From assembly GCA_009773565.1 (NCBI GenBank), contig WSXY01000012.1, forward strand, positions 1 to 54,956: 54,956 nt of DNA, in the 5' to 3' direction. Positions 1-54,956 of the stretch are shown one piece after another (positions within the stretch are counted from its first letter, which is position 1; each line of letters starts with the position of its first letter). The position numbers were made by a program, and so were the translations under genes. The notes under the pieces were generated by a model, which worked only from the letters and a program-made list of their open reading frames with translations, did not search any database and was not told where the DNA came from. This DNA comes from Actinomycetota bacterium. GTDB taxonomy: Bacteria; Actinomycetota; Coriobacteriia; Anaerosomatales; Anaerosomataceae.

Positions 1-175
1 CTTCTCCGGTGCCATGACGCTCGTGGGCGGACCGATGAACATGCGGATCATCCACTACTTCATGATGTGGGTCTTCATCCTGTTCACGATGGTTCACGCG
101 TACCTGGCGAACATCTACAACCTCAATCCCTCGAAGATCATCTTCTTGTGGAAAGAGACCGAGGCCAAGCACTAG
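1..175 (+). CDS. [NiFe]-hydrogenase b-type cytochrome subunit, C-terminal end (partial)
   Basis: The reading frame enters the window already open and gives 57 residues before a TAG at 173-175. It contains a hydrophobic helix with a histidine at its start (IIHYFMMWVFILFTMVH) and a second histidine at its end, a pattern expected of haem b ligands in a membrane cytochrome. It closes with a short charged cytoplasmic tail (WKETEAKH). The hydrogenase maturation protease gene 111 bp downstream supports the HyaC/HupC-type reading: the subunit that anchors an uptake [NiFe] hydrogenase in the membrane and passes electrons to quinone. Only the C-terminus is visible, so another b-type cytochrome (for example a formate dehydrogenase gamma subunit) cannot be excluded. 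Confidence 0.6.
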   Translation, partial: FSGAMTLVGGPMNMRIIHYFMMWVFILFTMVHAYLANIYNLNPSKIIFLWKETEAKH

Positions 176-187
176 TAGTGATTGGTT

Positions 188-208
188 CCGTCTGAATCAC
201 TCAGACGG
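188..208 (+). terminator. Hairpin after the hydrogenase cytochrome gene
   Basis: An 8-bp perfect inverted repeat (CCGTCTGA / TCAGACGG) with a 5-nt loop begins 13 nt after the cytochrome stop codon. Only TT follows it, so it may be an RNA-stabilising hairpin rather than a full intrinsic terminator. Confidence 0.45.
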
Positions 209-223
209 TTAGTGTTGACCGAG

Positions 224-260
224 ACCGGGCCTTGGAGCCATGCTTCAGGGCCCGGTCCTT
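224..260 (+). terminator. Long hairpin upstream of hupD-like gene
   Basis: A stem closed by ACCGGGCC/GGCCCGGT continues through further pairs (with G-T wobbles) to a 3-nt CAT loop and is followed by TCCTT. It lies between the cytochrome gene and the maturation protease gene. Together with the preceding hairpin it probably lowers read-through or protects the upstream mRNA. Confidence 0.5.
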
Positions 261-286
261 ATATGTAGTCGGCGAAAGGAACGCGT

Positions 287-874
287 GTGTCAGGTGAGCG
301 TCTAGTACTCGTCATCGGTGTCGGCAACGTCCTCATGCGCGATGAGGGCATCGGTCCGCGCGTTGCCGCTGAGCTGAGCGAGCGCTACATATTCCCTGAC
401 GACGTGGAGGTCATGGACGCCGGCACCATGGGACTTGGCATGCTGCACCTGTTCCGAGGTCTGGAATACCTGCTCATCGTGGACGCCATCGACGGAACCG
501 GCCATCCGGCGGGCACCGTCGTGCAGATCAGTCCCGAGGACTTCGCGCCCAACCAGGTCATGCACTCGCTTCACGACATCAGGCTCGTCGACGTGCTCAA
601 CGCCGCACAGCTCATCGATGCCGAACCGAAGCTGACGGACTGCGTCGGCGTCCAGATCGAAGACATCGCGCCGGAGTCGTTCAGCATCGGGCTGACTCAA
701 TCGGTCGAAGGAGCCGTCTCGCGTGCCACGGCGGCGGCGCTCATCTTGCTTGAGGAGAACGGCGTAGAAGCGACTCCGTTGCCGTCTGAGGATGCAGATG
801 ACCGACTCTTCCTCGACGCGGTACGTGGAGCGTGCGAGGAGATGCGCGAGAAGCGGCGCGGCGACAAGCGCTAG
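287..874 (+). CDS. hupD: [NiFe]-hydrogenase maturation protease
   Basis: This is a HyaD/HupD-type endopeptidase, which clips the C-terminal peptide of the large hydrogenase subunit after nickel insertion. The family signature GVGNVLMRDEGIG lies near the N-terminus, and its glutamate corresponds to the first nickel-sensing ligand. The aspartate in VMDAGTMG and the histidine in MHSLHDIRL fit the second and third ligands. The 195-residue length is slightly above the usual 150-180 because of an acidic C-terminal tail. The start is GTG at 287, with AAAGGA about 7 nt upstream. The hydrogenase cytochrome gene before it fixes the substrate context. The stop overlaps the stop of the convergent kinase gene on a shared CTAG. 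Confidence 0.9.
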   Translation: MSGERLVLVIGVGNVLMRDEGIGPRVAAELSERYIFPDDVEVMDAGTMGLGMLHLFRGLEYLLIVDAIDGTGHPAGTVVQISPEDFAPNQVMHSLHDIRLVDVLNAAQLIDAEPKLTDCVGVQIEDIAPESFSIGLTQSVEGAVSRATAAALILLEENGVEATPLPSEDADDRLFLDAVRGACEEMREKRRGDKR

Positions 875-1998
875 ACCGTCGTGATGCTCTCCGCGCACAT
901 CGGCAGCGAGAAGCCGATGATGCTTCCAACGCCTTCTGTGCTCGCTGCGAAGACAGCGCCGCCCTGGTCCTCGATGACGTGCTTGGAGATCGCGAGCCCG
1001 AGTCCCGTCCCGCCGGTACTGGTCGCCCGCGCGGTGTCGGCGCGGTAGAACCTCTCGAAGATGTGCGGCAGATCGGCAGCTGCTATTCCCTCGCCGGTGT
1101 CTTCAACCGCAACGCGGATCCAGCACTCGATTCGCTCCACGCGGACCGTGATCGATCCTTCCTGCGTGTGACGTGCGGCATTCCCGAGCAAGTTCCGGAG
1201 CACTTGCGCGATGCGGAATGCATCGGCCTCGACGAGGAGCGAACCCCCGTCGCAGGCGACGTCCATCGAAACGCCCCCGCCCGTCATGAGCGAACCGCGC
1301 TCGACCTCGCGCCGCGCAAGCTCGCACATATCGAACTGCTCGCGGTTGTAGCGCACACCGCCGGACTCGGCAGTGGAGAGCTCCTGCAGGTCTTCGATGA
1401 CCCGCGAGAGATGCGCAAGATCCTCAACGATCGAGGCGATCCTGTGCTCATCCATCGGTAGGATTCCCTCGGCCACGGCCTCGGCCTGCGCGCGAAGCGC
1501 CGCGACGGGATTGCGCAACTCGTGCGCAACATCACTCACCATCCTGCGGCGGAGGTCCTCACCCGCCTGAAGCGAACTCGCCATCTCGTTGAATGCGTCC
1601 GCAAGGTCCTCGACCTCACCAGGTCCGGCCACCTCCACGCGGTGCTCGAGGTTCCCGGCCGCTACCGCCTTCGCGCCTGCGGTGAGTCGACCGAGCGGAC
1701 GGGTGAGATAGCGCGCGAGAAACAACGCAGCGACAGCTGCAAAGCCCACCGCAACGATTGCCGAGAGGACGATTCCGCGATCGACACCACTCATGAAGGT
1801 CTGCTCGGCGACACCGATGAACACCCGACCCATACCGTGCCCCTGAACTGCACCCATGTGAGTGGGCGCCGCGACGAGATACGCTTCAAAGGCGGACGAG
1901 AGCGCCGCGCGGGCGATGATCCCCGTGGCAAAGATAGACGTCAGAGAGACGACGAGAATCGAGAGGAAGACCTGCCATATGAGACGGCTGCGTCGCAT
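871..1998 (-). CDS. Membrane sensor histidine kinase (HAMP, HisKA, HATPase)
   Basis: A 375-residue kinase with an N-terminal membrane helix, a short extracytoplasmic loop, a second helix (residues about 75-97) and a HAMP linker (RYLTRPLGRLTAGAKAVAAG). The phosphorylated histidine sits in SDVAHELRNPVAAL. ATP-binding motifs follow: an N-box (RNLLGNAARH), a G1 box (VEDTGEGIA), an F-box and a G2 box (GGTGLGLAI). Its ATG overlaps the TGA of the upstream response-regulator gene (TGATG), so the two are translationally coupled. The ligand cannot be read from the short sensor loop. It is convergent with the hydrogenase protease gene with no terminator between them. Confidence 0.93.
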   Translation of the reverse strand: MRRSRLIWQVFLSILVVSLTSIFATGIIARAALSSAFEAYLVAAPTHMGAVQGHGMGRVFIGVAEQTFMSGVDRGIVLSAIVAVGFAAVAALFLARYLTRPLGRLTAGAKAVAAGNLEHRVEVAGPGEVEDLADAFNEMASSLQAGEDLRRRMVSDVAHELRNPVAALRAQAEAVAEGILPMDEHRIASIVEDLAHLSRVIEDLQELSTAESGGVRYNREQFDMCELARREVERGSLMTGGGVSMDVACDGGSLLVEADAFRIAQVLRNLLGNAARHTQEGSITVRVERIECWIRVAVEDTGEGIAAADLPHIFERFYRADTARATSTGGTGLGLAISKHVIEDQGGAVFAASTEGVGSIIGFSLPMCAESITTV

Positions 1999-2687
1999 CA
2001 GTCAGTCCCGACCCTGTACCCGACGCCGAACACGGTTCCGACAAAGCGCGGCTCCCTGGGGTCGTCGCCCAGCTTCTTGCGAAGGTTCTTGACGTGCGCG
2101 TCGATCGTGCGCTCATAGCCTTCGAACGCATCACCGGACACGGCCTCAAGTAGCTGAAGTCGCGTGTAGACGCGCCCAGGATGCGCCGCCATGGTCGTGA
2201 GAATCTCAAACTCTGTTCTCGTCAGGTCGACAGCCACGCCATCGACGGTCACCGACCGTCGTTCGTTATCCACGACGAGCGCGCCCAGATCGTAGACACC
2301 TGAGATGCCTTCGTTGTGACCACCATCGACGCGCCTCAGGACCGCCTTTACCCGTGCAACAACCTCGCGCGGACTGAACGGCTTTGACACGTAGTCGTCC
2401 GCACCGATCTCCAGCCCGATGAGTCGGTCGATCTCCTCGGTCTTGGCGGTGACAAGAATGACCGGCAGATCGTAATCACGCTGGAAGCGCTTGGTCAGCT
2501 CGATACCGTCAATGCCCGGCAACATGATGTCGAGCAGCGCAAGATCAGGACGCCGCTCCGCCACAGAAACCACCGCTGCAGGCCCATCGGCTGCGGTTCG
2601 TACCTCAAAGCCCTCTGTGACCAGGTACGCCGAGAGAACCTCGACGATCTTCGCGTTGTCATCAACGACAAGTATTGTGCGCTTCAC
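1998..2687 (-). CDS. OmpR/PhoB-family response regulator
   Basis: A 229-residue two-domain regulator. The receiver domain has the acidic pair VDDN, the phosphorylation aspartate in LLDIMLPGIDG, the T/S in LVTAK and the lysine in VSKPFSPREV. The C-terminal winged helix carries VDLTRTEFEIL and the recognition helix region TIDAHVKNLRKKLG typical of the OmpR class. It is cotranscribed with the overlapping kinase gene that follows. Direct repeats with 11-bp spacing upstream (2737-2755) look like its own binding site and suggest autoregulation. Its wider targets cannot be deduced from this window. Confidence 0.94.
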   Translation of the reverse strand: MKRTILVVDDNAKIVEVLSAYLVTEGFEVRTAADGPAAVVSVAERRPDLALLDIMLPGIDGIELTKRFQRDYDLPVILVTAKTEEIDRLIGLEIGADDYVSKPFSPREVVARVKAVLRRVDGGHNEGISGVYDLGALVVDNERRSVTVDGVAVDLTRTEFEILTTMAAHPGRVYTRLQLLEAVSGDAFEGYERTIDAHVKNLRKKLGDDPREPRFVGTVFGVGYRVGTD

Positions 2688-2736
2688 TCTTCCACCATCT
2701 TTCCCGCTATCGGCTCCACTTCATGATGCCCTCTAC

Positions 2737-2755
2737 GTGTGAAGCGCGTGTGAAG
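2737..2755 (-). promoter_or_regulatory. Tandem direct repeat, likely response-regulator box
   Basis: GTGTGAAG occurs twice, at 2737-2744 and 2748-2755, exactly 11 bp apart. Read on the minus strand this is CTTCACAC-GCG-CTTCACAC, about 50 bp upstream of the regulator start. Head-to-tail repeats one helical turn apart are the usual target of OmpR/PhoB-type dimers. The assignment to this regulator is inference. Confidence 0.5.
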
Positions 2756-2776
2756 TGGCTGCGCAATGTGTGTGCA

Positions 2777-4690
2777 CTAGAGAAGTGCCCGACGGACCGC
2801 GTCCGCAATGCCCGGCGCATCCAGTCCAGCGGCTGCATACAGCTCTTTCGCCGCGCCCGATGACCGGTAGGAGTCGACGCCATGCGCGATGACCCGTACG
2901 GCACTGCCCCGCGACGCGACCCATTGAGCAGTCGATGCGAACAGGCCGGTACGCGGCGCGTGGTCCTCCACGCACACGACGACGGGCGTCGCTGCCGCAC
3001 GGTCCATCGCGCTGTCATCAAGATCGAGCGGGCATGCGACCACTCCCACACCGATGCGCAGTCCCTCCGTCGCGAGCATGTCTGCCGCCTCTACCGCAGC
3101 TCCCGCCGGTGTGCCCATCACGAGTATCGTGCCGTCGGTTCCCTCGCGAGCCCACGTGATCGATCCATAACGGAAGGCGTAGTCACCGCCAAAGAGCGAT
3201 TCACCTTCGGGCGTGAGCAGCACGGGCAACTTGGAGCGTCCCATAGCGATGGCGACGTTTCCTGACATGGCGGCAGCCGCGCGTACTGCGCGATCCGTCT
3301 GGTTCGGATCGGCCGGAACGATGACCTTCCAACCGAAGAAACTCCTGAAAGCACCAACGTAATCGAGGCACTGATGCGTCTTGCCGTCCTCGCCTACATC
3401 GAGACCACAGTGGGTGACAACGACCTTCAGGTTCGCCTGGTTGATGTCGTTCAGGCGCTGTTGGTTGTAGACCTCATCAACGCCAAAGACGCCGAAGTCT
3501 GACCAGAAGGTGAGCACATCGCAGGCGGAGAGCGCTCCCCCGACGGTGGCAGCGTTATGCTCGCCCACTCCGCACTGCACAAATCCTGCCGGCCTCGTCG
3601 CAGCGAATGCATCGGTCTTCACAGAGACGGCAAGATCGCAGTCCAGAACCGCCATCGGAGTATCCGGGTTCTCGTTTGCGAGATCGGCAAGCGCGCTTCC
3701 CCAGGCCGACCGACAATCGGTGTCCTTCTCGCGGGTGTACATGCGCGGACGCGTGGGCGCGAGCACGATTCCGGGCGTGTCTATAAGCAGGTGCCGGGTC
3801 ATTGCAGGCTGCGCGCGCAGTGAACGGAGCCGCTCGAGATCGGGTTCGCACGCAAGCTCAGCCATCGCGCGTGTGTATTCCTCGTCCGTGAGGCCACGGC
3901 CGTGATACTCGGCCTTCCCTTCCATGAAAGAGACACCCTTACCGATGATCGTCCGTGCGATGACCGCGGTGGGTGCAGATGTCTCCGCGACGGCGTCTGC
4001 AATGGCTCTGTAGAGCGCCGAGACGTCGTGTCCGTCGACTTCGATCACATTCCAGCCATCGGCCCGGTAATCAGCCGCGACATCGACCGGCATCACATCA
4101 GCCGTCCGACCCGAGATCTGAATCCCGTTCAGGTCAACAACGACCGTGAGGTTCGTCAGCCCTTGCCTGACCGCAAGCCTGCGGGCCTCGGCAACCTGTC
4201 CTTTGTGCTGCTCTCCGTCACTCATCACGACAAACGTGTGCCACCCCGTTCCCGAGAATCGGGCGCCGAGAGCGAAGCCCGCTCCCGCAGATAGCCCCTG
4301 TCCGAGATTCCCCGTGCTCCACTCAACACCGGGCACCTCGCGCTCGACGTGTCCCTCGAACGGACTCCCGGCCTGCCGGAAGTGCGCCACCGCATCGTCA
4401 ACGGGGAAGAAGCCCGCATCAGCGAGCGACACATAGACACCCGGCGATGTATGGCCGTGGCTCACGACGATTCGATCGCGCCCGGGCATCCGTGGGCGTG
4501 TGGGATCAACATTCGCGAAATGCCACAGGAGCAGATAGATCTCGAGCGATGAGAACGACCCGCCAGGATGTCCCGACGCCGCGAGCGACGTCATGCTCAG
4601 AATCGCCCCGCGCGCACGCCGGGCTCTGTCCTGCAATTCCAGGACCGTCGCGGCATCAAGACCTGAAGGTATAAACCCACGCTTGAACAT
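2777..4690 (-). CDS. tkt: Transketolase (full length)
   Basis: A thiamine-diphosphate enzyme of the non-oxidative pentose phosphate pathway, which moves two-carbon units between sugar phosphates. The N-terminal half has GHPGGSFSSLEI, the ThDP/Mg2+ region MSDGEQHKGQ...VVDLNGIQ, and TIIGKGVSFMEG. The middle pyrimidine domain has the catalytic glutamate context CGVGEHNAA and SDFGVFGVDEVYNQQ. A C-terminal transketolase domain follows. The chosen ATG at 4690 has a GGGGAGGG Shine-Dalgarno sequence directly upstream and gives 637 residues; a longer in-frame start at 4750 lacks one. It is a single polypeptide, not the split form. The usual GDG of the ThDP motif reads SDG here, a minor deviation. Confidence 0.92.
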   Translation of the reverse strand: MFKRGFIPSGLDAATVLELQDRARRARGAILSMTSLAASGHPGGSFSSLEIYLLLWHFANVDPTRPRMPGRDRIVVSHGHTSPGVYVSLADAGFFPVDDAVAHFRQAGSPFEGHVEREVPGVEWSTGNLGQGLSAGAGFALGARFSGTGWHTFVVMSDGEQHKGQVAEARRLAVRQGLTNLTVVVDLNGIQISGRTADVMPVDVAADYRADGWNVIEVDGHDVSALYRAIADAVAETSAPTAVIARTIIGKGVSFMEGKAEYHGRGLTDEEYTRAMAELACEPDLERLRSLRAQPAMTRHLLIDTPGIVLAPTRPRMYTREKDTDCRSAWGSALADLANENPDTPMAVLDCDLAVSVKTDAFAATRPAGFVQCGVGEHNAATVGGALSACDVLTFWSDFGVFGVDEVYNQQRLNDINQANLKVVVTHCGLDVGEDGKTHQCLDYVGAFRSFFGWKVIVPADPNQTDRAVRAAAAMSGNVAIAMGRSKLPVLLTPEGESLFGGDYAFRYGSITWAREGTDGTILVMGTPAGAAVEAADMLATEGLRIGVGVVACPLDLDDSAMDRAAATPVVVCVEDHAPRTGLFASTAQWVASRGSAVRVIAHGVDSYRSSGAAKELYAAAGLDAPGIADAVRRALL

Positions 4691-4776
4691 CGAATCCCTC
4701 CCCGACAACGCCCTCAGCGAGTCGCACCACGAATCGCTACACTTGAGCATACCCGAACCAGGACAAGGAGCGGCCT

Positions 4777-5589
4777 GTGGAGCGCATACTCGACGCGGCG
4801 GTCGCCGCAGCAGAAGCCGGTGGAGACGTCCTTCGCGAACGACGCGGTCAACTCGGCAACGTCCGGGTCAAGTCGAGCTCCTTCGACCTTGTCACTGAGG
4901 TCGATATCGCGTCGGGCGTTGCCGTCGTGCGCGCGATCGCCGAGCGTCTCGAAGGTGCTCGATTCGTCGTCGAGGAGCCCGAAGTCTACGCGCTCGCGGG
5001 CGTGACTGCGGGTGACCTCAGGGATGACGAGGTCTGGGTCATCGACCCGCTCGACGGCACGACCTCCTACGTCCACGGATATCCCTGCTACTCCGTCAGC
5101 GTCGCGCTGCTCAAGGGCGGCGAACCCGCGGTCGGCGCGGTTCACAATGCTGCGGCGCGGGAGACATCATGGGCGACCGTCGGCGGAGGCGCGTGGCGAG
5201 ACGGTGTACGACTTGCCTGCTCTGACGCCGTCGAATTCCGCGACTCTCTCATGATCACCGGCTTTCCGTACGACCGCACCACGACGCTCGACAAGCAGCT
5301 TTCAGTCTTCACTGAGCTCATCAGATCCGTCCACGATGTCCGTCGAGACGGCTCCGCCGCGATCGACTGCTGCCACGTGGCCGCCGGTAGTGCAGACGCG
5401 TTCTGGGAGTTTGGCCTGATGCCGTGGGATACAGCCGCCGGTGTCGTCATTCTGCGCGAGGCCGGAGCCATCATCACCGACCTTCACGGAGAGCCGTGGT
5501 CGATCGACACGCGAGACGTCTGCGCCGCGAATCCGACCCTGCACGCATCGCTCCTCGGCACGATTCGCGCGATTCTCGAGGCAAGATAG
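4777..5589 (+). CDS. Inositol monophosphatase family protein (SuhB/HisN-like)
   Basis: A 270-residue Mg2+-dependent phosphatase. The metal-binding signatures are present: the glutamate in FVVEEPEV, WVIDPLDGTTSYVHG (DPxDGT) and PWDTAAGVVILREAGA (WDxAAG). The family includes inositol-1-phosphatase, histidinol phosphatase and fructose-1,6-bisphosphatase activities, and sequence alone does not separate these. The GTG start has AAGGAG about 7 nt upstream. It is transcribed divergently from transketolase, whose start is 86 bp away; a carbohydrate-phosphate role would fit but is not shown. Confidence 0.87.
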   Translation: MERILDAAVAAAEAGGDVLRERRGQLGNVRVKSSSFDLVTEVDIASGVAVVRAIAERLEGARFVVEEPEVYALAGVTAGDLRDDEVWVIDPLDGTTSYVHGYPCYSVSVALLKGGEPAVGAVHNAAARETSWATVGGGAWRDGVRLACSDAVEFRDSLMITGFPYDRTTTLDKQLSVFTELIRSVHDVRRDGSAAIDCCHVAAGSADAFWEFGLMPWDTAAGVVILREAGAIITDLHGEPWSIDTRDVCAANPTLHASLLGTIRAILEAR

Positions 5590-5591
5590 CA

Positions 5592-5623
5592 GTAGGGCCC
5601 TGACGCGTTCGCCAGGGCCCTAC
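5592..5623. terminator. Strong bidirectional hairpin between IMPase and acs
   Basis: An 11-bp perfect stem (GTAGGGCCCTG / CAGGGCCCTAC) with a 10-nt loop sits between the convergent stop codons at 5589 and 5644. It can serve both genes. Confidence 0.75.
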
Positions 5624-5643
5624 GGTCAATACATGAGAGCACT

Positions 5644-7632
5644 CTAGATCTCGGGAGCGTTCTCGAGAATCTTCTGGACGATGCTCGGATCGGCCAGCGT
5701 CGAGATGTCGCCGAAGGCTTCCATGTCGCGCTCACCCGCAGCGATCTTGCGGAGGATGCGCCGCATGATCTTGCCCGAACGCGTCTTCGGCAGTTCCGGC
5801 ACGAAGTGCAGGTAGTCAGGCTTCGCGATCGGCCCGATCTCCTCGCGAACGTGACCGGTCAGGATCTTGTTGAGCTGCGCGCTCGGCTCGTTGCCCTGAC
5901 GCAGGATGACGTAGGCGTAGATGCCCTCACCCTTGATGTCGTGCGGGTAGCCGACAACCGCGGCCTCAGCGACAGCAGGATGGCTCACAAGCGCGCTCTC
6001 GACCTCGGCAGTGCCCATCCGGTGTCCGGAGACATTGATGACATCATCCACGCGGCCGAGGAGCCAGTAGTAGCCGTCCTCGTCCTTGCGAGCGCCATCT
6101 CCGGTGAAGTACTTGCCGGGGAACGCCTTGAAGTAGACCTCTTTGATGAGCTTGTTCTCGGGATCGCCCCAGGTTCCACGGAGCATACCCGGCCACGGCT
6201 TCGTGATGCAGAGCCGTCCGCCACTGCCGACCGGCGTCTCGCTGCCGTCCTCGTTCACGATCTGGGGAACGATGCCGAAGAACGGCCTGGTTGCTGAGCC
6301 CGGCTTCATGGGCGTCGCGCCCGGGAGGTTGGTGATCATGTGACCGCCGGTCTCGGTCTGCCAGTACGTGTCGACGATCGGAATCCGCTCGCCACCGATG
6401 TACTTGTGGTACCACATCCACGCTTCGGGATTGATCGGCTCGCCGACAGTACCCAGAACGCGAAGGGTGGAAAGGTCGTACTTTGCGGGCCACTCCTCGC
6501 CGGACTTCATGAGCGCGCGGATAGCCGTGGGAGCCGTGTAGAACTGGTTGACGCCGTGCTTCTCGATGATCTCCCAGAAGCGACCCGGATCCGGATACGT
6601 GGGGATACCCTCGAACATGAGCGACGTCGCGCCAACAGCGAGCGGACCATAGACGATGTAGCTGTGCCCGGTGACCCAGCCGATGTCGGCGGTGCACCAG
6701 TAGACGTCCTCATCGTGGTAGTCGAACGTGTAGCGGAAGGTCGTCGCCGCGTAGAGCAAATAGCCAGCGGTCGTGTGAAGAACGCCCTTCGGCTTGCCCG
6801 TCGAACCGGACGTGTAGAGGATGAAGAGCGGATCCTCGGCATCCATCCATTCGATGTCGCAGTGACGGCCGATGTCCGCAGCGCGAACCTCTTCGTGGTA
6901 CCAGAAGTCGCGACCCGGTTCCATGTCGACCCGGGTGCGAGCACGGGAAACGACGATGACCGACTCGATGGACGGACACTCGTAGAGCGCGTTATCGGCC
7001 TCGGCCTTGAGCGGAACGACACGGCCGCCGCGGATGCCTTCGTCTGCCGTGATGAGCATCTTGGCGCCGCAGTCCTGAATCCGGTCACGGAGTGCAGACG
7101 ATGAGAAGCCACCGAATACGATCGAGTGGATCGCGCCGATGCGAGCGCACGCGAGCATCGCGATGACGAGCTCGGGGATCATCGGCATGTAGATGGCCAC
7201 GCGATCGCCCTTGCGGATACCGTGCTTCTTGAGGACGTTCGCGAACTTGCACACCTTGTAGTAGAGCGACTGGTACGTGTACATCTTGGTGCGGCCTTCG
7301 TCTGACTCCCAGATGAGAGCGGCCTTGTTGCGACGCCAGCCCTCAAGGTGACGGTCGACGCAGTTGTACGCCACGTTGATCTTGCCACCCTTGAACCATT
7401 CGATCCGGGGCGTCTCGAACTCGTAGTCCAGGACCGTGTCCCACTTCTTGTGCCAGTGGAGCATCTCCTCGGCCATATCGGCCCAGAAAGCCTCGGGATC
7501 CTCAACGGATCGCGTGTAGAGCGCTTCGTACTCTTCCATTGACTGGATATGCGCGCGCTCGGAGACCCATGCGGCCGGGTTCACGACGCGGAGTTCTTGC
7601 GACAGCGATTCGATAAGTTTCTGATCGGTCAT
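5644..7632 (-). CDS. acs: Acetyl-coenzyme A synthetase (AMP-forming)
   Basis: Activates acetate to acetyl-CoA through acetyl-AMP. The 662-residue length is normal for the family. The A3 phosphate-binding loop is [12 protein letters not shown], the A5 motif [11 protein letters not shown], the hinge/A8 region [19 protein letters not shown] and the A10 catalytic lysine [12 protein letters not shown]. That lysine is the residue acetylated by Pat-type regulators in known Acs enzymes. The ATG at 7632 has GGGAGG upstream; an in-frame ATG at 7698 has no ribosome binding site. A long, structured 463-bp region lies upstream, so transcriptional control is likely. Confidence 0.95.
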
Positions 7633-7852
7633 GCAACGCCTCCCTCGGTTCGATAGGACACGGACCGTGCAGTACACAAGAAACGATCCGTCGTTCATCT
7701 GGTTCAGCCGGGGCAGAACCGCCTCGCACTATGGTAGCGGCTCTACCAGGGCAAATCCCAGGCACAGTCGGCTGTGCGGTTGTGATTCATCGGTCAGCGG
7801 CATCAGGCCACTTTTGCGTGCAGGAATCGTGTCTCATGCGTCGAAAATCCCA

Positions 7853-7868
7853 TGTAACAAGTGTTGCA
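7853..7868. promoter_or_regulatory. Inverted repeat, possible operator upstream of acs
   Basis: TGTAACA-AG-TGTTGCA has 7-bp arms that pair with one mismatch and a 2-bp centre. It lies about 220 bp upstream of the acs start. The size and symmetry fit a dimeric repressor or activator, but the cognate protein is unknown. Confidence 0.3.
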
Positions 7869-8046
7869 ATGTACCTGTGCGTGGAGTAGATTCCAGTTAG
7901 AACAGTTTCCCTTCCCTAGCAAGTCGGTCCATGTAGAGAATCTGCGGGACTGAAGAGTTGGCCCATCGATGACCGGCATCTCGATGACGTGACCGAAAGG
8001 TCATGAACGGCCACAAGAGACTCAGGGGTAATCTGGGAAGGAATGT

Positions 8047-8078
8047 GAGAGGCCCCGACCTGAAGGTCGGGGCCTCTC
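8047..8078 (-). terminator. Terminator after degV-family gene
   Basis: A 14-bp perfect GC-rich stem (arms GAGAGGCCCCGACC / GGTCGGGGCCTCTC) with a 4-nt loop lies 17 nt beyond the stop of the DegV-family gene. It closes the rnd-xseA-xseB-HIT-degV transcript. Confidence 0.75.
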
Positions 8079-8095
8079 CTCATAAACTGCCGTTC

Positions 8096-8938
8096 CTAGT
8101 CGAGCGGCAGAAGTGCAACTCCCCAACCGGTACCAGTGTGTGTCGCTATCACCGGACCGACCTTGACGATGTTGAGCTCCTCGATCGTGTAGCGCTCGCG
8201 AAGGCGCTCCTCGAGCCACGTCGCCTTGTCAGGTGAGAGCGCGTGCATGATGGCGAACCTCGCCCGACGGCAGCTTCCCATCTGCTGCTCGACCCACGAC
8301 AGGGTCTCATCCATTGCGGCCTTGGCTCCACGGACGCGCGCGACCGGCTCGAAGGATCCGACGTCGGCAACCGTGAAGAGAACCCGCAAGCTCAGCATCC
8401 CGCCGAGGAGTGCCGCGACTTTACCGATACGACCGCCCTTGGCGAGATTATCGACCTTGTCGAGACCGACGATCATCTTCACCTTGCGACGCGCGTCATC
8501 GAGAGCGCGGAGCACTTCCTGCACGCCGGCACCGGTCGCAGCTGTTCTGGCCGCCTCAATCACCTGCATACCCTCGCCCATCGAAAGATTGAGCGTGTCA
8601 AAGACGTGGACCCGCTCGCCGAACTGACGCGCAGCCTCACGTGCAGACTCAATCGTTCCCGAGAGGGCGGATGAGACATGAATCGAAACAACCGTTCGTG
8701 CTGTCTCGAGTTGCTTCTGGTACATCTCGACAAAGACTCCCACCGCAGGCTGCGAGGTCGTCGGAAGCTTCGCAGATGCATTCATCCGCTCGAAGAACTG
8801 CTCCTGGGAGAGCTCCCCGTCAAGGAACGACTCGTCGCCAAAGTTGACGACAAGCGGCACGATGGCAATGTCGTACGCCTTCGCCAGATCATTCGGTATG
8901 TCGGTTGTGCTATCAGTGACGATGCTGACTTCCTTCAC
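8096..8938 (-). CDS. DegV family fatty-acid-binding protein
   Basis: 280 residues with the DegV N-terminal signature IVTDSTTDIPNDLA, the loop LPTTSQPAVG and the helix-rich fatty-acid pocket typical of the family (Thr-Ser and Ser-Ala-Leu-Ser-Gly segments, SSALSGTIESAR). DegV/FakB proteins bind an acyl chain and present it to the fatty-acid kinase FakA. No fakA is in this window, so the physiological partner is not visible. The GTG start overlaps the stop of the HIT gene (GTGA), so translation is coupled. It is the last gene of a five-gene operon. Confidence 0.9.
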   Translation of the reverse strand: MKEVSIVTDSTTDIPNDLAKAYDIAIVPLVVNFGDESFLDGELSQEQFFERMNASAKLPTTSQPAVGVFVEMYQKQLETARTVVSIHVSSALSGTIESAREAARQFGERVHVFDTLNLSMGEGMQVIEAARTAATGAGVQEVLRALDDARRKVKMIVGLDKVDNLAKGGRIGKVAALLGGMLSLRVLFTVADVGSFEPVARVRGAKAAMDETLSWVEQQMGSCRRARFAIMHALSPDKATWLEERLRERYTIEELNIVKVGPVIATHTGTGWGVALLPLD

Positions 8939-9306
8939 CGTGCTACCCCCTCGTCTGAATCGGAGAACCGGACCATGCCGTGCTGCATGGGCGACCCCCC
9001 GATCACGTGAACGTGCAAATGGCCAACGGACTGAGCTGCGTCCGGCCCGTTGTTGATGATGACACGATACCCCGACTCGTCGATCCCCTTGATCTTCGCA
9101 ACGCGAGGCACGGCGGCAAAGATGGCCTCGAGCACCTCACCTGGAACACCGTCGCCCAGGTTGTCGAAGTGCTGCCTCGGGATAATGAGGCTGTGAACAG
9201 GCCCCTGCGGTGCGATGTCGTCGAATGCCAGGATCAGGTCATCCTCGAGAAGCGCCTTCGTGGGAATCGTGCCGTTCGCGATCATACAGAAGATGCATTC
9301 TGACAC
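8935..9306 (-). CDS. HIT-family (histidine triad) nucleotide hydrolase
   Basis: 123 residues with the N-terminal metal-binding CIFC motif and the catalytic triad HLHVHVIGG, placing it in the HINT branch. Such enzymes hydrolyse purine nucleotide phosphoramidates or acyl-adenylates. The start is GTG with GAGGGGG upstream. It lies 15 nt after xseB and overlaps degV by 4 nt. No specific substrate can be inferred. Confidence 0.92.
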   Translation of the reverse strand: MSECIFCMIANGTIPTKALLEDDLILAFDDIAPQGPVHSLIIPRQHFDNLGDGVPGEVLEAIFAAVPRVAKIKGIDESGYRVIINNGPDAAQSVGHLHVHVIGGSPMQHGMVRFSDSDEGVAR

Positions 9307-9321
9307 CGGGACCCCCTCGCC

Positions 9322-9555
9322 TCAGTCCGACTCTTCGTCCTCGAGCTCCCCCACAAGCATGGTCACACGCTGCTGCGCATCACCCAACTTCGCACGACAC
9401 GCCCGCAGCAACGAGACACCCCGCTCGTACCGTGCAAGGCTGTCCTCAAGCTCTAATTGACCGCCCTCAAGCGCCTTCACGATCTGCTCGAGTTCCGCGA
9501 GTGCAGCGCCGAACGACAGGTCATCCGGTAGAGCGCTCTGTGCAGGTGTCTCCAT
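9322..9555 (-). CDS. xseB: Exodeoxyribonuclease VII small subunit
   Basis: 77 residues matching the XseB pattern: LSFGAALAELEQIVKALEGGQLELEDSLARYE (quoted in two parts: LSFGAALAELEQIVKALE and GGQLELEDSLARYERG), then a helical C-terminus and an acidic tail. It pairs with XseA to form exonuclease VII, which degrades single-stranded DNA. The ATG at 9555 lies one nucleotide after the xseA stop and has GGAGA upstream; an in-frame ATG at 9582 inside xseA was rejected. Confidence 0.93.
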   Translation of the reverse strand: METPAQSALPDDLSFGAALAELEQIVKALEGGQLELEDSLARYERGVSLLRACRAKLGDAQQRVTMLVGELEDEESD

Positions 9556-9556
9556 A

Positions 9557-10897
9557 TCAGGTCTCCGTTCTCGTGTCTTCAACCAGGCACCCGAGTGAAC
9601 CGGATGCGAGTCTTACTCGAACGCGATCGCCGGACTGTGCATCATCAATGGAACGGACGACACGGTTCCCCGTCTCGTCGTAGCATACCGCGTAGCCACG
9701 CTTGAGAATGCCGAGCGGAGAGAGATCCTCAAGCCGTGCTGCGTAGAGATCCCACGAACGCTCGCCTTTGTCGAGAAGGCGGACGCCCCCACCCTGAAGG
9801 CGGGTTCGTGAAGCGTCAACCTTCGCGGAATGCGCGTCAAGCAGGTGAGACGCTGAACGGGCGAGGCTATCGCGCATGCGCGTGAGCTTGTCGCGCGATA
9901 TACGCAGGCTCTCTGGCAACGCACGGTGCAACGCCTCCGTGGTCATATCAAGCGACTGCATACGCGCCGACATCAGGCACTCGGCATCCCGGAAGACGGG
10001 TCTATGCGCGATGAGACGCAGACGATGGGCACGCTCCCTGACTGAGTGAGCGAGCGCACGTCCAAGCAGTCGGGCCGCAGCATCGAGTCGCTCAGAAACC
10101 TCCTCCTGGGACGGAGCGACCGCTTCGGCAGCTGCGGTCGGCGTTGAGGCTCTCAGGTCAGAGACCATGTCGGCAATCGAGTCGTCCGGCTCATGCCCGA
10201 TGCCCGTGACCACCGGGACGGGGCACACGGCGATCGCCCTCGCGACTTCCTCGGCATTGAACGGCATGAGGTCCTCGTAGGATCCACCACCCCGCCCGAG
10301 AATGATGACGTCGACATCCGGATGTGCGGCGACCATCGCGAGACCCGCGGCGATAGCGGCTACTGCACCTTCGCCCTCGACCTGCACGCCGGCGACCACC
10401 AGCTCGGCAAACGGATATCGCCTGCCAAGCGTTTGAATAACGTCATGGATCGCCTTGCCGCGTGGTGACGTGACAAGTCCGATCTTCCGCGGGAACGTCG
10501 GGAGCAAACGCTTACGCTCGGGACTCATGAGGCCTTCCGCCTCGAGCCGACGCGCTAGTGCCGCTACCTGAAGGCGTAGAACGCCTTCTCCGGCCGGATT
10601 AAGGGTACGGACCTGGAACTGCATGCGACCTTTCGGCGCGTACGCTGTGAAGGCTCCTGACGCCTCAACGAGCATGCCGGGACGAAGATCCATCCCGCAC
10701 GCATCGTACGCATCGCGCCAGATGAGGCAGGGCAGAACCGCGTACTCGTCTCGGATCGTGAAGTAGACGGCCTTATAGCCCGGCTTGACCGTGCACTCCG
10801 AGACCTCGCCCACGACGCGCAGGGTAAGCTGTTCGAGCGCCCGTTTCGCGAGTCGCATCGCATCAGAAACGCTCAGTGCCGGCGTGCCGTCGGACAA
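9557..10897 (-). CDS. xseA: Exodeoxyribonuclease VII large subunit
   Basis: 446 residues. An N-terminal OB fold (LRVVGEVSECTVKPGYKAVYF) precedes the catalytic region with VTSPRGKAIHDVIQTL, ILGRGGGSYEDLMPFN and TGIGHEPDDSIADMVSD, followed by the long helical region that binds XseB. The start is TTG at 10897, two nucleotides after the rnd stop, with AGGGGAG upstream. Overlapping organisation with xseB and rnd indicates one transcript and coordinated subunit synthesis. Confidence 0.95.
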   Translation of the reverse strand: MSDGTPALSVSDAMRLAKRALEQLTLRVVGEVSECTVKPGYKAVYFTIRDEYAVLPCLIWRDAYDACGMDLRPGMLVEASGAFTAYAPKGRMQFQVRTLNPAGEGVLRLQVAALARRLEAEGLMSPERKRLLPTFPRKIGLVTSPRGKAIHDVIQTLGRRYPFAELVVAGVQVEGEGAVAAIAAGLAMVAAHPDVDVIILGRGGGSYEDLMPFNAEEVARAIAVCPVPVVTGIGHEPDDSIADMVSDLRASTPTAAAEAVAPSQEEVSERLDAAARLLGRALAHSVRERAHRLRLIAHRPVFRDAECLMSARMQSLDMTTEALHRALPESLRISRDKLTRMRDSLARSASHLLDAHSAKVDASRTRLQGGGVRLLDKGERSWDLYAARLEDLSPLGILKRGYAVCYDETGNRVVRSIDDAQSGDRVRVRLASGSLGCLVEDTRTET

Positions 10898-10899
10898 AG

Positions 10900-12150
10900 C
10901 TACTCCCCTCTCTCTGGGGGTACTATGCCGTGTGGCTCTGACACGATATTCGAAACGACCACGCGACCGCCGCCGACTGCCAGCGATATCTTGCCATTAA
11001 GCAGCGACTCCAACTCAGCACCGATAAGCGCGTGCCGCCAGCCCAGCGAAAGCGGACTCTCGTCACGCTCCCCGCCGGCGAAACGCTCAAGATCGTCACG
11101 GGTCGCCAGAAGCGTCGGCGCAACGTCGTGCTCTTTCGCCCTGAGCCGCACGAGCGCGGACATCAGGTCGGCGAGTTCGTCGACTTCACCGTGGATCCGC
11201 TTGCGCTTAGCTATCCGCGGAAGCTCCTCGTCCGGAAGAGCACGACCCCGCTTCACGGCGTCGATGATTGCGTCGGCGCTTCGGCGCACCACCTGCTCGT
11301 TGACACCTCGCACCGCCGAGAGGGCCGCTTTGTCGACCGGAGTGCGACGGGCGATCTCTACCAGGCTTTCATCTGAGATGAGCCACTTTCGCGGGAGATC
11401 GCGCTCCTGCGCCTCCAGCTCTCTCCACGCAGCGACCTCGCGAAGGACCGCGAGTGATCGCCGGTCGAGAGCGGATGCCCGCTTCACGCGGAGGAACTGC
11501 TCCTCGGGAACGACCTCGTACGTCGCGGCGTCCGCCATATGCTCGAAGTCCTCGGTAAGCCAGCCGAGGCGACCACCCTGGCCAAGCGTCTCGACGAGCG
11601 TCCGGTACGCCTTTGTCAGGTACCGCACGTCATCCAGCGCATACGCGACTTGATCTTCTGACAAGGGACGTCGCGCCCAGTCCGTGAAGCTATGGGCCTT
11701 CTCAAGCTCGACGCCGACGAGCGACCGGATGAGCTGCTGGTAGCCGACCTGCGTCGGCAGACCGGCAAGCGTGGCCGCGATCTGCGTATCGAAGACGGGC
11801 GTGGGAACATCACCCATGAGGCGGTAGAAGATCTCGAGGTCCTGCGAGCCCGCATGGAAGACCTTGGTGCAGGTAACGTCTCGCATCAGTTCAAACAAGG
11901 GGCTCAGATCTTTGACCGCGAACGGATCGATCGCCGCAACAACGTCATCCGTGGCGATCTGAATCAGGCACAGACGAGCGAAGTAGGTCTTCTCTCGCAT
12001 GAACTCCGTGTCGATCGCGATCGCGTCAGCGCCGCGGATACTATCCACGAGCGTTCTGAGTCCCGCGTCATCGCGAACGTACACACAATCTCCTCCGCCG
12101 TACTCTGATAGGTCGGATGCCGTAGAATCCAAGTGTTGAGTGTATCCCAT
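10900..12150 (-). CDS. rnd: Ribonuclease D (DEDD 3'-5' exoribonuclease with HRDC domain)
   Basis: 416 residues. The DEDDy exonuclease motifs are visible: IDTEFMREKTY (Exo I), KVFHAGSQDLEIF (Exo II) and YALDDVRYL (Exo III with tyrosine). An HRDC-type helical domain follows (about residues 230-310, ALDRRSLAVLREVAAWRE). RNase D trims tRNA 3' ends and other stable RNAs. It is the first gene of the operon. The ATG has GGAAGGA upstream within the 32-bp gap to the divergent lipid kinase gene. Confidence 0.92.
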   Translation of the reverse strand: MGYTQHLDSTASDLSEYGGGDCVYVRDDAGLRTLVDSIRGADAIAIDTEFMREKTYFARLCLIQIATDDVVAAIDPFAVKDLSPLFELMRDVTCTKVFHAGSQDLEIFYRLMGDVPTPVFDTQIAATLAGLPTQVGYQQLIRSLVGVELEKAHSFTDWARRPLSEDQVAYALDDVRYLTKAYRTLVETLGQGGRLGWLTEDFEHMADAATYEVVPEEQFLRVKRASALDRRSLAVLREVAAWRELEAQERDLPRKWLISDESLVEIARRTPVDKAALSAVRGVNEQVVRRSADAIIDAVKRGRALPDEELPRIAKRKRIHGEVDELADLMSALVRLRAKEHDVAPTLLATRDDLERFAGGERDESPLSLGWRHALIGAELESLLNGKISLAVGGGRVVVSNIVSEPHGIVPPERGE

Positions 12151-12182
12151 CGTGAGTCCTTCCAGGAGGCGTACGCGCCCGC

Positions 12183-13097
12183 ATGAACATCCTCATGATC
12201 GCGAACATGCGCTCCGGCCTGGGAGACCCCGGGCTCTATGACTTCGTTCGCGAACTGGGTGAACACGGCGCCGAGGTCACGCTGCGCTTCTTGCGTGAGG
12301 ATGTTGACCTTGGGCACTTGCTGCGAGATGCCACGGGATACGACCGCGTCGTGGCATCCGGTGGCGACGGGACCGTCTCGTCGGTCGTCTATGCACTGCG
12401 CAACACCGGTATTCCCGTGATGCCGTATCCCGCAGGCACGGCGAACCTCATCGCACACAACCTGAATATGCCGACCGAACCGGTCGAACTCGCCCGTCTC
12501 GCGCTCGAAGGCACACCCGTCGCACTTGATATCGGTGAGCTCGACATCGACAACGGTGTGGGGTTCTTGATGGTAGCCGGCGCCGGCTTCGACGCCGATC
12601 TCGTCGAGAAGGCCCGCGACCTCAAGCCGATCATCGGCGAGGGCGCCTATCTGCTCGCAGCGATTCAGAACCTCCAGCCGACTATGTCGACCTTCTTCAT
12701 CACGCTCGACGGCACACAGATCGTCACCGAAGGCATCGCCGTTATGCTCGTCAATCTCGCGCGCATCCAGTTCGACCTGTCGGTCACGCACGGGAGCGAC
12801 GCTCAGGACGGGTTACTCGAGGTCGTCGTGGTCAAGACGCGCTCCGTCGCCGGTCTTCTACCGGCAGTGTGGGCGGCATTGCTCGACCGTCTTGGCGACC
12901 ACGCGCCGAGACCGGGCCTGGAGATTCACTCTGCCCGCGAGATCTCGATTCGTACGGAACCACCCCTGCCTGTTCAGGCGGACGGCGACCTGCTCGCATC
13001 TCGTACGCCGATCAGCGCACGCGTGCTCCCCGGTGCGGCTCTGATGGTGCTGCCCGCGGACGCGCTCCCGCGCGATGCGTACGCAACAAGCGAGTAG
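12183..13097 (+). CDS. Diacylglycerol/sphingosine kinase-like lipid kinase (YegS/BmrU family)
   Basis: 304 residues of the DAGK catalytic fold. The nucleotide-binding motif SGGDGTVSSVVYAL and the following PAGTANLIAHNL are the family signatures. The N-terminus MNILMIANMRSG replaces the more usual NP.sG motif. The likely reaction is ATP-dependent phosphorylation of a membrane lipid such as diacylglycerol at the membrane face. AGGAGG lies 13 nt upstream of the ATG, a longer spacing than usual. It is transcribed divergently from rnd. Confidence 0.87.
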   Translation: MNILMIANMRSGLGDPGLYDFVRELGEHGAEVTLRFLREDVDLGHLLRDATGYDRVVASGGDGTVSSVVYALRNTGIPVMPYPAGTANLIAHNLNMPTEPVELARLALEGTPVALDIGELDIDNGVGFLMVAGAGFDADLVEKARDLKPIIGEGAYLLAAIQNLQPTMSTFFITLDGTQIVTEGIAVMLVNLARIQFDLSVTHGSDAQDGLLEVVVVKTRSVAGLLPAVWAALLDRLGDHAPRPGLEIHSAREISIRTEPPLPVQADGDLLASRTPISARVLPGAALMVLPADALPRDAYATSE

Positions 13098-13130
13098 GAC
13101 CGGAGCGACGCACCAACGCCGCTCCGGTCC
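13097..13130. terminator. Bidirectional terminator between lipid kinase and wall protein
   Basis: An 11-bp stem (GGACCGGAGCG / CGCTCCGGTCC) with a 12-nt loop fills the gap between the convergent genes. It starts at the last base of the lipid kinase stop codon. Confidence 0.7.
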
Positions 13131-13136
13131 GGTGAG

Positions 13137-14855
13137 CTACAAGCGCGTCTGAACGATCGTGCCAAGCGGAACCTGGGGCCACAGCTCGAGCACATCCTTG
13201 TTGTACATCCGGATGCAGCCATGCGAGGCCTTCGTGCCGATCACCCACTCCTGGTTCGTACCGTGGATGGCGTACGCCGTGTAGACGTACTTCCAGCCGC
13301 CGCCAGAAGCGTAGCGTCGGAACATCCGCATCTTCCGGGGACCATAGACGCTTGAAGGGTCGGTCTTGTACTTCGCGTCGATCCTCCAGATCGCAAGCGG
13401 TGTCTCCATGCCGGCGCGCCCGATTGCGATGGGATAGACCTTGACGAGCACGTCATCCTTCACCCAGTAGAGCTTGAAGTCTGACTTATCGATAACGATA
13501 GACGTCGCCGCCGGGTACGCGAGTCGCGCATAGGTTGCCGTCTTGGTCGCCGAGGTGCCATCCGGATTCGTGGCGATCACCTTGAAGGTGATTCCCGACG
13601 CAGGCATCGCACGCTTACCGAAATCAGCGGTGCCGTAGGAAGACACCGTCTGAGTACCGACCAGGGTGCTGCCGGCGTACAGTCTCACCTCGGTCGTATT
13701 GACCCCCACTGACACCTTGACGTTCGCCTGCTTCGCAACCAGCTTGCCGCCGACCGGCTGAACCAGCACCGGCGTTGCCGGAGTTCCCTCGATCTGGGCC
13801 TCAGCAGCGGCGCTCACTGCTCCCGTACCGCCAAAGATGGTGGCCGACGCAACCAGCGGCCCAACCTCATCAAGATAGACAGCAGACGTCTTGCTGAGAC
13901 GCGCTCCTTCGGTGAAAAGCATCGGAGCACCTGAACGACCTGCGAGTGACGCGCCAGTAAGCGCGTCAACCACAGTCCCTGCCACGCCGACAGACGAAGC
14001 ATCGAGCCACGCCCGATCACGCGCGGCGCGTGCAATCTCCACAGCAGTGGAGTATCGATCGATTCCACATAGGCGCGAAGAACCGTTGACCGCAGTGTAG
14101 ACAGCCGATCCGACAACACCTGTTCCGCCAGCAACGATCACCTCGGTGGGAGCCAGCGCAAGCAACGCATTGCGGGTTGCTACCGGCACCGCCGTCTTGG
14201 TCACGAAGAGAACCGGCGCTCCCGTCTTGGCAGAGACTGCAGAAAGAGCCAGCGCGTCAAAGAATCCGGCCGCGTCGGTACCGTTGGCGACAAGAGCGAC
14301 TGGCGCCATCGGACGACCGCTCTCTTCAGCTGCCAGCTTCATCCGAAGCGCGATGCCGGCCGCAGTGGTGTTGCGATCGCCAACCGGCCACGGACGTTCG
14401 ACCGTAGCTGTGCCGACAATCGACTTCACCTGGGATGCGCACGCGGCACTCACGGCGCCAGTGCCACCGACGATGGTAACCGTCAGACTCGTGTTCGCCG
14501 AGCGGATCTCGGTCAGCGCTGTCCGTACGGAGAGCGGGACTTCCTTGCCGGCGACGAGGAGGAGCGGGGCGTCGAAGGCCCACACTAGACCGCCTGCTGA
14601 AACGGCATCGGCTAGAGAACGGTTCTCGCCACAGGCGATGACGACGCGAGAGACTCCGGTCCACCCCGAGAAGCCTTCACGCGCGATCGCGACTGCGGTC
14701 CCGTACCGGTCGACACCGGCGATACGGCTCGAGTCGAGAGCAACCCGGACACCGCCTGCCGGCCAGGACACAAGAGCAGAAGCACTCGAGATAGGAATGG
14801 ATGCCAGAACTACGGCAGCCAGTGCAACAGCGATGATGTGGCTACGTGACTTCAC
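13137..14855 (-). CDS. Secreted cell-wall protein: three CWB2 repeats plus L,D-transpeptidase (YkuD) domain
   Basis: 572 residues from the GTG at 14855, which has GAGAGG upstream. An N-terminal signal peptide (IIAVALAAVVLASI then SSASA) is followed by three putative cell-wall-binding repeats at about 44-135, 138-235 and 236-330. The first and third contain RIAGVDRYGTAV and RLCGIDRYSTAV; the second is more divergent. A beta-sandwich linker (about 335-435) leads to a C-terminal YkuD domain with AIHGTNQEWVIGTKASHGCIRM, where Cys547 is the predicted nucleophile. CWB2 repeats bind anionic wall polymers non-covalently; YkuD enzymes make 3-3 peptidoglycan crosslinks or attach proteins. An upstream start at 14939 would place the signal peptide internally and was rejected. 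Confidence 0.9.
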   Translation of the reverse strand: MKSRSHIIAVALAAVVLASIPISSASALVSWPAGGVRVALDSSRIAGVDRYGTAVAIAREGFSGWTGVSRVVIACGENRSLADAVSAGGLVWAFDAPLLLVAGKEVPLSVRTALTEIRSANTSLTVTIVGGTGAVSAACASQVKSIVGTATVERPWPVGDRNTTAAGIALRMKLAAEESGRPMAPVALVANGTDAAGFFDALALSAVSAKTGAPVLFVTKTAVPVATRNALLALAPTEVIVAGGTGVVGSAVYTAVNGSSRLCGIDRYSTAVEIARAARDRAWLDASSVGVAGTVVDALTGASLAGRSGAPMLFTEGARLSKTSAVYLDEVGPLVASATIFGGTGAVSAAAEAQIEGTPATPVLVQPVGGKLVAKQANVKVSVGVNTTEVRLYAGSTLVGTQTVSSYGTADFGKRAMPASGITFKVIATNPDGTSATKTATYARLAYPAATSIVIDKSDFKLYWVKDDVLVKVYPIAIGRAGMETPLAIWRIDAKYKTDPSSVYGPRKMRMFRRYASGGGWKYVYTAYAIHGTNQEWVIGTKASHGCIRMYNKDVLELWPQVPLGTIVQTRL

Positions 14856-14888
14856 CCGAGCGCCTCTCGTCCGTGGGACAACGTTCTC

Positions 14889-14894
14889 AGTATA
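14889..14894 (-). promoter_or_regulatory. Candidate -10 box for the CWB2/transpeptidase gene
   Basis: TATACT lies on the minus strand about 34 nt upstream of the GTG. No recognisable -35 hexamer is found at 16-18 bp, so the call rests on the -10 alone. Confidence 0.3.
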
Positions 14895-14922
14895 GCGACG
14901 CGCCCGACCGAGATGATAGAGA

Positions 14923-14953
14923 CAGAGGCCCCGGCGCAATGCCGGGGCCTCTG
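14923..14953 (-). terminator. Terminator flanking the element, probably the ancestral tRNA-Val terminator
   Basis: A 13-bp stem (CAGAGGCCCCGGC / GCCGGGGCCTCTG) with a 5-nt loop directly abuts the tRNA-Val-derived repeat at 14954. On the minus strand it follows the tRNA 3' end sequence. It therefore looks like the original downstream terminator of tRNA-Val, separated from the tRNA by the insertion. It also ends transcription of the lipoprotein gene. Confidence 0.7.
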
Positions 14954-14978
14954 TGAATCCATGGTGGGCGCTAGAGGA
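14954..14978 (-). repeat. Direct repeat, tRNA-Val 3' end copy (att site, distal)
   Basis: 25 bp identical to 16804-16828. It contains the last bases of tRNA-Val including CCA but none of the rest of the tRNA. This is the pattern left when an element integrates into the 3' end of a tRNA gene. Confidence 0.8.
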
Positions 14979-15034
14979 GGCGTTCGTAACCGCGCGGAGC
15001 GTCTAACGTGTTGCGCTTCACCAGCGGCGCGTCG

Positions 15035-15694
15035 CTACTTGGCACCAATTACGGATTCGGCTGCGGCGGCGAGAAGTTCCGGGGCAGCATCGTACGACCG
15101 GAGCGTGTACAAGAACCCGCCTCTCACGAAGAGAACTCGCGCTTCAACCTTGATGCGCCCGTGGGCGACCGAGACTGCTTCACCGGGTGACACTGTCACG
15201 AGTGTCGTTCCGAGGTTCGAGCCGATGCTGATGCTCGATTCATTGCCCCTGATCGCGACAACTGTGTCAGTGGCACTGATAGAGCGCTGGGCCATGTTCT
15301 TGAGGCGATCTTCGCTCCATCCTGGTTCAACAGATAGTCGGACGTCGGACTTGTCATATGCGATGGAGAGACCACGCTCTGCCACCGGTTGGTCCATGTC
15401 GACGTAGTAGAAGGCAGGTGGGCCGAGAATCGCCTCGGCCGGCAACACAACACTCTCACTCAGGTCAGAGACCGCATCGTTGATCTTGGCTTCCGATGCG
15501 GGGATTCCCAGGCCCATGTCGAATGCGTCCGTAGCCACTCCGTGCTGATACGGGCCCGACTCCGCGTAGTCAACCTCGGCGCTCGCCCCGACATCCCGAG
15601 TTGCACACCCTGAACCAATCAAGAGCGAGGCTACGAGCAGTGTGGCCGCAAAGTTGGTCGGGCCATGCGCGCTCAGCGTCCTTTTCCGTGGCAT
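15035..15694 (-). CDS. Putative lipoprotein of unknown function
   Basis: 219 residues from the ATG at 15694, which has AGGGGG upstream. A positively charged start and hydrophobic stretch end in LLIGSGC, so Cys30 is a probable lipidation site, although glycine at -3 is not the favoured residue. The mature part is acidic to mixed with no recognisable catalytic motif. It contains a segment (YYVDMDQPVAERGLSIAYDKSDVRLSVEPG) that suggests a beta-rich fold; here it is cited only as YYVDMDQPVAERGLS. It follows the secreted-protein gene by 20 bp in the same operon inside the tRNA-Val element. Function unknown. Confidence 0.65.
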   Translation of the reverse strand: MPRKRTLSAHGPTNFAATLLVASLLIGSGCATRDVGASAEVDYAESGPYQHGVATDAFDMGLGIPASEAKINDAVSDLSESVVLPAEAILGPPAFYYVDMDQPVAERGLSIAYDKSDVRLSVEPGWSEDRLKNMAQRSISATDTVVAIRGNESSISIGSNLGTTLVTVSPGEAVSVAHGRIKVEARVLFVRGGFLYTLRSYDAAPELLAAAAESVIGAK

Positions 15695-15714
15695 AGTGCG
15701 CCCCCTACTGTCGT

Positions 15715-16416
15715 CTACTGCACCACAACTTTGTACCAATGAGCGCTACCGAGCAACGCACTGGTGTCTGGCTTGTAGCGGCCATCGTTGTCATTCAAGC
15801 CCAGAACTGGGCCGGGCCAATATGACCAGTTTCCAGTGCTGTACAACTTGCTCTGTAGGTACTGAATCGAAAGATTGCCATTGTCGGTACTGTAATATGC
15901 ACGTTCCATGCCGGCCTGTGACCACGAGGAGACCATCTCAGTATCCGGGTATGTGTGCATGGTCCAGCCGTTGTACATCGTGTTGTAGTCGTCACCAGAG
16001 GTCCGAAGGACAGCAAATGCTCGATATGACCCGATGTGCGCGCTGCTCATCAAACTCCAATACTCGTGACGTTGCCCAAGCCTATCCTGCCAGCTGGAGA
16101 AGAACATCGGAGGCGTGGTGACTCCACTCGGCGGCTCATAGAAATAGCCAGCCTCCACGAAGATGCCGTCTTGATTGATGCTGTAGATCGAATTGACCTT
16201 GGACCCGTACACGCTCGACCACCCGCTGTTAGGGTAGATCCACACATGGCCCTGGATGCCCTGGCACAGTCTCGGATCGTTCACACCCTCGTAATCCTGA
16301 ACGAGTACGTGGTATGGCAAAGGAAGGGTAGCCCGAGCCGGTTGCGGTAGTATGACGCAACCCAGCAGTAGTGCGAAGCCCAACAGAATGCCGCGCCGCA
16401 CGCAAGATGCACTCAC
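15715..16416 (-). CDS. Secreted protein of unknown function, Trp/Tyr-rich
   Basis: 233 residues. A signal peptide (LLGFALLLGCVILPQPARA) ends in a plausible signal peptidase site. The mature protein is rich in Tyr, Trp, Ser and Gly (for example YSTGNWSYWPGP), typical of extracellular beta-sheet or carbohydrate-contacting domains, but no family is recognised. The start is GTG with an AGGAGGTG ribosome binding site 5-6 nt away. Coding composition is less G+C rich than neighbours, consistent with import on the element. It is cotranscribed with the lipoprotein gene. Confidence 0.7.
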   Translation of the reverse strand: MSASCVRRGILLGFALLLGCVILPQPARATLPLPYHVLVQDYEGVNDPRLCQGIQGHVWIYPNSGWSSVYGSKVNSIYSINQDGIFVEAGYFYEPPSGVTTPPMFFSSWQDRLGQRHEYWSLMSSAHIGSYRAFAVLRTSGDDYNTMYNGWTMHTYPDTEMVSSWSQAGMERAYYSTDNGNLSIQYLQSKLYSTGNWSYWPGPVLGLNDNDGRYKPDTSALLGSAHWYKVVVQ

Positions 16417-16757
16417 CGAACACCTCCTGCTTCGTGTCCACCACGCATGCTACATATACCCATTACGCGTCACCAACACGACGACCCTGTAAGCTTCTCG
16501 ACGGCGTGATCGACTCGGCTACCTACCGCATGAAGGCGGATGAGCTCGAAAGTGCCCTCGCAGCTTTGGAACTGCGTCTCTCGGAGCTCGATCGGGAAAC
16601 TCTGCGACCATCTGCGCAGGTAGAAGCGTTGGCGCGACTCGCACAGGGTGCGCACATCGACTTCGAGCGGGGCGATCTCGACCTCAAGCGCCGAACCCTC
16701 GCGGCGGTACTTTGTAACGCCACCGTCGAGGACGGCCGCATAGCCTCCTACCAGTAC

Positions 16758-16802
16758 AAAGGCCCCCTCGGTCTCCTGGTTAGGAGTCCCGAAGGGGCCT
16801 TT
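16758..16802 (-). terminator. Terminator downstream of tRNA-Val (inside recombinase fragment)
   Basis: A 9-bp stem (AAAGGCCCC / GGGGCCTTT) encloses a second stem (CTCCT-GGTT-AGGAG). It lies 10 nt past the tRNA-Val 3' end on the minus strand and is followed by TTTGTA in that direction. It replaces the ancestral terminator that the element displaced to 14923-14953. Confidence 0.65.
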
Positions 16803-16803
16803 C

Positions 16804-16828
16804 TGAATCCATGGTGGGCGCTAGAGGA
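16804..16828 (-). repeat. Direct repeat within tRNA-Val (att site, tRNA-proximal)
   Basis: 25 bp identical to 14954-14978. It spans the tRNA-Val acceptor 3' strand, CCA and 8 bp beyond. The incoming element restored the tRNA, leaving this copy functional. Confidence 0.8.
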
Positions 16829-16886
16829 TTTGAACCTCTGACCCCTTCCGCGTCAAGGAAGTGCTCTCCCCCTGAGCTAAGCGCCC
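16812..16886 (-). tRNA. tRNA-Val (GAC)
   Basis: 75 nt including encoded CCA. Acceptor GGGCGC pairs with GCGCCC. The anticodon stem CTTCC/GGAAG holds the loop TTGACGC (anticodon GAC). The T arm AGAGG-TTCAAAT-CCTCT is intact. It hosts the integration described above. Confidence 0.95.
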
Positions 16887-16916
16887 GAATGTAATCGCCA
16901 ACGAACAGCGACGACT

Positions 16917-16925
16917 ATTGTAACA
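16917..16925 (-). promoter_or_regulatory. Extended -10 promoter for tRNA-Val
   Basis: TGTTACAAT on the minus strand fits the extended -10 form TGnTATAAT and lies 30 nt upstream of the tRNA 5' end. No -35 element is evident. Confidence 0.45.
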
Positions 16926-16975
16926 GGATGCCCCGTCTGCGCTAGACCCATCTTTGACCAGTCTGGAACTCGCCC

Positions 16976-17004
16976 TTGCCACCCTGCTATGCCGTTGGTA
17001 GACT
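16976..17004 (+). promoter_or_regulatory. Sigma-70-type promoter for tRNA-Gly
   Basis: TTGCCA at 16976-16981 and TAGACT at 16999-17004 are separated by 17 bp. The tRNA begins 11 bp after the -10 box. Confidence 0.7.
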
Positions 17005-17015
17005 ACCCCTTGCGC

Positions 17016-17091
17016 GCGGACGTGGCTCAGTTGGTAGAGCACAACCTTGCCAAGGTTGGGGTCGCCGGTTCGAATCCGGTCGTCCGCTCCA
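17016..17091 (+). tRNA. tRNA-Gly (GCC)
   Basis: 76 nt including encoded CCA. Acceptor GCGGACG/CGTCCGC; anticodon stem CAACC/GGTTG with loop TTGCCAA, giving GCC; T arm GCCGG-TTCGAAT-CCGGT with a G-T closing pair. Confidence 0.95.
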
Positions 17092-17103
17092 TAGCACTCC
17101 CCG

Positions 17104-17148
17104 GAAGGTTGGTCCGAGGCTCACATAAGCCCGTCGGGGCCGACCTTC
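17104..17148 (+). terminator. Hairpin between tRNA-Gly and tRNA-Cys
   Basis: A 12-bp stem with two G-T pairs (GAAGGTTGGTCC with GGGGCCGACCTTC) follows tRNA-Gly by 12 nt. It is a weak or partial terminator, or a processing signal if the two tRNAs share a transcript. Confidence 0.45.
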
Positions 17149-17182
17149 TGTATTGAAAGCGGGAGCACTGCTCCCCCCAGAC

Positions 17183-17256
17183 GGCGACGTCGCCAAGTGG
17201 CAAGGCAGAGGCCTGCAAAGCCTTTATCCCCGGTTCGAATCCGGGCGTCGCCTCCA
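17183..17256 (+). tRNA. tRNA-Cys (GCA)
   Basis: 74 nt including encoded CCA. Acceptor GGCGACG/CGTCGCC; anticodon loop CTGCAAA (GCA) on stem GAGGC/GCCTT; T arm CCCGG-TTCGAAT-CCGGG. Confidence 0.94.
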
Positions 17257-17264
17257 GAGACGAG

Positions 17265-17306
17265 AACGGCCCCCTTCGCTTGATGCGACGGGGGCCGTTT
17301 CTTTTC
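17265..17306 (+). terminator. Intrinsic terminator after tRNA-Cys
   Basis: A 10-bp stem (AACGGCCCCC / GGGGGCCGTT) with a 15-nt loop is followed by TTCTTTT, a classic Rho-independent structure. Confidence 0.85.
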
Positions 17307-17337
17307 CACCGAGTTGCTCTGGTCAACCGCTCGGTGG
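17306..17337. repeat. Inverted repeat after the tRNA terminator
   Basis: CCACCGAG and CTCGGTGG form 8-bp arms around a 16-nt interior that contains a further TTG/CAA pair. It begins at the end of the tRNA-Cys terminator. It could be a second hairpin or a protein-binding palindrome; no gene flanks it directly. Confidence 0.45.
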
Positions 17338-17427
17338 TGCATGCGGTGAGGGTCACGCAAGTCGAGGGGGGCGCCTCGCGCGGCCGCATGCAGGGGGTGG
17401 GGTGGAACGAAGGACGTCTAGAGGGGA

Positions 17428-17580
17428 CTAGACGCCGTACTTCACCTGAATCTGCTTGGCCTGCTCGAGGCGATAAAGACCGCGCTCAAGATCCTCAAGG
17501 TTCGGGATGTTGTCGATCGCCCACTTGAGAATCTCACGGGGAACGAGAGGATAGCGCTCGCGCGCCTGCGCCAGGGTCAT
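17428..17580 (-). CDS. Small helical protein of unknown function (50 aa)
   Basis: ATG at 17580 with AAGGAG 7 nt upstream, and TAG at 17428-17430. The product begins MTLAQARERYPLVPREILKW and ends QAKQIQVKYGV. It is predicted mostly helical and amphipathic, with a balanced charge, and has no cysteine or transmembrane segment. Codon use looks like that of a real gene (G/C at third positions). It lies downstream of ubiX in the same direction, with 116 bp between. No family is recognised; it could be a small regulator or adaptor. Confidence 0.65.
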   Translation of the reverse strand: MTLAQARERYPLVPREILKWAIDNIPNLEDLERGLYRLEQAKQIQVKYGV

Positions 17581-17592
17581 GGCTTTCTCCTT

Positions 17593-17610
17593 CTACGACT
17601 ACGACTACGA
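17593..17610. repeat. Hexanucleotide tandem repeat (CTACGA)3
   Basis: Three perfect copies, followed by a CTG-rich tract (CTGCTGCTGCGA), sit immediately upstream of the Shine-Dalgarno sequence of the 50-residue protein gene. Slippage could change the leader length of that small gene. Confidence 0.7.
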
Positions 17611-17696
17611 CTGCTGCTGCGACTGTGGTGTGATGAAGGACCCTTGCTACTGTGAAGATTGTGCTCCCGGATGCGTGGCAACGTCAAGCGCTGACG

Positions 17697-18293
17697 CTAC
17701 TCCCGCCATCTCGGATAGAGCTCATGCGTAACGCCCAGAACGTCCAGGGCTTTGCCAACGACGAAGTTCACCTGATCATCGAGCGTCTCCGGCCGCTGAT
17801 AGAATGCCGGCATCGCCGGGACGATGATCGCTCCCGCCTCGGCAAGCGCGGTGAGGTTGCGGAGGTGGATGAGGTTCAGCGGTGTTTCTCTCGGAACGAG
17901 CACGAGGGGTCTGCGCTCCTTGAGAGCGACATCGGCGGCCCGCTCGGCAAGGTCGGAAGCAAGCCCTGAGGCGATCGAACCAATGAAGCCCATGGAGGCC
18001 GGAATGACGATGACACCGTCAACGGGGCTTGAGCCAGATGCGACAGCGTCGAACAGGTCGTCGTTGTGAACGACACGAAGCGGCGCATCGGGCGGGAGTT
18101 CCAGGAAGCGCAACACCGTCTCCTTCGCCGAGGTCTCCGGTAGACGGAAGCCCATCTCGTACGCCATGACTTCGGCGCCCGTTGGTGTCGCGACAAGCGA
18201 CACGGTATGCCCGCTCACGAGCAACTGCTCAACGGCGCGCATACCGTATGCGGAGCCCGAGGCTCCGGTGATGACAACTACAAAGTGCTTCAC
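17697..18293 (-). CDS. ubiX: UbiX-type flavin prenyltransferase
   Basis: Makes prenylated FMN, the cofactor required by UbiD decarboxylases. 198 residues from the GTG at 18293, beginning VKHFVVVITGASGSAYGMRA, where GASGSAYG is the flavin-binding motif. Further family segments are VIPASMGFIGSIASG, LVLVPRETPLNLIHLRNL and the C-terminal PAFYQRPETLDDQVNF. The GTG is preferred because AAGGGA lies 6 nt upstream and the N-terminus then aligns with the family; an ATG two codons earlier overlaps that site. It follows ubiA by 13 nt. Confidence 0.93.
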   Translation of the reverse strand: MKHFVVVITGASGSAYGMRAVEQLLVSGHTVSLVATPTGAEVMAYEMGFRLPETSAKETVLRFLELPPDAPLRVVHNDDLFDAVASGSSPVDGVIVIPASMGFIGSIASGLASDLAERAADVALKERRPLVLVPRETPLNLIHLRNLTALAEAGAIIVPAMPAFYQRPETLDDQVNFVVGKALDVLGVTHELYPRWRE

Positions 18294-18306
18294 GAGCATT
18301 CCCTTC

Positions 18307-19230
18307 TCAGGCGAGCAGCCGGTCTGCGAGAGCCCCGACCAAGACGATGACGGCAATCACACCATTGACGGTGAAGAACGCGGCGTTCACACGGGAGAGG
18401 TCGTCAACCTTCACGATGCTGTTCTCATACCACAGTAAGGCCGCGGCCACACCGACCCCGACAAACCAGAACGCTCCGGCACCGATCAGTATGCCGCCAA
18501 CGCCCAGGAGCAGAACGGTCGCCACGTGTGCGACGCGCGTCTGCATGAGCGCTGCGGGGATGCCGATATCGGCGGGCATCGAGTGTATCTTGTCTCGCAC
18601 ATCGCACTCGATGTCCTGGGTCGCGTAGATGATGTCAAAGCCTGCTGTCCACAGGAGCACAGCGGCACCGATAATCCAGGGTCCGGGCATCCCTATCGGA
18701 GCGCCTACAGCGACCCAGCCCGCCACAGGGGCAAGGCCAAGGCACAATCCCAACCAGTAGTGGCACAGCGGCGTAAAGCGCTTCATGTAGGGATACGCGA
18801 GAAACGCCGCGAGTGGAATCGGCCACAGCCAACGTGTGATAGGGGCAAGTCGAAACACGGCATGCAGGTACGCTCCAAGCATGAACGCCGCGAAGAGCCA
18901 CAGCTCCCAGGCCTTGATGAGTCCGGCAGGGATCGCACGGCCGGCCGTGCGGGGATTGCGAGCGTCGATCTCTTTGTCGACCGCCCGGTTCACCACAAAG
19001 GCGAACGCGCGGGCCCCGACCATGGCGACCGCGATCCACAGGATCGCCGCAGGCGTCGGCCAGCCGCCTCCTGCACCACCCATCCGTCCCACCAGGGCAG
19101 CGCCGTAGAGTGCGCCGATGAATGCGTACGGCAGTGCGAAGATGCTGTGCTCGAACTTCACGAGCTCAAGCAACACCCTGATCTTGCCGGGTTTCACGGG
19201 CACGGGAGTCGCATCGGTCGCAGTGCTCAC
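18307..19230 (-). CDS. ubiA: UbiA-family prenyltransferase (4-hydroxybenzoate/menaquinone type)
   Basis: 307 residues of an intramembrane aromatic prenyltransferase with about eight to nine hydrophobic helices. The first metal/diphosphate motif is NRAVDKEIDARNPRTAGR and the second DIIYATQDIECDVRD, both in the form seen in UbiA/MqnP proteins. It attaches the polyprenyl tail to an aromatic quinone precursor. The GTG at 19230 overlaps the ubiD stop (GTGA). With ubiX and ubiD beside it, quinone (probably menaquinone) synthesis is the natural context; the precise aromatic substrate is inferred. Confidence 0.92.
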   Translation of the reverse strand: MSTATDATPVPVKPGKIRVLLELVKFEHSIFALPYAFIGALYGAALVGRMGGAGGGWPTPAAILWIAVAMVGARAFAFVVNRAVDKEIDARNPRTAGRAIPAGLIKAWELWLFAAFMLGAYLHAVFRLAPITRWLWPIPLAAFLAYPYMKRFTPLCHYWLGLCLGLAPVAGWVAVGAPIGMPGPWIIGAAVLLWTAGFDIIYATQDIECDVRDKIHSMPADIGIPAALMQTRVAHVATVLLLGVGGILIGAGAFWFVGVGVAAALLWYENSIVKVDDLSRVNAAFFTVNGVIAVIVLVGALADRLLA

Positions 19231-20711
19231 AGACCGAGTTCGCCCCACATCGAATCCACGCGCTGTTTGACCTCGGGCGACATCTCGAGGGCATCCGGCC
19301 ATCCGCGGTCATGACCCTCGTTCGCCAGCGGCTTCGTCGCGTCGATGCCCATCTTGTAACCGAAACTCTCCATCGTGCTCGAATGATCGAGACGATCGAG
19401 CGGTCCCTTCGAAATGAGGATGTCCCTGCTGGGATCGACGTTGTTGAAACAGCGCCATGCCACCTGCGAGTAGTCATGGCAGTCCACGTCCGCATCGACC
19501 ACGATGACGAACTTGGTGAACATCATCTGTCCCATCGACCACGCGAAGTTCATGACGCGAAACGCCTGACCGGCGAATTCCTTCTTGATCTGGAAGATCG
19601 CACAGTTGTGGAAGACGCCTTCCAGCGGCAGGTCGTAATCGAGCACCTCGGGCATCATCGCCTTCACGATCGGCAGGAACAGCCGCTCGGTCGCCTTCCC
19701 GAGGTAGCAGTCCTCCATCGGCGGGCGACCGACGATCGTCGCGGGATAGATAGCGTCCTTGCGCATGGTGATCGCCTCGACATGGAAGACCGGGAAGTCA
19801 TCGGCAAGCGAGTAGTACCCCGTGTGATCGCCGAACGGACCTTCCCAGCGCGTCTCCCCTGCCTCGACGTACCCTTCTAGCACGATCTCGGCGTGCGCGG
19901 GAACGAGCAGGTCGTTGGTGATGCACTTCACGACCTCGACAGCCTCGCCGCGCACGATGCCCGAGAAGAGGTACTCGTCGATGATCGGCGGAACAGGTGC
20001 CGTGGCCGAGAAGATCGTCACTGGGTCCGCACCAAGGGCGACCGAGACCGGCACGCGCTTCACGCCCGCTGCGAACTGCTCGCGCATGTTCTTGGCGCCG
20101 TCGTGATGCTCATGGATGTGCATGCCGGTCGTGTTCTTGTCGAAGATCTGCAGACGGTACATGCCGAGGTTCAGCTTGCCCTTGAGGTTTGCCGTGACGA
20201 CCAGCGGAAGCGTGATGAAGCGACCGCCGTCCTCAGGCCACGTTTTGAGCACCGGCAGGATACCGAGGTCGACCTCGTCGCCTCGCAGGATGACTTCCTG
20301 GACTGGCGCCTTCTTGACTTCCTTCGCACCGGCGCCGGCCAAGTCCTTGAGACCGAGCAGGGCGTCAAGCTTGCCCTTCATCGAGGCGGGCATGTCCAGG
20401 GGCAGCAGGTCCATCAGCCGCTTCCCGACAGCATCGAGGTCTTTCCAGGTGCCCGTCTCGGCGTCCACGCCCATAGCCCAGGCCATGCGATCGTACGAAC
20501 CGAAGAGGTTGATCGCGACGGGCATCGTATACGAGCGTCCCGTCTCGCGGTCGACGGGCTTCTCGAACACCAGCCCGGGGCCATGCTTCTTGCTGACTCG
20601 ATCGGTAACCTCACCGATCTCCAGCACCGGATCGAGCTCCGCGCTCACGCGCGAGAGCTGTCCCCGACTCTCCAGTAATGCCATGAACTCTCGCAGATCC
20701 TTGATCGCCAC
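19227..20711 (-). CDS. ubiD: UbiD-family prenyl-FMN-dependent decarboxylase
   Basis: 494 residues. The family signatures are present: FEKPVDRETGRSYTMPVAIN, the central EIVLEGYVEAGETRWEGPFG with DHTGYYS, and GRPPMEDCYLGKATERLFLP. UbiD enzymes decarboxylate aromatic or alpha,beta-unsaturated acids using the cofactor made by UbiX. The neighbouring UbiA argues for decarboxylation of a quinone intermediate. The GTG start has TAAGGAGG upstream, the sequence itself overlapping the stop codon of the HAD gene. Confidence 0.93.
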   Translation of the reverse strand: MAIKDLREFMALLESRGQLSRVSAELDPVLEIGEVTDRVSKKHGPGLVFEKPVDRETGRSYTMPVAINLFGSYDRMAWAMGVDAETGTWKDLDAVGKRLMDLLPLDMPASMKGKLDALLGLKDLAGAGAKEVKKAPVQEVILRGDEVDLGILPVLKTWPEDGGRFITLPLVVTANLKGKLNLGMYRLQIFDKNTTGMHIHEHHDGAKNMREQFAAGVKRVPVSVALGADPVTIFSATAPVPPIIDEYLFSGIVRGEAVEVVKCITNDLLVPAHAEIVLEGYVEAGETRWEGPFGDHTGYYSLADDFPVFHVEAITMRKDAIYPATIVGRPPMEDCYLGKATERLFLPIVKAMMPEVLDYDLPLEGVFHNCAIFQIKKEFAGQAFRVMNFAWSMGQMMFTKFVIVVDADVDCHDYSQVAWRCFNNVDPSRDILISKGPLDRLDHSSTMESFGYKMGIDATKPLANEGHDRGWPDALEMSPEVKQRVDSMWGELGL

Positions 20712-20720
20712 TGATCCTCC

Positions 20721-21428
20721 TTAGTCCAGCCCGAGAGCTGCCTCGAGCTGTTCGAAATCATAAATCGGTTGAGGACCTACAGGTAGCGCCTCGGTTCCAT
20801 GGCGATCGACGAGGACCGCATCCATGCCCGCGGCCCGCGCTCCAAGAATATCGGAGTAATGATGATCGCCGACATGCGCTGCATCTTCAGGTGCTACACC
20901 AACACGCCAACACGCGAGTTCGAAGATGCGCGGATCGGGTTTTCGCATACCAACATCTGACGAAGACACGATCGTGTCAAAACGCGTAGCCAATCCCATC
21001 TTCGCTAGAAGGCCCTGAAGCCTACCGTCCCAGTTCGAAATGACACCAGTGGCGATACCCCGTGCTCGCAGACGATCAAGTGCCGGCGCAACGTCATCAT
21101 ACGCCCGCCACCGCTCGGCCTTGCCAAACTCGTCGTAGACGCGGCGCGCGATAACGGCGGCCTCGGTCTCGATCCCGAGCTTACGGCAGAGCAGCGAGTA
21201 CATCCCGACCCAGACAGACGAGGTCTCTTCCTCGTTCGTCCAGAAGGTGTCATCGGCACGGTACTGGTCCTCGTAATACGCGTCCACGAGCGGCATGAGC
21301 TCATCGATTGCCGAGAGGTCACGCGTATGCCCCGCCGCCGACAGAACCTCCCGGCAGACTTCGGACACGCTCGGGTACGGGAAGACCAGCGTATTGCCGA
21401 CATCGAAGAAGACTGCTTGTAGCGTCAT
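20721..21428 (-). CDS. HAD-superfamily hydrolase
   Basis: 235 residues with motif I FFDVGNTLVFPY, motif II VISNWDGRL, motif III lysine in KPDPRIFELA and motif IV HVGDHHYSDILGARAAGM. The second aspartate of motif I (DxD) is replaced by glycine-asparagine (DVGNT), the form seen in HDHD3-like members. That leaves the phosphatase substrate uncertain. It sits between the nitroreductase and ubiD genes, overlapping the former by ATGA. A phosphatase step in a quinone or cofactor route is possible but not shown. Confidence 0.88.
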   Translation of the reverse strand: MTLQAVFFDVGNTLVFPYPSVSEVCREVLSAAGHTRDLSAIDELMPLVDAYYEDQYRADDTFWTNEEETSSVWVGMYSLLCRKLGIETEAAVIARRVYDEFGKAERWRAYDDVAPALDRLRARGIATGVISNWDGRLQGLLAKMGLATRFDTIVSSSDVGMRKPDPRIFELACWRVGVAPEDAAHVGDHHYSDILGARAAGMDAVLVDRHGTEALPVGPQPIYDFEQLEAALGLD

Positions 21429-21994
21429 TTGGCGAGAAAGGTCACCACGTCGTGCCTGCGGGCCCTGGGAGTCGGCGTTTCATCGGGGTGACCGACGATG
21501 AGAAGCGAGGCGATCTCACGCTCTGCGGGAATGCCAAAGACGTTAACGAGCCGATCAACGATCCACAAGGGCGCCGAAACACTGCATGCGCCCAGGCCTT
21601 CATCGACCGCTGCGAGCATGAAGTTCTGAATCGCTGCCCCAACGCTGATGTAGTCATGAGCACGCTGAGATGCGTCCTCGGAGGCAGGGACGGAGATTGC
21701 GATCACGACCGGAGCCTTACCTAAGTCCATATAGAACCGCGCGGCCATGTCGAGATCCTCTTTGCTCAGAACATCCATGTACTCCTGGAGATATTGTGTG
21801 GTAAGCGCCATCGTCTCGACCACATCATGGCGGGCATCGCCCATCGCGACATGGAAGTGCCAGGGCTGGCTATTGTGCGCTGAAGGGGCAAGGGTTGCGG
21901 CTTCCACGAGACGCAGCACCGTGTCGACATCCACCGGAGTGCCGTCGTAGACACGAGTGGAGTGTCGGGCGCGCATCGCTTCAAGCATCTCCAT
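21425..21994 (-). CDS. Nitroreductase-family flavoprotein
   Basis: 189 residues from the ATG at 21994, which has AAAGGGG upstream. The FMN-binding start is RHSTRVYDGTPVD, followed by AATLAPSAHNSQPWHFHV and, near the C-terminus, GAAIQNFMLAAVDEGLGACS. The predicted activity is NAD(P)H-dependent reduction using FMN. As the first gene of the quinone operon it may act on a quinone-like substrate; that is inference. In-frame starts upstream at 22024 lack a well-spaced ribosome binding site. Confidence 0.88.
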   Translation of the reverse strand: MEMLEAMRARHSTRVYDGTPVDVDTVLRLVEAATLAPSAHNSQPWHFHVAMGDARHDVVETMALTTQYLQEYMDVLSKEDLDMAARFYMDLGKAPVVIAISVPASEDASQRAHDYISVGAAIQNFMLAAVDEGLGACSVSAPLWIVDRLVNVFGIPAEREIASLLIVGHPDETPTPRARRHDVVTFLAK

Positions 21995-22103
21995 CGAGAC
22001 CCCTTTACTGAGACGTTCGGTCATACCCCCGGCGACGCGAACAGCAGGAACCGCGTCCCTGCCAGTTTACCCTTTGGGCCCCCAGAAGGCACGTCACCGA
22101 CGG

Positions 22104-22886
22104 CTAGGCGTGTATCGGCGCGATGTGCTTGACGAGCGTCACCGCGGTCCCACCGTCCGGGCACGAGGCGAACTCGACCGTGTCCATGAGGGCACGCATG
22201 AATATGACGCCTCGGCCAGACGATGCGTACAGATCATCACTCGATAATGTCGAGCCATCGAACCCGTCGCCAGTATCAGTGATCTTGATTGAGACGCAAT
22301 CCTCGTATGCGGCAACTTCAATACTGATGTCATCCGAGGCGCCGCCCGGGGAACCATGCCGAATCGCATTGGCGAGCGCTTCCCCGACTGCAACGCGGAT
22401 ATCAAACATGGCAGCCTCAGAAATGCCGAGCGAACCGAGCATCATACACACGCCCGTGCGTACTTCAGCTAGCGTTGCCGCGGACGCTGGCAGGACCATC
22501 TCTTCTCGCCACAGAGGAGATAACGTAGTGTCGCCCCGGTCGAGCCCCGAAAGGGCGGAAATGACATCGATTGAAGCAGCAATCGTCGGAGCCGCCCCCA
22601 CGAGCCCCGAGAGTTCGAGAACGCGGCTCACATTGCCGTCGGCACCAGCGAGTACAAGCTTGCCCTCCAGCGGAACGAGCTGACGATCCAGCCACACGAG
22701 CAGGCTGAACGAGGAGCTGTCGGCGTATGAGACCCTCGACAGGTCGAGAACGACGTTTGCGCAACCGCGCTTGAGCGCTGTCATGATGCTCTCCCGGACC
22801 CGCGGCACGCTCTGCAGGTCGAGTTCTCCATCCATTCTGACAACGCATGCTCGCGCTTCGTCACGGTATTCGATGTCGATGTTCAC
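22104..22886 (-). CDS. STAS domain fused to an RsbW-like HATPase
   Basis: 260 residues. The N-terminal STAS domain (about 1-110) has VVLDLSRVSYADSSSFSLLV, with serines at the position phosphorylated in SpoIIAA/RsbV proteins. The C-terminal half is a GHKL ATPase of the anti-sigma/RsbW type with DIRVAVGEALANAIRHG (N box), ITDTGDGFD (G1) and SGRGVIFMRALMD (G2). Normally these are separate partners, an antagonist and a kinase. Here they share a chain. The gene follows a SpoIIE-type phosphatase gene by 54 bp, so the fused protein is a likely substrate. No cognate sigma factor is nearby. Confidence 0.88.
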   Translation of the reverse strand: MNIDIEYRDEARACVVRMDGELDLQSVPRVRESIMTALKRGCANVVLDLSRVSYADSSSFSLLVWLDRQLVPLEGKLVLAGADGNVSRVLELSGLVGAAPTIAASIDVISALSGLDRGDTTLSPLWREEMVLPASAATLAEVRTGVCMMLGSLGISEAAMFDIRVAVGEALANAIRHGSPGGASDDISIEVAAYEDCVSIKITDTGDGFDGSTLSSDDLYASSGRGVIFMRALMDTVEFASCPDGGTAVTLVKHIAPIHA

Positions 22887-22940
22887 GATACGGGACTCCT
22901 ATGAGTCATATGTCGTGCGTAGTCCTGACTTTCCCCGGCC

Positions 22941-25900
22941 TCACTCGCACATAACACTCCCGGAGGAATCACTCTCGACATCAGGCCTGCGAACCACAAG
23001 GATTGCGGCATCGTCACGGAGTTCGCCCGCTGCGAATCGCTGCACCGCCGCAAGCAGCCGATCCGTCACGGCCGCCGCCGATCCACCTTGGCGTAATGCG
23101 CGCCTGACTCGACCTTCGCCAAAGAAGTGCCCCTTAACGCGAGCCTCGGTAACGCCGTCAGTGTAGAGCATCAGTGTAGAGCCAGGAGCGACCACGAGCC
23201 GAGACTCGCCGAAATCGGCCGACATCACGGCCCCGAGCAGAGCACCGGTCGTCTCGAGCCGGAGAATCTCGCCACAGGGCGTCAGCACCATAGCCGGCGG
23301 GTGACCGCCATTGGCCCAGGTCAACTGCCCATCCGAAATTGTAAGTGTACCGAGCCACAACGTCACAATGTCTGATGGGTCCCCGGACTCTACAAGCAGG
23401 CGGTTGAGCTCGGCCAATACCGGGCCGGGAGTCGCGCCAGCCGCAATCATGCCACGGATAAGGTACTTGATCATCGACGTCTTCGTAGCCGCCTCGACAC
23501 CCTTGCCACAGACGTCGCCGATTGCCATGACAAGGCGACCGTCCGGCGCGACAAAGAGATCGTAGTAGTCCCCGCCAATCTCCAGCTCACTGCCCGCAGG
23601 GACATAAGCACTCGATGCGTCGATTCCCTCGATGAGGGGAAGCTCCGTCGGAAGAATGCTCTCCTGAAGCACCGTAGCCACATGGTGCTCCCGGCTGAAG
23701 AGATTCGCCGTATCGATTGCCAGGGCCGCCTGTGAGCCAAAAGTGCGCAGAAGATCAAGATCCTCGGCTGTGAAAGCATCCGCGCTACGCCCGAAAAGCG
23801 CGAGAACACCGAGGGAGCGACCCCGGGCCAGGAGCGGCACGAAGATAGCAGACTCGAGTCCCTGGGAGACGGCGGCTGCGGCAAGGCGGGACTCAAGATC
23901 CCGAAGTGTGGCAATCCGCTCGGGCTCCTTTGTCGAGTACACTCTGCCCGGAATATCGACGCCGGGGGGAAACACCATCTCAAGCATTTCGGGATGCAGA
24001 ATGCCGCGCGCCATGGGAACACTCATGAACTTCTTGTCCCGCTCGTAGGTCATCAACATGACCGCATCAGCCGAGAGTATCTTCTGGACGACATCAAGCA
24101 CCCGATTGAGCACGACCTTGCTCTGTAGCGACGAGCTGACCGCCTGCGATATCCGGAAGATGGTCTCCAGGTTATCTGCACGGTTTCGCGCCTGCTCGAA
24201 GAGACAGGCTACATCGAGCGCCAGTCCAACCTGCTTCCCAATCGTATCCGCGATCGCGAGTCCGTAGCTGCCGCGCGCGAATGGGTTCGTGTGATCTCCG
24301 AGCACGATCAATCCGGCGATATCGGAGCCCTGGTGGAGCGGCGTCACCAGCAAATAGCGTGCGTCGAATGCAGCCGCGAACGCTAAGAGCCCGGCATCAA
24401 TCAGAGTGTCGTGAAGTACCGGCCGCGCAGAAGAGTCAGCCGCATGCAGTGCCCAGCTCTCCAGGAGACGCGATTCAAGCACCGGGTCATTGGGAGGCTT
24501 CGATCCGAGTGCGCCAGGGACCGACAGGGCAACGAAGACCGTGCTCATTCCAAGCGCATCTGCCTCGACGGCCGCCACTTCCTCAATAGCAGCACGCAGG
24601 TCCTCCGGGCCACTCAAGAGCTCAGCGGTTCGTCGAAGCACCTCGGCCTCGCGACGGGAACGGCGTTCCTCGGCAAACAATCGGGCGTTATCGAGCGCAA
24701 CGGATGCCTGCGCCGCGAAGGAACGCATCATGTCGATTTCAGCGGCGGCAAACGTACGCCCATCCTCACACACAACGATAACGGCACCGAGAACTTCAGT
24801 GCCCTTGACGAAGGCGGCAGAAAGCCCTGACATGCCCTCAATGCCGTGTAGCGCGATGACCGTATCATCCGATGCGCTACCGTCGAAGACCTCGACATCC
24901 CGGTTCTCGAGCGTGCGGCTAATCAACTCGGATGTGCTTACCTCAACGACCTGCTCCTGGTGATCGGAGAGCGACCCGATTGCACGAACGAGCCGCAGGT
25001 TCATGCAATCATCGTCGATGAGCAGCACGCCCACGTTCTGGGCGTTCAGCATATGAGCGAGCGAGGAAACGATACCGTCAAGAACCTCATCGCGATCGGC
25101 CGACCGCGCCAGGAGTTGCGACATGTCATGCATCCGCCTCAGCCTGTCAGCAACCGAGTTGAAGGACTCAATCAGACGACCCACCTCGTCACGCCGACCG
25201 ACTGCAAGCGGTTCCAGGAGCGCGCCCGACGCGGCCGCGCGCGCATGAGCATCGAGTAGCCGCAGCGGCCTCACAAGCAAGCCGACACCAACGACAGCAA
25301 CGATGGCAACGAAGAGTGCGGATACTCCCCAGGCGAAGATGGCTGGCCGTAGAGCAAGCCAGGTCTCCCAAGCGACGAAGTCGGCGGGCTCGACTACCAC
25401 ACACCGCCAACCGATTCCGGGAACGTCGGCAATCTGCTGGTAGACACCTTTGAATTCAACGGTCTCCTTAACTGTGATCTGGACCGCGCCAGGCGTCGCC
25501 GCAGCTCCGTCGGCATACGAGACAAGCCCGTTTCGATACGCATCGGGATCACCTGCAGCGAAGAGGATCACTCCGGATTCGTCGACCAGAAACGCCGTGG
25601 GCTGCTCTTCTGACAACGCAAGCTGACGCAGCGCGCTGTCGATGAAGGCTGTACGCACCTCACCGAGGAGGATCCTTTCCTCTCCGCCCGCAGTCCGTAG
25701 GCGAACAGCAAACCACAGGGTGCCACCCCTGCCGCCGTGCGTCGCGAGCCAGTTGAACTCGCCGACCAGAGTTGCTTCCGAAGCGAGAAGGGACCTCTCC
25801 ACGTCAGTAGGCCCGATTCCCGCGGGGTACTCGCTGAGAATCTCTCCGTCGGAACGTATGACGACGATTCCACGGAGATACTCAGCGTTGCTCGCAAAAG

Positions 25901-26186
25901 CCGCAGCAAGTGCACGGCGAACCGTCAGTTCGTCTCCAGCCTCCAGCTCAGGTCGCAAAGACAGCGTCGTAAGCACCCTGCTGGACGTTAGAACGTGGCC
26001 TGCGACCTGGCTCTGTACGACTTCGCTCTGCGCCCGCTGACGGGCGGACTCCTCGCGAAGCGCCATACGATATACGCCGCTTGCAGAGGCGAACCCGAGC
26101 AGCGCGGTCGTAAAGAGCACAAGGAGCGCCGCGAGGAGCATGTACCTGTTGGCGAGGCTCTGGTTGAGTCGCTTGCGCCGAATCAT
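22941..26186 (-). CDS. Membrane sensor phosphatase: extracytoplasmic domain, HAMP, three GAF, SpoIIE/PP2C
   Basis: 1081 residues. Helix 1 (YMLLAALLVLFTTALLGFA) and a second helix around 290-320 bracket a roughly 250-residue extracytoplasmic sensor resembling Cache domains. A HAMP linker (LLVRPLRLLDAHARAAASG) follows, then three GAF modules starting near LLARSADRDEVLDGI, LRRTAELLSGPEDLRAAI and RISQAVSSSLQSKVVLN. The last 240 residues form a SpoIIE-type PP2C with EIGGDYYDLFVAPDGR, AIGDVCGKGVEAATK and LMLYTDGVTEAR, which keep the metal-binding aspartates. It should dephosphorylate a STAS protein in response to an external signal. GTG at 26192 is an alternative start; a frame extending to 26573 runs through ccdA and is rejected. 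Confidence 0.9.
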   Translation of the reverse strand: MIRRKRLNQSLANRYMLLAALLVLFTTALLGFASASGVYRMALREESARQRAQSEVVQSQVAGHVLTSSRVLTTLSLRPELEAGDELTVRRALAAAFASNAEYLRGIVVIRSDGEILSEYPAGIGPTDVERSLLASEATLVGEFNWLATHGGRGGTLWFAVRLRTAGGEERILLGEVRTAFIDSALRQLALSEEQPTAFLVDESGVILFAAGDPDAYRNGLVSYADGAAATPGAVQITVKETVEFKGVYQQIADVPGIGWRCVVVEPADFVAWETWLALRPAIFAWGVSALFVAIVAVVGVGLLVRPLRLLDAHARAAASGALLEPLAVGRRDEVGRLIESFNSVADRLRRMHDMSQLLARSADRDEVLDGIVSSLAHMLNAQNVGVLLIDDDCMNLRLVRAIGSLSDHQEQVVEVSTSELISRTLENRDVEVFDGSASDDTVIALHGIEGMSGLSAAFVKGTEVLGAVIVVCEDGRTFAAAEIDMMRSFAAQASVALDNARLFAEERRSRREAEVLRRTAELLSGPEDLRAAIEEVAAVEADALGMSTVFVALSVPGALGSKPPNDPVLESRLLESWALHAADSSARPVLHDTLIDAGLLAFAAAFDARYLLVTPLHQGSDIAGLIVLGDHTNPFARGSYGLAIADTIGKQVGLALDVACLFEQARNRADNLETIFRISQAVSSSLQSKVVLNRVLDVVQKILSADAVMLMTYERDKKFMSVPMARGILHPEMLEMVFPPGVDIPGRVYSTKEPERIATLRDLESRLAAAAVSQGLESAIFVPLLARGRSLGVLALFGRSADAFTAEDLDLLRTFGSQAALAIDTANLFSREHHVATVLQESILPTELPLIEGIDASSAYVPAGSELEIGGDYYDLFVAPDGRLVMAIGDVCGKGVEAATKTSMIKYLIRGMIAAGATPGPVLAELNRLLVESGDPSDIVTLWLGTLTISDGQLTWANGGHPPAMVLTPCGEILRLETTGALLGAVMSADFGESRLVVAPGSTLMLYTDGVTEARVKGHFFGEGRVRRALRQGGSAAAVTDRLLAAVQRFAAGELRDDAAILVVRRPDVESDSSGSVMCE

Positions 26187-26221
26187 CCACACCGCCCGAC
26201 CTTGCCCGGCATCGAGTCTCA

Positions 26222-26250
26222 ATCCTAGTGCAGGCCGGGACATGCGGCAA
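26222..26250 (-). promoter_or_regulatory. Sigma-70-type promoter upstream of the sensor phosphatase
   Basis: On the minus strand, TTGCCG (26250-26245) and TAGGAT (26227-26222) are 17 bp apart. The start codon lies about 35 nt downstream. It suggests the phosphatase/STAS pair can be expressed independently of the upstream ccdA operon. Confidence 0.5.
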
Positions 26251-26263
26251 CGCGATGAGTCTG

Positions 26264-27010
26264 TCAGCCCAGTTTTGAGAGGAACGGCACGAGTTCGATC
26301 ATGAGGGCCGAAAGGCGCCCAAGCTGACCGGTCGCCATGAGGATGCCCATGAGCACGAGGATCGCGCCCGCTACCCGACTGATGATGAGAGAGTGCGTGT
26401 TGAACCACGCAAGCGTGCCTGTGAGGCGGCTGAAGAACGCTGCGGTCAGCAAGAACGGAACCGCCAGACCCAGCGAATAGACGCCCAGCATCGCGGCAGA
26501 TCTCGCAACGTCGCCCGTCTGCGCAGCCATACCCAGAATGACTGCCAGAATCGGACCGACGCACGGTGTCCACCCGAAACCGAACGCCAGCCCCATCGCA
26601 AACGAAGCCGCACGACCGAACCGACGCGACTTCGCCATGTCGAACCGGGCCTCGCCGTAGAGCCAGGGAACCTTGATGACGCCCAGAAGCAGCACGCCGA
26701 TGAGTATGACAAGAACACCTGAAACGACACCCAGAATCCCCTGGTACTGGATCATCAGGGGTCGAAGCGCGTCGCTTGCGAAGCCTGCGGCGGCGCCAAT
26801 GAGAACGAACACGGTCGTGAATCCAAGTGTGAACAGGATGCTTGGGACGAGGATGCTCCGCTTTGCAGACTCACCGGAGCCAATCTCGGCAACGCTTAAT
26901 CCGGTCATGAAGGACAGGTATCCCGGAATGAGCGGCAGGACACAGGGAGCGAGAAACGACAGAACCCCGCCTACGAAAGCCCCGAGGTAATTGACGTCTG
27001 TGCCGGACAC
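26264..27010 (-). CDS. ccdA: CcdA/DsbD-type thiol-disulfide membrane transporter
   Basis: 248 residues with six hydrophobic helices. Helix 1 carries FLAPCVLPLIPGYL and helix 4 the matching GWTPCVGPILAVILG, the two conserved cysteines that shuttle reducing power across the membrane. Known relatives supply electrons for cytochrome c maturation or extracytoplasmic thiol-oxidoreductases. The GTG start lies 3 nt after the HMA gene stop. Next to a heavy-metal-binding protein, a metal-thiol relay is as plausible as cytochrome maturation; no c-type cytochrome gene is seen here. Confidence 0.9.
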   Translation of the reverse strand: MSGTDVNYLGAFVGGVLSFLAPCVLPLIPGYLSFMTGLSVAEIGSGESAKRSILVPSILFTLGFTTVFVLIGAAAGFASDALRPLMIQYQGILGVVSGVLVILIGVLLLGVIKVPWLYGEARFDMAKSRRFGRAASFAMGLAFGFGWTPCVGPILAVILGMAAQTGDVARSAAMLGVYSLGLAVPFLLTAAFFSRLTGTLAWFNTHSLIISRVAGAILVLMGILMATGQLGRLSALMIELVPFLSKLG

Positions 27011-27013
27011 TGC

Positions 27014-27238
27014 TTAATCAGCGACTTCTGCGCCGTATCCGACCTTGACGATCTCATGCACGATTGCACCGGGATTCGTGAGGTCCGGGTCGTAGACGAC
27101 TTCGGTCAAGCCGGTCGCATTGTCGGCCAAAACCGATTCGACGCCTTCGATATCCTCAAGACTCATCTGGATGAGCATCGAGCAAGAACCGCAATGCATC
27201 CCGGTCGTCGTGAACCGCGTTGTCACGAGGTCAGCCAT
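27014..27238 (-). CDS. Heavy-metal-associated (HMA) domain protein
   Basis: 74 residues forming one HMA/CopZ-like ferredoxin-fold domain with the metal site GMHCGSC (Cys16, Cys19). The remainder fits the fold: MSLEDIEGVESVLADNATGL, then VVYDPDLTNPGAIVHEI. It binds a soft metal ion such as Cu(I), or acts with thiol partners. The ATG at 27238 has GGGGTG 6 nt upstream. It sits between the zinc-ribbon membrane protein and ccdA on one transcript. Confidence 0.88.
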   Translation of the reverse strand: MADLVTTRFTTTGMHCGSCSMLIQMSLEDIEGVESVLADNATGLTEVVYDPDLTNPGAIVHEIVKVGYGAEVAD

Positions 27239-27275
27239 GCCGTTCACCCCATCTATCGACAGAATTTGAGACCCT

Positions 27276-27614
27276 TCAGACCCGCCTGGAATACCTCGGG
27301 TCGAGCACCTCGCCACAGTACGGGCACATTCGCCACTCACCCATCACAGTACGCCCGCACTCCGGGCACTCGGCAGCGGGAACATGAGTGTCATCTTCTT
27401 CGATTCTGTGGTCCTGGCGCAGCAACACCCAGGCCAGCGCGCCGATAATGGATGCTGCCAGAAGCGGCGCCAACCAGCCGAACTGCGCCGTGCTGGTACA
27501 CCCCTCGAACCCTGAGCCCGCGTTGACGAGCAACACGAGGGCGACAACGACAACGACGGTGACAGCACCCGCCGCTGCCACCAGTAAAAGCCCTTGGACA
27601 CGCGTACGATCCAT
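27276..27614 (-). CDS. Two-helix membrane protein with C-terminal zinc ribbon
   Basis: 112 residues. Two transmembrane helices (about 8-30 and 47-65) are followed by a polar linker and a cytoplasmic zinc ribbon with CPECG (Cys83, Cys86) and CPYCG (Cys97, Cys100). The function is unknown. The ribbon could bind Zn2+ structurally or sense metal or thiol state. It is the first gene after a textbook sigma-54 promoter, 37 bp ahead of the HMA gene, and is therefore the leading product of that regulated operon. Confidence 0.8.
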   Translation of the reverse strand: MDRTRVQGLLLVAAAGAVTVVVVVALVLLVNAGSGFEGCTSTAQFGWLAPLLAASIIGALAWVLLRQDHRIEEDDTHVPAAECPECGRTVMGEWRMCPYCGEVLDPRYSRRV

Positions 27615-27656
27615 GCCCCTACCCTCGCGTCGATATCAGCCAACAGCACGATTCTG

Positions 27657-27672
27657 TGCAATAGACGTGCCA
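27657..27672 (-). promoter_or_regulatory. Sigma-54 (-24/-12) promoter of the zinc ribbon-HMA-ccdA operon
   Basis: On the minus strand the sequence is TGGCAC-GTCTA-TTGCA, matching the sigma-54 consensus at every conserved position. GG and GC are separated by exactly 10 bp. The expected transcription start is near 27646, about 32 nt before the ATG. The NtrC-like activator gene ends 27 bp upstream. Confidence 0.88.
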
Positions 27673-27698
27673 AGAACGGCGGCGCGACACACCGCACA

Positions 27699-29048
27699 TC
27701 AGAGGCCGTACTTCGCCATGCGCGCCTCGAGCGTCTTCGTCGTCAGACCGAGAAGCTTCGCGGCCTTCGGAACGTTTCCTCCGGAGCGATCAAGCCCCTG
27801 TCGGACGAAATCGAGTTCTACTTCCTCGAGGTCGACGCCGCCTTCCGGCAGAACAAAGCAACGCTCACCGGGCGCAAACATCGAGACACCGGACCGGACC
27901 TCGGCCGGAAGGTCCTCAGCACCGATCTCGTCACCGCGGGACAGGATCGCGATTCGCTCGATCGTGTTCTCAAGTTCTCGAACGTTGCCGGGCCATTGAT
28001 ACTCCATGAGCAGACGCATCGCCTCAGATGAAATGTGCTTGCTGCCCGCGCTCTGCTTCTCGAGAAAGTGTGCCACCAGTAGCGGTATCTCACTCGGTCT
28101 CTGACGCAGCGGTGGCAACGTGATGGGCACGACATTCAGTCGATAGTAGAGATCCTCCCTGAAAGCGCCATCAGCGATAAGCTGCTGTAGATCCTGGTTC
28201 GTCGCCGCCACGACCCGAACATCGACCTCAAGGGTACGCGTCCCCCCGAGTCGCTCAAAGGTTCGCTCCTGGAGCACCCTGAGCAGCTTGACCTGTACAG
28301 CGAGGCTGATATCTCCGATCTCATCGAGGAAGATCGTGCCACCGTTTGCCAGTTCGAATCGGCCTGGTTTGGCCTGCATGGCGCCCGTGAAGGCACCCTT
28401 CTCGTAGCCAAAGAGCTCACTCTCGAGGAGCGTCTCGGGTAGAGCACCGGCGCTGACCGAAACGAACGGCCGCGCCGAACGGGTCGACATCTTGTGGAGC
28501 GCCCGCGCCGCGAGTTCTTTGCCGGTGCCCGACTCGCCGTAGAGAATCACGGTCGCATTCGTCGGTGCGACCTTGCCGATGGTCTCTAAGACGGAGAGCA
28601 TCGCCGGGTCGGCGGCTACGATTCCTTCGACATCGTAGTCGCGGTCAAGCTCTTCTCTTAACCGCTCGACCTCAGCAGCGAGCGCGCTCACCTTAAGCGC
28701 CTTCTCGATACTGATCTTGAGTTCCTCTAGATCGAAAGGCTTCGTGAGGTACTCGCTTGCTCCTGCCTTCATGGCGGCAACAGCGGTTGTCACGTTGCCG
28801 TGCGCCGTGAGCATGATAATCGGGAACACGTTGCCCTTCGCTCTGAGCCGACGGAGAACCTCCATGCCGTCCGGGGCGGGCATCTTGTGGTCGAGAACCA
28901 TAAGGTCCGGCGGCTGCTCGGCCACAGCAGTCAGTGCCTCTTTACCATCTGCAGCTTCGATCACCTCATAGCCTTCGGCGGAGAGCGCCTGGGCAAGCAC
29001 CCAGCGCATGTTCTTCTCGTCGTCCGCAATGAGAACGCGACGTTTCAT
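27699..29048 (-). CDS. NtrC-family sigma-54-dependent response regulator
   Basis: 449 residues. The receiver domain has Asp53 in MVLDHKMPAPDG and Lys103 in LTKPFD. The AAA+ domain has Walker A GESGTGKE (171-178), the sigma-54 contact loop EKGAFTGAM (GAFTGA at 218-223), Walker B GGTIFLDEIGD and the arginine-bearing FREDLYYRLNV. The C-terminus is a Fis-type helix-turn-helix (GGNVPKAAKLLGLTTKTLEARM). It remodels sigma-54 polymerase from an upstream enhancer. Its ATG overlaps the kinase stop (TGATG). Both sigma-54 promoters found here lie close to its gene and are its likely targets. Confidence 0.95.
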   Translation of the reverse strand: MKRRVLIADDEKNMRWVLAQALSAEGYEVIEAADGKEALTAVAEQPPDLMVLDHKMPAPDGMEVLRRLRAKGNVFPIIMLTAHGNVTTAVAAMKAGASEYLTKPFDLEELKISIEKALKVSALAAEVERLREELDRDYDVEGIVAADPAMLSVLETIGKVAPTNATVILYGESGTGKELAARALHKMSTRSARPFVSVSAGALPETLLESELFGYEKGAFTGAMQAKPGRFELANGGTIFLDEIGDISLAVQVKLLRVLQERTFERLGGTRTLEVDVRVVAATNQDLQQLIADGAFREDLYYRLNVVPITLPPLRQRPSEIPLLVAHFLEKQSAGSKHISSEAMRLLMEYQWPGNVRELENTIERIAILSRGDEIGAEDLPAEVRSGVSMFAPGERCFVLPEGGVDLEEVELDFVRQGLDRSGGNVPKAAKLLGLTTKTLEARMAKYGL

Positions 29049-30580
29049 CAGGCCTCCCCGGCATCGTGGATGATAGGAATCGACACGGTGAAGGTCGTAC
29101 CCGTACCCTCCGCGCTCGCAACCTCGATGTGCCCATCGTGCTCATCCAGAATGCGATGAACGATAGTGAGCCCAAGGCCGGTTCCCTCGTCGCGCGTCGA
29201 ATAGAACGGGTCGAACACCTTCTTGAGATCGTCAGACGGTATACCCGGTCCGGTGTCGGAAACGGCAACCGATACAAAACCTTCATTGGCGCACGCACGC
29301 ACTTCGATGGAGCCCCCGGTCTGGCTCATGGCCTGAACCGCATTTGAGATGAGGTTCACAAATACCTGCTTGAGCTGGTCAGGGTCGGCCATAACCCGCG
29401 GCAGACCCTTGACGTCCAGCGACGAGATTGACACGTTCGACTGCCCGGCAAAACGACGTGTAAAGAGCAAGACGTCGTCCACAACATCGGCAATATCAGT
29501 CACCGCCAGGTGCGGCTTCGACGGACGACCGAAGTCCAGAAGCGCCTTGATGACGCGATCGAGACGGTCGATCTCCTGCTTGATGACGCTCGTCGCCTCA
29601 AGAAGGCGGTCCTTGTTGAAGCTCGATTCCTCGACGAGTTGCACCGACGCTCTGATGATTCCGAGCGGATTCCGAACCTCGTGAGCAACGCCGGCGGTGA
29701 GCTCGCCCATCGCAGCGAGCCTGTCGGCGCGAATGAGTTGATCCGTCAGAGCCTTGACCTCGGAAACATCCTCAACGGTGACAACCGCGCCGAGAATCCT
29801 CCCGTCGATGTCACGCATCCGAGAAATCGACACCTGCGCCTGAAGGACCTTGCCTCCCCGAGTCAGAAGCCGCATCTCTTTGACCGACTTTGGCAGCCGG
29901 CCCTCGAGAACCTTCATAACCTCATCGTCAAGACCTGCGTCTTCGGCAAACAGGATGCCGATACGCTTCGGCACGATGTCGACCTCCCGCATGCCGAGAA
30001 TACGCTCTGCTGCCGGATTTGCAGTTGCCATCGATCCATCCGGTCCAACGGTGATGACTCCCGATGTGATCGATCGGAGGATTGCCTGTGTGTAATCCTG
30101 GATGTTCACGAGCTGAATCGCCCGCTCTTCAAGCTTGCGGTACGCATCCTCAAGCTGATGACTCACCTGCCGAAGGTCTGCGGTCTTCACCTCAGCAAGG
30201 TCCCTGAGCCAACCAAACAGAACGCCGACCGCAAGGTACATCACGATTTCGTACAGATTGTCGATACCGCTACCGAACAGTCCGCCCAGGGAAACGGTGG
30301 CGTGAAGACCGTAGAGCATGCTCGCGGCGACAGCCGTGATCAAGCCGCCGCGCCGCCCGAAAACGAAGCCCGCGTACATGATGGGCAAGTAGAAGAGCTT
30401 CCTGTAAAGAAGGTGCATCGGCATCGCTTCGGGTGACGTATTCGTGAAGAGGTGAAGGAAGGTTACAGCCGCCAGGAGGGTGACGATCATCAGGACATCA
30501 CGCGCCACTGAATCATCAGGCCGCTGGTTCGCACCGTACAGGCCGGTGTCGCGCCTATCCGCTATGGGTTGCGACTTCAT
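29048..30580 (-). CDS. NtrB-like membrane histidine kinase with PAS domain
   Basis: 510 residues. Four to five N-terminal hydrophobic helices (about 29-125, including LFYLPIMYAGFVFGRRGGL) form a membrane sensor with little exposed loop. A PAS domain follows (about 165-275), then HisKA with His300 in GVAHEVRNPLGII and a HATPase with NLISNAVQAM, VSDTGPGIP and GTGLGLTIVHRIL. It is the cognate kinase of the NtrC-like regulator downstream. The ATG at 30580 overlaps the rpoN stop (ATGA); a GTG six codons earlier is possible. The signal is not readable from sequence; membrane-embedded sensors often read envelope, redox or lipid state. Confidence 0.92.
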   Translation of the reverse strand: MKSQPIADRRDTGLYGANQRPDDSVARDVLMIVTLLAAVTFLHLFTNTSPEAMPMHLLYRKLFYLPIMYAGFVFGRRGGLITAVAASMLYGLHATVSLGGLFGSGIDNLYEIVMYLAVGVLFGWLRDLAEVKTADLRQVSHQLEDAYRKLEERAIQLVNIQDYTQAILRSITSGVITVGPDGSMATANPAAERILGMREVDIVPKRIGILFAEDAGLDDEVMKVLEGRLPKSVKEMRLLTRGGKVLQAQVSISRMRDIDGRILGAVVTVEDVSEVKALTDQLIRADRLAAMGELTAGVAHEVRNPLGIIRASVQLVEESSFNKDRLLEATSVIKQEIDRLDRVIKALLDFGRPSKPHLAVTDIADVVDDVLLFTRRFAGQSNVSISSLDVKGLPRVMADPDQLKQVFVNLISNAVQAMSQTGGSIEVRACANEGFVSVAVSDTGPGIPSDDLKKVFDPFYSTRDEGTGLGLTIVHRILDEHDGHIEVASAEGTGTTFTVSIPIIHDAGEA

Positions 30581-31965
30581 CGGCGCTTCCGTGCCCACGA
30601 AGGTTCGATGCCGATCTCCTCGCGGTACTTGGCGACGGTTCTCCTCGCCACGTCCACACCCTCAGCAGCCAATAGGTCTGCCAGGCGCTGGTCCGAAAGC
30701 GGACGTAGGGGATCCTCACCCTCCAGGTACTCACGAATCTTTCGCTTCACGGTCGTGGCGGCGACATCCATTCCGGACGACGTTCGGTAACCGCCTGAGA
30801 AGAAGTGCTTGAGTTCGAACAGGCCATAGGGTGTGGCGATGTATTTCCCGGTCACACCGCGACTCACCGTGCTCAGATGGACGCCGATCTCAACGGCCAC
30901 ATCTTCCAAACGGAGCGGCCGGAGATCGCCTCGGCCGTCCTCGAAGAAATCGTGCTGCGTCTCCAGGATGATCTGGGCGATACGACTCACGGTATCGCGC
31001 CGGCGATCGACATTGCGCATGAACGACTCGGCGGCCCGAATCTTCTCCTTGAGATAGCGCCTCGTATCATCGTCAACCGATGACTTCGACCGAAGCATCT
31101 GGCGGTAGCGCGGACTGACCTTGAGCGTCGGGACCGCCTCGTTGTTCGGGATGATCAGCCATTCGTCACCGAAGCGCCGCAGGGTCACATCAGGCACGAC
31201 ATACGAGGGCGCCTGACCGGGCGAGAATGCGCCGGCGGGACGAGGATTGAGCTGCCGCAAGATCACGATAGACTCCCGAACCGCGTCCTCGGTCACATGC
31301 TCAGCGCGCGCGATCTTGCGATGATGATTCGCTGCAACCGCATCAAGATGCCGCTCGATCAGCGCGACGAGCAGTGGCTCATCCACGCCGAGATACGCAG
31401 CCTGGATGCGGAGTGCCTCATGAACAGTGCGAGCTCCCACGCCCGGCGGATCGAGTTGCTGGATGATATCAAGCGCCTGCTCGGCTATTTCGAGCTCAAC
31501 ATTCGCAATCGCGGAAATCTCCGCAAAATCCCCCACAAAGAGGCCGTCGTGATCCAATGTTCCGATGATGGCGAGCGCTGCACGTCGAACCGACTCCGAA
31601 ACGTCCATCATGTTGAGCTGGTCGATGAGATAGTCATCGAACGTCTGGACTCCACCGACGAACTCCTCGGAGTTCACTTCCTCCGCATTGGGGTCGCGAG
31701 GCGAGGTGGAGTCGAGGTTCTCAAGCTCATCGTACTGATCGAGCCACTCGTCCCACGCACGTTCATCCTCTGGATCGTCCCGCTCGTCCTCGCGCTCTTC
31801 CTCGGGTTCATCCTCTTCCATCTCCAGGACAGGGTTTTCGAGCAACTCGGTCTCAACGAGCGTCTGAAGCTCGGCGACCGGCATCGCGAGAATCGTAAGC
31901 CCCTGATAGACCTGAGGCGATAGGGTGACTTTATGGCGGAGTTCAGGCCGCTGTGCGAGTTCCAT
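30577..31965 (-). CDS. rpoN: RNA polymerase sigma-54 factor
   Basis: 462 residues. Region I begins MELAQRPELRHKVTLSPQ, is leucine-rich rather than glutamine-rich, and ends in LLENPVLE. Region II is strongly acidic. The core-binding region and the DNA-binding region follow (VAVEIGVHLSTVSRGVTGKY), and the C-terminal RpoN box is ARRTVAKYRE. The ATG at 31965 has GGAGGT 4 nt away; a TTG four codons earlier lies within that ribosome binding site. It heads a three-gene operon with its own kinase and activator. Sigma-54 is missing from most actinobacteria, so its presence helps place the organism. Confidence 0.95.
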   Translation of the reverse strand: MELAQRPELRHKVTLSPQVYQGLTILAMPVAELQTLVETELLENPVLEMEEDEPEEEREDERDDPEDERAWDEWLDQYDELENLDSTSPRDPNAEEVNSEEFVGGVQTFDDYLIDQLNMMDVSESVRRAALAIIGTLDHDGLFVGDFAEISAIANVELEIAEQALDIIQQLDPPGVGARTVHEALRIQAAYLGVDEPLLVALIERHLDAVAANHHRKIARAEHVTEDAVRESIVILRQLNPRPAGAFSPGQAPSYVVPDVTLRRFGDEWLIIPNNEAVPTLKVSPRYRQMLRSKSSVDDDTRRYLKEKIRAAESFMRNVDRRRDTVSRIAQIILETQHDFFEDGRGDLRPLRLEDVAVEIGVHLSTVSRGVTGKYIATPYGLFELKHFFSGGYRTSSGMDVAATTVKRKIREYLEGEDPLRPLSDQRLADLLAAEGVDVARRTVAKYREEIGIEPSWARKRR

Positions 31966-32013
31966 CAGGACCTCCAATCACACGGCCGCGCATCTGAGCG
32001 AAATCGAGCCGCA

Positions 32014-32029
32014 AGCAAACCTTGTACCA
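32014..32029 (-). promoter_or_regulatory. Sigma-54-type promoter upstream of rpoN
   Basis: On the minus strand TGGTAC-AAGGT-TTGCT has GG and GC 10 bp apart and differs from consensus at one conserved position (T for C). The expected start is near 32003, about 38 nt before the rpoN ATG. A separate TATACT (32033-32038) just upstream could be the -10 box of an alternative housekeeping promoter. Confidence 0.7.
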
Positions 32030-32069
32030 TGAAGTATATTCCCACGTCGCGGACGGTTAGACCAGGCGG

Positions 32070-33065
32070 TCAGTTCGCTGGCGGAAGCTCCGCCGTCGCA
32101 GTGGATGACATCTGCGACACCAGGATCGCCGCAAGGACCAGCAACCCTCCGAGCATCTGCGCCAGCGTGAGACTCTCCCTGAAGAGCGCCCACGCGACCA
32201 GCGCAGCAAGCACGGGTTCCAACGTCGACGTCACGGATGCTTCCGTAGCGCGAATGTACCGCAGCGCCTTTAGAAACGCGCCGAACGGCACGACCGTACT
32301 GGTGAACGCTATGAAGGTCACCGCGGCGAGAGTGCGCCCGTCTCGCAGGCTTGCGAAGACTGGTCCCGGACCGCCGAGGACCGCCCACCAGAACAACGTG
32401 GCGGCTCCTAGGCCATACGTGAGCAACGTCCATGATGAGAAACGGTGTGCTGCCCATCGCCCCATGAGGGTGTACCCAGCGAAGAAGACTGCTGAGGCGA
32501 CGCCCCAAAACAGACCCGCAGGCGAAACGACAAGCCCGGTGCCTCCGATCGCACCGACGACGAGCGCGCATCCCGTCACGGAGAGGCCGACCGAGACGGG
32601 CAGCGACCAGGTAAACCTGTCACGAAGCACGGCGACTGACACGATAAGCACGATGATCGGAGCGAGATACTCAAGGAGGATGGCCGTCGCCACGCTGGTG
32701 AGCGAGATCGTCTTGAAGTAAGTGAAGTGTACGAGCGCAAGTCCTGCGATTCCGAAGAACCCGAGGAATGGCAAGTCCTTCGCCCGAACCTTCAGGGCAC
32801 CTCGCCTCGCCGTGACTACGTAGACGAACAGCATTGCAAACGCGAGCATTGCCCGCGAAGCCGAAAGCATCACCGGGTCGATTACTATCCCGAGCGGGGG
32901 GATAGGCCACAGGGCCGTGCTGCTGTCGAGTGGCGTGAAGAGCCACTTCGCCGCGAGCCCGCCGGTCGCCCAACACATGGCGGCCAGCGCGGCGAGCCCG
33001 AATCCGACCAGCCGGTCGCGGCGATCGTCACGATTACGGTCAGCTTTTGTCGATGACACGCTCAA
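32070..33065 (-). CDS. EamA/DMT-family transporter
   Basis: 331 residues with about ten hydrophobic helices in two EamA repeats. The N-terminal repeat has CWATGGLAAKWLF and the second GLFWGVASAVFFAGYTLMGR. The family includes amino-acid and metabolite exporters, and no substrate can be assigned. The start is read as TTG at 33065, overlapping the CDF stop (TTGA), with GAGGGG about 5 nt upstream; GTG at 33059 is an alternative. Coupling to the metal exporter gene suggests shared expression rather than shared function. Confidence 0.87.
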   Translation of the reverse strand: MSVSSTKADRNRDDRRDRLVGFGLAALAAMCWATGGLAAKWLFTPLDSSTALWPIPPLGIVIDPVMLSASRAMLAFAMLFVYVVTARRGALKVRAKDLPFLGFFGIAGLALVHFTYFKTISLTSVATAILLEYLAPIIVLIVSVAVLRDRFTWSLPVSVGLSVTGCALVVGAIGGTGLVVSPAGLFWGVASAVFFAGYTLMGRWAAHRFSSWTLLTYGLGAATLFWWAVLGGPGPVFASLRDGRTLAAVTFIAFTSTVVPFGAFLKALRYIRATEASVTSTLEPVLAALVAWALFRESLTLAQMLGGLLVLAAILVSQMSSTATAELPPAN

Positions 33066-34003
33066 ATAAGCCCCTCATCGCGCTGTTTCGCGGTCTTATC
33101 CTCCTGGTATGCGTCAAGCGGTTCGAGATGTGCGATCACATCGGCGACCGTCGCGATCTCTTCGCAGATGGCTTTCTCAACGCGCTCTGCGGTCGCATGA
33201 CCGTCTGCAACCGTGATCGTCGGGTCCACCTGGATATGAAGATCGACGTACACCTCTGACACCGGTCCCCGCGTGCGAATATCGTGCACGCCCAACACTC
33301 CTTCGACGCCGAGGGCGACATCCTTAATCGCAGAGGGCGCGATTCGCGCACGGTCAGCAAGCGTCTCGTTCGCCGACTTAAACACGCTCCAGGCCGCAAA
33401 GACGATGAAGCCCGCAACCATGAGTCCGATCAGCGGATCGGCAATCGGAAATCCCAGTTTGACGAACACCAGCCCGATGATGACTCCGATGCTCACAAGG
33501 ATGTCACTCCCTGTGTGGCTGGCGTCGGCAACAAGAATCTCACTACCGAGTCGTTTGCCGACCCCGCGCTCGTACCGCGCGACAAATATGTTGATTCCCA
33601 GCGTCACGAACATGACGACGAACGACATTGCACCGACACGAGCGATCTCGCCGGGGTTGATGAGCCGTTCAATTGCGGAAGAGCCCACGCGCCAGGCTGC
33701 CAAGAGGAGCATCGCGCCGATAATCGCCGAGGCGAATGTCTCGTACTTGGCATGGCCATACGGGTGATCGTCATCAGCCGGTCGCGAAGCGATGGCCATT
33801 GCGAGCAATCCGATCACATTCGATGTTCCATCGAACATCGAATGGAAGCCATCGGCCGTCATGGCTACCGAATCCGTGAAGATTCCGTATCCGAGTTTGG
33901 CGAAAGCAACGAGCAGGTTCAGGCCGAGAATGATCCACAGTACACGCCTGACCTCATCAGCCCGTGATCCCTGCGGCCCGACTTGCTGTCTCTTGTAACC
34001 CAT
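33062..34003 (-). CDS. Cation diffusion facilitator (CDF) metal exporter
   Basis: 313 residues. The transmembrane metal site is spread over DSVAMTADGFHSMFDGTSN and VADASHTGSDILVS (the HxxxD/DxxxD pattern of the family). The loop DDDHPYGHAKYE and a C-terminal ferredoxin-like domain complete the CDF layout. It exports divalent ions such as Zn2+, Fe2+ or Mn2+ in exchange for protons. The ATG at 34003 has GGAG 5-6 nt upstream; a longer frame to 34060 would cross the operator. It is divergent from a CsoR-family repressor, with the operator between them. Confidence 0.92.
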   Translation of the reverse strand: MGYKRQQVGPQGSRADEVRRVLWIILGLNLLVAFAKLGYGIFTDSVAMTADGFHSMFDGTSNVIGLLAMAIASRPADDDHPYGHAKYETFASAIIGAMLLLAAWRVGSSAIERLINPGEIARVGAMSFVVMFVTLGINIFVARYERGVGKRLGSEILVADASHTGSDILVSIGVIIGLVFVKLGFPIADPLIGLMVAGFIVFAAWSVFKSANETLADRARIAPSAIKDVALGVEGVLGVHDIRTRGPVSEVYVDLHIQVDPTITVADGHATAERVEKAICEEIATVADVIAHLEPLDAYQEDKTAKQRDEGLI

Positions 34004-34018
34004 CTGCGCTCCATCTGT

Positions 34019-34048
34019 TTGCTCGGGAATACCCCCTGGGGGTATAGT
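34019..34048 (+). promoter_or_regulatory. Promoter of the CsoR-family repressor gene
   Basis: TTGCTC (34019-34024) and TATAGT (34043-34048) are separated by 18 bp. Almost the whole spacer is the palindromic operator, so repressor binding would block polymerase directly. Confidence 0.6.
34029..34045. promoter_or_regulatory. CsoR/CstR-type operator, perfect palindrome
   Basis: ATACCCCC-T-GGGGGTAT is a 17-bp perfect palindrome. A G/C-rich core flanked by A/T is the known type of site for CsoR/RcnR/CstR tetramers. It lies between the divergent CDF and repressor genes and can control both. Confidence 0.8.
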
Positions 34049-34100
34049 CAGCCAAACCATTATTGTACGGCATCATCATCACCACCGAAGGAGTGATTCT

Positions 34101-34403
34101 GTGCATACTCTGCCCGACACCGTCGCCGTCGGCAATGACGAAGAGCGGAAACGCATCGTCAACCGCCTCAAGCGGCTCGAAGGACAGATTCGCGGCCTCC
34201 AGACAATGATCGAGTCTGGAAAGGATTGCGATGCCGTCTTGACGCAGATTACCGCGGCAAAGTCAGCGCTCAACCAGGTCGGTCTCCACATCATCGGCTA
34301 CTCGATGAAGACCTGTCTCACCGAGGATAGCGCCCGATCACGCGACGAGCTCGTCGACGAGGCCATCGCCGTGTTTCTCAAGTATTCGAACTGCGTGCAG
34401 TAG
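34101..34403 (+). CDS. CsoR/RcnR-family repressor with CstR-like C-S-C fingerprint
   Basis: 100 residues, all-helical, with the DUF156 core RIVNRLKRLEGQIRGLQTMI. The effector positions read Cys43 (GKDC), Ser68 and Cys72 (YSMKTC). Copper sensors of the CsoR group have Cys-His-Cys, whereas persulfide-sensing CstR proteins keep the two cysteines and lack the histidine. This protein therefore looks more like a sulfur-species or atypical metal sensor than a copper sensor; His63, one turn earlier, is not at the usual ligand site. The GTG start has AAGGAG upstream. It probably represses itself and the CDF gene through the palindrome at 34029-34045. Confidence 0.88.
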   Translation: MHTLPDTVAVGNDEERKRIVNRLKRLEGQIRGLQTMIESGKDCDAVLTQITAAKSALNQVGLHIIGYSMKTCLTEDSARSRDELVDEAIAVFLKYSNCVQ

Positions 34404-34408
34404 TTCAC

Positions 34409-34786
34409 TCAGGCGGTTGCAGCGTCGACAAGCCCGACGACCTGTTGCTCGACAAGCTGGCCGTGAGCAGACGCGTCTTCGACCTCGAAATCACCATCAA
34501 GGACCGCCGAACGTATAGCGGAGACGTAGACGACCTCGCCTTCGACATACACATGGACGCGGCACTGCGATATCTTTGCGCTGCACCCGGGTGCTTCGTT
34601 CATGTGAATCATCGTAGACAGCTCATAGATTCTCAGCGGCTGTATCGCAAACCCCTTTGCTGCAAGTGTCGCCTGCAGATCATGGGCGCGTTCAACGACG
34701 AAACCAAACGAGCGGATAGAACGTTCGACGGCCTCGACGGTCGACTCAAATCCGCTATGGCATACGCGCTTATACGTGAAGTCCAT
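34409..34786 (-). CDS. DUF302-like protein
   Basis: 125 residues. The pattern GFESTVEAVERSIRSFGFVV followed by a strand-helix-strand and a later acidic region resembles the DUF302 fold (a small alpha/beta domain of unknown function). Two cysteines (PGCSAKISQC) sit in the middle and may bind metal or form a disulfide. The stop lies 5 nt from the stop of the convergent repressor gene. The start ATG has only a weak ribosome binding site. The link to metal or sulfur homeostasis is only by position. Confidence 0.6.
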   Translation of the reverse strand: MDFTYKRVCHSGFESTVEAVERSIRSFGFVVERAHDLQATLAAKGFAIQPLRIYELSTMIHMNEAPGCSAKISQCRVHVYVEGEVVYVSAIRSAVLDGDFEVEDASAHGQLVEQQVVGLVDAATA

Positions 34787-34875
34787 GCCACTAGACTATC
34801 ATGCTCAAAGAACGATTTGGCGCTGCCCTCCACGAAACGGTACTGTCGTCAGAGACGCTTACCGAAAGGACCAGC

Positions 34876-36108
34876 GTGGCGAATTGGCTCTTCCTTCTCG
34901 TCGGCGCTGCGGCTACCGGCGCTGCATGCACGTATCTGCTGGTGGTTCCCCGTCGGTGGCTGCCCCTTCCCGGCGCACTCATCGTCTGCAGCTTGTTCTC
35001 GGCAACACGGAGCATGGATCACGTGCTTAAGACGTCAGAAGCGACCGGGTTAATCGGAATGGCGATCTTGCTGTCCGGACTGGGAGTCTCAGTAGGATTC
35101 TGGCTCGCCTCGGCGTCGCTCCCACTCCTGGCGGACCGCAATCGAGAGGCGTCCGAAGCACTGGTATCAAGCGCGTCTGACTCTGCGGTCACCCTCCTCG
35201 TGCTCTCGTTCGCAGCTCCAGAACGGTACCGGGTCAGATGGACCGCATGGTATGTGCGAAGGCTGCTCGAGAGTGGCGCTCTCGAGCTGCCGTCGAGCGC
35301 GATTCCATTCGTGTTCCTATCTGAACGCTCCCGGTACGGCGCAATCGGCGACTACCTGCCCGCCAGGGCGTCGACAACCGCGATTGTCGAGCAACTTGAA
35401 GCGACTCTCAGGGAACCGGCAATCGGAAGGATCGTGATTGCATGGGGTGAAGGGTCGCTTGAGTCATCAAAAGGCATCGTGTCCTCCGTTGCGGCAAGCG
35501 GCGGCCGCACGATTGTGGTGACGCTCGGCGCGGACGGTTCATTTCGCTCCACGGAAGCCATTCTCGAGCTTGAGTCAGCTCTCGAGTCTGTCGAGGATTG
35601 CCGCTCCCTTCTCGTCGCTCCGAGTATCTGGCACTCCGGCCGCCTCGCGCAGAAGCTTGTCACACGCATTCTCGACACGACGCGGGGCGCGGACCTGAAG
35701 ACCGCAGGTGTCGTCCTTGTTGGCGAAGGGCAACCTGAAGCGTGGGAATCGCACGATCAAGGCTGGAGGGAGCGAGAGAACTACTTCAACCAGCGCGTTC
35801 GTCTCCTCCTGACCGAGCGCGGCATCCGCGAGCAACACGTCAGAGCCGCCTGGCTCGAATGGCAAACACCGGACGTGACTGAGGCTGTTCGACATCTCGC
35901 GGCACTGGGTTGCGAGCGGATTGTCATCGCGCCATCGACGATAGCCTGCGTCACGCTCTCGACGGCAATCGACCTGGAACACATGGTAGCCTCGGCGCGT
36001 GTAGCCGAAGACGTGCAGACCGTGACGTTGGCACCGTGGGGTGATGATCCGGCTCTCGCGCAGGCAACCGCAGAAGCGGCCCGCCAGGCCCTGGAGCACG
36101 CTCGCTGA
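34876..36108 (+). CDS. Membrane-anchored protein with chelatase-like C-terminal domain
   Basis: 410 residues from the GTG at 34876, which has AAAGGA 5 nt upstream; an ATG at 34801 lacks a ribosome binding site. Two or three N-terminal helices (WLFLLVGAAATGAACTYLLV; a second near LPGALIVCSLF; GLIGMAILLSGLGVSVGFWL) anchor a large soluble part. The last 130 residues (VTEAVRHLAALGCERIVIAP, then a region ending TLAPWGDDPALAQA) resemble the CbiX/ferrochelatase class-II chelatase fold. The usual catalytic histidines are not obvious, so it may be inactive or use another ligand. It is not a recognised family member, and the assignment is tentative. Confidence 0.5.
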   Translation: MANWLFLLVGAAATGAACTYLLVVPRRWLPLPGALIVCSLFSATRSMDHVLKTSEATGLIGMAILLSGLGVSVGFWLASASLPLLADRNREASEALVSSASDSAVTLLVLSFAAPERYRVRWTAWYVRRLLESGALELPSSAIPFVFLSERSRYGAIGDYLPARASTTAIVEQLEATLREPAIGRIVIAWGEGSLESSKGIVSSVAASGGRTIVVTLGADGSFRSTEAILELESALESVEDCRSLLVAPSIWHSGRLAQKLVTRILDTTRGADLKTAGVVLVGEGQPEAWESHDQGWRERENYFNQRVRLLLTERGIREQHVRAAWLEWQTPDVTEAVRHLAALGCERIVIAPSTIACVTLSTAIDLEHMVASARVAEDVQTVTLAPWGDDPALAQATAEAARQALEHAR

Positions 36109-36126
36109 CAGTGGGAGATCGCGCCT

Positions 36127-36843
36127 CTATTTGGTGGCCTTGCAGCGCTCCCAGTTCCATGACTGGAGCCGACGGATCTGCGGATACCGAAACGCGTAGC
36201 GCAAAGCCACGGAGAGTCCGCCTTTTGATGCTTCGGCGCGCGTTTCAAGCTTGTCGATACTCAACCTGAGGTCTTCGGCCGTCGTGCCGCGATAGAGCGT
36301 GTAGCCGTTCCCGATCGCCTTCAGAACGTGGGCGTCGGATCCGCCGGTTGCGGCGATACCCTGACCGCCTGCGAAGGCCTTCGCGGCAAGGCGGTTTGCG
36401 TAGACAAGATACGGCGAAGAGTTGTAGACCTCAAGGGCATGAAAGGCGACGTCATTGATTGCCTGCCCGACGCTTTCAAGACCGAACGGCCCGAAGGCGC
36501 GGTTGGCGAACGGGTGCGCAATGACAGCAACTCCGCCCTGCTCGTTGATACGCGAGACAGTTTCCGCGGCCGAAAGGTTCGCTGGAATCGTCTCCTCAAG
36601 CCAGAGGCCGATGATGTGGCCGGATTTCGACGAAATCTCCTCGCCGACAATGACTTCGAACTCGTACATATCGCTGAGCGAGCGTGCAAAAAGCGCACCC
36701 TCGATGGTGTTATGGTCGGTTATCGCAATCGCTGCAAGGTCGGTGTGATGAGCCACGTACTCCATGATCTCGGGGATCTTGGCCAGCCCATCACTGTGGT
36801 TCGAGTGAATATGCAGGTCCGCTTTACTCCAGACCTCGGTCAC
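36127..36843 (-). CDS. PHP-domain phosphoesterase
   Basis: 238 residues from the GTG at 36843, which has AGGGGG 6 nt upstream (ATG at 36876 is possible but lacks one). The metal-binding motifs of the polymerase-and-histidinol-phosphatase fold are in order: DLHIHSNHSDG, AITDHNTIEGA, VGEEISSK, VIAHPFANRA and GGSDAHVL. This is a small stand-alone PHP enzyme of the YciV/TrpH type; those characterised act on 3',5'-nucleoside bisphosphates or short RNA ends. Convergent with the chelatase-like gene at an 18-bp distance. Confidence 0.87.
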   Translation of the reverse strand: MTEVWSKADLHIHSNHSDGLAKIPEIMEYVAHHTDLAAIAITDHNTIEGALFARSLSDMYEFEVIVGEEISSKSGHIIGLWLEETIPANLSAAETVSRINEQGGVAVIAHPFANRAFGPFGLESVGQAINDVAFHALEVYNSSPYLVYANRLAAKAFAGGQGIAATGGSDAHVLKAIGNGYTLYRGTTAEDLRLSIDKLETRAEASKGGLSVALRYAFRYPQIRRLQSWNWERCKATK

Positions 36844-36982
36844 GTAGGGCCCCCTGAGTCTCGGGATGATCGTCATCCGGTTGAAGCAAGTTCCATACCG
36901 GAGAGCAGCTTGCTGCCTTCTACTCTATCGGCCGGACCCGGTTCACCCTGAAGCGCCTCGCGACCGACGGCAGTCCGCATCT

Positions 36983-38155
36983 CTAGCGCGTCGCGGACCA
37001 CGCTGCGAGACGCCTGACACCCTCATGGAGACGATCGAGCGACGTCGCGTAGCTGAATCGCAAGAAACCCTCCCCGCCCGCTCCGAAGTCGATACCCGGG
37101 GCGACCGCAACGCCAGCCTCTTCAAGGAGCCGGCTCGAAAGTGCGAGAGAGTCGCTCCCCCATACGCGCGCATCCGCGAACACGTAGAATGCACCGGTCG
37201 GCTCGGTAGCGACCTTCAGGCCCAGTTCGCGAAGCGCCGGGACAAGGTAGCGGCGCCGTTCGTCATACAGCCCGCGCATCCGTGCCACATCCGGCTGGCC
37301 ATCCGTGAGCGCGACCGTCCCGGCAACCTGGACAAAATGGTTAGCGCACAGGAAGAAGTTCTGCTGGATGACCTCGGCCGCGCGCACGAAAGCCCTCGGG
37401 GCGATCAAGTACCCGAGGCGCCATCCCGTCATCGCATACGCCTTCGAGAACCCGTTGAGCACGAACGCCCGGTCCGTATACTCCAGGATCGAGTGTGAGG
37501 GGCCGTCGAACTGCAGGCCATGGTAGATCTCGTCGCTCGCGATCCAGATGCCCGTTTCCGCGGCAAGGGTCGCAAGCGCGGTCAGGTCATCAGGCCCGAG
37601 AACGGTTCCCATCGGATTCGCGGGCGAGTTGATGACGATCGCTTTCGTCCGCGGCGTGATCGCCGCGCGGACCTCCTCGATCCTGAAGCGGAATCCCTCC
37701 TCGGCGCGAACACACACAGGAACAGGAACGCCGCCGAGAAACGAGATGTAGTTCGGATACGCGGGATAGCACGGGTCGGAGATGATGACCTCATCACCGG
37801 GATCGAGAAGCGCGCCGAACAGCAGGAGCATCGCCGGAGATGTGCCCTGCGTGACGATGATGTCCTCCGGATCGACGGCGACACCATACGCCGCGTCATA
37901 GTGAGCGGCAATCGCGGTTCGCAGATCCGGCAGTCCGGCCGACTGTGTGTACCCCGTGTCACCGGCTTCCATGGCGGCCTCTGCGGCGCGGGTGATGATC
38001 TCGGGAGTCGCGAAGTCGGGATCGCCGATCTCCATGCGAACGATGTCGCGCCCCGCCGCTGTCAGCTCCTTCGCGCGAGCAACAACATCCATCACCACGA
38101 ACGGACGAATCGCTTGTGCACGCCTGGAAACCTGATCCACGGGCTCACCTCTCAT
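36983..38155 (-). CDS. Class I/II PLP-dependent aminotransferase
   Basis: 390 residues of fold type I. The Schiff-base lysine lies in NGFSKAYAMTGWRLGYL. Other signatures are YTQSAGLPDLRTAIAAHY, VTQGTSPAMLLLFGALLD, DPCYPAYPNY, INSPANPMGT and the carboxylate-binding arginine near FLRFSYATSLDRL. The family includes aspartate, tyrosine and branched-chain transaminases, and the donor and acceptor are unknown. The ATG overlaps the radical SAM stop (ATGA); a GTG five codons later has a better ribosome binding site (AGGTGA) and may be the real start. It is last in an operon with two radical-SAM-type proteins. Confidence 0.9.
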   Translation of the reverse strand: MRGEPVDQVSRRAQAIRPFVVMDVVARAKELTAAGRDIVRMEIGDPDFATPEIITRAAEAAMEAGDTGYTQSAGLPDLRTAIAAHYDAAYGVAVDPEDIIVTQGTSPAMLLLFGALLDPGDEVIISDPCYPAYPNYISFLGGVPVPVCVRAEEGFRFRIEEVRAAITPRTKAIVINSPANPMGTVLGPDDLTALATLAAETGIWIASDEIYHGLQFDGPSHSILEYTDRAFVLNGFSKAYAMTGWRLGYLIAPRAFVRAAEVIQQNFFLCANHFVQVAGTVALTDGQPDVARMRGLYDERRRYLVPALRELGLKVATEPTGAFYVFADARVWGSDSLALSSRLLEEAGVAVAPGIDFGAGGEGFLRFSYATSLDRLHEGVRRLAAWSATR

Positions 38156-39420
38156 AGTCGTGCCTCGTACTGCCGTTGTATCCAGGTCGCACGAACCTCA
38201 GCGCGCCGGAGGTCAACATAGGAAATACGTGGCGTCGCGATGATCTCGTGTGGTGGCTCGACATCGAATATCAGCCCGAGCTCTTCGGCACGCAGCCACA
38301 GATCGGTACCCGGCAGCACGTGCAGCGTCGACGTCTGAACCCTCCCGGGATCGAGCGCAAGACAGAACTCCATACCCTCAAAGAACTCCTCGGTCGAGTC
38401 CCCCGGAAGTCCGATGATGAGGTCACATTCAACGCTGATCCCCACGCGCCGGAGGGCGGCGACACCGGTCGAGAATCGCTCAGGATCGAAGGAGCGCCTG
38501 CATTCTGCGAGGGCAGCTGCCCCGACGCTCTGCGGACCCGTCTCAACCGAGCATACCCCTGCCCGCTTGAGCAGCGCAGCGGCATCGTCGTCGACTCGCT
38601 CGATATCCACTTCAACAGTGTGCAGCCTGAGGCCGTTGGCAGCGTACGGAGCCAGTGCCGCCGACAGCCACTCGAGACGATCCTGCGTCAGATTGAAGAC
38701 CGGGTCGATGAACGAGAACGACGACACCCCGTGCGACTCCGCAAGCGTACGTATCTCGGCCTCGACACGACCCTGCGAGAACGAACGAACGCGACCATAG
38801 CCCTTGCCCTCAAAGCAGTACCCGCATCGATGCGGGCAACCGCGGTACGTCTCGAGATACGCACCCCCATCGACCGGACTCATAACACCCGTGAGGTACG
38901 GAGACGGGATCGAATCGAGATCCGCGATGAGCGCACGATCGCCTGCTGAGACCACGAATCCGTCGGGACGGCGCGCAGTCACACCCTCGACCCTGCACAC
39001 GTCGCGCCCGCGGGTGAGCGCGTAGAGCACTTCAGCGAAGGTGATCTCGCCCTCGCCTCGAACGATGAGGTCGACTTCCATATGCGATTCAAGCGTCTGC
39101 TCGGCAACCGGCCCAACCTCGGGACCGCCGAGCACGATCCGGGTGTGGGGGCTGGCGGCGCGGATGATCCTGCACAGGTCGAACACATGGCGCGCGTTCC
39201 AGCAGGTCACGGAGAGCGCAACCACGTCGGGCTCGAGCGGGAGCACTCGATAGGCGACCCACCAGGGGTCCACATCCACCGTCAGGTCGAGTGTCTGGAA
39301 GGCAACCCGTCCCTTGAGACGATCGTCGGATTGCGCGTAGGCGCGGATGTAGCCAAGCGCAAGCGACTGATAGCCCGGCGAATTGAGCCCGACGAGAACG
39401 ACCTTCAAGGGGGCGCTCAT
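38152..39420 (-). CDS. B12-binding-domain radical SAM enzyme
   Basis: 422 residues. An N-terminal cobalamin-binding Rossmann domain (about 1-150: VVLVGLNSPGYQSLALGYIR to VRGEGEITFAEVLYAL) lacks an obvious DxHxxG base-off motif, as in BchE-type members. The radical SAM domain has the cluster motif CPHRCGYC (Cys195, Cys199, Cys202) and a (beta/alpha) barrel with ETGPQSVG and CDLIIGLPGDSTEEF. Such enzymes perform radical methylations, cyclisations or rearrangements. The ATG overlaps the stop of the upstream gene (TGATG), and its stop overlaps the aminotransferase start. The product is unknown. Confidence 0.92.
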   Translation of the reverse strand: MSAPLKVVLVGLNSPGYQSLALGYIRAYAQSDDRLKGRVAFQTLDLTVDVDPWWVAYRVLPLEPDVVALSVTCWNARHVFDLCRIIRAASPHTRIVLGGPEVGPVAEQTLESHMEVDLIVRGEGEITFAEVLYALTRGRDVCRVEGVTARRPDGFVVSAGDRALIADLDSIPSPYLTGVMSPVDGGAYLETYRGCPHRCGYCFEGKGYGRVRSFSQGRVEAEIRTLAESHGVSSFSFIDPVFNLTQDRLEWLSAALAPYAANGLRLHTVEVDIERVDDDAAALLKRAGVCSVETGPQSVGAAALAECRRSFDPERFSTGVAALRRVGISVECDLIIGLPGDSTEEFFEGMEFCLALDPGRVQTSTLHVLPGTDLWLRAEELGLIFDVEPPHEIIATPRISYVDLRRAEVRATWIQRQYEARL

Positions 39421-40118
39421 CAGCCGTCTCCGATGATGCAGTGAGCCGCATGGCTCTCGGGAAGCACGATGCCCTCAACCTCGACCCAGACGCCGTTCAC
39501 GACGCCTGTGTCGCATGCGGCGCTCACGTGGGCAATGGCGGCCGATCCGTACGCGCCTTCGCCGTCGGCAACAAGACGCACGGCACCGACGCCGGCATCG
39601 GCAAGTTCCGCGACTGCTACCGGCAGGAGCGGTGCCGTGTGCCTGCAGGCGGGCACAACCGCAGAGACGGCCACCTTCTGGTCCACAGCCGCAGCGGCGC
39701 TTATGAACGCCCTGATACCCGCCAGCGCGGCATCGCTCGCACGTATCGGTGTCGCGACTGGATCATCGTCCGCGACCGAAGGTACGAACCGGATCACCAG
39801 GTGTCGAACACCGACGTGAATCGCTCCGGCCGCGTTCTCGCCGACGTTCAACGGACCGCCACCTGTCTCGAGTCCGATTCGTACGAATCCCGCTGCTGCC
39901 GCAGCCACGACCAGCGCCGGCAGTTCAGGATGCGAAAACGCTTCAAGGCCACCAAGAACGAGATTCGGTCCTGGGACGACGTCGACCCCCGCCGCCTCAG
40001 TGAGGTCGGTGCGGACCGCTGCCGATTCTCGAACCGACATACCCGGAGCGTTTGGCGCGCATCGCTCACAACGGGGAAGACCCCCCTCGCCGAGCGAAAT
40101 GTGTACAAACGGTATCAA
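39420..40118 (-). CDS. Radical-SAM-like protein with incomplete cluster motif
   Basis: 232 residues from the TTG at 40118, which has GGAAGG 6 nt upstream (GTG at 40187 is the longest alternative). The layout copies a short radical SAM protein: IPFVHISLGEGGLPRCERC, then LVLGGLEAFSHPELPALV (cf. the usual GGEP) and AAGFVRIGLETGGGPL (cf. TNG). The cluster motif Cx3Cx2C reads Gly13-x3-Cys17-x2-Cys20, so one ligand is lost. It may be a non-catalytic partner, a chaperone, or bind iron-sulfur differently. It overlaps the B12 radical SAM gene by TGATG. Confidence 0.65.
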   Translation of the reverse strand: MIPFVHISLGEGGLPRCERCAPNAPGMSVRESAAVRTDLTEAAGVDVVPGPNLVLGGLEAFSHPELPALVVAAAAAGFVRIGLETGGGPLNVGENAAGAIHVGVRHLVIRFVPSVADDDPVATPIRASDAALAGIRAFISAAAAVDQKVAVSAVVPACRHTAPLLPVAVAELADAGVGAVRLVADGEGAYGSAAIAHVSAACDTGVVNGVWVEVEGIVLPESHAAHCIIGDG

Positions 40119-40191
40119 GATCAGCCTTCCAACGACGGGTTCACCGGACAAGTATAGACCGACCCACGTCAACGGCAGGGGGGGCACCTGC

Positions 40192-40197
40192 TAGAAT
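40192..40197 (+). promoter_or_regulatory. -10 box giving a likely leaderless transcript
   Basis: TAGAAT ends 6 nt before the ATG at 40204, and no ribosome binding site lies at a usable distance. Transcription would begin at or next to the start codon. Leaderless mRNAs of this form are common in actinobacteria. Confidence 0.5.
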
Positions 40198-40203
40198 CTG
40201 CAT

Positions 40204-42234
40204 ATGAGTACTCGACTCAACGTTCGTGCCTACGCGCCGGGCATTCTCGTCGGCGCGCTTGTGTTCGCCGTACTATACGTCTCCCGGCTGTACAGTTACC
40301 TCCTGTTTCACAGCCTCGCAGAACTCTTTGCAGTCGTCGTGGCTGCCTGCGTCTTCATGGTCATATGGAACTCTCGCAAGCTTATCGAGAACCAGTACCT
40401 GCTCTTTCTTGGAAGCGCCGTCCTCTTCATCGCCGCGGTCGATGCGCTTCACCTGCTGACGTATAGGGGCATGAGCGTCTTCCCTGGCGTTTCCGCAGAC
40501 GTTCCTACCCAACTCTGGGTTCTTGCGCGAGCAATGCAGGCCGCGGCATTCTTCATCGCTCCGTTTCTGTTCGGACTGCGGGTCCGCGCAAGGACGTGGC
40601 TGATAGCCTGGAGTATTCCGGCTATTGTCCTGGTCGGCCTCATCTTCTTGACTGATGCGTTCCCTGCCTGCCTCGACGCCAACGGGCTTACGTCGTTCAA
40701 GATCATCGCGGAACTCGTCATCAGCGGCGTGCTCGTGCTGTCGCTCCTCGGCCTCCGGCGTCATGCTGGCCGCTTCCGACCAAGCGTGCTCTCTTCGCTC
40801 TCCTGGTCGATCGGGGTGACCGTCGTATCGGAAATCGCCTTCATTCTGTACGTTGACCCGTACGGTCCCCTGAATCTCATCGGCCATTTCCTGCGGATCA
40901 TGGCGACGTACCTGCTCTACAAGGCGATTATCGAGACCGCGCTCACCGAGCCACACACCGTGCTCTTCCGGGAGCTCAGCGTGGCCAACGCCGCCCTTCA
41001 GGAGCGCGAGATTGCGGCCGTCAGGGCCATGGAGCTCAGCGAAGCGATGAACGGGATCGATGCCGCAGTCAATTCGACGCTCGAACTCGACCAGATACTC
41101 AGGCGCGCCCTTGTTGGCGCCACCGACGTGCTGGGTGCCGACTCAGGAAAGATCGCACTTCGAGTCGGCGACACATGGACGGTGAAATATGTGTACGGAC
41201 TGCCCCAGGAGTTAGTGGGAACCGTACTCAAGGACTCAGAGGCGAGACATCTCTCTATTGCAGCTGAAGGGCGCATACCCATCGTTATCAGCGATGCTAT
41301 GCACGATCACCGTGCTGATTCGGCCCTCATGGCGCGCTATGACATCCGATCGCTACTCACCGTTCCACTCGTGGCGGCCGATGAAGTCATCGGCATACTC
41401 ACATTCCATATGCGATCGAGCTCAAAGCAGTTTGATGCCAACGGACGGGAGTTCGCGACGCGACTGGCGGTCGCGCTCGCTCTCGCTATTGAGAACGCGA
41501 GACTCTATGCGTCACAACGAGAGATCGCCGACACGCTCCAGAACGCGATGCTCTTCTTCCCTCAGGAGCTTCCCGGCGTCGAACTGGGACACGCATATCG
41601 TTCGGCGGATGAACTCGCACTCATCGGTGGCGACTTCTACGCTGCGTTCGAACTCGCCAACGGACGAGTAGGGCTCGTTCTCGGCGACGTTTCGGGCAAA
41701 GGGATCGCCGCAGCCACTGCGAGCTCGATGGTGCGAACGACACTCCATGCTTTCAGCCTTGGTGGTGCGAGACCGGCGGAGGTGTTTGCGGCCACAAACC
41801 TTGCACTCTTGGAACTGCTGCCGGATGGGGTCTTCGCTACCGCAACGTACGCTGAAATCGACGCCAGCACCGGTACTGCGGTGCTGTGCAGCGCCGGCCA
41901 TCCGGATCCGTTCGTCTGCACCCCGGGAGGCTGTGTCCGCTACGATGCCCGCCGTAACCGACCACTCGGCCTCTTCGACGACTCGACGTATGAAGAATTC
42001 ACAGTGACACTCAACCCGGGTGACAACCTTGTATTGTTCAGCGACGGACTTCCAGATGCCCGACGCGGCAAGGAGTTCTTTGGCGATGAGCGCATCGCAG
42101 CTGCGCTCGACGATATACGAGACAGTGATCCACAGCTCATCGTGGACACTCTGATGGCTGCGGTCGCCGGGTTTGCCGGGCGTCAACACACAGATGACAT
42201 AGCCATAGTGGCCGCAACGATCCGCTCCTCCTAG
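40204..42234 (+). CDS. MASE3-GAF-SpoIIE phosphatase
   Basis: 676 residues. Eight or so N-terminal helices form a MASE3-type membrane sensor (HSLAELFAVVVAACVFMVIW, then QYLLFLGSAVLFIAAVDALH and LLTYRGM). A coiled linker leads to one GAF domain (about 290-430). The C-terminal SpoIIE/PP2C domain has LIGGDFYAAFELANGR, LGDVSGKGIAAATASS and LVLFSDGLPDARRG, keeping the metal aspartates. Relatives dephosphorylate STAS anti-sigma antagonists or control cyclic-nucleotide-like pathways. It is the second SpoIIE protein in the window and stands alone, so its partner may be encoded elsewhere. Confidence 0.9.
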   Translation: MSTRLNVRAYAPGILVGALVFAVLYVSRLYSYLLFHSLAELFAVVVAACVFMVIWNSRKLIENQYLLFLGSAVLFIAAVDALHLLTYRGMSVFPGVSADVPTQLWVLARAMQAAAFFIAPFLFGLRVRARTWLIAWSIPAIVLVGLIFLTDAFPACLDANGLTSFKIIAELVISGVLVLSLLGLRRHAGRFRPSVLSSLSWSIGVTVVSEIAFILYVDPYGPLNLIGHFLRIMATYLLYKAIIETALTEPHTVLFRELSVANAALQEREIAAVRAMELSEAMNGIDAAVNSTLELDQILRRALVGATDVLGADSGKIALRVGDTWTVKYVYGLPQELVGTVLKDSEARHLSIAAEGRIPIVISDAMHDHRADSALMARYDIRSLLTVPLVAADEVIGILTFHMRSSSKQFDANGREFATRLAVALALAIENARLYASQREIADTLQNAMLFFPQELPGVELGHAYRSADELALIGGDFYAAFELANGRVGLVLGDVSGKGIAAATASSMVRTTLHAFSLGGARPAEVFAATNLALLELLPDGVFATATYAEIDASTGTAVLCSAGHPDPFVCTPGGCVRYDARRNRPLGLFDDSTYEEFTVTLNPGDNLVLFSDGLPDARRGKEFFGDERIAAALDDIRDSDPQLIVDTLMAAVAGFAGRQHTDDIAIVAATIRSS

Positions 42235-42250
42235 CCCTGAGCAAACGCAA

Positions 42251-42272
42251 GAGCGGCCCCGGAGGGCCGCTC
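42251..42272. terminator. Terminator after the MASE3-SpoIIE gene and tRNA-Leu
   Basis: A 9-bp stem (GAGCGGCCC / GGGCCGCTC) with a 4-nt loop lies between the phosphatase stop and the tRNA-Leu 3' end. It can act in both directions. Confidence 0.65.
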
Positions 42273-42282
42273 GCATGTGCTC

Positions 42283-42368
42283 TGGTGTCGAAGGAGGGAT
42301 TTGAACCCTCACGAGGTTGCCCTCACTAGGCCCTCAACCTAGCGCGTCTGCCGTTCCGCCACTTCGAC
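42283..42368 (-). tRNA. tRNA-Leu (GAG)
   Basis: 86 nt including encoded CCA and a long variable arm, as expected of class II tRNAs. Acceptor GTCGAAG/CTTCGAC; anticodon stem CTAGG/CCTAG with loop TTGAGGG (anticodon GAG); T arm GAGGG-TTCAAAT-CCCTC. Confidence 0.95.
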
Positions 42369-42398
42369 GTGACCTGCCCCTCACGGGCAGCGAACGGA

Positions 42399-42407
42399 AG
42401 TATACCA
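42399..42407 (-). promoter_or_regulatory. Extended -10 promoter for tRNA-Leu
   Basis: TGGTATACT on the minus strand is an extended -10 element 30 nt upstream of the tRNA 5' end. No clear -35 is seen. A small GCCCGTGAGGGGC-type hairpin lies between it and the tRNA. Confidence 0.5.
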
Positions 42408-42425
42408 GCAGCCCTGCGCGTCTGC

Positions 42426-43451
42426 CTAGTCCAGAACCGCCACAGATATCGGAGCTTTCCCCTTCACGATGGGAACAGGGTTCTCCTTTGCGAAATGGCA
42501 CGCCGCCCAATGACCCGAAACAACCTCGCGAAGCTCGGGCTCCTTCTCGCCGCACACGGTCTGGGCAATCGGACACCGTGTGTGGAATCGACAGCCGCTT
42601 GGAGGATTGACCGGGCTGGGAGGATCGCCTGGGAGCAGGATCCGGGCACGCGTGCGCTGCACCTCGGGATCAGGCACAGGGACGGCTGACAACAACGACT
42701 GCGTGTAGGGGTGGTGCGGTCGCGCATAGAGCCCGCGCCAGTCAGAAACCTCGACGATCTTCCCGAGGTACATGACGGCCACGCGATCCGAGATGTGCTG
42801 CACGACCGATAGGTCATGTGCGATGAAAAGATACGTTAGATCGAACTCACTCTGAAGCTTGTCGAGCAGGTTGAGCACCTGTGCCTGGATGGATACGTCC
42901 AGCGCAGACACGGGCTCATCGCACACGATGAGCTTTGGCCGCAGGGAAAGTGCGCGCGCGATTCCGATGCGCTGGCGCTGTCCCCCGGAGAACTCGTGCG
43001 GATAACGGTTCGCGTGCTCCGGGTTGAGACCGACGATCTCGAGGAGCTCCTTCACCCGACTCACACGCTGGGCGCGTGACCCGGACTTGTGGATGATGAG
43101 CGGCTCCCCGACGATCTCGCCGATCGTCATCCTCGGGTTAAGCGATGCATATGGGTCCTGGAAGATGATCTGCACATCACGACGGAAGGCTTTGAGCTCC
43201 TTTCCCCGAAGCGACGTAACGTCCACGCCATCGAAGTCGACGTGCCCGGAAGTCGGCTCGATGAGACGCATGATGCAGCGACCCGTCGTCGACTTGCCAC
43301 AGCCCGACTCTCCGACCAGACCGAGCGTCTCGCCCTTCTCAAGGCTGAATGACACCCCATCGACAGCCTGAACCGCACCCGTCTGACGCTGAAGGAGCCC
43401 CGACCTGATCGGGAAATGCTTTACGAGGTCATTTACGGTGAGAAGCGACAT
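42426..43451 (-). CDS. oppF: Oligopeptide ABC transporter ATP-binding protein OppF
   Basis: 341 residues. Walker [16 protein letters not shown], signature [15 protein letters not shown], Walker [13 protein letters not shown] and switch histidine [11 protein letters not shown] are intact. The C-terminal oligopeptide/dipeptide extension carries cysteines ([15 protein letters not shown]), a feature of OppF/DppF subunits. The ATG directly abuts the oppD stop codon. It drives peptide uptake together with OppD. Confidence 0.94.
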
Positions 43452-44471
43452 TTAGGCACTCACCCCCGCGCACGTGACTTCCGCATGCGTGAAGCCAACA
43501 TCGCCCGCGAAGTGACACGAAGCCGCATGGGTGCCGTCAATCGTCCTGAACGGCGGCTCCTCCTTGAAGCAACGCTCCTTGGCGTACGGACACCGCGGCG
43601 AGAACGCGCATCCGGCCGGCACGTCGATGAGCGATGGTGGCTGACCCTTAATGGGGCACAACTCACTCTTCTCAGTCATGTCGTGCGCGGGAATCGAGTC
43701 CATGAGGCCCCACGTGTACGGATGGAGCGGGCGATAGAAGACCTCATCAGTCGTCCCGAACTCAACGGGGCGACCCGCATACATGACCAGAATGCGATCG
43801 GCGATGTCAGCAACGACACCAAGATCGTGTGTGATCATGATGATCGCGTTGCCGGTCCGCTTCTGAATCTCAAGCATAAGTTCGATGATCTGCGCCTGGA
43901 TCGTGACGTCCAGAGCCGTGGTCGGCTCGTCGGCAATGAGGATGTCCGGATCGCATGCAAGTGCCATCGCGATCATCGCTCGCTGGCGCATACCTCCCGA
44001 GAACTGATGTGGGTAGTCGCGTACGCGATCCTCGGGATTCGGGATACCTACGAGGCGAAGAAGCTCGATCGCACGCTTCTCAGCGTCGGCGCGGCTCATC
44101 CCCTTGTGAATCACGAGCGGCTCGCCTATCTGACGACCGATACGGTACACGGGATTAAGAGATGTCATCGGATCCTGGAAGATCATCGTGATCTCGTTGC
44201 CGCGGATCTTTCGAATCTCTTCGTCTTTCATCTTCACGAGCGAGCGACCCTTGAACAGTACGTCGCCCCCGACGACCTTACCCGGGGGCATAGGGATGAG
44301 CTGCATCATCGTGAGAGCGTGAACCGATTTCCCGGAACCCGACTCCCCGACCACGCCAAGCGTCTCGCCCTTATCCAGCGTGTAGGACACTCCGTCGACA
44401 GCTTTCACGATGCCGTCACGTGTGTAGAAGTGCATTCTGAGGTCGTTAACCTCAAGCAGGTGATCGGCCAT
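43452..44471 (-). CDS. oppD: Oligopeptide ABC transporter ATP-binding protein OppD
   Basis: 339 residues. Walker [17 protein letters not shown], signature [15 protein letters not shown], Walker [13 protein letters not shown] and [11 protein letters not shown] are complete. The cysteine-rich C-terminal segment ([14 protein letters not shown]) may carry an iron-sulfur cluster as in characterised Dpp/Opp ATPases. It lies 2 bp downstream of oppC. Confidence 0.94.
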
Positions 44472-44473
44472 AA

Positions 44474-45478
44474 TCAGTCCTTCATCTTGACGTCGATAGC
44501 ATCGCGTACACCGTCACCGAGCAACGTGAACGCAAGTACCGTGGACAGAATGGCCATTCCGGGCCAGAAGACGAGCCCGGGACTCACGATGAGGTAACCG
44601 CGCCCTGACTCGATCATCTTGCCCCACGATATCGCCGGCGGCTGAATCCCGAGACCGAGGAACGAGAGAGCCGCCTCAGTCAGAATGGCGCCACCGACCG
44701 ACATCGTCGCATACACGATTACGGGCGCGATCGCGTTGGGTGCGATGTGACGAAACATCAGACGAGCATCGCTTGCACCGAGTGCCCGGCCCGCGTCGAC
44801 GTAGTCATTCTCCTTGACGGAGAGCACGGAGCCTCTGTAAAGACGGGCGAACGTCGGCCAGCCGAGAAGCCCGATAGCTAGAATCACGGGCCCGATACCG
44901 CGTGCCTCGGGCGGCACGATCGCCAGGATCAGGATCGAGAAAAGGATATACGGGAACGCCAGGAAGATATCCGTGATGCGCATGATGATCGTATCGAGCC
45001 ACTTGCCGTAGAACCCCGCGACTGCGGCGAGCAGGAGACCGATCGTGAGGCTGATCGCCACGGCGGTGAAGCCAACGACAAGCGACGTGCGTGCTCCGTA
45101 GACGACGCGACCGAAGATGTCTCGGCCAAGTTCATCCGTACCCATCAAGTGATGCGAGGACGGGCCTTGAAGCCTGTTCGCAGCCGCAGTCACGGAGTTG
45201 ATCGTCCTGGGATCGCCAAAGAAGCGGGGCACCCAGAGATCGGCCGTCACAGCGGCAATGATCACGATGATGATCCACACCAGAGCGGCAACCGCCAGCT
45301 TGTTCCGTCCGAGTCGACGTAAGGCATCCCCGAAAAGGGTGCGGCCAGCAAGCTCGTCGTGGCCGACATGCGCCAACTCAGCGGAGACCGGCGGCCCGGC
45401 TGGCATGCCCGAACGCCCGTCCTTTACGCTGTGCTCTTCGTTGATGCGAGATTCGCGAGATTGTTTGTCTTTGCTCAT
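44474..45478 (-). CDS. oppC: Oligopeptide ABC transporter permease OppC
   Basis: 334 residues with an N-terminal cytoplasmic extension, a first helix (LAVAALVWIIIVIIAAVTADLW) and five further helices. The EAA loop is near GRALGASDARLMFRHIAPNA, which contacts the ATPases. HHLMGTDELGRDIFGRVVYG is the DppC/OppC periplasmic signature. Its ATG overlaps the oppB stop (TGATG). Confidence 0.93.
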   Translation of the reverse strand: MSKDKQSRESRINEEHSVKDGRSGMPAGPPVSAELAHVGHDELAGRTLFGDALRRLGRNKLAVAALVWIIIVIIAAVTADLWVPRFFGDPRTINSVTAAANRLQGPSSHHLMGTDELGRDIFGRVVYGARTSLVVGFTAVAISLTIGLLLAAVAGFYGKWLDTIIMRITDIFLAFPYILFSILILAIVPPEARGIGPVILAIGLLGWPTFARLYRGSVLSVKENDYVDAGRALGASDARLMFRHIAPNAIAPVIVYATMSVGGAILTEAALSFLGLGIQPPAISWGKMIESGRGYLIVSPGLVFWPGMAILSTVLAFTLLGDGVRDAIDVKMKD

Positions 45479-46671
45479 CAGCTCTCACCTCCACCGAATC
45501 TGATACGCGGATCCAGGAACGCGTAGCTGATGTCCACCAGCAGGTTCATGAACATGACGGCGAACAAGATGATCGTGACGCCACCGTATACGATCGGAAA
45601 GTCGCGACCGACGATCGCGCGGAAGATGGTATAGCCGACACCAGGCCAGTTAAAGACGGACTCCGTCAGAATGGCTCCCGAGAGCATGCCACCGAAATCG
45701 AGGCCGATGAACGTCACGACCGGGATGAGCGCATTCTTCATCGCATGGCCCCAGAGCACCTTGCGCGCCGGGAGGCCCTTCGCGTACGCCGTACGAATGT
45801 AGTCCTGCCCCGTGACCTCCAGCAGCTGACTGCGCATGATACGCGCGGCGTACGCCGTTGAGACGGATGCCAGGGTAATCGAAGGCAGAATGAGATACAC
45901 CCAGTCTGCAAACTCACCACTGGCGCCGGTTGCCGGCAGATAGAAAGCCCCGCCGGTCGCGTCCTTCAACCAGATAGCAAAGGTGTATTGAAGCATGATG
46001 CCGAGCCAGAACACCGGCAGGGCGACGAGAATCGAAGTGGAGAGCGTGACCAGCACATCCCAGAACGAGTTCTTCTTGATCGCAGACACGATGCCCGCGC
46101 CGATTCCGAAGATGATCTCCAGGATGATCGCCGAGAGCGCCAGCTTCACGGTATACGGATACGTCTCGCCGAGTATGTCAAGAACCTTGCGCCCGTTGTA
46201 GATAGAGGTACCAAGGTCGGGAGGGTCAAATTCAAGTGTGAGCCCGCCAATAGCCCAGCGGGCTACTTCTCCACGCGTGTAAGTCATCCCCTCACGCGGA
46301 CTGATCGTTGTAACGCCCTTGGGCGGAACCTCGCTCGCAATCCTTGGGATGATGAGCGCGACGGTACCCGTCTGCTTCAGTGCGCCTGCGGGGACCTTGG
46401 GATCCGCCTCGGGGGTTGTCCCGTCGTAGTACACGACGTGGACCGGCGAGAGTGCCGAAAGGTAGTCGACATATTGCGCATACCACGGACGATCGAGCCC
46501 GAGGTTCTTGAGCAAGCGAGCTTTGGTCGCCGGGTCAATCGCCTTCTCACCCATCTTCAATTGGATGGGGTCGGCTCCGGGCAGGTAGTTCGCTGTGAGG
46601 AATAGCAGCAGCGTGACGCCCAGGAACACCGGGATGAACTGGAGCACGCGCCGCGAGATGTACTGGAACAT
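45478..46671 (-). CDS. oppB: Oligopeptide ABC transporter permease OppB
   Basis: 397 residues. The N-terminus YISRRVLQFIPVFLGVTLLL and EAA loop RTAYAKGLPARKVLWGHAMKNAL identify the OppB/DppB family. It is longer than the usual 305-340 because the loop between helices 1 and 2 is expanded (roughly residues 70-160, including GEVARWAIGGLTLEFDPP). This is common in some Gram-positive OppB proteins and may touch the binding protein. It follows oppA after a strong hairpin. Confidence 0.93.
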   Translation of the reverse strand: MFQYISRRVLQFIPVFLGVTLLLFLTANYLPGADPIQLKMGEKAIDPATKARLLKNLGLDRPWYAQYVDYLSALSPVHVVYYDGTTPEADPKVPAGALKQTGTVALIIPRIASEVPPKGVTTISPREGMTYTRGEVARWAIGGLTLEFDPPDLGTSIYNGRKVLDILGETYPYTVKLALSAIILEIIFGIGAGIVSAIKKNSFWDVLVTLSTSILVALPVFWLGIMLQYTFAIWLKDATGGAFYLPATGASGEFADWVYLILPSITLASVSTAYAARIMRSQLLEVTGQDYIRTAYAKGLPARKVLWGHAMKNALIPVVTFIGLDFGGMLSGAILTESVFNWPGVGYTIFRAIVGRDFPIVYGGVTIILFAVMFMNLLVDISYAFLDPRIRFGGGES

Positions 46672-46702
46672 GGGGAGCCTTCGCGTCGGTTGTCACCCAC
46701 GA

Positions 46703-46741
46703 GGGGTGGCAGGACATTCCCATAGGACGTCCTGCCACCCC
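46703..46741 (-). terminator. Intercistronic hairpin between oppA and oppB
   Basis: A 13-bp perfect stem (arms GGGGTGGCAGGAC / GTCCTGCCACCCC) with a 13-nt loop and no T-tract after it on the minus strand. In binding-protein operons such hairpins stabilise the upstream message or attenuate the downstream one, giving excess OppA over permease. Confidence 0.65.
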
Positions 46742-46770
46742 CGCTGTGACGTACGGTCGTTCGGTCAGAA

Positions 46771-48483
46771 CTACTTGGCCGGGCTGATCCAAACCTTCGT
46801 GAAGTCACCCAGACCCTGGGCATCCCACACGAAGTTGTTGATCCGGCTCGAGCCGACACGAGTGTGCTTGTAGAACATCAGCGGGGAAACAGGCACCTGT
46901 GCCTGGATCGTCTTGTTGATGTCCTGATACGCCTTGATGCGACCGGCGTCATCGGTGATCTTGCGGGCTTCATCAAGAGCCTTGTCGACCGCAGGATCGA
47001 CGATCTTCGACTTGTTGTCGCCGGACTTCGACTGGAAGAGCGGATACAGGAAGTTGTCGGTGATCGGGTAGTCAGCGAGCCACCCGAGACGCGCGACCTG
47101 GAACTTACCGGCGTCGAGTGACTTCAGGTAGACCGGGAAGTCAGCTGAATCGAAGACCGTTGTGATACCGATGGCCTTCAGGTCCGACTGCACGATCTCC
47201 ATGATCTTCTCGTGACCAGCACCACTGTTGAAGGAGAGCTTGATGGTTCCAAGACCCTTGCCCTCGGGATAGCCGGCCTCTGCCAGCGCTGCCTTGGCAG
47301 CCGCGACATCGTACTTCGCGAACTCCCATGCGCCCTTTTCGTAACCAGCAATACCCGGAGGCAGGATGTTGTCAGCCGGCTCACGGGTACCCTCAAAGAC
47401 GGTGTCACAGATCGCCTGGCGGTTGATCGCCAGGGAGATCGCCTTGCGCAGCGCGAGGTTCTTGAGGTCCTTGTCGGCCATGTTGAAGATCATGTAGTAC
47501 GTGGCGTTCTCGGCACCCAGAACAACCTGCTTGCCAGGATTGACGGTGTAGCCGTCTGCGGACACGCCGTACTTCTCCTGGGCGATCTTGATCTTGCCCT
47601 CACCGATGGGTGCGAAGTCGAGATTTCCGGCTTCGAACTCGGTGTAGGCGGCTTCGGTGTCCTTGAAGATCTTGAAGTCGACGCCATCGACGTACGGCTT
47701 CTCGCCAACATAATTCTCATTGGCGACGACCTTGATGTACTGACCATGCTTCCAGGGCTCAGCCATCTTGAACGGACCGTTACCGACCGGGAAATCGCCG
47801 AAGGGAACCTTGGCTCCGTTGTAGTCAACGCCACCCTCGACCAGAGCCTGGGGAACCGGCGCCAGCGCGGGGTGTGCGACAACGAACGCGAAGTCAGCGA
47901 ACGGCTGCGACAGCGTGACCTCGAAGGTCGCGTCGTCGATGGCCTTGACGCCGCTCATCTCGGTTGCCTTGCCACCAACGACATCGTCGTAGCCCTTAAC
48001 GAAGGCAAGGTGATAGCCGATGACTGAAGCGTCGACCTTCTTGGTGAGTGTGTTGATCGTGTTCGGGTTGACGATGCGGTTCCACGCGTAGACAAAGTCC
48101 TTGGCGGTGACAGGTGTACCGTCAGAGAACTTCGCGCCAGCCTTGAGCTTGAAGGTGAAAACGGTAGCGTCGGCGTTCGGCTCCCACGACTCGGCAGCTG
48201 CGCCCACGAGGTTCTTCGGATCAAGCGGGTCAACGCGGGTCAGGCTGTCGAAGAGCGACTGCTCGACCTCGGTGCCCTCGGACTCTTGCGTGTTGTAGGG
48301 ATCGATATATGCCGGCTCGCCGATGTAGAACGACATGGTTCCACCCTTGACGATGTCACCGGCTCCGGTGCCACCATCTTTAGATGGGGTCGTCTTGGCC
48401 TTACAGCCGGTCATACCTGCCATGGACACCAGAAGAACGAGCGCCATAGCCAACGCCATGCTTACACGAAATCGCTTAGACAA
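46771..48483 (-). CDS. oppA: Oligopeptide-binding lipoprotein OppA (SBP family 5)
   Basis: 570 residues. The signal peptide (MALAMALVLLVSMAG) ends in the lipobox MTGC, so Cys27 is the anchor. The mature protein has the SBP_bac_5 pattern: EPAYIDPYNTQESEGTEVEQ, LVGAAAESWEPNADATVFTF, FKLKAGAKFSDGTPVTAKDF and, later, LRKAISLAINRQAI. The start is TTG at 48483 with GGGAGG 7 nt upstream. It is the first gene of oppABCDF and captures peptides for import. Confidence 0.94.
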   Translation of the reverse strand: MSKRFRVSMALAMALVLLVSMAGMTGCKAKTTPSKDGGTGAGDIVKGGTMSFYIGEPAYIDPYNTQESEGTEVEQSLFDSLTRVDPLDPKNLVGAAAESWEPNADATVFTFKLKAGAKFSDGTPVTAKDFVYAWNRIVNPNTINTLTKKVDASVIGYHLAFVKGYDDVVGGKATEMSGVKAIDDATFEVTLSQPFADFAFVVAHPALAPVPQALVEGGVDYNGAKVPFGDFPVGNGPFKMAEPWKHGQYIKVVANENYVGEKPYVDGVDFKIFKDTEAAYTEFEAGNLDFAPIGEGKIKIAQEKYGVSADGYTVNPGKQVVLGAENATYYMIFNMADKDLKNLALRKAISLAINRQAICDTVFEGTREPADNILPPGIAGYEKGAWEFAKYDVAAAKAALAEAGYPEGKGLGTIKLSFNSGAGHEKIMEIVQSDLKAIGITTVFDSADFPVYLKSLDAGKFQVARLGWLADYPITDNFLYPLFQSKSGDNKSKIVDPAVDKALDEARKITDDAGRIKAYQDINKTIQAQVPVSPLMFYKHTRVGSSRINNFVWDAQGLGDFTKVWISPAK

Positions 48484-48576
48484 CGTCCAGCCTCCCTCCA
48501 GAACACAAACGTTCCTTCGTCACACACTGCAGGTCGTTCAGAGATCGCGCCTAGCCATCCCTCCCTTTTTAGTCGA

Positions 48577-48592
48577 GCCCGTATCGACGGGC
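48577..48592. repeat. Short hairpin in the oppA 5' region
   Basis: GCCCGT-ATCG-ACGGGC forms a 6-bp stem about 95 bp upstream of the oppA start. It may be part of the leader or an upstream regulatory element. Confidence 0.35.
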
Positions 48593-48704
48593 CTCGTCTT
48601 GTGAGTAAGGGCAACTTCGATGGACACAGAACGAACACCTAATACTCCCGCTGTTTGCATGGAAAGGCAAGCACACAGACCCGCAGGTCTCCGGCAGAAT
48701 ACAG

Positions 48705-48730
48705 CGATGCCCGCCAGTTGGCGGGCATCG
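48705..48730 (-). terminator. Terminator after secG
   Basis: An 11-bp stem (CGATGCCCGCC / GGCGGGCATCG) with an AGTT/AACT loop lies 27 nt past the secG stop. It ends the secG transcript before the oppA promoter region. Confidence 0.75.
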
Positions 48731-48756
48731 GAGGAAGCACGAGTGAAACGAAACCC

Positions 48757-49002
48757 TTACGACCCGGGGCGATAGATAACCATGAGAGCAAGTGCCGTGA
48801 CCGCGTATCCAGAGGCAAAGACGATGGTGATCCGGTCGAGGTTCTTCTCGATAATGCCGGTTCCCGTCGGACTCGAGGGCATTGCGCCACCAAGCATCGA
48901 GGACACGCCCGTCCCCTTGCCTGAATGCAGTAGAACGAATAGAACAAGCCCAATTGCGCATATTGAATGAATAGCAAGGACGATGTATGCGACAGTATTC
49001 AC
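48757..49002 (-). CDS. secG: Protein translocase subunit SecG
   Basis: 81 residues with two hydrophobic helices (VAYIVLAIHSICAIGLVLFVLL and ITIVFASGYAVTALALMVI) separated by the Gly/Ser-rich loop SGKGTGVSSMLGG, the SecG signature. It is an accessory subunit of the SecYEG channel. The GTG at 49002 is chosen because GAGGAG lies 4-5 nt upstream; the ATG at 49014 contains that site. It follows gpmI in the usual glycolysis-secG order but has its own promoter. Confidence 0.92.
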   Translation of the reverse strand: MNTVAYIVLAIHSICAIGLVLFVLLHSGKGTGVSSMLGGAMPSSPTGTGIIEKNLDRITIVFASGYAVTALALMVIYRPGS

Positions 49003-49071
49003 GGTACTCCTCATTCGAACACCCCGCAGCCACATAGCTGAGCGGGATCTAATAGTCTCCTAAGCCGTGCA

Positions 49072-49100
49072 AGTATAGCGGCATGAGCCCGCGCACTCAA
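49072..49100 (-). promoter_or_regulatory. Sigma-70-type promoter of secG
   Basis: On the minus strand TTGAGT (49100-49095) and TATACT (49077-49072) are spaced 17 bp. The -35 box overlaps the gpmI stop codon. The start codon is about 70 nt downstream. Confidence 0.6.
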
Positions 49101-50635
49101 CCACTAGCGGAGACAACCAGGCTCTTCCCCGTCCACTCAGGGGGCGCGTCAACGCCCAGCAACCCGAGAATGGTCGGCGCAATGTCAGCAAGAATGCCTC
49201 CGCGACGAAGGACGGCACCAGGGACACCGGCAAGAATCAGCGGTACGCAGCCATTCGTGTGCGCCGTGAACGGGCTGCCGTCATCTTCCATCATGTGCTC
49301 CGCGTTCCCATGGTCCGCAGTGACGAGCACCGCGCCCCCCTGTGCGAGCACTGCGTCTACGACCGCGCCGATTCCCTCATCGACAGCTTCGACGGCGAGA
49401 ATCGCGGCCGCAAGCACCCCCGTGTGGCCGACCATGTCGCAGTTCGCGTAGTTCACAACGTAGAAATCAGCACGCCGCTGTTCGATAGCCTCAACGAGAA
49501 GCCGTGTCACTTCGGGCTCGCTCATTTCAGGCTGAAGGTCATAGGTGGCGACTTTCGGGCTTGGGACGAGAACGCGCTCCTCGCCAGGCTTAGGCGGCTC
49601 AGCACCGCCGTTGAAGAAGAAGGTCACGTGGGCGTACTTCTCAGTTTCGGCGATATGCAGCTGCCGGAGATCATGCTCGGCCAGTACGTCAGCAAGCACA
49701 CAACAGGGTAGGTCCTTGGGAAATGCAACGGCCGCCGGAATGGTCGGATCGTATCCGGTCAGGCATACGAACTGCACTCGCGGAAGAACCGGTCGCTCGA
49801 ACCCATCGAAGGCCGGATCCACGAACGCACGTGTGATCTCTCGCGCACGATCCGGTCGGAAGTTGAAGAAAATGACGCAGTCGTCGTCACTGACACCGAC
49901 CGCGGCAGCGTCAGAACCCGATACCACGACGCACGGAAGCATGAACTCATCCGTCACTCCCACAGCATACGAGTCACGAACCGCCTCGATCGCTGAGGAA
50001 ACTCGGGTGCCCTCGCCCAGGACGATCGCCCTCCAGGCCTTCTCGACCCGCTCCCAGCGCTTATCGCGATCCATGGCGTAGTAGCGGCCCATGACCGACG
50101 CGATTCGCCCGACGCCGACGCCGGCGAGCACTCCCTCGAGTTGCTCGAGGTACCCGAGCCCACTCCTCGGTGGCACATCTCGGCCGTCGAGGAACGCGTG
50201 AACGCGCACGTCTCGAGCGCCGCGCGCCGCAGCCATGCGCACGAGCGCGTAAAGGTGATCCTGGTGGCTGTGAACGCCGCCGTCCGAGACGAGTCCCATC
50301 AGGTGGACCGCTTTTCCGCGTGCGACGGCTGCGTCAATCGCGCCCTGAAGCACGGTGTTCTCGAGCAGTGTACCGTCCTCGATCGCTGCGCAGATACGGG
50401 TCAACTCCTGGTACACGACCCGGCCGGCGCCTATGTTGAGGTGGCCCACCTCGGAGTTTCCCATCTGTCCTTCGGGCAGGCCGACGGCAAGGCCGGACGC
50501 CTGGAGTGGTACCCACGGCGACTCCGCAAAGAGACGGTCCAGATTTGGCGTGTGCGCCAGGGTGATCGCGTTCTCTGGTCCGGCAGGCGCCAGACCGAAC
50601 CCGTCCATGATGACGAGCGCGACAGGTCGCGTCAC
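49097..50635 (-). CDS. gpmI: 2,3-bisphosphoglycerate-independent phosphoglycerate mutase
   Basis: 512 residues, the standard iPGM length. It converts 3-phosphoglycerate to 2-phosphoglycerate using two Mn2+ ions. The metal-binding VIMDGFG, the catalytic serine in QMGNSEVGHLNIG and the later VTADHGNAEHM are present. The GTG start overlaps the tpiA stop (GTGA). The open frame extends upstream to 51013 inside tpiA, but that extension does not match the family. Confidence 0.95.
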   Translation of the reverse strand: MTRPVALVIMDGFGLAPAGPENAITLAHTPNLDRLFAESPWVPLQASGLAVGLPEGQMGNSEVGHLNIGAGRVVYQELTRICAAIEDGTLLENTVLQGAIDAAVARGKAVHLMGLVSDGGVHSHQDHLYALVRMAAARGARDVRVHAFLDGRDVPPRSGLGYLEQLEGVLAGVGVGRIASVMGRYYAMDRDKRWERVEKAWRAIVLGEGTRVSSAIEAVRDSYAVGVTDEFMLPCVVVSGSDAAAVGVSDDDCVIFFNFRPDRAREITRAFVDPAFDGFERPVLPRVQFVCLTGYDPTIPAAVAFPKDLPCCVLADVLAEHDLRQLHIAETEKYAHVTFFFNGGAEPPKPGEERVLVPSPKVATYDLQPEMSEPEVTRLLVEAIEQRRADFYVVNYANCDMVGHTGVLAAAILAVEAVDEGIGAVVDAVLAQGGAVLVTADHGNAEHMMEDDGSPFTAHTNGCVPLILAGVPGAVLRRGGILADIAPTILGLLGVDAPPEWTGKSLVVSASG

Positions 50636-51399
50636 AGCGCCGCCCGGACGATTCCAGCGAATGAGTCGGCTTTGAGTGCAGCACCGCCGACAAGCGCGCC
50701 GTCGATATCCGGCTCGGTGAAGAACATCTTCGCGTTCTCGGCCTTGACGGAGCCGCCATACAGCACGCGAACCTGCATGGCCGCGGGCGGGCCGTACATG
50801 GCGCCGACCGTGGCACGTATCGAACGTGCGACGTCGTTCGCGCTCTCCGGCGTCGGCGTGCGACCCGTGCCGATCGCCCAGATCGGCTCGTAGGCGATGA
50901 CAAGACGTGCCGCATCGTCTGCGGAAAGCCCCGCTGCGCCAGCGAGGACCTGCGCCCGGATGAAGGAGTCCGTCTCGAGTGCGTCTCGCGTGGCGAGTGT
51001 CTCGCCGCAACACATGATCGGGGTCATCCCAGCTGCGAATACCGCGTGAACCTTCTTGTTGACGGTCTCGTCCGTCTCGCCGAAGAACTCGCGGCGCTCG
51101 GAGTGACCGATGATGACGTGCGTGCAGCGAAGCTCCGTGAGCATCCGCGCTGAGATAGCACCGGTGTACGCGCCTTCGCTCTCCCAGAACATATCCTGGG
51201 CACCGAGCCCCATCGTGACATGATCAAGCTCGATGACCGTCGATGCCGCCTTGATGCCGGTGAACGGCGGACAGACGACCGCTTCGACTTCCTCGAGGAC
51301 ATCGCCCAGCCCCTCGGCGATGTCCTGCACGAGCAGAGCGCCTTCACCCGATGTGGTGAACATCTTCCAATTGCCGGCGACCATCATGCGGCGACCCAT
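50632..51399 (-). CDS. tpiA: Triosephosphate isomerase
   Basis: 255 residues. It interconverts glyceraldehyde-3-phosphate and dihydroxyacetone phosphate. VAGNWKM carries the catalytic lysine, HVIIGHSERREFFGE the histidine, and AYEPIWAIGTGRTPT the general-base glutamate in loop 6. The phosphate-binding YGGSVKAEN is also present. The ATG has GGGGGAG upstream and the gene is 24 bp from pgk. Confidence 0.96.
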   Translation of the reverse strand: MGRRMMVAGNWKMFTTSGEGALLVQDIAEGLGDVLEEVEAVVCPPFTGIKAASTVIELDHVTMGLGAQDMFWESEGAYTGAISARMLTELRCTHVIIGHSERREFFGETDETVNKKVHAVFAAGMTPIMCCGETLATRDALETDSFIRAQVLAGAAGLSADDAARLVIAYEPIWAIGTGRTPTPESANDVARSIRATVGAMYGPPAAMQVRVLYGGSVKAENAKMFFTEPDIDGALVGGAALKADSFAGIVRAAL

Positions 51400-51423
51400 G
51401 GGTCTCCCCCTTCGCGGATGCCC

Positions 51424-52617
51424 TCAGGCGTCCTTGTCAGCGAGCGCTTCCACACCGGGAAGCGACGTTCCTTCGAGCAACTTCATGGAAGCGCCACCGC
51501 CGGTGGAAACAAACGTCACGCGCTCCTCGAGATCGAACTTCTTGAGTGCTGCGACGGAGTCACCGCCGCCGATGATCGAGACGGCCCGATTGTTCCGTGC
51601 GACCGCCACGGCAACCTCTCGGGTGCCGGTCTCGAATGGCGTCATCTCGAACACGCCCATCGGCCCGTTCCAGAAGATGGTTCGGGCGGTAGCGATCGCA
51701 CCACGGTAGAGCTCGCTCGTCGTCGGGCCGATATCGAGCCCCATCATGCCTGAAGGGATCTCCTCCCGGCCGACGATGGTGGTTTCGGCATTCTCGGCGA
51801 TCTCGCTGGCGATGACAAAGTCGACCGGCAAGACGATCTCTACCCCACGCTCGAGTGCGCGTTCCAGCATCTTGCCAGCCGGCTCGACCCACTCGGACTC
51901 TACAAGCGACGTACCGACATCGACGCCCTTTGCGACGAGAAAGGTGAAGCACATTCCTCCGCCGATCAGAAGCGTGTCGACACAGTCGAGCATCCGGTCG
52001 ATGACGCCGATCTTGTCTGAGACTTTCGATCCACCGAGGATCGCCACGAAGGGGCGCTCCGGATTCGTGAGCATAGCGGTGAGGGTCTCGACTTCGCGGG
52101 CGAGCAATAGTCCCGCTACCGCAGGAAGATACTGCGCCACGCCCGCCGTTGAGGCGTGTGCGCGGTGCGCCGCCCCGAATGCATCGTTGACGTAGATGTC
52201 GGCGAGCGACGCGAGCGCTTTGGCGAACGCCGGGTCGTTCGTCTTCTCGCCGGGTTCAAAGCGAACGTTCTCTAGCATGATGATCTCACCATCGACCATC
52301 CGATCGACGGCCTCATGCGCCTCGGGACCGACGATGTCATCCACGAAGACGACGTTACGACCCAGGAGCCGCTGGAGCACGCTGCGAACCGGCCTGAGAC
52401 TGAACTCGGGATCCCGCTCCCCTTTCGGGCGACCGAGATGGCTCATCACGATGACACGCGCGCCGTGGTCAACGAGGAACCTGAGTGTCGGCAACGCAGC
52501 ACGGACGCGCGTGTCGTCAGTCACCACGCCATCAGTCAACGGAACGTTGAAGTCGACTCTGACGAGTACGCGCTTGCCCCGGACGTCGACATCTTTGATG
52601 GTCTTCTTAGCGAACAT
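51424..52617 (-). CDS. pgk: Phosphoglycerate kinase
   Basis: 397 residues. RVLVRVDFNVPLTDG starts the N-domain, MSHLGRPKGERDPEFSL is the substrate-binding basic patch, GGSKVSDKIGVIDRML and GGGMCFTFLVAKG follow, and the nucleotide-binding GGGDSVAALKKFDL and STGGGASMKLLEG complete the C-domain. The ATG at 52617 has GGAGG upstream; the longer open frame to 52761 enters gap and is rejected. Confidence 0.96.
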   Translation of the reverse strand: MFAKKTIKDVDVRGKRVLVRVDFNVPLTDGVVTDDTRVRAALPTLRFLVDHGARVIVMSHLGRPKGERDPEFSLRPVRSVLQRLLGRNVVFVDDIVGPEAHEAVDRMVDGEIIMLENVRFEPGEKTNDPAFAKALASLADIYVNDAFGAAHRAHASTAGVAQYLPAVAGLLLAREVETLTAMLTNPERPFVAILGGSKVSDKIGVIDRMLDCVDTLLIGGGMCFTFLVAKGVDVGTSLVESEWVEPAGKMLERALERGVEIVLPVDFVIASEIAENAETTIVGREEIPSGMMGLDIGPTTSELYRGAIATARTIFWNGPMGVFEMTPFETGTREVAVAVARNNRAVSIIGGGDSVAALKKFDLEERVTFVSTGGGASMKLLEGTSLPGVEALADKDA

Positions 52618-52650
52618 CGCCCCTCCACATACGCTGAACCTGAAAGGAAC

Positions 52651-52674
52651 AGCGGGTGCGTTTCCGCACCCGCT
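52651..52674 (-). terminator. Hairpin between gap and pgk
   Basis: A 10-bp perfect stem (AGCGGGTGCG / CGCACCCGCT) with a TTTC/GAAA tetraloop and no T-tract. It is more likely an mRNA-stability or partial-attenuation element that raises gap over pgk. Confidence 0.55.
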
Positions 52675-52688
52675 GTCACAAAGACTGA

Positions 52689-53792
<1,104 letters not shown>

Positions 53793-54716
53793 CTAAACGG
53801 CGGCGAGTTCCTCAAGACGCCTGATCCGGTGGTACACCGCGGACTTGCTCAGAGGAGGCTCGGCCAGCTCCCCCAGCTCCCGCAAGCTCGCGTCCGGATG
53901 TTCAAGCCTGAGCGCCGCCAGCTCCCGGAGTGCAGGCGGCAAAGCATCCAGACCACGCGAATCCGCGAGGCGCCGTATCGCGGCAATCTGAGACATCGCG
54001 GCATCGGCGCTCTTTTGAAGATTCGCGGTCTCGGCATTGACGAGCCGATTTACGTCGTTGCGAACTCCTTTGATGACACGCACGTCTTCCGTACGCAGGA
54101 GTGCATGATGGGCCCCCACAAGCGCGAGGAACGTCACGATTGGCTCGGCACCCTTGAGATACACGGCGTACGTACCCCGACGCTGCGTGATGCGGGCGTG
54201 GACATCAAAGCGTTCCATGATCGCGAGAAGGTCTTCGGCGATCTGTTCGGACTCTGCGGTCAGCTCAAAGTGGAAGTCTCCGTGCGGATCGGCGACAAAG
54301 CCGCCACCGAGGAAAGCGCCGCGAAGGTAGGAAACCGCGCAACAGTCCTTCTTGATGAGCCACCGAGGAATTCCATGGCTCGGGGAAAGTGAATCGTCGA
54401 GAATTCCGAGATCATGGAGCGACTGCGCGAGTTTCGGCTGCGCAGGCACGGTGATCAGATAGTTGTTGGACTTATGCAGGACCGACCGACGGACGGTGAG
54501 TTCCGTCGACAGGTCGTAGATGCCGTGGAGCAACTTGATCGCCTTGCGCGCGACCGGCGCCGTCTCGGTCGCTATCTCCAGCCGAAATCGTTCGTTGCCG
54601 GTAAAGTGCAGCGTCCCCTCGACGCGCACGAGCGCAGACAGCTCGGCCCGCAGGCAGCAGTTCCGTTTTGCCACGACTCGAGAGAGTTCGTCTTTGACTT
54701 CGGCAGTGAACGACAC
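53793..54716 (-). CDS. whiA: Sporulation/cell-division regulator WhiA
   Basis: 307 residues. The N-terminal part (SFTAEVKDELSRV, then CCLRAELSALVRVEGTLHF) and the LAGLIDADG-like fold (CAVSYLRGAFLGGGFVADP) are the WhiA signature. The C-terminal helix-turn-helix includes SLRELGELAEPPLSKSAVYH. WhiA is a DNA-binding regulator in Gram-positive bacteria, controlling division or sporulation genes. The GTG start directly follows the yvcK TAG stop. Confidence 0.95.
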   Translation of the reverse strand: MSFTAEVKDELSRVVAKRNCCLRAELSALVRVEGTLHFTGNERFRLEIATETAPVARKAIKLLHGIYDLSTELTVRRSVLHKSNNYLITVPAQPKLAQSLHDLGILDDSLSPSHGIPRWLIKKDCCAVSYLRGAFLGGGFVADPHGDFHFELTAESEQIAEDLLAIMERFDVHARITQRRGTYAVYLKGAEPIVTFLALVGAHHALLRTEDVRVIKGVRNDVNRLVNAETANLQKSADAAMSQIAAIRRLADSRGLDALPPALRELAALRLEHPDASLRELGELAEPPLSKSAVYHRIRRLEELAAV

Positions 54717-54956
54717 CTACGCGAACCTCCTCAGCGCGGCGCAGAGCAAAGCCGGATCGTGGTGCATGGGATTCGACAAGAGTGCCAGATCGCACGCAAG
54801 CACCTTCACGCCGAGCGCGGCGATTGCCTCACGGGTAGCAGCGCCTGATTCGACGGCCGAAACCCCTGCCGGCAAGGGTGTGACGTCAGTATCGTGCACC
54901 AAGACGTCGTCGATTGCCCCCGACAGCCCGTGCTCGACAAGCGCGCGTACGTGATC
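54717..54956 (-). CDS. yvcK: YvcK/CofD-like protein, C-terminal end (partial)
   Basis: 79 residues at the window edge, upstream of whiA on the same strand with stop and next start adjacent. DHVRALVEHGLSG and, near the end, SNPMHHDPALLCAALRRF match the C-terminus of YvcK, which links UDP-sugar sensing to cell-wall growth. The rapZ-yvcK-whiA order is conserved in Gram-positive bacteria and supports the call. Confidence 0.85.
   Translation of the reverse strand, partial: DHVRALVEHGLSGAIDDVLVHDTDVTPLPAGVSAVESGAATREAIAALGVKVLACDLALLSNPMHHDPALLCAALRRFA

Follow-up and report, generated by a model that had tools for sequence, protein, structure and literature searches.

Membrane kinases paired with NtrC-family regulators act with sigma-54 in ZraSR (HydHG) and AtoSC, of which ZraSR answers envelope and metal stress. 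The well-known CopA/CopZ copper-export operons, with their HMA chaperone, copper P-type ATPase and cupredoxins, are controlled by CueR, CsoR, CopY or CopRS; the small RNAs Qrr and CrcZ, transcribed by sigma-54 with an NtrC-family activator, are gammaproteobacterial. Two further groups of RNA are relevant here: actinobacterial 6C (RF01066), ~100 nt with two C-rich hairpins of which the second is a terminator, and the alphaproteobacterial ar14/CcsR-type RNAs, with multiple hairpins exposing CCUCC-type loops. According to work cited in PMC6789036, the 6C RNA of Mycobacterium tuberculosis uses its C-rich loops to bind mRNA targets. A reference survey of sigma-54 places Actinobacteria among the bacteria without the system (PMC3162934), and the open-licence literature on sigma-54 or rpoN and Coriobacteriia, and on sigma-54 with CcdA and copper, yielded no account of a system such as that described below for an order of Coriobacteriia taken to be Anaerosomatales (OPB41).

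The window (the whole stretch of 54,956 nt that was analysed) carries the following features on its minus strand, in the order in which they are read.

30577..31977, minus: RpoN (sigma-54), 466 aa; PF00309, PF04963 and PF04552, TIGR02395 over cut-off; single copy
29048..30598, minus: membrane PAS sensor histidine kinase; PAS, HisKA and HATPase_c
27699..29048, minus: NtrC-family response regulator (sigma-54 activator), 449 aa, with GAFTGA motif; PF00158 (E 1.5e-70), receiver and Fis-type HTH
27657..27672, minus (read 27672 to 27657): predicted sigma-54 -24/-12 promoter TGGCACGTCTATTGCA; exact match, with orthologous elements in relatives
27276..27614, minus: membrane zinc-ribbon protein, 112 aa, first gene of the operon; Zn_ribbon_3 (PF13248)
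27014..27238, minus: HMA metallochaperone-like protein, 74 aa, with MHCxSC; PF00403 (E 3e-12)
26264..27010, minus: CcdA/DsbD-type transmembrane thiol-electron carrier, 248 aa; PF02683 (DsbD_TM, E 4e-15)
22941..26171, minus: Cache-HAMP-GAF-SpoIIE phosphatase, next gene downstream of CcdA; from its domains, order the same in relatives
22104..22886, minus: STAS-HATPase (RsbV/RsbW-like) protein, after SpoIIE; from its domains

The window pair shares with ZraSR and AtoSC a membrane kinase and an NtrC-family regulator that would act with sigma-54; it differs in its targets, in the linkage of rpoN to the pair and in its host among the Actinobacteria. All scores against the curated cut-offs were far below them (ZraR 390 vs 760, AtoC 489 vs 714, AtoS 357 vs 646, ZraS 212 vs 479), and none of the targets inspected resembled ZraP, the target of ZraSR. 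Because of the ZraS and ZraR scores and the other targets, the system was not classed as ZraSR.

RpoN contains all three sigma-54 domains (AID, core-binding and DNA-binding) and a conserved RpoN box, ARRTVAKYRE, and the membrane part of the kinase has three histidines (His49, His62, His99) conserved in 35-37 of 41 sequences. Both CxxC knuckles of the zinc-ribbon protein are invariant (38/38), as are the two cysteines of the HMA protein (40/40; its His in 39/40) and membrane Cys23 and Cys150 of the CcdA-type protein (38/38), which together with the DsbD_TM match are the marks of CcdA/DsbD carriers. The gene calls of the sequence-only reading (zinc ribbon PF13248, HMA PF00403, DsbD_TM PF02683, Sigma54_activat PF00158) were thus all borne out by profile matches. 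The order CDF, EamA, rpoN, kinase, regulator, zinc-ribbon, HMA, CcdA, SpoIIE is kept in most of 40 relatives and across many families. Whether the SpoIIE gene, behind a gap of ~93 nt, is co-transcribed with the operon is uncertain, as is membership of the STAS-HATPase gene in the operon transcript; the SpoIIE phosphatase and RsbV/RsbW-like fusion (22104-26171) are kept directly 3' of CcdA across the order, a possible tie to a partner-switching stress system.

TGGCAC-N5-TTGCA with GG-N10-GC spacing had been proposed for positions 27657-27672, right after the NtrC-like activator gene and ahead of the zinc-ribbon gene. Coordinates and spacing are right and the match is exact; the strand, which the reading did not give, is minus. 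The element begins 26 nt past the stop of the NtrC-like gene and ends 42 nt ahead of the zinc-ribbon ATG, with rpoN and the cognate kinase gene just upstream, and transcription is predicted to start near 27646. The window has no other exact match; when 2 mismatches were allowed there were 11 matches, the same as in shuffles, so that the motif by itself proves little. Across the 2.27-Mb window genome TGGCAYN5TTGCA occurs exactly once, at this site.

We examined if the element is kept before orthologous operons, as the sequence-only reading had suggested checking, in sequence stretches no longer than 16 kb taken from 40 relatives (41 genomes with the window genome); all sites of GG-N10-GC type between 60 nt ahead of the regulator stop and 500 nt past it were scored. 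The best-scoring site was TGGCA[C/T]-N5-TTGCA, 5-63 nt past the orthologous regulator stop, in 40/41 genomes of the order; the lone exception (L093, genome G040) no longer has a zinc-ribbon or a CcdA gene. The order consensus is YTGGCAYR-N4-TTGCA: flanks and spacer are unconserved, except for a pyrimidine (nearly always T) just before TGGCAY and a purine after it in 40/40. Scanning for sigma-70 alternatives at the window site found none. By this comparison the promoter is under selection, and the proposal of a sigma-54 promoter for the zinc ribbon-HMA-CcdA operon is well supported, because the GG/GC element is kept in orthologous upstream regions across the order and because rpoN and the genome's sole sigma-54 activator are encoded directly upstream.

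The wider search for targets used the 15-mer TGGCAY-N5-TTGC and a reversed-pattern control. Genomes held 7-14 occurrences each, not above the control, and therefore only sites in conserved context were counted; statements on genome-wide gene context rest on individual genome stretches. Within eight genomes the 15-mer recurs at four kinds of place, namely the zinc-ribbon operon, an operon for a Cys-rich exported protein and a DsbD_2 protein (7/8 genomes), clpC, and a non-coding stretch with C-rich hairpins. In the window genome (G000) the additional targets are as follows.

G000:C1:104500-116500 (L464), element at C1:113614-113600, minus: second operon with a conserved sigma-54-type element
G000:C13:17406-17420 (L041/L417), minus: sigma-54-type element ~100 nt before clpC; conserved in 45/51 genomes
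G000:C1:211396-211493 (L292), plus: small RNA copy behind a sigma-54 element
G000:C4:83630-83731 (L306), minus: small RNA copy behind a sigma-54 element

The second operon encodes, in the window genome, the Cys-rich exported protein, a DsbD_2-Cupredoxin_1 protein, a Cupredoxin_1 protein, a copper P-type ATPase with HMA domains (TIGR01511, copper-translocating, 612 bits vs cut-off 397) and a DUF7282 lipoprotein. It differs from known CopA/CopZ operons, with which it has these components in common, by its sigma-54 element. Since several relatives (L070, L078, L089, L090, L102) have DsbD_2, cupredoxin or CopA genes within the zinc-ribbon operon itself, the two operons appear linked and copper is indicated.

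At clpC the element lies 109-153 nt upstream of the start, with the GG-N10-GC geometry and at most 1 mismatch in its 10 specified bases. There TGGCAY is mostly followed by a pyrimidine, and in the zinc-ribbon sites and most small RNA sites by a purine; some genera (G002, G012) lack the clpC site, and in one family it is weak. Because of this pyrimidine and these absences, clpC is perhaps a weaker target, or one that is used differently.

Sites before the tmRNA gene (L246, L248), in tilS (L038) and in a multihaem cytochrome gene (L039), and other matches in single genomes, are coding or unshared and were set aside as chance. In one genus TGGCAC-N5-TTGCA stands ~180 nt before hemA (G002:C1:1074696, G012:C2:333459; L236, L239); behind it comes a long stretch, conserved, GC-rich and hairpin-like, that may be a further sigma-54 transcript or a leader. 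A MASE1 sensor kinase gene of the window genome (L466:3954-5729; G000:C12, site C12:286899) also has an exact TGGCAC-N5-TTGC 40 nt ahead of it, with no counterpart seen in the other genomes checked.

The non-coding stretch specifies a family of RNAs of ~100 nt with two C-rich hairpins, the second a terminator. A first alignment of 15 copies gave a consensus of two hairpins with two-sided changes at 15 of 24 pairs; a covariance model built from the RNA without its promoter was then searched in 61 genomes and found 92 copies in 59 of them, mostly two per genome. Over 89 distinct sequences 23/24 pairs had two-sided changes and 94% of cells were paired (vs 36-55% in slid structures), figures that lean towards structure because that alignment was fitted to the model. 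The two copies of the window genome have fold z-scores of -5.9 and -6.9. One is flanked by a CRP-like gene and a WYL-regulator gene, as is a copy in G040, and the other by pstB and an aldo-keto reductase gene (names read from translations). The C-run is present in loop 1 of 91/92 copies and likewise in loop 2 of 91/92, and TGGCAY-N5-TTGC (at most 1 mismatch) stands 25-29 nt upstream of the model start in 89/92, 78 of them perfect; the independent count is 75/78, since 14 of the 92 copies came via the element or went into the model. No convincing palindromic activator site was shared upstream of the small RNA and zinc-ribbon promoters, the search giving several equally good optima of low specificity.

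Rfam gave no match above gathering score for this RNA; Qrr and CrcZ were not among its matches, and the nearest neighbours below gathering were 6C and ar14. That it is the lineage's form of 6C rather than a new family is possible, if doubtful: the topology is the same, with runs of ~6 C in the two hairpins, and 6C is among the best similarities (24.2 and 19.0 bits, and up to 39 bits in the search of the 61 genomes), but the gathering score of 47 was not reached in any of the 61 genomes, on which ground an assignment to 6C was rejected. The RNA differs from 6C also in the sigma-54 element at nearly every locus and in its usual two copies per genome. One of the window genome's own copies scores higher with ar14, at 27.7 bits vs a gathering score of 58.8 and in another phylum, so that the C-rich loops may be convergent. 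Nothing strong was found with the model in 20 Coriobacteriia without rpoN and 12 other actinobacterial genomes with rpoN matches (best E 0.006), and the RNA thus tracks the lineage. By these comparisons it is probably a previously undescribed family.

The sequence-only reading, confined to the window operon, therefore understated the case: this operon is one target in a small conserved regulon that also takes in the copper-ATPase operon, clpC and the new RNA family, a target set that emerges, like the promoter element, its conservation and the RNA structure, from comparison between genomes. The window genome, a draft assembly of 98.5% completeness and the only one in which activators were counted, carries a single rpoN and a single true sigma-54 activator (its two remaining PF00158 matches are weak AAA+), and therefore the kinase/regulator pair should serve one regulon. 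We consider it likely that this pair and sigma-54 run a copper/thiol stress regulon with a small RNA arm, comprising the zinc-ribbon operon, the copA operon, clpC and the small RNAs.

For the signal, the phosphorelay, transcription and the targets and mode of action of the RNA, we infer the following sequence of events. The membrane kinase (29048-30598) probably responds at the envelope to a metal or thiol signal, of which copper excess is the most likely, and would phosphorylate the regulator (27699-29048), which, using ATP, would open the sigma-54 promoters; many of the parts would also suit a response to zinc, mercury, silver or general thiol stress. RNA polymerase-sigma-54 would then transcribe the window operon from the -24/-12 site, along with the Cys-rich/DsbD_2-cupredoxin/cupredoxin/copper ATPase operon, clpC and two copies of the ~100-nt RNA. 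The operon proteins would chaperone copper, reduce around it and export it, and ClpC would clear damaged protein. The RNA may repress mRNAs through its anti-Shine-Dalgarno-like CCUCCCCCC loop, the C-rich loops acting on G-rich ribosome-binding sites by analogy with 6C of M. tuberculosis; when the window was searched for sequences able to pair with the loop (AGGGGGGAGG, 2 mismatches), matches were fewer than expected by chance. We lean somewhat towards the circuit in full, in which sigma-54 is kept in the whole order for copper/thiol stress with one activator, a two-copy C-rich RNA transcribed by sigma-54 represses translation, and ClpC, CopA and CcdA handle the damage.

Three other explanations of the regulon and its element were weighed. 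A chance match of the window element in a GC-rich intergenic region, which the shuffle-level count of 2-mismatch matches would allow, is refuted by the exact element at the orthologous place in nearly all genomes with drifting flanks, and its probability is close to nil. It is rather unlikely that the regulon is real and answers general envelope or redox stress or c-type cytochrome maturation, the copper genes being just part of the response. ClpC and the nearby RsbW/SpoIIE partner system do suggest a wider stress, the membrane histidines of the kinase could bind haem or quinone, and CcdA serves cytochrome c maturation in other bacteria. Cultured Anaerosomatales, too, have multihaem cytochrome clusters and reduce Fe(III) (PMC9686372). 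The extended operons inspected, however, held no cytochrome c synthetase gene, and their extra genes were those for copper ATPase, cupredoxin and DsbD_2.

The window site could also be the one true sigma-54 promoter, with some of the others, especially clpC, under another regulator that has a similar motif. The systematic pyrimidine after TGGCAY at clpC and the control-level 15-mer counts speak for such a split, which we nonetheless hold to be improbable, given the narrow distance range, the few mismatches and the same GG-N10-GC geometry in 45 of the 51 clpC upstream regions.

Under the preferred reading, a single copper/thiol stress regulon, an order of Coriobacteriia (underground actinobacteria) carries a near-minimal sigma-54 circuit, though the phylum is said to lack the system. 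As the regulon is largely readable from sequence, this is a rare case in which the reason for retaining sigma-54 could be checked with a handful of promoters; if true, copper/thiol stress, ClpC and a new small RNA family would join the known roles of sigma-54, and the RNA family would gain a regulator and a testable target rule.

The distribution of rpoN is uneven: it was found in 59/61 genomes of the order and in 21/396 genomes sampled across the phylum (several of the 21 weak), and in the phylum scan most genomes from three further families of this class lacked it. The rpoN, kinase and regulator clusters of other actinobacterial lineages (L217, L218, L219, L223) have neither an adjoining zinc-ribbon-HMA-CcdA operon nor the small RNA; L217 does have a -24/-12-like site, ahead of a DUF4418 gene that lies a few kb downstream of its regulator. 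Genomes of one more family of the class (L224, L225, L226) also carry rpoN, regulator genes and TGGCAC-N5-TTGC sites, but neither this operon nor the RNA.

We know of no description of the Firmicutes version of the locus, in Thermoanaerobacterium saccharolyticum (L109). It has in common with the window a related kinase and regulator (regulator 53% identity) and genes for a zinc-ribbon protein, CcdA and an HMA P-type ATPase; it differs by its divergent layout, its phylum and the lack of rpoN in the stretch examined. Two divergent -24/-12 elements (L109:4600-8000) appear to serve the zinc-ribbon, kinase and regulator genes and a lipoprotein-like-CcdA pair, and on this comparison the locus lends support to the regulon model from outside the phylum.
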